Assembly: GCA_903857255.1 (NCBI GenBank)
Contig: CAIODY010000113.1
Coordinates: forward strand, 1-40,843
From: an uncultured bacterium
Lineage (GTDB): Bacteria; Bacteroidota; Bacteroidia; Chitinophagales; CAIODY01
Reading direction: 5' to 3'
Length of the DNA stretch: 40,843 nucleotides
Of this stretch, positions 1 through 40,843 are shown piece by piece. The first letter of the stretch is position 1. Each line of letters begins with the position of its first letter. The notes beneath the pieces were generated by a model that was not told the DNA's origin, made no database searches, and saw nothing but the letters and a program-made list of their open reading frames with translations. Both the position numbers and the translations under genes were made by a program.

Positions 1-1
1 G

Positions 2-154
2 ATAGAATTGCTTTCTGAATTGGACGATAATTTAAAATACGCCAACAACCCTCAAAAATATTTCTCAATGCACTTGAGTAAAACAGTGAAATATGGAATT
101 GTGAAAAAGGAAAGGACAATCGGAAAAACAGCAGCCAAATATTTTTTGAGCTAA
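2..154 (+). CDS. 3' end of an unrecognised protein (5' end outside window)
   Basis: An open frame enters from the left edge and ends at TAA 152-154, giving about 50 C-terminal residues that are rich in Lys, Tyr and Asn. I recognise no domain; the short basic tail could belong to a small regulator, but this is only a guess. It lies 64 bases upstream of the hsdR start on the same strand, so it may be part of, or border, the restriction-modification island. It is called as coding because the frame is open from the edge and the codon use resembles that of its neighbours. Confidence 0.5.
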   Translation: MELLSELDDNLKYANNPQKYFSMHLSKTVKYGIVKKERTIGKTAAKYFLS

Positions 155-177
155 ATTAAAATTACCCCATTTCGATA

Positions 178-210
178 TTGACATTAAGTTTTATTATCCG
201 TTATATTTAC
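178..210 (+). promoter_or_regulatory. possible Bacteroidota-type promoter for the hsd operon
   Basis: TTG at 178-180 is followed 21 bases later by TATATTTAC (202-210), which resembles the Bacteroidota -33 TTG / -7 TAnnTTTG arrangement with a weak last position. If real, the transcript would begin only a few bases before the TTG start of hsdR at 219 and so be nearly leaderless. This is motif reading only. Confidence 0.3.
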
Positions 211-218
211 ATTTCAAA

Positions 219-3008
219 TTGGAAAACGAAAAACATACGAGGCAAAATATTATTGACCAGCGACTAAAAACCGCAGGATGGAATGTGGCTGATAAGACCC
301 AAGTAATTGAAGAGTTTGCAGTACCAACCACAGCGTTTAACGAGCCTAACATACCATACGGCAAAGTCAATTTTAGCGACTATGTTTTATTAGGAAAAGA
401 CGGCAAACCTTTAGCAGTTGTTGAAGCAAAGAAATCTTCTGTTGATGCAGCTATTGGCAGAGAACAAGCCAAACAATATTGCTACAATATTCAAGCAAAA
501 AATGGTGGCGAATTACCATTTTGTTTTTATACCAACGGACACGATATTTATTTTTGGGACATCGAAAACTATCCACCTAAAAAAGTACATAGCTTTCCAA
601 CTATTGATGACCTTGAACGATTTTCTTACATTCGCAAAAGACGAAAAAGTTTAGCTGGCGAACTCATCAATACAAAAATTGCAGGACGTGATTATCAAAT
701 CCGTTCCATTCGTGCAGTCATGGAAGCCATCGAAAAAAAGAAACGAAAATTTCTTTTAGTAATGGCAACAGGCACAGGTAAAACACGAACCTGTATTGCA
801 TTAGTGGATGCTTTAATGAAAGCAGGTTGGGCAGAACGTGTTTTGTTTTTAGTAGATAGAATTGCGTTGAAAGACCAAACACTTGAAGCCTTTAAAGAAC
901 ATTTGCCCAACGAACCACGATGGCCAAAACAAGAAGAAACTGAAATTACAACCGACCGAAGAATTTATGTTTCAACTTACCCAACCATGTTGAACATTAT
1001 TCGTGATGAAAAAAATCCATTAAGTTCTCATTTCTTCGATTTGATTGTGGTAGATGAAAGCCACCGTAGCATCTACAATACTTACCAAGAAATTTTAGAC
1101 TATTTCAATGCCATTACTTTGGGTTTAACAGCAACCCCAACCGAAGTAATTGACCACAACACTTTTCAAGTATTTGAAACCGAAGATGGAATTCCAACAT
1201 TTGCCTATTCTTATGAAGAAGCTGTAACACATATTCCGCCTTACTTGTGCAATTTTCAAGTAATGAAAATAAAAACGAAGTTTCAGGCAGAAGGCATCAG
1301 CAAACGAACTATTTCTTTGGAAGACCAAAAGCAATTAATGCTCGAAGGAAAAGAAGTGGCTGAAATAAATTACGAAGGCACAGAGATAGAAAAGAAAGTG
1401 ATAAACGATGGCACTAATGCTTTAATCGTTCGTGAGTTTATGGAAGAAGCTATTAAAGATGCCAACGGCGTATTGCCAGGCAAAACAATTTTCTTCTGCA
1501 TTAGTAAACAACATGCAAGGCGAATGGAAGAAATTTTCAACGCCCTTTATCCAGAATATAATGGTGAATTGGCAAGAGTTTTAGTAAGTGAAGATAGCCG
1601 TGTACACGGCAAGGGTGGCTTACTCGACCAATTTAAAAACAACGATATGCCACGAGTGGCGTTGAGTGTAGATATGTTAGATACTGGCATTGATGTTAGA
1701 GAAATTACCAACCTTGTTTTTGCAAAACCAATTTTTAGTTACACTAAGTTTTGGCAAATGATTGGCAGAGGCACACGTTTGTTAGAACCCGAAAAAATAA
1801 AACCTTGGTGTACCGAAAAAGATTCGTTTCTCATTTTGGATTGTTGGGACAACTTTGAATATTTCAAAATCAATCCAAGAGGAAAAGATTTAAAACCTCA
1901 AATCCCTTTGCCTGTGCGTTTGTTTGGCATTCGATTGGAAAAAATAAAAAAGGCAATTGAAAAAAATGAAACAATTATTGCAGAAAATGAAATTGTAAAA
2001 CTCAAACAGCAAATACAATCGTTGCCGCAAAATTCAATTGTGATTAAAGAAGCTAAAAACGATTTGCTGCAAATTGAAGATGAAAATTATTGGAGCAATC
2101 TTTCGCAAAGCAAAATTGAATTTTTAGAAACCATTGTAAAACCTTTGTTCAAAACTCTTGCTGATGTTGACTTTAAAGCCATGCGGTTTGAAAAAGATAT
2201 GGTGGAAGTTTCATTGGCGCATTTAGCCAACGAAAAAGAAAAGTTTGAAGCATTGAAAGAAAGTATCAAAGCTGAAATTGCCGAATTGCCTTTAAGCATT
2301 AACACGGTTGCCAAACATTCAACATTGATTCATCAAGCACAATCGAATAATTATTGGACGAATATCACCGAACAAAAGTTTGATGAATTGATTGTTCAAC
2401 TTTCGCCATTGATGAAATTTCGTGAACGCATTACAACTGGTGAAACTGCCAAGTTCAATTTCAACGATGTGCTTTTTAAAAAAGAAATGGTGGAGTTTGG
2501 TCCGCAACATGAAGCATTAAGTATAGCCAAGTATAAAGAGTTGGTGGAGCAGAAAGTAAATTTTTTAGTGCTGGCAAATCCGATTTTAAAAAAACTAAAA
2601 GACGGCATCGAAATTACAACAGCCGAAGCCACACAGTTGGCGGAAGAACTGCACAACGAGCATCCACACATCACCATTGATTTATTGCGAAAGGTTTACA
2701 ATCACCGCAAGGCGGCGTTTGTTCAATTCATCAAACATATTTTGGGCATCGAAGTTTTACATTCTTTTCCCGAAACTGTTTCATTAGCTTTTGATGAATT
2801 TCTTGCAGCACATTCCTACCTTACCAGCCGACAGTTAAGGTTTTTAGAATTGTTGCGTACATACATTATCGAGCATGGCGAACTTACAAAACGCAACCTT
2901 ATCGAATCACCTTTTACAATGCTACATCCCGAAGGAATAAGAGGTGTTTTTAATCCAAACGAAATTGACGAAATTTTAAAATTCACTCAAAAAGTATTAG
3001 CTGCATAA
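219..3008 (+). CDS. hsdR: Type I restriction enzyme, R subunit (nuclease/translocase)
   Basis: This is the motor and cutting subunit of a type I restriction-modification complex; it translocates DNA with ATP and cleaves unmodified DNA. An N-terminal PD-(D/E)XK nuclease core is visible (Asp54, Glu69, Lys71 in the D-x14-ExK pattern). It is followed by a superfamily 2 helicase with Walker A ATGTGKT (about 183-189), DESH (279-282), TATP (304-307) and a GRGTR motif VI. The long helical C-terminal part fits the EcoEI-like R family and contains an internal repeat (about 88-residue period, each copy with a conserved NYW). The start is TTG at 219: no ATG lies upstream in frame and the next residues form the expected N-terminus. 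The TAA stop shares one base with the ATG of the next gene, so translation is probably coupled. The length of 929 aa is normal. Confidence 0.93.
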   Translation: MENEKHTRQNIIDQRLKTAGWNVADKTQVIEEFAVPTTAFNEPNIPYGKVNFSDYVLLGKDGKPLAVVEAKKSSVDAAIGREQAKQYCYNIQAKNGGELPFCFYTNGHDIYFWDIENYPPKKVHSFPTIDDLERFSYIRKRRKSLAGELINTKIAGRDYQIRSIRAVMEAIEKKKRKFLLVMATGTGKTRTCIALVDALMKAGWAERVLFLVDRIALKDQTLEAFKEHLPNEPRWPKQEETEITTDRRIYVSTYPTMLNIIRDEKNPLSSHFFDLIVVDESHRSIYNTYQEILDYFNAITLGLTATPTEVIDHNTFQVFETEDGIPTFAYSYEEAVTHIPPYLCNFQVMKIKTKFQAEGISKRTISLEDQKQLMLEGKEVAEINYEGTEIEKKVINDGTNALIVREFMEEAIKDANGVLPGKTIFFCISKQHARRMEEIFNALYPEYNGELARVLVSEDSRVHGKGGLLDQFKNNDMPRVALSVDMLDTGIDVREITNLVFAKPIFSYTKFWQMIGRGTRLLEPEKIKPWCTEKDSFLILDCWDNFEYFKINPRGKDLKPQIPLPVRLFGIRLEKIKKAIEKNETIIAENEIVKLKQQIQSLPQNSIVIKEAKNDLLQIEDENYWSNLSQSKIEFLETIVKPLFKTLADVDFKAMRFEKDMVEVSLAHLANEKEKFEALKESIKAEIAELPLSINTVAKHSTLIHQAQSNNYWTNITEQKFDELIVQLSPLMKFRERITTGETAKFNFNDVLFKKEMVEFGPQHEALSIAKYKELVEQKVNFLVLANPILKKLKDGIEITTAEATQLAEELHNEHPHITIDLLRKVYNHRKAAFVQFIKHILGIEVLHSFPETVSLAFDEFLAAHSYLTSRQLRFLELLRTYIIEHGELTKRNLIESPFTMLHPEGIRGVFNPNEIDEILKFTQKVLAA

Positions 3009-4141
3009 TGAACTTTAAATTACTTGCCAACAACATTCAAAAAGTGCATGAAGCATTGCAGCAATCGGCTGTGAATGCAGTGAACCGACACATCACTTTG
3101 CGTAATTGGTTGTTTGGTTACTACATCGTAAACTTTGAGCAAAACGGCGAAGACAAAGCTGTTTACGGCGATAAACTACTGGAAAAATTAGCTGCTAAAT
3201 TAGTGAAGCTAAAACTGAAAGGCGTTACTGCTGCCGAACTTTCAAGGTATCGAAAATTCTATTTAACCTACCCGTCAATTCTTGGGACAGTGTCCCAAAA
3301 ATTGATGATTGAAAACAGCGAATTGCAAATTCCTGGGACAGTGTCCCAAGAATTGAAAACACTTGAAAGCCTTAATCAGAAAGCAATTGCAGGGTTTTCT
3401 AAAAAGGAAAAAACAGAGCATTTAACACAATTATTTGCACAAACATCGTTTTCGCATTTTGCCGAATTGATAAAAATTGACGAAGAATACAAACGATTGT
3501 ATTATGAAATGCTGATGATAAAAACCAATCCATCGGTAAGAGAATTGCGCCGAGCCATTGCTACTTTATCCTACGAACGAACTGGTTTATCAAAAAATAA
3601 AAAATTATCGCTGCAACAAATTGAACAGAAAATAAAACCAGCACAAGCGGCTGATGCTGTAAAGGATTTTTATTTCTTCGATTTTTTAGATTTGCCATTG
3701 CCCGAAACTGTGGATGAAAAAGATTTAGAAACTGCGCTGCTCAATCATCTTGAAAAATTTATTTTAGAATTAGGAAATGGATTTTGTTTTGAAGCTCGAC
3801 AAAAACGAATTTTAATTGGCGATGAATATTTTTTTATCGACATGGTTTTTTATCATCGCCTATTGCATTGCCATGTGTTGGTGGAATTGAAAGTAGATAA
3901 ATTTGATACCGCTTATGCTTCGCAGCTAAAAACCTATTTAAACTATTTCGATAAAAAAATAAGAGGTAAACATGATAATCCGCCAATTGGTATTTTGTTG
4001 GTAACAGACAAAAACAAAGCACTGGTTGAATATGCTGGCGCAGGCATCAGCGATAAAATGTTTGTATCAAAATATGCGGTGGCGTTGCCAAGCAAAAAAC
4101 AATTAGAAAACTTTATTAAACGAGAACTCAAAAATTTATAA
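3008..4141 (+). CDS. DUF1016/YhcG-family PD-(D/E)XK nuclease-domain protein inside the hsd operon
   Basis: 377 aa. The N-terminal helical domain has the DUF1016 look (RNWLFGYYI, ELSRYRKFY). The C-terminal half is a PD-(D/E)XK nuclease fold with an apparently intact core: FIDMVFYHR with Asp278, then VELK with Glu293 and Lys295, the family's D-x14-ExK spacing, and Gln306 in the following helix. The family (YhcG-like) is common near restriction systems, but its role there is not settled. The ORF overlaps the hsdR stop by one base (TAATG) and abuts the hsdM ATG with no gap, so it looks like a built-in operon member. Residues 91-107 and 108-124 are an in-frame 17-residue tandem repeat, each containing GTVSQ encoded by a short palindrome. 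Function in the complex is inferred only from position. Confidence 0.85.
   Translation: MNFKLLANNIQKVHEALQQSAVNAVNRHITLRNWLFGYYIVNFEQNGEDKAVYGDKLLEKLAAKLVKLKLKGVTAAELSRYRKFYLTYPSILGTVSQKLMIENSELQIPGTVSQELKTLESLNQKAIAGFSKKEKTEHLTQLFAQTSFSHFAELIKIDEEYKRLYYEMLMIKTNPSVRELRRAIATLSYERTGLSKNKKLSLQQIEQKIKPAQAADAVKDFYFFDFLDLPLPETVDEKDLETALLNHLEKFILELGNGFCFEARQKRILIGDEYFFIDMVFYHRLLHCHVLVELKVDKFDTAYASQLKTYLNYFDKKIRGKHDNPPIGILLVTDKNKALVEYAGAGISDKMFVSKYAVALPSKKQLENFIKRELKNL
3279..3380 (+). repeat. in-frame 51-bp tandem repeat carrying palindromes
   Basis: Two units 51 bases apart inside the DUF1016 gene encode 17 residues each, starting ILGTVSQ and IPGTVSQ. The first holds the palindrome TTGGGACAGTGTCCCAA (3282-3298, 8-bp arms around one base); the second holds its 15-base core (3334-3348). 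Away from the palindrome the units have diverged, so the core is what is conserved. Confidence 0.8.
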
Positions 4142-5719
4142 ATGCTTCAATCCAACCCAAAACTTAAAGCCCTCATTCTTTCTCTTTGGAATAGTTTCTG
4201 GAGCAGCGGTATTGCCAATCCACTAACCGCCATCGAGCAAATTACCTATCTCATTTTCATGAAACGATTGGATGAGTTAGAAACAAAACGTGAACGAGAT
4301 GCCGAGTTCACAGGCGAACCATACACTTCACGATTTAGTGGCAAATACAAATTGCCCAATTCAAAAGATGAAGATGGCATTGATAAAAGCGAATTGCGAT
4401 GGAGCAATTTCAAACACAAACCAGCCGATGAAATTTTATCGCACATTCAAATGTATGTGTTTCCGTTTTTAAAAGAATTAAACAGCAACACCAGTTCGCC
4501 ATTTGCCAAACACATGGCTAATGCGGTGTTCATAATGCCCAGCGGCAGGTTGTTGGTAGAAGCCATCAACATCATCGAAAATATTTTTAAAGAAATTGAA
4601 ATTGATGCAGCCGAAGGCGGACAAGCATTTCAAGATATACAAGGCGATGTGTATGAAATGCTGTTGAGCGAAATTGCTACGGCTGGCAAAAACGGACAAT
4701 TTCGTACGCCAAGGCACATCATTAAATTGATGACCGAATTGGTTGAACCGCAATGGGGGCAACAGATTGCCGACCCAGCCTGTGGCACAGCAGGATTTTT
4801 ATTGGGTGCTTATCAATATATGCTCACACAATTGGTGATGCAACAAAAGCCCGATGAAGTGCATCCTGATGAAGATGGATTTTACAGAGCTTCTATTTCA
4901 GCCATGCTAAATGATAAACTGAAAACGATGGTAGAGCAATCGTTGTATGGCTTTGATATTGATACCACGATGGTTCGCTTGGGCTTAATGAACTTGATGA
5001 TGCACGGCATTGACGAACCAAAAATTAATTACAAAGATACGCTTAGCAAAAGCTACAACGAAGATAGCCAGTTTGATATAGTGATGGCAAACCCACCATT
5101 CACGGGCAATATTGATAAAGGCGATATTAACGAAGGCTTAAAATTGCCCACCACAAAAACCGAATTATTATTTGTTGAACGCATTTTTACCATGCTAAAA
5201 TTAGGTGGCACAGCCGCCGTAATTGTGCCCAGTGGTGTGATACAAAACAGCGGCAAAGCATTTGAAGCACTGCGAAAAATGTTGGTAGAAAAAGCCGAAC
5301 TAAAAGCGGTAATTGCCTTGCCCAGCGGTGTGTTTAAGCCTTATGCAGGTGTAAGCACAGCCATTTTGATATTTACAAAAGGTGGCGAAACCAACAACGT
5401 ATGGTTTTACAACATGGAAGCCGATGGTTATACCTTAGATGATAAACGCAATAAAATTGCCACCACCGATTTACCCGATATTGTGAAACAATATAAAAGC
5501 AGAAATGCAAAAAATGACAACGATAGAAAAGCCAAATATTTTTTCATTCCTAAAAAAGAGATTGTAAGCAACAACTACGATTTGAATTTAAGCACCTACA
5601 AAGAAGAAGTGTATGAAGAAATAACTTACGAAAAACCAAAAGTCATTTTTGAAAAATTGGAAACCATTGAAGAAAATATTCAATCGGGTTTGAGTGAATT
5701 AAAACCAATGGTGCAATGA
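4142..5719 (+). CDS. hsdM: Type I restriction-modification system, M subunit (N6-adenine methyltransferase)
   Basis: 525 aa DNA methyltransferase that, with HsdS, methylates adenine in the recognition sequence. The N-terminal helical HsdM_N domain (about 1-150) precedes the catalytic domain with the SAM-binding motif DPACGTAGF (211-219) and the N6-adenine motif NPPF (317-320). The ATG directly follows the stop of the DUF1016 gene, and the 3' end overlaps hsdS by four bases (ATGA). Length and motif order are typical and nothing appears broken. Confidence 0.95.
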   Translation: MLQSNPKLKALILSLWNSFWSSGIANPLTAIEQITYLIFMKRLDELETKRERDAEFTGEPYTSRFSGKYKLPNSKDEDGIDKSELRWSNFKHKPADEILSHIQMYVFPFLKELNSNTSSPFAKHMANAVFIMPSGRLLVEAINIIENIFKEIEIDAAEGGQAFQDIQGDVYEMLLSEIATAGKNGQFRTPRHIIKLMTELVEPQWGQQIADPACGTAGFLLGAYQYMLTQLVMQQKPDEVHPDEDGFYRASISAMLNDKLKTMVEQSLYGFDIDTTMVRLGLMNLMMHGIDEPKINYKDTLSKSYNEDSQFDIVMANPPFTGNIDKGDINEGLKLPTTKTELLFVERIFTMLKLGGTAAVIVPSGVIQNSGKAFEALRKMLVEKAELKAVIALPSGVFKPYAGVSTAILIFTKGGETNNVWFYNMEADGYTLDDKRNKIATTDLPDIVKQYKSRNAKNDNDRKAKYFFIPKKEIVSNNYDLNLSTYKEEVYEEITYEKPKVIFEKLETIEENIQSGLSELKPMVQ

Positions 5720-6921
5720 AGTTTGAACGATTAGGAAATATTTGCACAGTTAGAAACGGTTATGCTTTTAAAAGCGAACAGTTTGTTGAAGATGGAGTTC
5801 CGATAATTCGCATCTCTGATATAAAAGGAAATTTTGTAAAGAGTGAAAAGGCAGTAAGAATAAAATACAATTCTTCTTTTGAAAATTTTAAAATAACAAA
5901 TGGAGATTTGCTTATCGCAATGTCAGGAGCTACGACTGGAAAGTATGGTATTTATAATTCTGATGAAATTGGATTTCAAAATCAACGAGTAGGTTGTTTT
6001 GTTATTAAGGATAAAGAAAAACTTAGCAATGATTATTTACTTCAAGCACTAAGATTTTTAAAACCAGTAATTGAAAGAAAAGCACACGGAAGCGGACAGC
6101 CAAATATTTCAGGAAAGGATATTGAAGAACTTGAAATTCCTCTTCCCTCTCTCTCCGACCAAATCCAAATAGCCAACATACTAAGCAAAGCCGAAACCCT
6201 CATAGAGCAACGCAAAGAAAGCATTGCCTTGTTGGATGAATTTTTGAAAAGTACATTTTTGGAAATGTTTGGCGATCCGATTAAGAATGACAAAGGTTGG
6301 GAAGAAAAAACAATAGAATCATTTGTAAAAAAAGAAAAGTATTCTCTTAAAAGAGGACCATTTGGAGGTGCATTAAAGAAAGAAATTTTTGTTCCAAGTG
6401 GTTATTTGGTTTACGAACAGTATCATGCTTTGAACAATGATTTCACTTTCGCAAGATATTTTATTGATGAAACTAAATTTCAGGAGTTAAAAGCATTTGA
6501 GGTTTCAGCGGGAGATATTATTATTAGTTGTTCAGGTGTTTACTTAGGTAAACTTGCAATTATTCCACAAGGAGCAAAGAGAGGAATCATTAATCAAGCA
6601 CTATTAAAAATATCGCTTGACGAAAAAATAATTAACAATCAATTTTTTATTTTCTTGTTTTCTCATCCAAGTTTTAAAACTAAATTTTATGGAAATATTG
6701 TAGGCACGGGAATTCCCAACTTTCCATCAATGGCTGATTTTAAAAAATTCAATTTTATCTATCCCCCAATAGAACTCCAAACCCAATTCGCCACCATCGT
6801 AAACAAAACTGAAACGCTGAAAGCCCAATACCAACAAAGCTTGCAGCAGTTGGAAAATTTGTATGGTTCGTTAAGTCAAAAAGCATTTAAAGGCGAATTG
6901 GAAATGGCAACCACAGCATAG
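5716..6921 (+). CDS. hsdS: Type I restriction-modification system, S (specificity) subunit
   Basis: 401 aa with two target-recognition domains (about residues 1-145 and 195-350), each followed by a conserved helical spacer. The central spacer contains SDQIQIANILSKAE and a long helix ending EMFGDP; the second spacer is near the C-terminus (LQTQFATIVNKTE ... QKAFKGEL). This two-fold layout is typical of HsdS and sets the bipartite recognition sequence. The ATG overlaps the hsdM stop. Only one S gene is present, with no partial S copies or recombinase nearby, so there is no sign here of specificity switching by inversion. Confidence 0.93.
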   Translation: MKFERLGNICTVRNGYAFKSEQFVEDGVPIIRISDIKGNFVKSEKAVRIKYNSSFENFKITNGDLLIAMSGATTGKYGIYNSDEIGFQNQRVGCFVIKDKEKLSNDYLLQALRFLKPVIERKAHGSGQPNISGKDIEELEIPLPSLSDQIQIANILSKAETLIEQRKESIALLDEFLKSTFLEMFGDPIKNDKGWEEKTIESFVKKEKYSLKRGPFGGALKKEIFVPSGYLVYEQYHALNNDFTFARYFIDETKFQELKAFEVSAGDIIISCSGVYLGKLAIIPQGAKRGIINQALLKISLDEKIINNQFFIFLFSHPSFKTKFYGNIVGTGIPNFPSMADFKKFNFIYPPIELQTQFATIVNKTETLKAQYQQSLQQLENLYGSLSQKAFKGELEMATTA

Positions 6922-6951
6922 TTTTAAACCGCCATATTTTAACTAAAGAAT

Positions 6952-6974
6952 TTTTGCAGCAGCCTGCTGCAAAA
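6952..6974. repeat. perfect 23-bp palindrome downstream of hsdS
   Basis: The 11-base arm TTTTGCAGCAG (6952-6962) is followed by a single C and its exact reverse complement CTGCTGCAAAA (6964-6974). The U-tract lies 5' and the A-tract 3' on both strands, so it does not look like an intrinsic terminator. It lies 30 bases after the hsdS stop, at the beginning of an open frame that has no ATG. Confidence 0.8.
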
Positions 6975-7108
6975 TTGAAGGAGTCAAGTTCAATTTTATT
7001 TCAAAAAATATTTTAGGAAAGCAATTATCGCAAACCGAAAATATTTTACACATCCATCAAATTCAAGAAGATAATCAAAAGTCACTTTATGGTTCAGGCG
7101 AAGAATTA

Positions 7109-7501
7109 TTGGAGGATATTTTGAAAAACAAAAAATTTAAGCATCACAAACAACTCCATTTTTTATCACAGTTGCATGATAGGAATACATTGAAAATCCG
7201 TTTTGTATTAAGCCCTTTTTCTTTTGTTTTTCTATTAACTGGCGAAGAGCAATATCATATTGTATTGGAAACATTAGATACAGAGGAAGCAACTTATTTG
7301 TGGAATTTTTCAAAAGAAAAACCCATACTTAAAATGAAGTTGAAAGAGATAGACCAATCTCTTAACTTCATTAGAAACAATGGTAGGCAAGCATTTATAG
7401 ATACTCAACCCAACAATTTTAGCAGAATTTTACATGACTATTCTGATGAAAGAAAAGGATTTGTTCTTTGGAAAAATTTGTTGGAGGAAAGGATTGTGTG
7501 A
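7109..7501 (+). CDS. hypothetical protein downstream of hsdS, possibly 5'-truncated
   Basis: The frame is open from 6947 to the stop at 7499-7501 but has no ATG or GTG before residue-like sequence begins; TTG at 7109 is the first usual alternative start and gives 130 aa. The stretch translated from 6980 to 7108 also reads like protein, so the gene may have lost its 5' end and the true product may be a remnant. I do not recognise the family. The C-terminal part is mixed alpha/beta with a strand-rich patch (FVLSPFSFVFLL) and ends in a helix (WKNLLEERIV). It is followed by the terminator at 7664-7697, so it probably shares the hsd transcript. Confidence 0.5.
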   Translation: MEDILKNKKFKHHKQLHFLSQLHDRNTLKIRFVLSPFSFVFLLTGEEQYHIVLETLDTEEATYLWNFSKEKPILKMKLKEIDQSLNFIRNNGRQAFIDTQPNNFSRILHDYSDERKGFVLWKNLLEERIV

Positions 7502-7663
7502 GTATAAATTTATGAGCAAATAAAAATTGGAATCCTACCATCATTAACGGGTAAACTGCAATACAAAAGGCTATCAAGCTAACTGTTTAACAACAAGTAT
7601 AATTAATTGTTCCAAATCCTTTAAAAATTGGTTCGAAATGTTGAACTTTGAGCCCGCAAATAA

Positions 7664-7697
7664 TAAAAAAAGCCGCTTAAGTAGCGGCTTTTTTATT
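7664..7697 (+). terminator. intrinsic terminator, probably of the hsd operon
   Basis: Stem AGCCGCT (7671-7677) / AGCGGCT (7683-7689) with loop TAAGT, preceded by an A-tract and followed by a run of T. It lies 17 bases before the next gene, so it separates the restriction island from the methyltransferase gene. Confidence 0.85.
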
Positions 7698-7713
7698 TTA
7701 AACATTTTTCGAT

Positions 7714-8400
7714 ATGCTTTATCTTATCCCTACACATCTTGGCAATGCTGATTTGCAGCTACTTCCACAACAAATTAAAAATGTATTAGAAGAATGTGAA
7801 GTGCTATTTGCCGAAAATTTAAAAACAGCTCGACATTTTTTAAAAGCCTTGGGTGTTCAAAAAAAAATTGATGATTTTGAATGGCATGAACTGACAAAAG
7901 ATACTGCTGACAATGAATTGCAATTGTTTACAAAAATTATTCAACAAAAAAAATGTGGCATCGTAAGTGAAGCTGGAGTGCCTGCTGTGGCTGACCCTGG
8001 CGCAGCATTGGTAAAAATTGCTCATCAAAAAAATGTGAAAGTATTTCCATTGATTGGACCAAGCTCAATATTGATGGCATTAATGGCAAGTGGAATGAAC
8101 GGGCAATCATTTTGTTTTCATGGCTATTTGCCGATTGATAAAATGGAGCGAATAAAAAAAATAAAATCATTAGAAACGGTTGCTCAAAAAAATAATCAAG
8201 CGCAAATTTTTATCGAGACTCCTTATCGGAACAATCATTTATTAAATGATATTTTACAAAACTGCTTGAGTGATACTTTGCTTTGCATTGCAGCCGACAT
8301 TACACTTTCAACTGAATTAATTCAAACAAAAAAAGTGAACGATTGGAAAAAACAAATGCCTGATTTAAACAAACGACCAACCGTTTTTGTGTTAGGATAA
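7714..8400 (+). CDS. SAM-dependent methyltransferase, RsmI-like (tetrapyrrole-methylase fold)
   Basis: 228 aa. It shows the order of the RsmI family: an N-terminal YLIPTHLGN strand-turn, a GIVSEAGVPAVADPG motif corresponding to the SAM-pocket GTP-DPG region, the GPSS turn and the FHGYLP segment. RsmI methylates the ribose of C1402 in 16S rRNA. The protein is shorter than typical RsmI (about 280 aa), and Bacteroidota often carry a second short paralogue, so I call it RsmI-like rather than rsmI. ATG start just after the terminator. It ends one base before the stop of the convergent oxidoreductase gene. Confidence 0.8.
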   Translation: MLYLIPTHLGNADLQLLPQQIKNVLEECEVLFAENLKTARHFLKALGVQKKIDDFEWHELTKDTADNELQLFTKIIQQKKCGIVSEAGVPAVADPGAALVKIAHQKNVKVFPLIGPSSILMALMASGMNGQSFCFHGYLPIDKMERIKKIKSLETVAQKNNQAQIFIETPYRNNHLLNDILQNCLSDTLLCIAADITLSTELIQTKKVNDWKKQMPDLNKRPTVFVLG

Positions 8401-8401
8401 A

Positions 8402-9058
8402 TCAGTTGTTGCCAATTTTTTTTAACTCAATATTTCTTATCAATTTATTTTTATTGCCGTTCAAAGCGATGTACAGCATGGCTTTTGCTAATTGCGCTGA
8501 ACTGATAACAAAGTTTGGCATTAGCAATTCAAACAAAGGGAAAAATGGAATCATTAGTTTATTACTGAAAGCAGTTTTCGGATTTTTGTTGATGGGTTTT
8601 ATGCCAGCAGGACGGACGATAAACAATTTTTTCAATTGCATTTTGTTCAATTCATTTTCTGCTTTTCCTTTTACTCGAGCAAAAATAGTTTTACTTTGTT
8701 CAGTATTATCAGCTCCTTCGCCACTTAAAAAAATAAATGTACAATCCGGATTAAATTGCTGAACTGCTTTAGCAGCAGCGATTGTATAATCATAAGTGAT
8801 GATTTCGTATTGCTCTTTGCTCACTTGTGTTTGTGAAATTCCTAAACACCAAAGTACAGCATCAGCAGTTTTTATTTCTTGTTGCAATGCATCATAATTC
8901 AAAAAATCTTGGTGCTGAATTACTTTTAATTTTGGATGTTGCAAATTGAGTGGACTGCGAACAATGGCCGTAATAGCTGTTATTGCAGGATTTTTAATGG
9001 CTTCTCTCACTACTTCGGCACCAACTAAACCAGTTGCGCCTATTACAATAATTTTCAT
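8402..9058 (-). CDS. NAD(P)-binding Rossmann-fold oxidoreductase (atypical SDR, HTATIP2-like)
   Basis: 218 aa. It begins with the nucleotide-binding motif GATGLVG (residues 7-13) and follows the atypical short-chain dehydrogenase pattern: an ADAVLWCLG strand, FIFLSGEGAD, then a helix with ARVKGKAEN where the usual catalytic YxxxK would be; Phe precedes ARVK rather than Tyr. The loss of Tyr suggests a binding or non-classical role. The substrate cannot be deduced. It is monocistronic between the convergent methyltransferase gene and the amidase gene, which lies 21 bases upstream on the same strand. Confidence 0.75.
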   Translation of the reverse strand: MKIIVIGATGLVGAEVVREAIKNPAITAITAIVRSPLNLQHPKLKVIQHQDFLNYDALQQEIKTADAVLWCLGISQTQVSKEQYEIITYDYTIAAAKAVQQFNPDCTFIFLSGEGADNTEQSKTIFARVKGKAENELNKMQLKKLFIVRPAGIKPINKNPKTAFSNKLMIPFFPLFELLMPNFVISSAQLAKAMLYIALNGNKNKLIRNIELKKIGNN

Positions 9059-9079
9059 GAAAGCAAAAGTGAGGAAAAA

Positions 9080-10177
9080 TTATTCGGTTATTAAATTTTT
9101 CTTTCCGTCTTTAAAATAAAAAAGCAATGCATCTTTAAAGCCAGCTTTCTTTAATTTATTTTCAGCTTCCATAGCTTCTTCTTTAGTAAAATATTTTGAA
9201 GAAAAATAAATGTACTTGCCTTTGTCATCTTGTGCAATGGTAAATCCTTTGGCTTGTTGCAACCTATCATCACCTATGCCCAATGGCTCGAATGCTGAAT
9301 AAAATTGCACTTTATAAAATTCTGTTGGCGATGCAGTCGCAGGTTTTATGGTGTCATTTTTTATTGTGCCATCTTGTTTTTTTGCTGGTGATTTTACTGA
9401 TTCTACTTCTGTTTTATAATCACTGAAACCATTAAAGATAGATTGTGCAATGGTTTGCGAACCTTCTTCGCTATTCAAATAACGTTCTTCGTTTGGGTTA
9501 GTAATGAAGCCTGTTTCCACCAATATGCTCGGCATTTTGGTGTAAACCAATACGACAAAACCAGCTTGTTTTACGCCTCTGTCAAATCTGCCATTTGAAC
9601 CTAAATAACCTTGAATTTTCCCAGCTAAATCAACGCTTTGGTCAATATTAGCATTTTGCACCATCGACAACATAATGTAACTGGCTGGGTCGTTTGGGTC
9701 GAAACCTTGGTACTTTGTTTTGTAATCATCTTCTAACAAGATTACACTGTTTTCTCTTTTTGCCACATTCAAATTATCATCGCTGCGATATAATCCCATG
9801 GTGTAAGTTTCGCAACCATAAGCTGAATGATTTTTGCCTGCCGAATTACAATGCACACAAATAAATAAATCAGCATTGCATTTATTTGCCATCACGGCTC
9901 GCTCATATAAATCAACAAACTGGTCGGTGGTTCGGGCATACACCACTTTTACATCAGGATAATTTTTGGTAATCAAATCACCCAATTTTAAGGAGATTTT
10001 TAAAGCCACATCAGCTTCATGCGAATACGCACCTAATGAACCAGGGTCGCTTCCGCCATGACCTGGGTCGATAAAAACTGTACGCATTTTAAACTTTGCC
10101 GCAGGTTTTGATTGTGCCATCAAATGCTGTTGCAACGAAAAAATAAATGCCAATAATAAAACTATTTTGAAACTCAT
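9080..10177 (-). CDS. secreted N-acetylmuramoyl-L-alanine amidase (Amidase_3) with SPOR-like C-terminus
   Basis: 365 aa peptidoglycan hydrolase that cuts the bond between N-acetylmuramic acid and L-alanine. The zinc ligands are visible: His40 (DPGHGG), Glu54 (SHEAD), His109 (CVHCN), with the catalytic Glu221 in ETGF. An N-terminal signal peptide (KIVLLLAFIFSL then AQ) supports export, and this is why I start at ATG 10177; ATG 10201 would add eight residues and is possible. A charged Lys/Thr/Pro linker (about 255-290) leads to a SPOR-like domain (YKVQFYSA ... KEEAMEAENKLKKAGF), which in this family binds denuded glycan at division sites. It is divergently arranged with the LptD-like gene. Confidence 0.87.
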   Translation of the reverse strand: MSFKIVLLLAFIFSLQQHLMAQSKPAAKFKMRTVFIDPGHGGSDPGSLGAYSHEADVALKISLKLGDLITKNYPDVKVVYARTTDQFVDLYERAVMANKCNADLFICVHCNSAGKNHSAYGCETYTMGLYRSDDNLNVAKRENSVILLEDDYKTKYQGFDPNDPASYIMLSMVQNANIDQSVDLAGKIQGYLGSNGRFDRGVKQAGFVVLVYTKMPSILVETGFITNPNEERYLNSEEGSQTIAQSIFNGFSDYKTEVESVKSPAKKQDGTIKNDTIKPATASPTEFYKVQFYSAFEPLGIGDDRLQQAKGFTIAQDDKGKYIYFSSKYFTKEEAMEAENKLKKAGFKDALLFYFKDGKKNLITE

Positions 10178-10379
10178 GCTCAATAAACTATTCAAATACA
10201 TTGCCAATAATTGCTAAATAAAATCTAAAAATATTTTCGTTTGAAAATGATTGTGCAACTTTGTTTTTTTATTCAACTAAACCATTTGCAGCCGTTTTAT
10301 TCAAACAGCACAAAATTAATTTGATTCAACTGTTCTGATACGATTTACAACCATATTAACTATTTTAGTTTCCACACTT

Positions 10380-12974
10380 TTGTTGTTTACTGTCCCAATA
10401 GCTTTGGCGCAGCAAACAAAAACCGTTGATTCTATTCTTGCTGCAAAAAAATCTTATCGCTTAATTGATTCTTTTTTTTCAAAAACAGATACGCTGAAAA
10501 AAGATTCAGTAACGATAGTAAAAAACAATGCAGATGAATTTCCTATTTCGAAAGATGCGCCTGATTCTTCTATTCATTACACAGCAAAAGACTCTTTAAT
10601 TTTTGATACCAAAACTAATACTGTCAGGTTATTAGGCGATGCCACTATTGATTATAAAGATTTAAATTTAAAAGCCTACCAAATTGATGTAGATTGGACG
10701 AATCATTTGATGAAAGCCAACGGAAAAACCGATTCGGTAAAGCATAAAACCTTTGGTAATCCTGTGTTTAAGGAAAGTGATAAAACTTACGAATCGAAAC
10801 GAATGGTGTATAATTATGAAACGCAAAAAGGAAAAATCTTCGATTTAGTAACCGCCGAAAGTGAAGGATTTATTCATAGTGATGTGATAAAAAAATCAGC
10901 CGAAAAAGAATATTTGGGTTATCAATCTTTATTCACCACTTGCAATGATGAGCATCCGCATTTTGGTTTTAGAGCAAAGCGAATAAAAGTAATTCCGGAT
11001 AAATTAATCATCACCGGACCAGCACAATTAATTATTGAAAACATCCCAACGCCTTTGTTTGTGCCCTTTGCCATCTTCCCCATTAAAAAAGGACAAGCCA
11101 GTGGTTTGTTGATTCCGCAATTTGCCAACGATTATACCAAAGGAATTGGATTGCAAAATGGCGGTTACTATTTCGGCTTAGGAAAACATCACGACTTATC
11201 ATTGACAGGAGATTTTTATTCGCATGGCAGCTATGCCACACGAGCAACAACGAGTTACAATTACAAATACAGATTCACTGGCAGTTTGTTTGTGGCCTAT
11301 ACCAGCACTCGAATTGGCGACCCACAAGAACCAAGTTTTAAAGTATCAAAAGATTTTCACATCACTTGGCGACATCAAAAAGACCCACGGTCAGACCCTT
11401 ACAATTTGTTTTCAGCCAGTGTAGATGCAGGCACCAGCCGATACACACACAATAACGAGTACGATGCTAATGCGTTTACAACGAACACTTATTCATCGTC
11501 AATCAGCTACCAGCGCATATTTCCGAACTTGCCCATTAATTTAACGATTAATGCTAATCACAATCAAAACAATAACACCCACGATATTAGTTTTAATGTG
11601 CCTACTATTAATTTCAATGTCAATCGCATCACTCCATTTGCTCGAAAAAATGCAACAGGCGATAAAAAATGGTATGAAAATATTGGGTTCACTTATTCGA
11701 TGAATGCCTTGAATCAGTTGCAAACAAAGGATACTTTGCTGGGGCAAGTGAAATTGAAAGATTTTAAAAACGGTGTAAGTCATACCATTCCAATTTCTAC
11801 CAACTTCAAAATCTTTAAATATTTTACACTTTCGCCTTCGGCAACTTACAATGAAAGATGGTTTGCTTACACCTCATCACAAGATTTTACTGATTCAATT
11901 TTAACCCACAATAAAGTTTCGGGTTTTAAAACTGAAAGAGATTTTTTAACGAGTGTGGCATTAACCACCAAAATATTTGGAATGAAACAATTCAAGCATG
12001 GCAAAATAAAAGCGATTCGCCATGTCATCACACCATCCATCAGCGGACAATGGCATCCTGATTATGGTTCATCATTTTGGGGTTATTATAAAACCTCACC
12101 AGCCGATAATAAAACACCTTATTCTATTTTTGAACAAAGCATCGTTGGCGGACCACCATCGCCCGGAAAGTATGGTGGAATAGGCATTTCAGTAACCAAT
12201 GATTTGGAAATGAAAGTGTATGACAAAAAAGATACGGTGAATAATCACACTCGAAAAATTACCATTTTACGAAGTTTAGCCTTCAGCACTTTTTACAATT
12301 TCGCTGCTGATTCTTTGAACTTATCACCCATTAATATCAGCACAACTACTTCATTGTACAAACAAAAAATCAATGCGAATTTTAGCATGACCGTTGACCC
12401 TTACGAAAAAAATTCTTTAGGCACTGACATCAATCGCTTTGCTTATGAAGATGGAAAATTGGGAAGAATCACTCGTGCCAATGTTTCTATCGGCAGCAAT
12501 TTTGCTACTGCACAAACTTTGACAAATTTTGCAAAACCACAAAAAGGAAGTACAATTCCAAACGCTACAACTGGCGCCAATCAAAGCAATGCCAGTTTGC
12601 AAAATCCGAATAATGCTTTAATCAATTTTAATAAATGGCATATTCCGCTGACGTTTAACGCTAATTATATGTTGAGTGTAACACCAACCACAATCAATTA
12701 TCACGATACAGTTATTTATACGCAATCAGCAAATTGGCAAATGGCATTTGGGCTCACACCAAAATGGAATGTAACTTTTAATAGTGGTTACGATTTCAGA
12801 ACCAAAACTTTAAGCTATACCGACATTGTAGTTTTGAGAGATTTGCATTGTTGGCAAATGCGGATACAAATTGCACCAGGAAGATTTTATGCTATACAAA
12901 TCAATGCCAAAGCCAACATTTTGAATGATATGGAATTGAAGAAAAGGAAAACTTATAGTTCGTATTATTTCTGA
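10380..12974 (+). CDS. lptD: LptD-like outer-membrane LPS-assembly protein
   Basis: At least 864 aa. The N-terminal OstA-like domain (about 60-170; DSLIFDTKTNTVRLLGDATIDYKD) is followed by a large beta-barrel rich in alternating aromatic residues and ending in Phe, as outer-membrane barrels do. Conserved LptD features include the CNDEHPHFGF segment and VPFAIFPIKKGQASGLLIP. LptD inserts LPS into the outer leaflet. The TTG at 10380 falls inside the signal peptide: the frame is open back to a TAA at about 10314, and reading from ATA at about 10338 gives a better signal (IRF then a long hydrophobic run ending IALAQ). No ATG exists there, so the true start is probably a rare codon upstream of 10380. 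Confidence 0.85.
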   Translation: MLFTVPIALAQQTKTVDSILAAKKSYRLIDSFFSKTDTLKKDSVTIVKNNADEFPISKDAPDSSIHYTAKDSLIFDTKTNTVRLLGDATIDYKDLNLKAYQIDVDWTNHLMKANGKTDSVKHKTFGNPVFKESDKTYESKRMVYNYETQKGKIFDLVTAESEGFIHSDVIKKSAEKEYLGYQSLFTTCNDEHPHFGFRAKRIKVIPDKLIITGPAQLIIENIPTPLFVPFAIFPIKKGQASGLLIPQFANDYTKGIGLQNGGYYFGLGKHHDLSLTGDFYSHGSYATRATTSYNYKYRFTGSLFVAYTSTRIGDPQEPSFKVSKDFHITWRHQKDPRSDPYNLFSASVDAGTSRYTHNNEYDANAFTTNTYSSSISYQRIFPNLPINLTINANHNQNNNTHDISFNVPTINFNVNRITPFARKNATGDKKWYENIGFTYSMNALNQLQTKDTLLGQVKLKDFKNGVSHTIPISTNFKIFKYFTLSPSATYNERWFAYTSSQDFTDSILTHNKVSGFKTERDFLTSVALTTKIFGMKQFKHGKIKAIRHVITPSISGQWHPDYGSSFWGYYKTSPADNKTPYSIFEQSIVGGPPSPGKYGGIGISVTNDLEMKVYDKKDTVNNHTRKITILRSLAFSTFYNFAADSLNLSPINISTTTSLYKQKINANFSMTVDPYEKNSLGTDINRFAYEDGKLGRITRANVSIGSNFATAQTLTNFAKPQKGSTIPNATTGANQSNASLQNPNNALINFNKWHIPLTFNANYMLSVTPTTINYHDTVIYTQSANWQMAFGLTPKWNVTFNSGYDFRTKTLSYTDIVVLRDLHCWQMRIQIAPGRFYAIQINAKANILNDMELKKRKTYSSYYF

Positions 12975-13099
12975 TGAATGTGTCGTCAATAGCATTGCCG
13001 ATGTTTCTCCTCCGATAATTGCGATGGTTTGTTTTGACGTGCTGAAGTTCAAATTTGATGCTGCAAATTACATAAAACCAATTCATGCTGTTGAAGATT

Positions 13100-13543
13100 T
13101 TATTGCACCGATTCAATGATGTAAACTTGTTCGTTCAGTTGAATTTGTTCACCAACCTTTAACCCCAATAAATTTTTACCCAATGGCGAAAGTGCTGATA
13201 ATGCAATGATTTGAATGTCTTCAACAAGAGCCTTGCCTAAAGCAACACTTACATAAAAATATCCTCTGTTGGTTTTTACTAAACTCCCATTCGTGATTTT
13301 TTTAGTGATGATTTTTGAATCCAACTTCTGCAAAAAAGTGAGTTGTGCTAATGCTTCTTCTAATTGCTTACGAATGTTGGCTTGCTCAATTTGCACCATT
13401 GCCAAAGCAGTTTCATGCTTATCGCCGGAGGTGCTTTTAGTTTCGTTAGCCCCACTTTCTTTTAAATCATTCAAACGATTTTGCAGCAACTGAACTTTGC
13501 CATTTGCTATTTGAAGAAAGTGAGAATGGATTTTTTGTTTCAA
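13100..13543 (-). CDS. GreA/GreB-like transcription elongation factor family protein
   Basis: 147 aa. The N-terminal half is a coiled coil with ANETKSTSGDKHETA, similar to the conserved turn of a Bacteroidota Gre-like family. The C-terminal domain carries SALSPLGKNLLGLKVGEQI, the FKBP-like Gre domain signature. Gre factors stimulate RNA cleavage by backtracked RNA polymerase; members of this diverged group may instead bind RNA polymerase in other ways. The start is TTG at 13543: no ATG is available and upstream frame reading gives a hydrophobic stretch that is not expected. It begins eight bases after the stop of the CoiA-like gene, so it is probably the last gene of the kmo operon. Confidence 0.78.
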   Translation of the reverse strand: MKQKIHSHFLQIANGKVQLLQNRLNDLKESGANETKSTSGDKHETALAMVQIEQANIRKQLEEALAQLTFLQKLDSKIITKKITNGSLVKTNRGYFYVSVALGKALVEDIQIIALSALSPLGKNLLGLKVGEQIQLNEQVYIIESVQ

Positions 13544-13551
13544 GGGATAGA

Positions 13552-14511
13552 TTATGAAGTTTGCTTTTGAAGTAGACTAGCAATGTTCTTTTTCTCCAGT
13601 CTAAAAGTGTGAAGGTTGCAAAGTAAATATTTTCTTTCTTCCCATAAGCCATGAAAATGATTACATGAACTACAATCTAAATCAATGTTAGCATAATATT
13701 TATCCTTGTATTTTCTTTTGTTTAGTTTACAATTATGAACCTCAAAAACAGGATAGTGATTGTCTGTAATTCTTTTCACAATTTCTTTATAGTTTTGTTT
13801 GTACCAAATTTTTCTATCGAAATCAACTTTGATGGTAAGTTGTTTTTGAGCTTCTTCAAAAGATTTTTTATTGTATAGCCACTTTTTGTTTTCGGTTTCT
13901 TCTACAAGAATTCTTTTCAATTCTTCAAAATTAAAATCATTTTGAACTGAACTCAAATCTATCTCAATGGCAGAAATATCAGAATCAATAATATCCTTTA
14001 TTTTCTTTCTTCCTACAAAATGTGTAACTGCAATTTCAACGATTAGCCTCTTTTCTTTTCCTGTATTTTTATCAAGAGAAAATACAACAACATCAGGGAT
14101 ATATTTGTGTAATCGTTTTTCTAAAATAACCCGGTCAATATTTATTTTCTTACATGGTGAAATTTCTCTAAAAAAACCATGGGAAATAAATTGCCCATCA
14201 ATCAATTCAATTCCTGTGGGAATAAATATTTTTACTTCAGGAATTGTTATTTCTTTCGTTAACTCAAATACTTTTTTTGCAGCTAAATGAATTGCTGTCT
14301 GAAAACCGTATTTGCATTCTTTATTCTCAAAATGATGGAATGTCTTTAATCTATTGCTACTGCCTCCATTATGTGCAACTAATTCCTTCTTACAAGCAGG
14401 ACAAATACAATCACATTTTTTGCCATTAACGGCATCTAAAATATGAATTAACTCACCATCTTTTAATCCATGAAACAGATGACGATTGTGATTTGTCTGC
14501 TCATTTATCAT
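13552..14511 (-). CDS. CoiA-like nuclease protein with zinc-finger-like ends
   Basis: 319 aa. The N-terminus has a Cys-rich element (CDCICPACKKELVAH ... FHHFENKEC) of the type seen in competence protein CoiA and its relatives. It is followed by a PD-(D/E)XK-like core: IPDVVVF, then after a short loop IVEIAVTH with the Glu-x-Ala variant. A C-terminal CSSC plus a further CNLH may form a second metal site. CoiA is needed for DNA uptake in some firmicutes; here a general DNA-processing or defence role is possible. The start at ATG 14511 is used although TTG 14517 is in frame. It follows kmo by 16 bases and precedes the Gre-like gene. Confidence 0.65.
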   Translation of the reverse strand: MINEQTNHNRHLFHGLKDGELIHILDAVNGKKCDCICPACKKELVAHNGGSSNRLKTFHHFENKECKYGFQTAIHLAAKKVFELTKEITIPEVKIFIPTGIELIDGQFISHGFFREISPCKKINIDRVILEKRLHKYIPDVVVFSLDKNTGKEKRLIVEIAVTHFVGRKKIKDIIDSDISAIEIDLSSVQNDFNFEELKRILVEETENKKWLYNKKSFEEAQKQLTIKVDFDRKIWYKQNYKEIVKRITDNHYPVFEVHNCKLNKRKYKDKYYANIDLDCSSCNHFHGLWEERKYLLCNLHTFRLEKKNIASLLQKQTS

Positions 14512-14527
14512 GTTCAAAAATATAATT

Positions 14528-15871
14528 TTACCTCACCAATTCCCTCACCACACTTTGCACTTCATCTGAATTCCACTTCTCAAAAACATTTTCGATGTTG
14601 GCTAATTTATCTAAATGAACGCCATGTCTTTGTCCTTCATTATATGCAGTATGGTAGCTGATTTGCGGACTGAATGTTACTTGTGCATACATGCTTAAAA
14701 AGTTAGGATGCTCAGTTGCAATTCGGGCTTCAATTTTTTTGCGTAACAAAAATTTCGGGTCAGCAGTTTTGTCTCTCATCTCAATGAAATTATCCAAAGC
14801 CAACTGCGCCACCGCATCACCATTCGGTTTGCGAAGCGTTTGATATTCTTCAAACAATGCTTTCCAATTGTCGCCATGCTTTTCCATCATTTCATCAAAC
14901 ACCACACAGTCTTCAAACCCACAGTTCATGCCTTGTCCGAAGAACGGCACAATCGCATGTGCAGCATCGCCCACCAAACAAGCTTTGTCTTCAAAGCTCC
15001 AAGGAAAGCAGCGAACAGTTACTAAAGTGGATGTTGGATTGTTGAAAAAATCATGTTGCAAAGTGGGCATTAATTCAATGGCATCAGCAAAATAGTTGCG
15101 CATGAAATTCATTTGTGAAGCCTCATCCTTCAAGGTTTCAAAAGATTCTTCGCCTTTTAATTGCAAGAACAAAGTGCAAGTAAAACTGCCATCAATATTA
15201 GGCAATGCAATCATCATAAAACTTTTTCGTGGCCAGATGTGCAACGCATTTTTCTCCATTCTGAAACTACCATCAGCATTTGCAGGAATCACCAACTCTT
15301 TGTAAGCATGTTCCAGATAAGTTTGTGAGTAATTAAACATATCGGTTGAAGTCTGCAATGCCAATCGCACTGGGCTAAATGCGCCATCCGTTCCTAAAAC
15401 AATATCCGATTGAATGGTTGAATTTTCACCCGTTTTTTCATCATGAAATTTTGCTGTTGCTTTTCGCAAATCAACATCGGTGCAGCGTTGGTCGAATTTT
15501 ATTTTTACATTTTCAAATTTTTCAGCCAGACTCATCAATGCCATATTAATACCACCACGACTCACAGAATAAATCGCCTGATTTTCTTTTCCATAAGGTT
15601 GAAAAGTTTGTGTTCCGTCCTGATGATGAATTTGTCTGCCATACATCGGGATGGCAATTTGCATGATGTCATCGTCTATGCCAGCGGCTTTCAAGCCTCT
15701 GATGCCTCTGTCACTCAATGCTAAATTGATACTTCGTCCGGCAGAAATTTTTGTAGAACGCATATCTGGTCGGCGTTCGAACATGGTAACATTGTGACCA
15801 CGTTTTGCTAAATAAACAGACAACAGGCTACCAACAAGCCCTGAACCAACTATTGAGATATTTTTTTTCAT
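14528..15871 (-). CDS. kmo: kynurenine 3-monooxygenase
   Basis: 447 aa FAD-dependent hydroxylase converting L-kynurenine to 3-hydroxykynurenine with NADPH and O2. Visible features are the FAD motif GSGLVGS near the N-terminus, the family's ERRPDMR segment with NLALSDRG, and the second FAD motif GDAAHAIVPFFGQGMNCGFEDC. I chose ATG 15871 because MKKNISIVGSG is the typical beginning; an in-frame non-ATG extension to 15892 would run into the repeat. Kynureninase lies upstream on the same strand, separated only by the GxxExxY cassette. The edge of the cassette is 14 bases from this start, so its expression may depend on read-through from kynU or on the repeat. Confidence 0.94.
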   Translation of the reverse strand: MKKNISIVGSGLVGSLLSVYLAKRGHNVTMFERRPDMRSTKISAGRSINLALSDRGIRGLKAAGIDDDIMQIAIPMYGRQIHHQDGTQTFQPYGKENQAIYSVSRGGINMALMSLAEKFENVKIKFDQRCTDVDLRKATAKFHDEKTGENSTIQSDIVLGTDGAFSPVRLALQTSTDMFNYSQTYLEHAYKELVIPANADGSFRMEKNALHIWPRKSFMMIALPNIDGSFTCTLFLQLKGEESFETLKDEASQMNFMRNYFADAIELMPTLQHDFFNNPTSTLVTVRCFPWSFEDKACLVGDAAHAIVPFFGQGMNCGFEDCVVFDEMMEKHGDNWKALFEEYQTLRKPNGDAVAQLALDNFIEMRDKTADPKFLLRKKIEARIATEHPNFLSMYAQVTFSPQISYHTAYNEGQRHGVHLDKLANIENVFEKWNSDEVQSVVRELVR

Positions 15872-15885
15872 TTTTATTTTGTTTG

Positions 15886-15972
15886 ATAGCACAGAGATTG
15901 AAAAGATGAAAAAAGATTTTATAGGATTTAATCCGTTGTAATCTTTTTAATCATAAAAAATCCGTGTGCTAT
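15886..15972. repeat. cassette-edge repeat, kmo side, with inverted ends
   Basis: The stretch begins ATAGCACA (15886-15893) and ends TGTGCTAT (15965-15972), its exact reverse complement, with further imperfect pairing inside. Bases 15949-15972 match the repeat on the kynU side of the GxxExxY gene. Confidence 0.75.
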
Positions 15973-16364
15973 TTTTTATTTATTTTTTTGAATTCGTTGT
16001 CAAATATTTTTCTTTTGAATTGGGGTGTTTTTCCGAAATTCAATAATAATCCAACTTCTAATTCTGTTGCTTTTAAATAATTGATGAGTTGCAATTCATG
16101 CTCTTCAACTAATCCCTCTGCGGCTTTCAGCTCAATGATAACTAAATCATTTACTAAAATATCAGCAAAGTATTTTCCAATTTCAATATTGTCATACACC
16201 ACTTTTATTGGTGCTTGTTGCACAGGATTTAATCCCAATTTTTTCAATTCAATCATCATTGCATTCTCATAAACTTTTTCTAAAAATCCAAAACCTAATT
16301 TATTAAACACGTTGTAATACGCTTTAATTATTAAGTCAGTAATTTCAGAATGCTTTGTATTCAT
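15969..16364 (-). CDS. GxxExxY family protein (PD-(D/E)XK-like), cassette-borne
   Basis: 131 aa. The diagnostic GxxExxY motif is present as GFLEKVYENAM, followed by FADILVNDLVIIELKAAE, which fits a PD-(D/E)XK nuclease-like core (Asp then Glu-x-Lys), and a helix with LQLINYLKAT. The family is common in Bacteroidota; its function is unknown. The start is ATG 16364 (MNTKHSEITD); an in-frame TTG at 16373 would begin inside the repeat. The stop TAG is supplied by the flanking repeat, and the ATG lies only eight bases from the other copy. The tight fit suggests that gene and repeats form one unit inserted between kynU and kmo. Confidence 0.85.
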   Translation of the reverse strand: MNTKHSEITDLIIKAYYNVFNKLGFGFLEKVYENAMMIELKKLGLNPVQQAPIKVVYDNIEIGKYFADILVNDLVIIELKAAEGLVEEHELQLINYLKATELEVGLLLNFGKTPQFKRKIFDNEFKKINKK

Positions 16365-16371
16365 CTTAATC

Positions 16372-16405
16372 AATCATAAAAAATCTGTTCAAATCCGTGT
16401 GCTAT
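16372..16405. repeat. cassette-edge repeat, kynU side
   Basis: AATCATAAAAAAT is followed by ATCCGTGTGCTAT, with an extra CTGTTCAA-type insertion between them relative to the copy at 15949-15972. The two copies are in the same orientation on either side of the GxxExxY gene. This copy ends four bases before the kynU stop codon. Confidence 0.75.
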
Positions 16406-16409
16406 CTTC

Positions 16410-17663
16410 TTAAAATAAATTTACAAACTGCCAAACATCTTCAAACGAATTATACAAAGGCACTGGCGCAACACGAATTACACCTGGCTCTCTCCAATCG
16501 GCTATCACACCTGCTTTGGTGAGTTTATCAAAAATTTGTTTTCCATTTTCTTTAAATGACAAACTGATTTGGCAACCACGTTCCTTTTCATTAGATGGTG
16601 TTAAAATATCGAACTGTAAATTTTTCTCTTTTCTTTTTTCAATCAATAAATATTCTAAGAAAGCTGTAAGCTGCAAACTTTTCTTACGCATGTTGTCAAT
16701 GCCAGCTTCGTCGATAATTTCCAAAGAAGCTTTATGAATTGCCATTGCAAATACAGGCGCATTGCTCATTTGCCAAGCTTCGGCGGTGTGCATACTTTCA
16801 AATTTATTTTCCATTTTGAAGCGAACACTTTCGTTGTGTCCCCACCAACCGTTGAATCGTGGAAGTGCATCATTGTTGTGATGTTTTTCATGCACAAAAA
16901 TTCCAGCTACACCACCCGGACCGCTATTCAAATATTTATAACTGCACCAACAAGCGAAGTCAACATTCCAATCATGCAATTGCATCGGTATGTTTCCCAT
17001 TGCATGCGCTAAGTCAAAACCACAATTTGCACCAGCGTTGTGAGCCGCTTCAGTAATGGTTTTCATGTCGAATAACTGACCTGTATAAAAATGAACGCCG
17101 CCAAAAATCACCAATGCTAATTCATTTTTGTGTTCTTCAATTTTTGCTAAAATATCTTCTGTACGCAAAGTATGTTCACCATCACGAGCTTGCATTTCAA
17201 TAATTGCATCATCACTAAAACCATGAAATTTTGCTTGAGAAGTAACAGCATATTGGTCGCTTGGGAACGGACGATTTTCAATCAGGATTTTATAACGCTC
17301 TTTTGTCGGGCGATAAAATGAAACCATCAACAAATGCAAATTGTTAGTGAGCGAACCCATTGCCACTACTTCATTTTTGTTGACACCTACTAATTTTGCC
17401 AAAGCATCTTGTGTGAAGTGATGATAATACAACCAAGGATTTTTTCCGTGCAAATGCCCTTCCACACCGAGTTTTGCCCAATCATCCAATTCCACATCAA
17501 TATGCTCCATTGCCGATTTGGGTTGCAAGCCTAAAGAATTTCCGCATAGATAAATGGAATCTTTACCATTCACTTTCGGTATAAAAAATCTGTCACGAAA
17601 ATGTGAAAGTGAATCTTGTTTATCTAATTGTTGAGCAAAAGCCAACGAGTTTTCGAATTGCAT
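16410..17663 (-). CDS. kynU: kynureninase
   Basis: 417 aa PLP-dependent hydrolase that cleaves kynurenine or 3-hydroxykynurenine to (3-hydroxy)anthranilate and alanine. Family marks are YLCGNSLGLQPK near the N-terminus, DLAHAMGN with the PLP-ring Asp, the PLP lysine in CSYKYLNSGPGG, and FNGWWGH. I chose ATG 17663 (MQFENSLAF); an in-frame TTG at 17687 is less likely. A CAAAAGTA sequence at 17685-17692 reads as a TAnnTTTG -7 box on this strand. With kmo it forms the tryptophan-derived kynurenine branch; no dioxygenase or later NAD-pathway gene is in the window. Confidence 0.95.
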   Translation of the reverse strand: MQFENSLAFAQQLDKQDSLSHFRDRFFIPKVNGKDSIYLCGNSLGLQPKSAMEHIDVELDDWAKLGVEGHLHGKNPWLYYHHFTQDALAKLVGVNKNEVVAMGSLTNNLHLLMVSFYRPTKERYKILIENRPFPSDQYAVTSQAKFHGFSDDAIIEMQARDGEHTLRTEDILAKIEEHKNELALVIFGGVHFYTGQLFDMKTITEAAHNAGANCGFDLAHAMGNIPMQLHDWNVDFACWCSYKYLNSGPGGVAGIFVHEKHHNNDALPRFNGWWGHNESVRFKMENKFESMHTAEAWQMSNAPVFAMAIHKASLEIIDEAGIDNMRKKSLQLTAFLEYLLIEKRKEKNLQFDILTPSNEKERGCQISLSFKENGKQIFDKLTKAGVIADWREPGVIRVAPVPLYNSFEDVWQFVNLF

Positions 17664-17758
17664 GTTGAAGTGAAAATTGAAGCGCAAAAGTAAAAAGAAG
17701 AAAATGGATTCTACTGATTTTAATCATGCAATTATTAGATGCTTTTAAATCTTAGAAA

Positions 17759-18733
17759 TCAATCTTCCAACAACTGAAATAACGAAGCACCATCGCCAGC
17801 CAGCCAAATTAAATTAGGCGATTGAATATAAATTTTGCGAATGGTTTGCGAACTGAAATAATCAGATTTTTTCCAGTGATTGCCGCCATCAGTAGTTTTC
17901 AATAACAGACCATTAGCACCAGCAATATAGCCAACTGTTTCGGATGAAAAAGCTATATCAGTAAATTGCCATGAAGCGTTGAAAGGACTGTTGCCATTAC
18001 GTTTGGTGTTCCACGAATTGCCACCATCAGTGGTTTCTAACAATGTACCATTGTAACCAATTACAAAACCATGCTGCTCATTTAAAAAATGCAAAGCAGT
18101 AAAATTATCGCCCGTTGCTGATTCTAAATTCCAAGTTGCTCCGCCATCAGTGGTTTTAAAAACTGCACCAAACCCAGCAATATAGCCCATTTTGGAGTTT
18201 ATCATTTGAATACTGTTTGCGATTCGAGAAATTTTGACCAGATTATCACTCCATGAATTGCCTTGAAATTTTTGAATTGCTCCGCTTGATGTGCCAATGC
18301 CACCAACTGCAAAACCTAAGGAATCATTGACTAAAATAATTTTTTGATAATCGTTACTATGTCCCCACTCCTGTGCTGTATCCCACTTTGCGCCTGCATT
18401 GGCAGAAGTTAAAACTCTTCCAACAATGCCAGTAGTAAACAATTTATGTTTTGAATTAGCCACAATGCTGTATAAAATCCAAGGGCTTACAGCATCTTTC
18501 AAATGCCAAGTTGCGCCACCATCAAAGGTTGATAAAACTAATCCATCAGCATATCGATTTCCGCCTACAATAAAACCTGTGTCTTTATTGATGAATACAA
18601 CATCTTCTAGGTTTCGACTAGTTAAAGTATCCACCACAATTTCGTGAATATTCAATTGAATTGTTTTGCGGCAACTATTCAAAAAAATAATTCCGAAGCA
18701 ACCTATCAGTAAAAAATATTTCAACAATTTCAT
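17759..18733 (-). CDS. YCF48/BNR-repeat lipoprotein
   Basis: 324 aa. A lipoprotein signal peptide ends in the lipobox LNSC (Cys about residue 21), so the protein is probably anchored in a membrane. The rest is a beta-propeller-like array of repeats with the pattern TTDGGxxW (STFDGGATW, TTDGGATW, TTDGGNSW, TTDGGNHW) and G(F/Y)(I/V)xG, as in YCF48/HCF136-like and BNR-repeat proteins. These often act as assembly factors or binding scaffolds; the partner here is unknown. The ATG overlaps the TGA stop of the upstream aminotransferase gene (ATGA), which suggests translational coupling. Confidence 0.8.
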   Translation of the reverse strand: MKLLKYFLLIGCFGIIFLNSCRKTIQLNIHEIVVDTLTSRNLEDVVFINKDTGFIVGGNRYADGLVLSTFDGGATWHLKDAVSPWILYSIVANSKHKLFTTGIVGRVLTSANAGAKWDTAQEWGHSNDYQKIILVNDSLGFAVGGIGTSSGAIQKFQGNSWSDNLVKISRIANSIQMINSKMGYIAGFGAVFKTTDGGATWNLESATGDNFTALHFLNEQHGFVIGYNGTLLETTDGGNSWNTKRNGNSPFNASWQFTDIAFSSETVGYIAGANGLLLKTTDGGNHWKKSDYFSSQTIRKIYIQSPNLIWLAGDGASLFQLLED

Positions 18734-19917
18734 TTAACTATTTCATCTAAAGATTGCAAAATTACATCAATCGCTTGATTCAATTCCTTTTGAGTAATAA
18801 TTAATGGTGGCGCAATTCGCAAACAATTATCAGCAAACAAAAACCAATCAGTCAGCACACCTTTTTCTTTGCATTTATCCATTGCTAATTTCATGGTTTT
18901 AAAATCTTCCAACTCAATTGCAGCTATCAAGCCAAAACTCCTGAAACGCTTTATTAATGGATGTTTCAATCGATTAATCATCAAATCTTCACGATGACAA
19001 ACATTCATCAACTCATTATTTTCTAATAAAAATTTTAAACCGGCAAAAGCCGCTGCACAGCAAACTGGGTTGCCACCAAATGTGGTAATATGCCCCAAAA
19101 CTGGCTCGTAGCTTAATGTTTGCATAATTTTTTTATCGGCAATAAAAGCTGCCAATGGCAATCCTGCGCCGAAAGCTTTTCCGAGCAACAACACATCAGG
19201 TACTATATCAAAACGCTCGAAACAAAATAATTTTCCTGTTCTACCCATGCCAGTTTGAATTTCATCTAACACCAGCAAAGTGCCAGTTTTGAAGCACCTT
19301 TCACGAAGTGCTAATACAAAATTTTTATCAGCTAATAATACACCATTTTCAGCTTTTACCAATTCAAAAAAAACTGCGGCGGTTGATTCAGTAATCCAAT
19401 TCAAATCATCCAAATTATTGAATCGGATAAATTTAACATCTGGTAATAATGGTTGAAATGCATCAGTAAAATATTTGTTGTTCATCAAACTCAATGCACC
19501 TTGTGTTGAGCCGTGGTAGCTATTTTCAAAAGCAATAAATTCTTTTCTGCCAGTAAATCGTTTTGCCAATTTCATTGCACCTTCTGTGGCTTCTGCGCCA
19601 GAATTAGTAAAATAAATGCTGTTCAGATTTTCAGGCAAAACTGATGAAAGCAAAGCTGCTAATGCTACTTGCGGCTGTTGAATGTGTTCACCATACACCA
19701 TCGTGTGCATGTATTGCTGTGCTTGTTGTTGAATGGCTTTGACCACCGCTGGATGACAATGCCCCAAACTACTTACCCCAATTCCGGAAATCAAATCAAG
19801 ATAAACTTTGCCCGAAACATCAGAAATATAGATGCCTGTAGCGTTTTTCACTTCTAAAGCCAAAGGCATGTCGCTGGTTTGAGCAACGTGTTGAAGAAAT
19901 AAATTTCGGAGGGTCAT
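18730..19917 (-). CDS. class III PLP-dependent aminotransferase (acetylornithine/omega-amino-acid type)
   Basis: 395 aa. Class III features are the substrate-side GIGVSSLGHCHP, the phosphate-binding NSGAEATEGAMKLA, LVLDEIQTGMGRTGKLF with the PLP Asp, the PLP lysine in LLGKAFGAGLP, and TTFGGNP. It transfers an amino group from an omega-amino or acetylornithine-like substrate to 2-oxoglutarate; the exact substrate cannot be fixed. No arginine, putrescine or lysine genes are nearby. It leads a probable operon with the YCF48-like lipoprotein and perhaps kynU. A TAAATTTG -7-like box (CAAATTTA at 19949-19956 on the plus strand) lies upstream. Confidence 0.85.
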   Translation of the reverse strand: MTLRNLFLQHVAQTSDMPLALEVKNATGIYISDVSGKVYLDLISGIGVSSLGHCHPAVVKAIQQQAQQYMHTMVYGEHIQQPQVALAALLSSVLPENLNSIYFTNSGAEATEGAMKLAKRFTGRKEFIAFENSYHGSTQGALSLMNNKYFTDAFQPLLPDVKFIRFNNLDDLNWITESTAAVFFELVKAENGVLLADKNFVLALRERCFKTGTLLVLDEIQTGMGRTGKLFCFERFDIVPDVLLLGKAFGAGLPLAAFIADKKIMQTLSYEPVLGHITTFGGNPVCCAAAFAGLKFLLENNELMNVCHREDLMINRLKHPLIKRFRSFGLIAAIELEDFKTMKLAMDKCKEKGVLTDWFLFADNCLRIAPPLIITQKELNQAIDVILQSLDEIVK

Positions 19918-19948
19918 TGGAAAAATTGAGTAGCAAATTTCTGCATTT

Positions 19949-19956
19949 CAAATTTA
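19949..19956 (-). promoter_or_regulatory. candidate -7 box for the aminotransferase operon
   Basis: CAAATTTA on the plus strand reads TAAATTTG on the minus strand, an exact TAnnTTTG, 32 bases before the aminotransferase ATG. No good -33 partner at the usual distance was found, so this is tentative. Confidence 0.35.
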
Positions 19957-19994
19957 ATCAACGAATTGTTTTTATTATTTTGCAAAAGAAATTT

Positions 19995-20819
19995 ATGAAA
20001 AAACATTTTACCTTTTGGTTTTTACTCAGTATTTTTTGTGTGGCTTGTTCGCACAATAAAAATGGCGAAAAGCCTGTGGCTCGTGTATTTGACAAATATC
20101 TTTATCCATCTGATTTTGCTGGAATTATTCCTAACGGCACATCAAAAAATGATAGTGTTTTTTTTGTGAAAAACTATATTAATGATTGGATGCAACGGCA
20201 AGTATTGTTAGCCAGTGCCGATGAAAATGTGGATGTAGATAAAAAAGATTTGGAGAAAAAAATCAATGATTATCGCGAAAGCATTTTGATTTATGAATAC
20301 GAAAATGAATTGGTTCGGGAAAAATTAGATACGAATATTACTGAAAAACAAGTGAATGATTTTTATGAAATTCACAAAGAAGATTTTGTGTTACACAATG
20401 ATATTATTCGAGCAACTTTTGTAAAGCTGACGAACAATAATTCAGATTTGGTGAATATCAAACGAATGATGAACGACCCGTCAGTAAACAATTTACAGCT
20501 AAATGATGTTTGCAAAAAAATATCTTCGCAATTTTCTTTTGACGAAAATAAATGGATTTCAGCCGAAAAATTTCCTGCTTCACTGCAAGCATTTTTCCCC
20601 AAAACAAAAGGCTATTTAGAACAAAAAGATTCGTTGTTTACTTATTTAATTCAACTTAAAGATTTTTTACCGAAAGAAAATACAGCACCTTTAATTTATG
20701 TGAGAGAGCAAATTGTGAAAACAATTTTGAATCAACGCAAAGTGATGATGATTAAAAAAACGCATGATGATTTAATTAAAGAAACTATTCAAAAAGGCGA
20801 ATTTGAAATTTTGAATTAA
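19995..20819 (+). CDS. lipoprotein related to SurA/PrsA-type periplasmic foldases
   Basis: 274 aa. The signal peptide ends in the lipobox CVACS (Cys about residue 17), so it is probably lipid-anchored in the periplasm or outer membrane. The region with VFDKYLYPSDF ... SVFFVKNYINDWMQRQVLL and ITEKQVNDFYEIHKEDF resembles the helical chaperone part of parvulin-type foldases. I see no clear parvulin catalytic core, so it may be a chaperone-only relative. ATG 19995 is chosen because it begins the signal peptide; the open frame extends further upstream. It is 87 bases upstream of metK, with an independent -7 box for metK between them. Confidence 0.6.
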   Translation: MKKHFTFWFLLSIFCVACSHNKNGEKPVARVFDKYLYPSDFAGIIPNGTSKNDSVFFVKNYINDWMQRQVLLASADENVDVDKKDLEKKINDYRESILIYEYENELVREKLDTNITEKQVNDFYEIHKEDFVLHNDIIRATFVKLTNNNSDLVNIKRMMNDPSVNNLQLNDVCKKISSQFSFDENKWISAEKFPASLQAFFPKTKGYLEQKDSLFTYLIQLKDFLPKENTAPLIYVREQIVKTILNQRKVMMIKKTHDDLIKETIQKGEFEILN

Positions 20820-20856
20820 GATTCATTTCTCTTTCAAATAATTCATTTCGCTTGCT

Positions 20857-20864
20857 TACATTTG
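20857..20864 (+). promoter_or_regulatory. candidate -7 box for metK
   Basis: TACATTTG fits the TAnnTTTG consensus exactly, 43 bases before the metK ATG at 20907. A weak TTTC (20832-20835) is the only -33-like element at about the right distance. Confidence 0.45.
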
Positions 20865-20906
20865 CGCTTCATTTTTTCACAATTAAACAAAAATAAAAGA
20901 AGAAAC

Positions 20907-22142
20907 ATGCCTTATTTATTTACATCCGAATCAGTTTCGGAAGGACATCCAGATAAAGTTGCCGACCAAATTAGTGATGCGATTTTAGATGCTATGTTGG
21001 CGCAAGACCCACACAGTCGGGTTGCTTGCGAAACATTGGTAACTACTGGTCAAGTGGTGGTTGCTGGCGAAATCACAACAAAAGCAAACATTGATTATCA
21101 AGAAGTAATTAGGAACACGATTCAAAAAATTGGCTATACCAAAGCTGAATATAAATTTGATGCTGAAAGTTGCGGCATTTTAGTAGCTGTGCATCAGCAA
21201 TCACCCGATATTGCACAAGGTGTTGATTCGGATAAAGGATTGCACAAAGAACAAGGGGCAGGCGACCAAGGCATGATGTTTGGTTATGCCAACAGAGATA
21301 CTGACACTTATATGCCTTTGCCATTAGCACTTTCGCATTTATTGTTAGAAGAATTAGCAAAAATTAGAAAAGAAGGTAAGCAAATGAAATATTTGCGCCC
21401 TGATGCAAAATCACAAGTAACCATTGAATATAATGACAACAATCAGCCGATGCGAATTGACACGATTGTTATTTCTACACAACATGATGATTTTGGCGCA
21501 GAGAAAAAAATGTTGGAGCAAATCAAAAAAGATATGATTTCGATTTTGATTCCTCGAGTGATGAAACAATTGCCTAAAAAAGTTCAGGCATTATTTAATA
21601 ATAAAATTGTTTACCACATCAATCCAACTGGAAAGTTTGTAATCGGCGGTCCACACGGTGATACAGGCTTAACTGGCAGAAAAATCATTGTTGATACTTT
21701 CGGTGGAAAAGGTGCTCATGGTGGCGGTGCATTTAGCGGAAAAGACCCATCAAAAGTGGATAGAAGTGCTGCTTATGCTGCTCGTCACATTGCTAAAAAC
21801 TTAGTTGCTGCTGGTGTTGCAGATGAAATGTTGGTGCAAGTTGCTTATGCAATTGGTGTGGCAAAACCTGTTGGTTTGTATGTAAATACTTATGGCACTT
21901 CAAAAGTGAAAATGGCAGATGGTGAAATTGCTAAAAAAGCTGGCGAATTGTTTGATATGCGCCCAGCAGCAATTTTAGAAAGATTAAAATTAAAAAATCC
22001 TATTTACAGCGAAACCGCTTCATACGGGCACATGGGGCGTACGCCAGGCAAAAAAACTGTGAATGGAAAATCGTATGAAACTTTTACTTGGGAAAAATTA
22101 GATTTTGTTCCGCAAGTGAAAAAAGTTTTTGGATTGAAATAA
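20907..22142 (+). CDS. metK: S-adenosylmethionine synthetase
   Basis: 411 aa enzyme that makes S-adenosylmethionine from methionine and ATP. The protein shows the three-domain family sequence: [21 protein letters not shown] at the N-terminus (ATP-binding His in GHPDK), [12 protein letters not shown] in the middle, and [21 protein letters not shown] ... [19 protein letters not shown] towards the C-terminus. ATG 20907 is chosen since it gives the standard N-terminus; the frame continues open upstream without another ATG of the right type. A hairpin terminator follows. Its product supplies the hsdM and RsmI-like methyltransferases, as in any cell. Confidence 0.98.
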
Positions 22143-22167
22143 TTTTTTGTAAAAACAAAAATCAAGG

Positions 22168-22200
22168 AAGAGTCAAACAGACATGTTTGGCTCTTTTTTT
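22168..22200 (+). terminator. intrinsic terminator of metK
   Basis: A 12-base-pair stem, AAGAGTCAAACA (22168-22179) with TGTTTGGCTCTT (22184-22195), one G-T pair and loop GACA, is followed by a T-run. It also lies just beyond the stop of the convergent asparagine synthetase gene at 22209. Confidence 0.88.
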
Positions 22201-22208
22201 TGCAAAAA

Positions 22209-24089
22209 TTAGCGATTAAAATACCAATTGTGTAGTTGAATCAAAGCCCAAATACGGTTGTAATAATGACTGAATTGTGGCTGATGCAAATATTTGTTTT
22301 TCAACTCTTCTACCATTTTATATTCTACTAAACCAGCTTCGTTTATTTTTTCTACACTTAAAAACTCATCTATCAAATAGCGCAAATCATTTTTCAACCA
22401 TTTTGCCAAAGGCACACTGAATCCCCATTTCGGGCGATTGAAATTTTTTTTCGGAACAAAATCGTATAAAATTTCTTTGAGTAAATATTTCTGAATGCCA
22501 TTTTTGTTTTTCAAATTCTCATCAATATTCAAGCAATATTCTACTACATTAAAATCTAAAAATGGTGTACGAGTTTCTAATGAAAATTGCATACTAGCTC
22601 TATCTACTTTCACCAGCAAATCATCTTTCAAATAATATTTTATATCGAATAAAGCTTGCTTTTCGGCGGCACTTAATTTTCGTTTTGTATTGAAATGATA
22701 TTGGAAATCAAAATCAGATTGCCATTCTTTTTTTACCAAATTTTTTATTTCAGCTCTTGAAAACAAATATTGTTCTTGCGAAAAAATATGACCATGAATT
22801 AAATTTTCATCTTCGTAATTCAACACATCAGCAATGCGTTTATATTTTGAAGACAACAACTGTAAAAGCTGTGAAGTTGGTTTACGAAAAGCTTTCACGG
22901 CTGGATTATTCAATCGCTTTGCCCAATTATACATACCATAACCATGCATCAATTCATCACCACCATCGCCGCTCAATGTCATGGTAACATATTGTTTTGC
23001 CAATTTTGAAACCAACATCGTAGGCAATGCTGATGAATCAGCATAAGGTTCATCATAAGCAAATGCAATTTTCGGAATCAAATCAAAAACATCTTTTTCA
23101 CTCACTATAAATTCATGATGATTAGTTTCCAAATGCGTTGAAACCTGCTTCGCATAGGCACTTTCATTGTGTGTTGCTTCTTTAAAACCGATGGAAAACG
23201 TATTAATTGGCGATGAAGAATTTTGTTGCGCCAATGCAGTGATTAGACTTGAATCAATACCGCCGCTTAAAAATGTACCAAATGGCACATCGCTAATCAT
23301 CCGATATTTTACCGATTGCAGCAGCAAATTTTGAAGTTGATTTTTCGCTTCGCTAAAATCTGTAACGGGTTTTTCTAAAATTTTTTCTTCGGCTTTCCAA
23401 TAATATTTTATTTGAAAATCGTTGTGTTTTAACTCGGCAAAAGCACCAGCAGGAAATTTATGTATTTGGCTGTAAATGCTCATTGGTTCAGTAATGTAGC
23501 CAATATGCAAATATTGATTGACAGCTTCAGCATTAATTTTCAATTTGCTTTTTATCAAAGAAAAATTACTCACTGCTTTCAATTCAGAACCGAAAACAAA
23601 TAAGCCATTTTCAAAAAAATAGTACAATGGTTTTACGCCTAATCTATCGCGGAAAACAAAAAGTTGGTGTTCAGTTTTATCATAAATTACAATAGTGAAC
23701 ATACCATTTAATTTTTCAACAAATTCATTTCCCCAAAATGAAAATGCTTCTAAAATCACTTCTGAATCGGAATGTGTTTTGAATTGCAAATGCTGATTAT
23801 TTTTTTGCAAAAATTTGTTTTGCAACTGCACTGCAATTTCTTGGTAATTAAAAATTTCGCCATTAAAAACCATCGCAAATCGGTTGTTGTGGCTCATCAT
23901 AGGCTGATTAGCGGCTGAGCTTAAATCAATAATGCTTAATCGCCGATGTCCTAATCCGCAGGTTTGATTTTTGTTTAAAAAAAAACCAGCAGCATCGGGT
24001 CCACGATGCGGCATGGTGTTGGTGATTTTTTCCAACTCACTTTTTTCGAAAGATTGATTAAATGAAAAATAGCCTGCTATACCACACAT
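22209..24089 (-). CDS. asnB: asparagine synthetase (glutamine-hydrolysing), second of two paralogues
   Basis: 626 aa. It has an N-terminal class II glutaminase domain with the nucleophile Cys2 (MCGIAGYF), RGPDA and GHRRLSIIDLS, and a C-terminal synthetase domain with the ATP-pyrophosphatase loop SGGIDSSL, SGDGGDE and the RTPFLD motif. Such enzymes amidate aspartate or, in polysaccharide and peptide clusters, other carboxylates. It starts three bases after the stop of the other paralogue, so the two are co-transcribed. The sequences are clearly diverged, which argues against a recent duplication and for different substrates or conditions. Confidence 0.93.
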   Translation of the reverse strand: MCGIAGYFSFNQSFEKSELEKITNTMPHRGPDAAGFFLNKNQTCGLGHRRLSIIDLSSAANQPMMSHNNRFAMVFNGEIFNYQEIAVQLQNKFLQKNNQHLQFKTHSDSEVILEAFSFWGNEFVEKLNGMFTIVIYDKTEHQLFVFRDRLGVKPLYYFFENGLFVFGSELKAVSNFSLIKSKLKINAEAVNQYLHIGYITEPMSIYSQIHKFPAGAFAELKHNDFQIKYYWKAEEKILEKPVTDFSEAKNQLQNLLLQSVKYRMISDVPFGTFLSGGIDSSLITALAQQNSSSPINTFSIGFKEATHNESAYAKQVSTHLETNHHEFIVSEKDVFDLIPKIAFAYDEPYADSSALPTMLVSKLAKQYVTMTLSGDGGDELMHGYGMYNWAKRLNNPAVKAFRKPTSQLLQLLSSKYKRIADVLNYEDENLIHGHIFSQEQYLFSRAEIKNLVKKEWQSDFDFQYHFNTKRKLSAAEKQALFDIKYYLKDDLLVKVDRASMQFSLETRTPFLDFNVVEYCLNIDENLKNKNGIQKYLLKEILYDFVPKKNFNRPKWGFSVPLAKWLKNDLRYLIDEFLSVEKINEAGLVEYKMVEELKNKYLHQPQFSHYYNRIWALIQLHNWYFNR

Positions 24090-24092
24090 AAT

Positions 24093-25910
24093 TTATTTCC
24101 TCAAGAATAAATACATGATTAAAACCAACCAAGAATATTCTTTTTTGTAGCTTTTATTAAGAATGTGATGTGTTTTCATCCACTGCGTAGCTTCGCTCAT
24201 GATGGGCTTGATGGTTGGCGATTTTAGCCAATCAATTTGCGGTGCTTGAAATCCTAATTTATCTTTTCGCCAAGTAATTTCTTTGGGCAAATACGACTCC
24301 ATTGATTTGCGTAAAATATATTTTGTCCATCCGTCATGAATTAAAAATTCAGGTGGCAATGAATGTGCAAACTCAACTAAATTGTGATTTAAAAATGGTA
24401 ATCGAACTTCGATGGAATGCGCCATGGAGCTTCTATCAGCGAAGCGAAGCAATTTGTGTAATCCATACTCGGTAGTGAATGAATTGGTGGCTTCTTTCAA
24501 ACTTAAAAAATTGTGAAACGGATTTTGCCTTTCTTGATATTGATGCAAAAAATCGAAATGAAAAAATTTATCTTTTTCGCTACCGAGTGTGGTAGTTTTA
24601 AATTGTTGCAAGCTCTTAAAAGTATTGGAAAAAATTGTTTGAAAATAAAATGAACTACCTAATGAAAAACTGGGATTTACATTCTGTTTCAATGCTCGTA
24701 ATTCTTGATGAAATTTATTTTTGTCATGTAAAAAAAGCTCTTTGAAATAGGTGTTATAAAAATGTGTGTAGCCAGCTAAATATTCATCAGAGCCTTGCCC
24801 ATCAATCAATACTTTTACGCCATTGTCGGCTGCTAATTTCATCACTTCCCATTGTGCTACAATACTTGCACTTGAAAAAGGTTCTTCTTGGTAATACAAT
24901 ATTTTTTCAACAGCATCTAAAAATGAATCTTCGTCAGGCGTGATTTGAATATTTTCAACTTGTGTATGGTCAACCATCATTTTAATGTATTTTCCTTCAT
25001 CCAATGATGGGTCTTTGAATCGGGCTGAAAAAGCTTTTAATGGTCCTTTGTAATGTTCACGAGTTGCACATAAAATCGAACTCGAATCTAAACCACCAGA
25101 GAGTGATGTGCCAAACGGAACATCAGCCTGCAAACGGGTTTTCACCGAATCTAAAAATAATTCTCTGAATTGTTCAACCGCATCTTTTTCGGAAATAGTA
25201 GTGTTGGTTGTGTTTTTCAATTCCCAATATCTTCCTTTTTGCAATCTACCCGTTCCATCAATTATTAGATAATGCGCCGCTTCTAAACGAGATACATTTT
25301 CATAAAAAGTTTCTTCAAAATTAAATGGATTTTCAGCCATTTCGTTCGCCATAAAATGGTACACCATTCTGAAATTAAATTCTTTAGGAACAATGTTGGA
25401 AGCAAACAAAGTTTTTATTTCGGAAGCAAAAACAAAATTACCTTGTGGTGCTGAATAGTAATAGTGAAAGGGCTTTTCACCGAATCTATCTCTGGCACAA
25501 AACAGCCGTTGATTTTTTTCATCCCAAATACCAAAAGCAAACATGCCGTCAAATTGTTGCAAACATTCAACACCATATTCGGCATACATGGCTAATATTA
25601 CTTCGGTATCTGATTGGCTATTAAATTTGTAGCCTTTTTGTTGTAATTTTTCTTTTAATGGTTTGTAATTGTATAATTCACCATTGTATGTAATTGTGTA
25701 CAAGCCCTCATAAGTCATGGGTTGTGAGGCGGCTAATGATAAATCAATAATTCGCAAACGATTATGCCCAAACCCAATTTTTTTTTCAGGGTGAATCCAT
25801 GTTTTTGAATCATCTGGTCCTCGATGAGTTTGAATACTCACCATTTTATGCAAATCAGACTCCTCCACATCGTTACTATAAAATTTATAAAACCCAGCGA
25901 TACCACACAT
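24093..25910 (-). CDS. asnB: asparagine synthetase (glutamine-hydrolysing), first of two paralogues
   Basis: 605 aa, with the same architecture as its neighbour: Cys2 glutaminase (MCGIAGFY), RGPDD, GHNRLRIIDLS, then the synthetase loop SGGLDSSS and IDGQGSDE in place of SGDGGDE, followed by VRLPFLNH. The altered GQGSDE suggests a different specificity from the classical enzyme, as seen in amidotransferases of polysaccharide clusters, but no glycosyltransferase is in view. The ATG at 25910 starts with the obligatory Met-Cys. 113 bases separate it from the PNGase F-like gene upstream. Confidence 0.92.
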   Translation of the reverse strand: MCGIAGFYKFYSNDVEESDLHKMVSIQTHRGPDDSKTWIHPEKKIGFGHNRLRIIDLSLAASQPMTYEGLYTITYNGELYNYKPLKEKLQQKGYKFNSQSDTEVILAMYAEYGVECLQQFDGMFAFGIWDEKNQRLFCARDRFGEKPFHYYYSAPQGNFVFASEIKTLFASNIVPKEFNFRMVYHFMANEMAENPFNFEETFYENVSRLEAAHYLIIDGTGRLQKGRYWELKNTTNTTISEKDAVEQFRELFLDSVKTRLQADVPFGTSLSGGLDSSSILCATREHYKGPLKAFSARFKDPSLDEGKYIKMMVDHTQVENIQITPDEDSFLDAVEKILYYQEEPFSSASIVAQWEVMKLAADNGVKVLIDGQGSDEYLAGYTHFYNTYFKELFLHDKNKFHQELRALKQNVNPSFSLGSSFYFQTIFSNTFKSLQQFKTTTLGSEKDKFFHFDFLHQYQERQNPFHNFLSLKEATNSFTTEYGLHKLLRFADRSSMAHSIEVRLPFLNHNLVEFAHSLPPEFLIHDGWTKYILRKSMESYLPKEITWRKDKLGFQAPQIDWLKSPTIKPIMSEATQWMKTHHILNKSYKKEYSWLVLIMYLFLRK

Positions 25911-26022
25911 TTTTTTCTAACAAATTTTAGAACTGCAAAGTAATGCAGATTCATTTCTTTTAATAATGATTTTAATAAGATTAATCAGGAAATAATGAGA
26001 GAAGAATTGCGAAGATAATCTA

Positions 26023-27957
26023 TCAATTAGTTTTTACAATTTTTTTTACTACTGATTGCGAAGTGGATGAAATTTTGACCAAATAAATTCCTGCTGTTTC
26101 GGTTGATAAATTAACGGATTGCGTTAAACCTTGAATATTGCGATAATTTTTCTGCCACACATTTCTTCCTAATAAATCAGTGATAAAAATAGAAACATCA
26201 TCATAGCCATTCATGTCTAAATCAATGATAAAATTTCCATTGTTTGGGTTTGGAAAAACATTGCTGCTAATGCTGGTTGGTGCTGTTAGAACTGTTGTTC
26301 CTGTTGCATATTGAGGGTTTCCGACTTTAAAATTAATGCCCGTTTGCGAACCAAAATCAGCATTGAAATTGGTAACAGTTGCACCGCTCAAATTCAAAAT
26401 TTTTGCTGAACCAGTGCCTTGTGTAGTATTGAAATAATTGTACAAACCATCTCCGCCTGTATCGTACACAGTGAAATTATAACAACCATCAGCAAAAGCA
26501 ATCGTATCTCTGTAAGTATGATTGGCATTGAGGTTTGCGCCATTCCGCTGCAATAAAATGTTGCCAAAAATATCTTTTACTACATAGTTTGTTTCGGTTG
26601 GGTTTTGATTGGTTTGAACTACAAAAATCATTTTATTGTTGTACACTGTTGGCAATTGAACCGCAGTGGTGTAGCTATTATCGTAAGGATAATCATCAGC
26701 TAAATTATTCACTTGCGTAATGGTTACATTAAATTGAAGTGATGATGAATCAGCAATCAGCAAATTATTCAATGCAATTTGAGTGGTTTGTTGTGGCAAT
26801 AAAAAACCATTCCAATTATAAGTTAATTGCTGTCCGCCAATCATTCCATATTGAAAAGTAAGTGTTGTAATCGTATCACTCCCATTATTTTTTATGGTTA
26901 AAGTTGGATTGCCACAAATTGGATTAATTCTGTTGTATTCAGGCTGTAAACTTGGATTGATAAGGCTTTCGATAGATGCATCATTTTTATTCACAGGTTT
27001 TTTGTATTGAAAAAATTGCGAACCAAAAACATAATTAGCACTTCCATTAGCAACAAAACTTTGCATATCAATATCAACTGTATGCAAGCTATTTGCAGTT
27101 GTTTTGAAATCATAAGAATAAGGAAACACCATACTTCCAGGGCACCAATTGCCTCTGTCATACACCCACGAGCCAGCTTGCGGATACAAACCATTAAAAC
27201 CGCAAAGTCGCCAAACCTGCTGTGAATCAACCTTTACGCTATCCCATTTCAGCAAACGATACTTGTTGCAAAATTCTGAACAGCCATCATTATTTTCATT
27301 ACCGTGTCCAGTTTGTAATAATCTTACACGTCCAATTGTTGCATTGGTATCCATCGCAATGCCCATTGGTACTAAATGATTTTCGATTGGATTGTTAGTG
27401 TTTCCATAAGTAAACGAACCATTCCAAAGCTGTGAAAAGCTAGTTTGTTGCATGGCTGGCGTTCCTTCAATCATAATAAAATCTAGTGTGAATTTATAAC
27501 CACTCACTCCTGATGTTGTACCATCGCCACCTGTAAAATTATAATCAACTTCTAATGAATCATTCATCAATGGTGCAAAATCAGTTACATCTACAAACCA
27601 AGTGTAGCTCCATGTTGAGCTAAATGAGTTGCCATAAGGTGTGATTATTCTTGCAATTTCTAAATTTTGTGATGGGTTATTTACACTGCCATGACGAAGG
27701 ATTTTTACATAATTCAAATAATCCCATTGTCCGCATTGCAAGCCATTTCCAGGTGCTTTAAAAGTTACTTGCAAAATCGCTTTGCGCCACGATTTATTCG
27801 GAAATCGTGTCCAAGTAGTATAATGATAATTGCCCGATGTAGTGATGTAATGATGCAGCACATCGTTGTGCGTTAATACATGCGTTGTATCGCCAATGCT
27901 GGCAAACAAATTTAAACTACAAAAAATTAAAATGGCGGTAAAAATATTTTTTATCAT
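26023..27957 (-). CDS. PNGase F-like secreted glycoamidase with T9SS sorting domain
   Basis: 644 aa. The signal peptide is followed by a region resembling PNGase F (peptide-N-glycosidase): GLQCGQWDYLNYVKI with Asp79, ARIITPYG, VDVTDF, GCSEFC with Glu228, and YDRGNWCPG at about 267-274. In PNGase F the corresponding Asp in EWD and Glu in GCAEWC are catalytic, so removal of N-glycans from glycoproteins is plausible. A CARDB-like region, a domain with YDTGGDGLYNY, and a C-terminal type A T9SS sorting domain (VFPNPNNGNF ... AGIYLVKI) follow, so the protein is exported across the outer membrane and probably attached or released there. ATG 27957 begins the signal peptide. Confidence 0.82.
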   Translation of the reverse strand: MIKNIFTAILIFCSLNLFASIGDTTHVLTHNDVLHHYITTSGNYHYTTWTRFPNKSWRKAILQVTFKAPGNGLQCGQWDYLNYVKILRHGSVNNPSQNLEIARIITPYGNSFSSTWSYTWFVDVTDFAPLMNDSLEVDYNFTGGDGTTSGVSGYKFTLDFIMIEGTPAMQQTSFSQLWNGSFTYGNTNNPIENHLVPMGIAMDTNATIGRVRLLQTGHGNENNDGCSEFCNKYRLLKWDSVKVDSQQVWRLCGFNGLYPQAGSWVYDRGNWCPGSMVFPYSYDFKTTANSLHTVDIDMQSFVANGSANYVFGSQFFQYKKPVNKNDASIESLINPSLQPEYNRINPICGNPTLTIKNNGSDTITTLTFQYGMIGGQQLTYNWNGFLLPQQTTQIALNNLLIADSSSLQFNVTITQVNNLADDYPYDNSYTTAVQLPTVYNNKMIFVVQTNQNPTETNYVVKDIFGNILLQRNGANLNANHTYRDTIAFADGCYNFTVYDTGGDGLYNYFNTTQGTGSAKILNLSGATVTNFNADFGSQTGINFKVGNPQYATGTTVLTAPTSISSNVFPNPNNGNFIIDLDMNGYDDVSIFITDLLGRNVWQKNYRNIQGLTQSVNLSTETAGIYLVKISSTSQSVVKKIVKTN

Positions 27958-27973
27958 AAAAAAAGAATTGCTG

Positions 27974-27981
27974 CAAATGTA
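27974..27981 (-). promoter_or_regulatory. candidate -7 box for the PNGase F-like gene
   Basis: CAAATGTA on the plus strand reads TACATTTG on the minus strand, an exact TAnnTTTG, 17 bases before the ATG at 27957. A TTG on the minus strand (27999-28001) could be the -33 element but the spacing is short. Confidence 0.4.
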
Positions 27982-28053
27982 GCAGATTGAAATTATCACA
28001 ACATCACAAAAAATAGTTAATCCCAAATTATTGAATTGTATTACTTTGTTCCA

Positions 28054-30084
28054 ATGAGTAATACGCCCAATCAATTAATAAAAGAAACCAGTCCGTATTT
28101 ATTACAACATGCTTACAACCCAGTACAGTGGCATGCTTGGAATGATGAAGCATTGCAAAAAGCAAGAGATTTAAAATGCCCAATTTTGTTGAGCATTGGT
28201 TATAGCAGTTGTCATTGGTGTCATGTGATGGAACATGAAAGTTTTGAAAACGAACAAACCGCTGCGTTGATGAATGAACATTTCATCAACATAAAAGTGG
28301 ATAGAGAAGAACGCCCCGACCTCGACCACATTTACATGAATGCCATTCAAATTCTTACTGGTAGCGGTGGATGGCCATTGAATGTTTTTTTGACGCCTGA
28401 TTTAAAACCATTTTATGGCGGCACTTATTTTCCACCCAAACCAATTCATAATCGCCCATCATGGAATGATTTGTTGTGGTATATAGCTGATGCTTTTAAA
28501 AATAAAAAAACAGAAGTGGAACAACAAGCCAATCAATTAATGGATTACATCAATAATGATGTGGTGAGTGTGTTGAAGAAAAAAAATATTGATGTGCCGA
28601 ATGAAAATGAAGAAAATATTTTTTCAGAAAATGATTTTGAAAAAATGTTTCAAGCCATGCAAATGCAATTTGATAGTATGGATGGCGGCTTTGGAGCTGC
28701 TCCCAAATTTTTAGGTACGATGAATATAGAATGGCTGCTGCATCATTTTCATTTTGCAAAAAACGAAAAAGCACTAGCCCACGTTGAATGGAGTTTGTTG
28801 AAAATGTTAAACGGTGGAATTTACGACCAACTCGGTGGCGGCATTTCGCGATATAGCACCGATGCAAAATGGTTTGCACCTCACTTTGAAAAAATGTTGT
28901 ACGATAATGCGTTGTTATTAAAAGTGATGGCACAAACATTTTCAATCACCAAAAATAATTTGTTGAAAGAAAAAGCCAAACAGATTTTGATTTGGCTGCA
29001 AAGAGAAATGCAAGATTTGAATGGCGGCTTCTATTCCGCTTTGGATGCAGACTCAGAAGGTGTTGAAGGGAAGTTTTATGTTTGGACTTATGAAGAATTG
29101 AAAACAATTTTAACCGAACAAGAATTTAAAATCGTAGAAAAAACTTACAACATTTTACCTGAAGGAAATTGGGAACACGGGTTCAATATTTTGCATCAAG
29201 TCGAAAATAATTCGAGTGAAATTTTAACATCAGCACATAAAAGACTATTTGCAGCTCGTGAAAAAAGAATTCGTCCGCAATTAGACAATAAACAACTGTT
29301 GGCTTGGAATGCTTTGCTCATCAGTGGTTTGAGCCAATGTTACAAATCTTTTGGTGATGAAGCATTTAAAAATGCAGCGTTGCAAAGTCTAAATTTTATT
29401 GAAGAAAAATTATTTCCAGAAAAAAATCCTACTAAGATTTTTCATCAATGCACACTCGGAAAGCCGCAACAGCAAGCGTTTTTAGATGATTATGCATATT
29501 TGATGCAAGCGTATTTGAGTGCTTATGAAATTTGTTTTGATGAAAATTATTTGCATTCAGCTTATTCACTTTCTCAATTTGTGCTTTCAAATTTTATAAA
29601 TGAAAATCCTCCATTTTTCTATTACACACAAAAAAATCAAACTGATGTGATTAGCCGTACGATTGAATTGTACGATGGTGCAGTGCCTTCACCCAATTCA
29701 GTTTTGTGTCGTGCATTTTTGAAATTGAGCGTAATTTTTGAAGATGAAAAATTATTTGAGATTGCAAAAAATCAATTACAAGATGTGAAAAATGCAATGG
29801 TTCAACATCCAACATCATTTGCTAATTGGGCTTGTGCTGCCTATGAATTTAAAAATGGAATTATAGAAATAATTTGTTGTGGAAATGATGCAGATGAATT
29901 CACAAATGAGATTCAGCAACATTTTTTACCTGCAACAATTTTGATGCAAAAGAAAAACTCAACAGGCATAAATGTTTTGAAGGAATATTCAACAACTGAA
30001 AATCAAATTTTTCTGTGTAAAAACAAGACTTGTTCTATGCCTCAAAAATCAACAGAAAAAATTTTACTGCTATTGTACAATTGA
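28054..30084 (+). CDS. YyaL/DUF255 (spermatogenesis-associated 20-like) thioredoxin-domain protein
   Basis: 676 aa. The N-terminal DUF255 thioredoxin-like domain contains SPYLLQHAYNPVQWHAW, the CxxC motif CHWC in SSCHWCHVMEHESFE, and VDREERPDLDHIY. The rest is an (alpha/alpha)6 barrel of the N-acylglucosamine 2-epimerase/cellobiose-epimerase superfamily (GGIYDQLGGGISRYS, FYSALDADSEG). The family is widespread and its function is unresolved. ATG 28054 is chosen as the family N-terminus starts NTPNQLIKETSPYL. It is divergent from the PNGase F-like gene with about 96 bases between starts. Confidence 0.88.
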   Translation: MSNTPNQLIKETSPYLLQHAYNPVQWHAWNDEALQKARDLKCPILLSIGYSSCHWCHVMEHESFENEQTAALMNEHFINIKVDREERPDLDHIYMNAIQILTGSGGWPLNVFLTPDLKPFYGGTYFPPKPIHNRPSWNDLLWYIADAFKNKKTEVEQQANQLMDYINNDVVSVLKKKNIDVPNENEENIFSENDFEKMFQAMQMQFDSMDGGFGAAPKFLGTMNIEWLLHHFHFAKNEKALAHVEWSLLKMLNGGIYDQLGGGISRYSTDAKWFAPHFEKMLYDNALLLKVMAQTFSITKNNLLKEKAKQILIWLQREMQDLNGGFYSALDADSEGVEGKFYVWTYEELKTILTEQEFKIVEKTYNILPEGNWEHGFNILHQVENNSSEILTSAHKRLFAAREKRIRPQLDNKQLLAWNALLISGLSQCYKSFGDEAFKNAALQSLNFIEEKLFPEKNPTKIFHQCTLGKPQQQAFLDDYAYLMQAYLSAYEICFDENYLHSAYSLSQFVLSNFINENPPFFYYTQKNQTDVISRTIELYDGAVPSPNSVLCRAFLKLSVIFEDEKLFEIAKNQLQDVKNAMVQHPTSFANWACAAYEFKNGIIEIICCGNDADEFTNEIQQHFLPATILMQKKNSTGINVLKEYSTTENQIFLCKNKTCSMPQKSTEKILLLLYN

Positions 30085-30109
30085 TTTTCATTTCTAAAAA
30101 AAAAGTGTT

Positions 30110-30117
30110 TAATTTTG
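30110..30117 (+). promoter_or_regulatory. candidate -7 box for the first Sm-like membrane protein gene
   Basis: TAATTTTG is an exact TAnnTTTG, 16 bases before ATG 30133. A -33 TTTC lies about 19 bases upstream. Tentative. Confidence 0.38.
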
Positions 30118-30132
30118 AGAAAATATAAACGC

Positions 30133-30675
30133 ATGCAAAAACTTTTTTTAAGTTCGTTATTTGCTATGCTTATTGTGTCAGAAATAAGCTTTGCACAAAG
30201 TAAAGCATTGCTTTTACAGAATAATTTTGATGGAAAGAACTTTGTTATTTCAGAAGGGAAAATGATAAAAATTTTCACAAAAAACCATTTAACTTTCGAA
30301 GGAAATTTTTCAATTATCAATGATTCAATAATTGAGTTGGATAATTTTAGAATAAATATTTCGACAATCAGTACAATTCAATGTCATAAATATTCAAAGG
30401 CTCAAACTATTGCTGGTGGTGTATTCGTAATTGGTGGCGGATTAATGGGAATAGCCTCTGTTAGCTTCTTTACATTAGCAACCAACCCTTCAAATTATTA
30501 TGTGAATGATGTTACACCAGCAGCGAATTGCCTTGCTGGAATTGGTTGCTGCTTGGGTTCGATAGGTGCCATTGCATTTGGAGCACCTTTTTTAATTGCT
30601 CAAATTTTCAGAAATGAAAAATTTAATGTTGCAAGTGATTATAGATTGAGCGTTATCTACAAAAAAAATATTTAG
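30133..30675 (+). CDS. small exported protein with beta-rich head and transmembrane hairpin (paralogue 1)
   Basis: 180 aa. A signal peptide (KLFLSSLFAMLIVSEISFAQ) is followed by a beta-rich segment of about 60 residues with the pattern LTFEGNFSIINDSIIELDN and INISTISTI, which resembles a small Sm/SH3-like barrel. Two hydrophobic segments (about 95-120 and 135-160) with Cys-rich CLAGIGCCLGS then form a likely membrane hairpin, before a short polar tail. It is clearly homologous to the next gene in layout and motifs. I do not know its function. ATG 30133 starts the signal peptide. Confidence 0.7.
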   Translation: MQKLFLSSLFAMLIVSEISFAQSKALLLQNNFDGKNFVISEGKMIKIFTKNHLTFEGNFSIINDSIIELDNFRINISTISTIQCHKYSKAQTIAGGVFVIGGGLMGIASVSFFTLATNPSNYYVNDVTPAANCLAGIGCCLGSIGAIAFGAPFLIAQIFRNEKFNVASDYRLSVIYKKNI

Positions 30676-30714
30676 CTTTAACAATCTTTTTATAACCTCT
30701 AATAAATTCTCAAA

Positions 30715-31251
30715 TTGACAAAAACCTTCTTCTTTTTATTTTCCATTTTCTTTACAAGCATTACGCTTATATCGGCTCAAAACGTAGCATTGGTGCTACA
30801 AAGTAGAAATCATGAAAATGATTTTGCTATAAGAGAAAATACAAAAATTACAGTTTATTTAAGCAATCATTTAAAAATAAGTGGAAGGCTTTTTATCAAA
30901 AATGATTCTACAATTATTGTTGATGATACGGCATTTTCAATTCGCACTATTGATTATATTTCTGCCAATAAAGTAAATCATGCACGAATTGCTACAGGAA
31001 CAACTTTATTAATTAGTGGTGCAGTAGGCATTGGAGTTGGAGCTTTGATTGCCAATGCGCCAACAACTTATTCATCTAATTCTGTATCAAGTACTTCATT
31101 AACTGAAGCTACTTGCTCATTTGCATTTTGCACTGCAGGCTGTGTTGCTGGTGTTACAGGGATTGTAATGTTGGTTTCACAACTCTTTAATCAAAAAGAA
31201 TTTGATTTGAAAAGTGGCTATTGGAGCGCATTTGTAGCGCACGAAAAATAA
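30715..31251 (+). CDS. small exported protein with beta-rich head and transmembrane hairpin (paralogue 2)
   Basis: 178 aa. Same plan as its upstream neighbour: signal peptide MTKTFFFLFSIFF... ending ISAQ, then ALVLQSRNHENDF, LKISGRLFIKNDSTIIVDD and FSIRTIDYI, and two hydrophobic segments, the second with CSFAFCTAGCVAG. The start is TTG 30715: a stop codon lies four codons upstream in frame and the signal peptide begins exactly at this TTG, so this is strong support for TTG use. The gap to the upstream gene is 39 bases. It converges with apaG with only one base between stops. Confidence 0.7.
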   Translation: MTKTFFFLFSIFFTSITLISAQNVALVLQSRNHENDFAIRENTKITVYLSNHLKISGRLFIKNDSTIIVDDTAFSIRTIDYISANKVNHARIATGTTLLISGAVGIGVGALIANAPTTYSSNSVSSTSLTEATCSFAFCTAGCVAGVTGIVMLVSQLFNQKEFDLKSGYWSAFVAHEK

Positions 31252-31252
31252 A

Positions 31253-31639
31253 TCAATTCATTCGGAATGGTGCCATCATCAAAAATTCGGGCACTACTAT
31301 TTTCATTATTTTATTATCGGCATGTCGCAACATGGTATAGCTTCCACTCATTCTGCCAATGTCGCTTCGCAAATTGCAAAACGAAGTGTATTGATGAAAT
31401 TCATGCGGCTGAATCACAGGCTGCTCGCCCACTACGCCTTCGCCATCCACTTCTCTTATTTGCCCATTGCTATCAAAAATTTCCCAATGGCGGCGCATTA
31501 ATTGAATGGTATAATCAGAATAATTTTCGATGGTAATTCGGTAAGCAAAAATATGTTCGTTGGCTGGATTATTTTGTTGAATTGGCTTGTAAAATGTTTC
31601 TACAACAACTCTCACATCATTTGTAATGGCAGAAATCAT
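31253..31639 (-). CDS. apaG: ApaG family protein
   Basis: 128 aa immunoglobulin-like fold protein. The family signatures are visible: FAYRITIENYSDYTIQLMRRHWEIFDSNGQ, VDGEGVVGEQPVIQPHEFHQYTSFC and the GSYTM strand. ApaG has been linked to cobalt resistance and to binding of nucleotides, but its exact role is uncertain. Length is normal. It is a single gene on this strand, 68 bases downstream of nth, with no obvious terminator between it and the convergent gene. Confidence 0.92.
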   Translation of the reverse strand: MISAITNDVRVVVETFYKPIQQNNPANEHIFAYRITIENYSDYTIQLMRRHWEIFDSNGQIREVDGEGVVGEQPVIQPHEFHQYTSFCNLRSDIGRMSGSYTMLRHADNKIMKIVVPEFLMMAPFRMN

Positions 31640-31707
31640 ATTGAATTAAAGGTATTGTTGATGGTTAATTTTTATCGAAATTAAAACAAAAAATTAGTGT
31701 TTGCAAA

Positions 31708-32358
31708 TTATTTTTCAACAGCGTCAATTGTGGCAAAATATTTACACCATTGTTGTAAGCCACAATCATTGCACTTTGGCGAACGAGCCAAACAAACATA
31801 TCTGCCATGTAAAATCAACCAATGATGAGCAATGTGAACTTTTTCTTTTGGAATAAATTTCATCAATTGTTGTTCAGTTTGCAATGGCGTTTTTGCATTG
31901 GTTACTAATCCTAATCGTGCTGAAACACGGAATACATGCGTATCTACAGCCATTGTTGGTTGATTGAATATTACGCTAGCAATGACGTTTGCTGTTTTTC
32001 TGCCAACACCTGGCAAGGTTTGTAAATCATCGATATCGCTGGGCACTTCGCCATTGAAATTGGTTTCTAATTTTTGCGCCATACCAATTAAATGTTTGGC
32101 TTTATTATTAGGGTAACTAATGCTTTTTATCAACGGAAATACATCGTCAAATTCTGCTTTTGCTAATTTTTTTGATGTTGGAAATTTTTTAAAAAATGCT
32201 GGTGTGGTAAGGTTTACACGTTTATCAGTACATTGCGCTGAAAGAATTACAGCCACTAAAAGTTCGTATGGATTTTCGTAATACAATTCGGTTTCGGCAT
32301 CAGGATTATGTTGCTCGAAATATTGTAAAATGTGTTTGTAACGTTCAGTTTTTGTCAT
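31708..32358 (-). CDS. nth: endonuclease III
   Basis: 216 aa DNA glycosylase/AP lyase for oxidised pyrimidines in base excision repair. The helix-hairpin-helix LPGVGRKTANVI contains the catalytic Lys, VDTHVFRVSARLGL contains the catalytic Asp, and the C-terminal CLARSPKCNDCGLQQWC (C-x6-C-x2-C-x5-C) binds the 4Fe-4S cluster. All catalytic and cluster residues are present. It follows the small gene downstream of the sigma factor by 33 bases, so co-transcription is possible. Confidence 0.96.
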   Translation of the reverse strand: MTKTERYKHILQYFEQHNPDAETELYYENPYELLVAVILSAQCTDKRVNLTTPAFFKKFPTSKKLAKAEFDDVFPLIKSISYPNNKAKHLIGMAQKLETNFNGEVPSDIDDLQTLPGVGRKTANVIASVIFNQPTMAVDTHVFRVSARLGLVTNAKTPLQTEQQLMKFIPKEKVHIAHHWLILHGRYVCLARSPKCNDCGLQQWCKYFATIDAVEK

Positions 32359-32391
32359 AGAATTTTAAGATTCAAAAACAAAACTAACAAA

Positions 32392-32625
32392 CTATTTTGC
32401 AGATGGTTGTAACTTCTTGCTGTAATTTAAAATAAAATCTTCCGCTGATTTTTTTGGTAAACATTGTGGCGCAGTTAATTGCGAATAGCCTTTTAGCAAA
32501 TCAAGATATTCGTTTTTGAAATTTTCGTCAGTATCCAATTGCTGGCGGATTTCAGCCGATTCGTTGGTTAATGTTTCATGGTAAATGAAACGTACTAAAT
32601 CATTTTGAGTGTAATTTTTTGTCAT
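32392..32625 (-). CDS. small conserved protein downstream of the ECF sigma factor
   Basis: 77 aa, mostly helical and charged (NDLVRFIYHETLTNESAEIRQQL ... NEYLDLLKGYSQLTAP). It resembles small proteins often encoded next to ECF sigma factors in Bacteroidota that may act as an anti-sigma or accessory. It has no transmembrane segment, so if it is an anti-sigma factor it would be cytoplasmic. ATG 32625 is used; in-frame TTG 32631 precedes it. The sigma gene ends 114 bases upstream. Confidence 0.65.
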   Translation of the reverse strand: MTKNYTQNDLVRFIYHETLTNESAEIRQQLDTDENFKNEYLDLLKGYSQLTAPQCLPKKSAEDFILNYSKKLQPSAK

Positions 32626-32739
32626 AAGCAAAATTGTGTTGAGTTGATTATTTAACGCCGTTGTTTTGAAAATATTTTATCGAAATAAAATTTTCTTTTA
32701 CAACCATTTCAGTAACGCCAACGCAACAAAATTATTTTG

Positions 32740-33312
32740 CTACAACACCAATTCTTTTTCTTCAATCATTTTGCGAAGATTGATTAAGGCGTATCGCATT
32801 CTGCCCAAAACAGTGTTTAAGTTGCTATCCGTTTCTTCGGCAATTTCATTGAATTTTAAACCATAATAATGGCGCATAATCACCACTTCTTTTTGCTCAT
32901 CGGGCAATTGGTCAACTAATTCTTTTATCTGCGAACAACTTTGCGATTCCATAATATTTTCTTCGCTGGTAGTGATTTCAGAAGGAATAGTTTTGAAATA
33001 ATCTTTCGTGTCGGTATTGTGCACAATGCCAATACGCTTGTTGCTTCGATACTCATCAATGCAGTAGTTTCGGGCAATTCGCATCACCCAAGGTAAAAAT
33101 TTTCCATCATCATTGTATCTGCCATTTTGCAGGCGGTCAATTACTTTGATAAACACTTCTTGAAAAATGTCATCGGCTTGGTCGTGGTCACGTACGAACA
33201 AATAAATGGAAGTGTAAATTTTTTGTTTGTGGCGGCTGAATAAAACTTCAAATGCCGCTGAATCGCCTTTGATGTAAGCTGCTATAAGCTCTTTATCACT
33301 TAATTGATGCAT
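32740..33312 (-). CDS. ECF-type RNA polymerase sigma factor
   Basis: 190 aa with sigma-70 region 2 (QADDIFQEVFIKVIDRL ... FLPWVMRIARNYCIDEYR) and region 4 (LPDEQKEVVIMRHYYGLKFNEIAEETDSNLNTVLGRMRYALINLRK), joined by a short acidic linker. It lacks region 3, as ECF sigmas do. Its regulon is not visible. It is encoded immediately opposite the large surface-protein gene, with about 250 bases between starts. It may be controlled by the small downstream protein or by other signals. Confidence 0.93.
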   Translation of the reverse strand: MHQLSDKELIAAYIKGDSAAFEVLFSRHKQKIYTSIYLFVRDHDQADDIFQEVFIKVIDRLQNGRYNDDGKFLPWVMRIARNYCIDEYRSNKRIGIVHNTDTKDYFKTIPSEITTSEENIMESQSCSQIKELVDQLPDEQKEVVIMRHYYGLKFNEIAEETDSNLNTVLGRMRYALINLRKMIEEKELVL

Positions 33313-33462
33313 GATTAATTGTTTTAGAATTAAATAATTATTTGCAAAAAGTTGAAGTGTAAAGTTTCTACTCGATAGGCTTATGCGATTATGTTTTTGT
33401 TTTGAGTTGCCAAAGGTTGAAATTTAATTTTAAAACACAAAATAAAAAATCTCTTTTTTTTG

Positions 33463-33493
33463 TTGTTGGTTTAGAATGAAATTTCTAACTTTG
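33463..33493 (+). promoter_or_regulatory. Bacteroidota-type promoter for the surface-protein gene
   Basis: TTG at 33463-33465 is followed 20 bases later by TAACTTTG (33486-33493), an exact -7 match. It lies about 73 bases upstream of ATG 33566. This is the best-spaced promoter in the window. Confidence 0.55.
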
Positions 33494-33565
33494 ATAGTTA
33501 TAAAACTATAGACATCATTTTTAAAACAAAAGTTGCATCTAACCTTAAATAAAATATTCAATAGC

Positions 33566-36500
33566 ATGAAAAAAAAATTATCACTACTCATTTTTTTAAC
33601 CATTGCATTTATCAAAGTAAATGGTCAAACAAATGTATCAACACCTTATTGCTTCCCTAATACACCTGGTAGTTCGGGCGATTATGTGGATGGCGTTCAA
33701 TTGGGTTCAATCAATAATGTTGGCACTGGATTAACTACTTTTTCTGGAAACTATGTGAATTATTCCAACATGTCAACCAACCTCATTAAAGGTGTTACTT
33801 ACCATATTACTGTATACTGCGGTTCATATTGTTGCAACAATAATATTGGTGTTTGGATTGATTATAATCAGAATAATCTTTTTGACCCTGGTGAATTAAT
33901 TGGCTCGTCTATGGGGATGCCACTTTCCTCATTTTCTATTCTTACATTTACAGTACCTACTACAGCACATTCAGGAACAACAAGAATGAGGGTAAGAGAA
34001 TGTTATAATCTAAACAACAATGGTGGTGTATGGGACCCTTGTACAAATAACACCACTTTTATTGATGGAGAAACCGAAGATTATACCATTAATATTATTC
34101 CTACTACATCAAATGATATTTCTACAATTGCAGTTCTTTCGCCCACTACAGGTTGTAGTTTAACTAATAGCGAATATATAACTGCTACTTTTTTTAATTC
34201 AGGAACGGATACTATATTTAGCTTCACTGCTGCATTCAATGTATTAACCAGTTCTTCAACTGGTTCTCAATTGGTGAATAATACAATACTGCCTCATCAT
34301 TCACTTAACTATACTTTTACTATTCCTGCTAATTTTTCAACACCAGGATTAAATAATTTTCAAGTATTTGCTCGATTGCCAAATGATACTATCTATCTTG
34401 ATGATACTATAAATACTTCGGTTGCAAATTACAGTTCGGTCAATACTTTTCCATTTATTGAAAATTGTAATGGGGCAAATTTATCAGCAGCAGCTCGTGT
34501 AACAATAGCATCAAATGCACAAGCTTTTTTATCTCCAATAGCTTTAAACACTGGTTCTGGAGGTTTTTTAATGACAGGTAGTTCCACTTATTCTTCACCT
34601 TATTATTCACAACCAACTTATGGTACAGAATGGACAACAAATGCTGCGTATGATTCTAAAATTGATTATTGTGTTGATGCCCGTAATTTAACAAGTGGTT
34701 GTGGCTTGCAATTGAAATTTGACATGAAGCAAACTGCAAACGCATACTTCTACAATAGTACTGATATTTTTAACAGTAGTTTTAGGGTGCTAATCAATGG
34801 CGTACAAATTTCACCCACTTATCATCCTTCAGTTGCAAATTTATATTCGAGCAATGACCCTTACATCACCTACACATTTAACCTGCAATCATATATAGGG
34901 ACTGGCTTCAATATTACGTTTGAAGGCAGGTGTCGTTTTGACTCAACCTACTACGGCTCTTCCCCAGGAGATAATGTTTATTTAGATAATATCAAAATCA
35001 TCCCACACCCTCCAGTTGATATGTCTATCATGAAAATTATTGAGCCCATTAGTAGTTGTGGACATACATCTGCCGATTCAGTAAAAGCTAAATTTCAAAA
35101 TTTAGGATGTAATACCATTGCTCAAGGTACTTCCATTCCGCTTAGCTATAAATTTGGAACTAATTCTATAATTACAGAAAACTATATTGTTCCACATCCA
35201 ATTGCATTATATGATTCTTTTGTTTACACGTTTAGTCATACTATTAATGATGCAGCACCCAATTTGTATTCATTGAAAGTATTTACAAGTATGCCTGCGG
35301 ATAGCGACTATAGTGATGATACACTAGTAGATAAATATTTATCAGTGCCTACTATAACTTCTTATCCATGGACTGATGGATTTGAATCAACGATTTTTTG
35401 GCAAAGTCAGCCCATTAATGGTGCATCCAATTGGACTATCTTGACCAATAGTGTAGCAATGGTTTCGCCTGCTATTAGTGCTCATGGCGGTGCAAATTTA
35501 GCTTACTATCCGTATGCAAATGGCAACAATGCACAGGCAGATTTGATTAGCCCATGTTTTGATTTTAGTCATTTAAATCAACCAATAATCAGGTTTTATC
35601 TAGGGCAATACAATTCTGCCTATGCAAGTGTTTGGCTGAAATTATATGGGTCAATTAATGGTGGTGCTACTTATAACTACATTGATTCTTTCACTCTAAT
35701 AAATGCAGGTAGTGGATTTGGATGGCCAGGAGGTTGGCAGGCAATTCAAGAATGTTTAAATAGCTATGCCCATCAAAGCAATGTTAAATTTAAATTTAGA
35801 AGCCACGGTCATCAATATACTGATATTGGTATAGATGATGTATCTGTTTTTGAAGGATTGGATACGACGAGATTGACCATATCGAAAGATACGCTTTGTA
35901 CTGGTCAAAACATCTCTATCACTATGGCAAGCAGTGTTTATGGTAGAAATTATTTTATTGTTGATAAAAATAACAATGCGATGGGTAATTCGATGATAGG
36001 AACAGGTGGTTCGCTTATATTTAATTCAGTGGTTTTAACACAAGATACTTTGCTGCAAATTTCTTATTCCGATAGTATTCCTTATACCTATTGCCCATCT
36101 TATTTAGCAACAAAATTCAATGTAAAAGTTTATCCTTATACACACGCCAACGCAGGTGTTGATACCTTTTATTGTTCTGGTTTAGTTGCTCATTTACATG
36201 GTTCTGGTGGAACCACCTATCAATGGTTCCCTAATTTAGATTTATCTCCAAATCCTTATGTATCCAACCCAACTGCTAATCCGCTTTCTACAACAACCTA
36301 TGTCCTATTAGCAGATAACCCAGGACATTGTTCATCAACTGATACCATGGTGCTTTCTGTTCATCAAGGACCATCAGCAAATGCAGGTCCAAACCAATTA
36401 ATTTGCTTATCAGCTGCCTCAAGTATTCAAATTGGTGGTTCGCCAACTGCATCGGGGGGGTCGGGTACTTACAATTTTTCATGGGTGCCTACCAATGGTA

Positions 36501-38077
36501 TCATTCCAACTATTGCCAATCCAACTGCAAGCCCGTCTGTTACAACAACCTATACAATAAGAGTAAATGATTTTAATGGTTGTTGGGATACTTCATCCAT
36601 GACTGTTTTTGTTGACCCAATTATAACAACAACATTAACAACGAATAATATTTCTTGTAATGGGGTAAATGATGGCTTTGCTTCCATCAGCATTGCTGGC
36701 GGTTCTACACCATATTACATTTCATGGACGGTAGGCAGTATCCAAACGGGTACATCAGTATCCAATCTTTCACCAAATACTTATAATGTGTATGTTACAG
36801 ATAATTTGGGTTGCTCTAAAACTGATAATTTCACTATCACACAACCCTCTCCATTAAATTTATTAATGAACACATTTACAACTACCTGTGGTCAATGCAA
36901 TGGAATGGTTGTGCCAATTATCATTGGTGGAACAACACCTTACAACTATTCATGGTCAAATGGCTCAACTAATGATTCTTTGTTGAATGCTTGTAATCAA
37001 AAATATCATTTGCAAGTTTCCGATGCACATGGTTGCACCATCAAAGATTCGGCAACAGTTACTGGTCCAGCTGGAACAACAACATTTATAGCCAATGCAG
37101 GTTCTAATTTGCAAATGTGTGTGGGCGATATGGCATTGCTTGGCGGTGCACCAACATTGTATGGTGGCACTTTGCCTTACACTTTTGCATGGACACCCAA
37201 CACTGCTTTAAACAATGCTATGGCAAGCAATCCAATTGCTAATCCTACCACTACAACCACTTATCATGTTACTGCAACTGATAATAATGGTTGTACAAAA
37301 TCTGATTCTATTGTTGTGATTGTACATCCAAACCCTATTGCTAATGCAGGTTCTGATTTAACCTATTGCAAATTGGCACATGCTACTTTAGGAACAACTG
37401 CTTTATCGGGTTATACTTATCAATGGTCACCATCAACAGGGCTTACACAAAATAACATTGCCAACCCAACAGTTGATATAACTGCTACAATCACCTATAC
37501 ACTTGCAGTTACTAACTCGTATGGATGCCATGATACTGACAATGTGGTAGTTACTGTAAATGCCGAACCATTGATAAACGCTGGTTCGGATGTAATTATT
37601 TATGCTGGCAATTCAACTAACTTAACTGCAACAGGCGCAGCCAGCTATACATGGGCACCGCCAACAGGCTTAAACTCAACGATTGGCGCAAGTGTAATGG
37701 CTAACCCGAATACAACAACTACTTATGTTGTTACTGGTACTAACGCTTTGGGTTGTACATCAACTGATACAGTGGTGGTGTATGTTATTTCTTCAACAGG
37801 AATTGATGAAATTTCTAACAAAATTGATTTGAAAATTTATCCGAATCCTTTTGCTCAAAATGTTACTATTGATTATTCGCTTCCACTATCAGAAACTTTA
37901 GATGTACTGTTATTCAATATTTCGGGCAGGTTAGAAAAAACAATTTTAAGCGGCAAGCAAGAAATAGGCAATCACAGAATATCATTGAATGCCGAAGACT
38001 TAAGCAGTGGAAATTATTTGCTCTACATCAAAACTGATGATGGCATTGTGGTTAAAAAAATTATCAAACAGCAATAA
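33566..38077 (+). CDS. large secreted surface protein: GEVED, MAM/CARDB-like, SprB and PKD-like repeats, T9SS tail
   Basis: 1503 aa. A signal peptide leads to a GEVED domain (about 75-185; GVWIDYNQNNLFDPGE ... DGETEDYTI), CARDB-like and MAM-like modules (NDISTIAVLSPTTGC; WTDGFES ... LISPCFDFS), then at least five Ig/PKD-like repeats beginning NAGxD or NAGxN and ending NPTANPxTTTTY. SprB-type repeats (NISCNGVNDGFASISIAGGSTPY) sit between them. The C-terminus is a type A T9SS sorting domain (IYPNPFAQNV ... SSGNYLLYIK). It is probably a cell-surface adhesin or gliding-related protein. The stop codon lies in the loop of the terminator hairpin. ATG 33566 starts the signal peptide. Confidence 0.85.
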   Translation: MKKKLSLLIFLTIAFIKVNGQTNVSTPYCFPNTPGSSGDYVDGVQLGSINNVGTGLTTFSGNYVNYSNMSTNLIKGVTYHITVYCGSYCCNNNIGVWIDYNQNNLFDPGELIGSSMGMPLSSFSILTFTVPTTAHSGTTRMRVRECYNLNNNGGVWDPCTNNTTFIDGETEDYTINIIPTTSNDISTIAVLSPTTGCSLTNSEYITATFFNSGTDTIFSFTAAFNVLTSSSTGSQLVNNTILPHHSLNYTFTIPANFSTPGLNNFQVFARLPNDTIYLDDTINTSVANYSSVNTFPFIENCNGANLSAAARVTIASNAQAFLSPIALNTGSGGFLMTGSSTYSSPYYSQPTYGTEWTTNAAYDSKIDYCVDARNLTSGCGLQLKFDMKQTANAYFYNSTDIFNSSFRVLINGVQISPTYHPSVANLYSSNDPYITYTFNLQSYIGTGFNITFEGRCRFDSTYYGSSPGDNVYLDNIKIIPHPPVDMSIMKIIEPISSCGHTSADSVKAKFQNLGCNTIAQGTSIPLSYKFGTNSIITENYIVPHPIALYDSFVYTFSHTINDAAPNLYSLKVFTSMPADSDYSDDTLVDKYLSVPTITSYPWTDGFESTIFWQSQPINGASNWTILTNSVAMVSPAISAHGGANLAYYPYANGNNAQADLISPCFDFSHLNQPIIRFYLGQYNSAYASVWLKLYGSINGGATYNYIDSFTLINAGSGFGWPGGWQAIQECLNSYAHQSNVKFKFRSHGHQYTDIGIDDVSVFEGLDTTRLTISKDTLCTGQNISITMASSVYGRNYFIVDKNNNAMGNSMIGTGGSLIFNSVVLTQDTLLQISYSDSIPYTYCPSYLATKFNVKVYPYTHANAGVDTFYCSGLVAHLHGSGGTTYQWFPNLDLSPNPYVSNPTANPLSTTTYVLLADNPGHCSSTDTMVLSVHQGPSANAGPNQLICLSAASSIQIGGSPTASGGSGTYNFSWVPTNGIIPTIANPTASPSVTTTYTIRVNDFNGCWDTSSMTVFVDPIITTTLTTNNISCNGVNDGFASISIAGGSTPYYISWTVGSIQTGTSVSNLSPNTYNVYVTDNLGCSKTDNFTITQPSPLNLLMNTFTTTCGQCNGMVVPIIIGGTTPYNYSWSNGSTNDSLLNACNQKYHLQVSDAHGCTIKDSATVTGPAGTTTFIANAGSNLQMCVGDMALLGGAPTLYGGTLPYTFAWTPNTALNNAMASNPIANPTTTTTYHVTATDNNGCTKSDSIVVIVHPNPIANAGSDLTYCKLAHATLGTTALSGYTYQWSPSTGLTQNNIANPTVDITATITYTLAVTNSYGCHDTDNVVVTVNAEPLINAGSDVIIYAGNSTNLTATGAASYTWAPPTGLNSTIGASVMANPNTTTTYVVTGTNALGCTSTDTVVVYVISSTGIDEISNKIDLKIYPNPFAQNVTIDYSLPLSETLDVLLFNISGRLEKTILSGKQEIGNHRISLNAEDLSSGNYLLYIKTDDGIVVKKIIKQQ

Positions 38078-38099
38078 TTGCTGTTTGATAATTTTTCTT
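38056..38099 (+). terminator. terminator hairpin overlapping the surface-protein stop codon
   Basis: A perfect 19-bp stem: left arm 38056-38074, loop TAA 38075-38077, right arm 38078-38096, followed by a T-rich stretch. The left arm encodes the last residues (KIIKQQ) and the loop is the stop codon. Confidence 0.85.
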
Positions 38100-38121
38100 C
38101 TCTCATCCCAAAAACAATCTT

Positions 38122-39069
38122 ATGAACTCCATTCCTGTTGTTGATTTAGCATTATTTACTAATGGTAGTGACGATGAACGAATAAAATTTGTTCACGATT
38201 TAGGCACAGCATTTACCGAAATTGGTTTTGTTGGCGTAACCAATCATGGCATTAGCGATGAAATTATCGCGAAGCTTTACGAAGAAACCAAACGTTTTTT
38301 TGCACTCGATTTAGCCACAAAAAAGAAATTTGAAATCGAAGGTTTAGCTGGGCAACGAGGTTATACATCATTTGGAAAAGAAAAAGCCAAACAAAGCACT
38401 GTGGCTGATTTGAAAGAGTTTTATCAATTCGGTCAAACTGTTGAAGATGGTGATGACATCAAAAAAGAATACCCCGATAATGTAGTAGGAGAGGAAATAA
38501 AAAAATTGAATCAATCTTTTTTTTCGGCTTATCGAGCATTTGAAAAAAGTGGAAATTATTTGTTGAATGCTATCGCACTTTATGTAGGATTAGACGAAAA
38601 ATATTTCGAGCCGCATGTACACAATGGCAACAGTATTCTTCGAGCCATTCATTATCCTCCAATTTTAAACGAACCGCAAAGTGCGATTAGAGCTGAGCAA
38701 CATGAAGACATTAATTTGATTACTTTGTTAGTTGGCGCATCAGCCGATGGCTTAGAAGTTTTGAATCAAAAAAATGAATGGGTGGCTGTAAAATCATCGC
38801 CCAATCAGATTGTGGTGAATGTGGGTGATATGTTACAACGCTTGACCAATAACCGTTTGCGAAGCACCACACATCGGGTTGTAAATCCGCCACGAGATTT
38901 GTGGCACACTTCACGTTTCTCAATGCCTTTCTTTTTACATCCACGAAGTGAAATGAAATTAGATTGTTTGGCTTCGTGCATTGCTGCTGAAAATCCAATT
39001 CATTATTCGCCCATCACGGCTGGTGAATATTTGGATGAACGCTTAATTGAAATTGGCTTAAAAAAATAA
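38122..39069 (+). CDS. isopenicillin-N-synthase-like 2-oxoglutarate/Fe(II) oxygenase
   Basis: 315 aa. Fold signatures are IPVVDLALF at the N-terminus, FVGVTNHGIS, and the iron facial triad: His and Asp in EQHEDINLITLL and His in STTHRVVN, followed by the RFSMPFF segment with the Arg-x-Ser substrate pocket. Family members oxidise diverse small molecules; the substrate is not predictable and no antibiotic pathway genes are nearby. It starts after the surface-protein terminator and is followed by chrA after 13 bases, so the two may share a transcript. Confidence 0.85.
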   Translation: MNSIPVVDLALFTNGSDDERIKFVHDLGTAFTEIGFVGVTNHGISDEIIAKLYEETKRFFALDLATKKKFEIEGLAGQRGYTSFGKEKAKQSTVADLKEFYQFGQTVEDGDDIKKEYPDNVVGEEIKKLNQSFFSAYRAFEKSGNYLLNAIALYVGLDEKYFEPHVHNGNSILRAIHYPPILNEPQSAIRAEQHEDINLITLLVGASADGLEVLNQKNEWVAVKSSPNQIVVNVGDMLQRLTNNRLRSTTHRVVNPPRDLWHTSRFSMPFFLHPRSEMKLDCLASCIAAENPIHYSPITAGEYLDERLIEIGLKK

Positions 39070-39082
39070 AGTTGTTGTTAAG

Positions 39083-40267
39083 ATGAAAAGACATTTTCAT
39101 TTTTTAATGCAGGTCTTTTTACACAGCATCACTGCTTTCGGTGGTCCGCAAAATCATTTGCTGCAAATGCAAAAACGATTTTGTGAGCGGCACAATTATT
39201 TAAGCAAAGAAGAATTATTTGAGCTCAATGCTTTTTGCAATATTCTTCCAGGCCCAACCTCTACACAGGTTTTATCAGCCATTGGTTTTAAACGTGGCAA
39301 ACTGTTATTAGCCATTCTCACATTAATTATCTGGATTTTACCTGCTTCCATATTCTTTCTGGGCATTGTGTTATTGATGAATTATTTCACCAACAGAAAT
39401 ATTTCATTACATTTTTTACACTTCATGCAACCCATGGCATTGGGCTTTTTAGCGTTTGCAGGGTATAAAATGATTCGTAATGTCATTACCACAGGCAATG
39501 CCATTGCTATCATGCTGATTGCTTTTGTGGTTACTATTTTTGTGAAATCGGCTTTTACTTTTCCGAGCATTTTTTTGGCAAGCGTCATCATTTCAAATTT
39601 TAGGCACGATGATTTGCCGCCTTATCAATTTAAGTTGAAATTGAAATGGGGAAATATTGTTGCCTTTTTTGGCATTGAGCTGGCAGTCGCATTGGCTGGT
39701 GATTTCACCACTCGGCATTATATCAATTGGCACAAACCATTTGTGTTGTTTGAAAATTTTTATCGTTTTGGTGCACTCACTTTTGGTGGTGGACAATTAT
39801 TGGTACCAGTTATGTTTGAGCAATTTGTTTTGCACAAAAATTATTTCGATGCCCCCGAATATTTAACTGGTGTAGGTTTGGTGCAAGCGTTGCCTGGTCC
39901 TGTATTTTCTATTGCCACATTTTCGGGCGGTATGGCAATGCACGAAATGGGAAAAATGTATGAAGCACTCGGTTGCCTAATTGGTATGGTGGGGATTTTC
40001 TTACCTGGTTTTTTATTGCTGATTTTTTTATTTCCAGTTTGGAATGAATTACGTCAGTATCCTTTTATCAAACGTGGCTTGGCTGGCATCAATGCTGCCA
40101 CAGTGGGTTTCATCATAGCGGCATCCTTCATCATGTTTAAAGCGATGCCTTTTGATGTAAGAAATATTGCGGTGATGACAGCCACATTTGCCTTGTTATT
40201 AATCGAAAAAATACCGACCCCATTTATTGCGATTGGTTGCCTATTGGCTGGATTTTTTATTCAGTGA
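39083..40267 (+). CDS. chrA: chromate transporter family (CHR) protein
   Basis: 394 aa polytopic membrane protein. Two homologous halves are visible, each with the CHR motif: FLHSITAFGGPQNHLLQM with NILPGPTSTQ and, in the second half, FGALTFGGGQLLVPVM with VQALPGPVFSIATFSGG. About ten hydrophobic segments are present. Family members export chromate or take up sulfate; no resistance regulator is in the window, so chromate resistance itself is unproven. A terminator and a palindrome follow. Confidence 0.88.
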   Translation: MKRHFHFLMQVFLHSITAFGGPQNHLLQMQKRFCERHNYLSKEELFELNAFCNILPGPTSTQVLSAIGFKRGKLLLAILTLIIWILPASIFFLGIVLLMNYFTNRNISLHFLHFMQPMALGFLAFAGYKMIRNVITTGNAIAIMLIAFVVTIFVKSAFTFPSIFLASVIISNFRHDDLPPYQFKLKLKWGNIVAFFGIELAVALAGDFTTRHYINWHKPFVLFENFYRFGALTFGGGQLLVPVMFEQFVLHKNYFDAPEYLTGVGLVQALPGPVFSIATFSGGMAMHEMGKMYEALGCLIGMVGIFLPGFLLLIFLFPVWNELRQYPFIKRGLAGINAATVGFIIAASFIMFKAMPFDVRNIAVMTATFALLLIEKIPTPFIAIGCLLAGFFIQ

Positions 40268-40310
40268 AATTGAAATCTCAAAAAGCGTTTTTTGATTTTA
40301 CCGTAACAAT

Positions 40311-40352
40311 AAAAAATCCCGAAACACTGATTTGCGTTTCGAGATTTTTTTT
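40311..40352. terminator. bidirectional terminator between chrA and the right-end gene
   Basis: AAAAAATC-C-CGAAAC (to 40325) pairs with GTTTCG-A-GATTTTTT (from 40336), one mismatch, with a ten-base loop and A- and T-tracts on both sides. The flanking genes are convergent, so it can serve both. Confidence 0.78.
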
Positions 40353-40357
40353 CGTTC

Positions 40358-40390
40358 AAACTTTCGAAGTTTTTAAAACTTGGAAAGTTT
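40358..40390. repeat. 33-bp near-perfect palindrome
   Basis: Left arm AAACTTTCGAAGTTTT (40358-40373), centre T, right arm AAAACTTGGAAAGTTT (40375-40390), with one mismatch. Palindromes of this type occur as dispersed intergenic repeats in some Bacteroidota. It lies next to, but is separate from, the terminator. Confidence 0.75.
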
Positions 40391-40417
40391 ATAGCTTGCC
40401 TCCTCACTGCTTTTTTT

Positions 40418-40843
40418 CTACACACTCACCACAGCCAAATCACTTTGCAAACCTACTTCATCATCGCCGATGACATAGAAAGCATAATATTGGGTATTGT
40501 TATCTACCGCTGCATTATCAATATAAGGTGATGACGTATCACGGGCTATAAATGTGAAAGCAGCCGCAGTGCTTAATTTTTTATAAATATTCACCCCATC
40601 AAAATGCCCTTGCAGGTTAAATTCAATGCGCCAGCCGTGAGGGTCTTTATGCAGTTTCAATTCGGGTTTGCTGTTGGCTTCATCCACCGTGTGGTCTTCG
40701 CCAATGATGCCTAATAATTTGCCAATATCTTCGGTATAACCTGCATTGGCTTTGATGCGTTTTACATAAGCCCTGATGTTCGATTCATCGGCGGCTACTC
40801 TTGCTACTTTTTTAGCGGTTGACTGCTTGGCGGCTTGTTGCGC
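40418..40843 (-). CDS. C-terminal part of a secreted-type or structural protein (5' end outside window)
   Basis: The frame is open from the right edge (about 142 residues) to TAG 40418-40420. It begins with an Ala/Lys/Gln-rich helical stretch (KQSTAKKVARVAADES), then a helix with VKRIKANAGYTEDIGKLLGIIGED, and ends with a beta-sandwich resembling a fibronectin-type fold (GVNIYKKL ... FTFIARDTSSPYID ... YYAFYVIGDDEVG). I recall similar proteins as Bacteroidota hypotheticals of uncertain role and do not assign a function. GC content appears slightly higher than in the rest of the window. Confidence 0.6.
   Translation of the reverse strand, partial: AQQAAKQSTAKKVARVAADESNIRAYVKRIKANAGYTEDIGKLLGIIGEDHTVDEANSKPELKLHKDPHGWRIEFNLQGHFDGVNIYKKLSTAAAFTFIARDTSSPYIDNAAVDNNTQYYAFYVIGDDEVGLQSDLAVVSV

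Follow-up and report, generated by a model that had tools for sequence, protein, structure and literature searches.

In a 40,843-nucleotide contig of an uncultured member of the Chitinophagales (the window, meaning the whole stretch of DNA analysed), a small gene of the GxxExxY family and its repeats lie between kynU and kmo and leave both genes open. This locus raises the questions of whether such a unit is mobile, and what its protein has to do with the repeats around it.

The unit between kynU and kmo

On the minus strand the order is kynU, 4 nt, an upstream arm, the GxxExxY ORF, a complete palindrome, 14 nt and kmo (Table 1). The identity of kmo as kynurenine 3-monooxygenase is based on its position beside kynU, and the pair is adjacent in other genera too. 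The 13-mer ATCCGTGTGCTAT occurs in the window solely at 15960-15972 and 16393-16405. Its upstream copy ends at 16405, 4 nt (16406-16409) from the kynU TAA, the ORF stops at a TAG within ATAGCACAC, and the outer downstream end at 15886 lies 14 nt from the kmo ATG. A sequence-only reading of this DNA had given the same boundaries, the repeat-derived stop codon and both spacings, all of which hold on re-reading, and the extra inverted end that it had reported was confirmed at 15886-15893.

Table 1. Coordinates of the features at the kynU-kmo locus
Feature	Position	Strand	Remarks
kynU (kynureninase), upstream neighbour	16410..17663	-	TIGR01814, 475.8 bits; stop codon TAA at 16410-16412
Upstream arm of the cassette, ATAGCACACGGATTTGAACAGATTTTTTATGATTGATTAAG in gene direction	16365..16405	-	Inverted repeat of the palindrome's distal end (downstream)
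GxxExxY / PD-(D/E)XK nuclease-like ORF, 134 aa	15969..16373	-	Starts at TTG 16373 or ATG 16364; TIGR04256, PF13366
Downstream palindrome	15886..15972	.	Sequence and fold; proximal end gives the TAG of the ORF; distal end ATAGCACAGAGATT forms the outer, inverted terminus of the cassette
Extra inverted end ATAGCACA	15886..15893	+	Minus strand carries GTG (from 15892) in frame with kmo
kmo, downstream neighbour	14528..15871	-	ATG at 15871; PF01494, 90.4 bits (FAD-binding monooxygenase by family)

The same reading had placed the gene between same-orientation repeats. Both 13-mer copies are indeed present, but a full palindrome, with a predicted fold of -24 kcal/mol, has the downstream copy as its gene-proximal end, and the outer ends of the unit are therefore inverted (ATAGCACACGGATTTGAACAGAT versus ATAGCACAGAGATTGAAAAGAT). 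As judged from these sequences, the whole unit is an upstream half-arm, the gene and the palindrome, not a gene simply lying between direct repeats, and the direct 13-mer copies are a by-product of the inverted-arm boundary. The arms contain the word CACNGAT in arrays with ATAGCAC as a cap, and the outer arms close the predicted fold of the transcript (z=-4.9). The GxxExxY gene has no evident promoter of its own and is probably transcribed from the host operon. Immediately downstream of kmo (13552-14517, minus strand) there is a 321-aa ORF with several cysteine pairs and without a Pfam match.

Protein clades and repeat words

The window ORF belongs to the GxxExxY family, scoring 130.5 bits with TIGR04256 (cut-off 35) and 137.4 bits with PF13366, PDDEXK_3 (cut-off 22), and members above the cut-offs were found in 37 of 60 relatives. 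In 26 diverse members including that of the window, G22, G24, E27, Y30, D67, E77, K79, Q91, N108 and F109 (L046 numbering) are invariant. Among these, D67, E77, K79 and Q91, together with the fold in a model of member L046, correspond to the catalytic D...ExK and the core of the PD-(D/E)XK superfamily. The structure nearest to the L046 model (pLDDT 96) is SSO0001, a Cas4 protein (VIA Z 9.8, 99 residues, 3.0 A), and LHK-Exo, lambda exonuclease and Hjc resolvase follow at lower ranks; no solved structure matched by sequence. The predicted product looks like a minimal Cas4/lambda-exonuclease-like PD-(D/E)XK nuclease. It shares the core fold, the D, the ExK and the QxxxY pattern with that branch (SSO0001, LHK-Exo), but differs in being about 125 aa long and tied to inverted word arrays. 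Changes in GxxExxY genes are mostly synonymous (dN/dS about 0.02 to 0.17), indicating purifying selection and a product that is used.

Membership of a known defence family was rejected, PADLOC giving only a weak resemblance to Cas4. Rfam returned solely a sub-threshold RT-3 match on the locus, over its coding part, and just two papers of the open-access literature searched use the family name. At L325 and L364 (G083:C9 and G109:C1; also G215:C17), a RecQ-like helicase carries GxxExxY as an in-frame N-terminal fusion, in frames of 883-896 aa beside carB. Another genome, G243, has the neighbour pair of these fused loci, yet its GxxExxY is unfused; recent identical paralogues in this genome were considered and rejected, as two ends of one assembly overlap there (2185 identical bases).

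Flank alignment of 65 GxxExxY loci of relatives revealed inverted arms in 68%, compared with 3% of neighbouring control ORFs, when arms were called above the 95th percentile of mismatched flank pairs; clear arms were not seen at about a third of the loci. Inverted arms likewise mark a further 77 loci, taken from named genomes of several phyla, and mismatched pairs also score high in this set because the clade shares one word. In the largest clade, the two arms of an element are more alike than arms taken from different elements (Wilcoxon p=1e-14, n=92). Each arm is an array of 7-nt words with a spacing mode of 9 (8-11) and a next spacing of 19-22, and in the largest clade 451 words point inward versus 156. 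Where an upstream frame runs into a recognisable cap, its stop lies within -9 to +12 nt of the cap in 19 of 22 cases. Between co-directional genes the cassette runs with them by 86:16, and by 74:6 in tight gaps, as counted by simple ORF calling on loci that are not independent.

The similarity of arm 7-mers tracks protein identity (Mantel r=0.27). Among proteins less than 70% identical, r is 0.18 (p=0.001), against -0.02 for control flanks 700-880 nt away. CRCNRAG is present at least twice at 83 of 92 genes of the largest clade and at 3 of 66 of the rest, and the hosts of this clade are, per sequence records, Bacteroidota, Planctomycetota, Cyanobacteria, Chloroflexi, Acidobacteria, Verrucomicrobia and proteobacteria. 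For the window subfamily, which was sampled anew (28 usable loci) with its word CRCNGAT fixed beforehand, the word appears at least twice at 23 of the 28 loci versus 9 of 125 in other clades, and at 0 of 27 loci when the search is moved 600 nt further out. A cap-plus-word pattern, partly shaped on those same loci, is found upstream in 19/28 and downstream in 19/28 of them, against at most 1/135 in other clades. CACATAG marks another clade (6/12 versus 0/119), CRCNAAT a further one (4/5 versus 1/126), and a fifth clade has a TTGTCTGAA cap; P-values of these clade-word tests ignore kinship among loci.

Three GxxExxY clades, each with its own word, coexist in the genome of the window, and host composition therefore cannot explain the pairing. 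On this evidence the repeat word follows the protein clade, not the host. The suggestion of the sequence-only reading that the repeat may be the substrate of the nuclease-like protein gains indirect support from this agreement in distant hosts. Since gene and arms travel together, part of the match may be plain linkage. Linkage alone could give the two a common history, but noncoding words would not stay recognisable over such protein divergence without constraint. Viral spread was also considered and rejected, because the viral contigs scanned with the A2 clade yielded a single relative (L356, an IMG/VR contig), whose arms are of the CACAAAG/CACGAAG type.

Occupied, gene-less and empty sites

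In both other genomes of the genus kynU and kmo are adjacent (93-94% and 90-91% protein identity), and the gaps of the three congeners contain three different cassettes. The gap of G002 holds a GxxExxY gene only 64% identical to that of the window, inside a different inverted repeat (GGAACGCAGATGACGCAGATTTTTATGATT ... AATCATAACAATCAGCGTCATCAGCGTTC). That of G001 is without GxxExxY; AGTCGTAAGTC-type arrays there enclose a four-helix-bundle gene, which scores 111.8 bits with TIGR02436 and 116.3 bits with PF05635 and codes for the 23S rRNA intervening-sequence protein. In this genome (L018 2780-3215), the kmo start codon is located in the repeat and overlaps the four-helix-bundle stop (ATGA), and about 16 repeat-encoded residues are added to kmo. 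The synonymous divergence between the genome of the window and G002 is 1.66 for GxxExxY, 0.39 for kynU and 0.74 for kmo, and vertical descent of the two GxxExxY genes in place is disfavoured by the first value, which comes from a short gene with saturated dS. These values suggest that GxxExxY in this gap was replaced rather than inherited in place. An empty kynU-kmo site, which the earlier reading had proposed to look for in close relatives, was not found in clean form among the congeners, all three gaps being occupied; nor is the gap content the same in all relatives, the outcome that would have spoken against insertion. The gap is often just about 14-140 nt in other genera where the two genes are adjacent, and in the three other genomes of the same family kmo does not lie beside kynU.

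The genome of the window has another GxxExxY cassette inside carB, with arms of the CACAAAG type (L249, G000:C86:8600-17000; 10177-13534 of contig C86). Both congeners read straight across this site, and the full 940-aa frame is seen in G001. In the split gene, the cassette follows an N-terminal frame of 548 aa and precedes a C-terminal one, for which a GTG in the right arm can serve as start. Both frames are open and match the intact protein at 98% and 99% identity, and the genome of the window yielded no further carB copy.

Five cassettes of another genus have empty or gene-less counterparts in congeners. Three genomes lack the L051 cassette and have 4-24 nt separating the aligned flanks; L046 is missing from two congeners and L099 from at least one. 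The counterparts of L080 are a half-arm remnant, a gene-less palindrome of the same word and a YhcG nuclease gene, and that of L081 is a gene-less palindrome with the same word. In a congener, a Fic gene stands at a sixth cassette site (L090). By alignment, gene-bearing, gene-less, remnant and empty states alternate at orthologous sites. Since sites with a GxxExxY cassette in one species can hold a YhcG nuclease or Fic gene in a congener (L319 and L323), different inserts visit the same gene boundaries repeatedly. With respect to classical insertion sequences and MITEs, inverted arms are present, and no convincing target-site duplication was seen at carB and several other junctions, where the flanks have diverged.

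In the 2.97-Mb genome there are 10 exact copies of the 13-mer and none of its reversed control, indicating that the repeat is not due to chance. Most of the remaining copies terminate palindromes of about 75-90 bp that carry no gene, one of which lies between apparent grpE and dnaJ genes (neighbours recognised by eye). Counted by pattern only, gene-less palindromes outnumber gene-bearing ones in this genome. Several of them are common to congeners, indicating that movement is not frequent. The relation between resident gene and palindrome type is a weak trend only (exact ATAGCACACNGAT 13/6/7 and GGAACGCWGAT 3/5/6 in the genome of the window, G002 and G001, respectively). At one orthologous site (L252/L141/L143; G000:C53, G001:C7, G002:C237) there is a ATAGCACACGGAT palindrome in the genome of the window and a GGAACGCTGAT palindrome in both congeners, the same switch of word as at kynU-kmo. 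We found no description of these repeats in the open-access literature, most subscription journals lying outside the search. The genome search for repeats with and without a GxxExxY gene, as the sequence-only reading had proposed, thus returned gene-less copies elsewhere, and its idea of a mobile or formerly mobile unit slipping between genes gains support from them, from the three cassettes in one gap and from the empty sites at other loci.

Possible explanations of the cassette

The arms, the clade-specific words, purifying selection, operon co-orientation, polymorphic insertions and gene-less palindromes can all be read directly from the sequences. Because the repeat words belong to protein clades and the units come and go between continuous genes, GxxExxY looks like the enzyme of an undescribed small mobile element. 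We thus favour, with reasonable but limited confidence, a small mobile cassette whose nuclease recognises its own arms, and we infer arm recognition, cleavage and movement by GxxExxY. The nuclease would bind the word arrays at both ends, probably as several protomers along one DNA face, and would cut DNA at or near the arms. Break repair, rejoining or hairpin copying could then move or copy the cassette. Acting in trans, the nuclease would carry along palindromes that have lost the gene, and host genes would survive because the unit goes in at their boundaries and brings stop codons in its caps and start codons at its far arm. It counts against this proposal that no element is known to be moved by a lone enzyme of the PD-(D/E)XK fold, that no target-site duplication was seen, that clear arms were missing from about a third of the loci and that many palindromes are common to congeners.

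The main rival, which we consider rather unlikely as a full account, is an RNA-level element resembling an intervening sequence, in which the arms form a stem in the operon transcript that is cut by RNase III or by the encoded protein, and the insert is removed or insulated, the target being an RNA structure. The model is the Coxiella 23S intervening sequence, an ORF within inverted repeats that is cut by RNase III (PMC4990558). Intervening sequences with an S23/four-helix-bundle ORF (PF05635, TIGR02436; PMC4990558) resemble our cassettes in carrying a small ORF of about 120 codons in terminal inverted repeats closing a hairpin and in their sporadic distribution, and their protein family itself occupies the kynU-kmo gap of G001 in its own arms. 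The strong co-orientation with operons in tight gaps and the predicted closing of the transcript fold by the outer arms also fit, but co-orientation is equally expected if the gene needs a host promoter. In contrast to intervening sequences, the protein is different and has a DNA-nuclease fold, and the sites lie between or inside protein genes. An E. coli 23S probe found nothing in the fetched GxxExxY loci, and the word sequence is kept with the protein clade beyond what pairing needs. In favour of the RNA-level explanation, four-helix-bundle genes outside rRNA (TIGR02436 loci, L326-L355) have the same architecture, about 68% of 28 loci showing inverted arrays of 9-10-nt words on the two sides; their arm words vary from locus to locus. 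A role of the arms in RNA may also coexist with a mobile cassette.

It is less probable still that the GxxExxY genes are passive cargo of REP- or MITE-like palindromes spread by another enzyme, with the clade-word match reflecting linkage. The excess of gene-less over gene-bearing palindromes would agree with this, as would the unrelated genes (four-helix bundle, YhcG, Fic) in the same kind of site, but the words remain recognisable between proteins below 70% identity from different phyla, where linkage without selection would not keep them, each of several word types in a genome has its own protein clade, and the nuclease gene is under purifying selection. A close known parallel is the RAYT, a REP-associated tyrosine transposase paired with REP doublets, or REPINs (PMC3116915, PMC3686654). 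In both systems an enzyme gene is paired with short palindromic repeats of a class that matches the enzyme lineage, one genome can hold several such classes, and repeat copies without a gene occur. They differ in that GxxExxY is a PD-(D/E)XK nuclease-like protein (TIGR04256/PF13366), not a Y1 (HUH) tyrosine transposase, and lies inside inverted arms made of arrays of 7-nt words about 9-10 nt apart, and in that the repeats seen here number around ten copies, not hundreds. Since the enzyme is unrelated to RAYTs, we do not class the element as REPIN/RAYT despite the similar logic.

A free-standing homing endonuclease, which would cut a neighbouring host gene at a conserved sequence and spread by repair from its own locus, with the arms as expression or insulation signals, is very improbable: a homing-like lifestyle would explain the intergenic location, the co-orientation and the splitting of carB into two intact parts, like that of nrdA into functional parts by phage Aeh1 mobE (PMC2988022), but not the repeats, as such enzymes have not been described with arms that are conserved and clade-specific or with arm copies lacking the gene, flanking genes vary by locus within one clade among the loci read, and the viral scan gave just one relative. 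T-even phage enzymes of this kind (seg, mob; PMC2988022) are alike in being promoterless nuclease genes between or inside host genes, co-read with them and able to split a gene into two coding parts, and unlike in that GxxExxY is chromosomal, phylum-wide and set in cognate repeats that also exist without a gene.

Returning to the mobile cassette, we tentatively raise a wider possibility, which we hold somewhat less probable than not, that these units form an undescribed, phylum-crossing mobile class. In such a class, a minimal Cas4-like nuclease would read a clade-specific word code of about one word per helical turn in its own inverted arms, would move the unit and gene-less copies between genes, and could split essential genes into working parts, and four-helix-bundle intervening-sequence proteins would be a parallel class of the same architecture. 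The common insertion sites tie 23S intervening-sequence proteins to ordinary operons, and in carB a central metabolic gene is cut in two by a cassette with both parts kept. For GxxExxY/PDDEXK_3, an abundant orphan family, the clade-word match gives a directly testable substrate candidate, explains the word-array repeats of many genomes and supplies a natural range of nuclease specificities.
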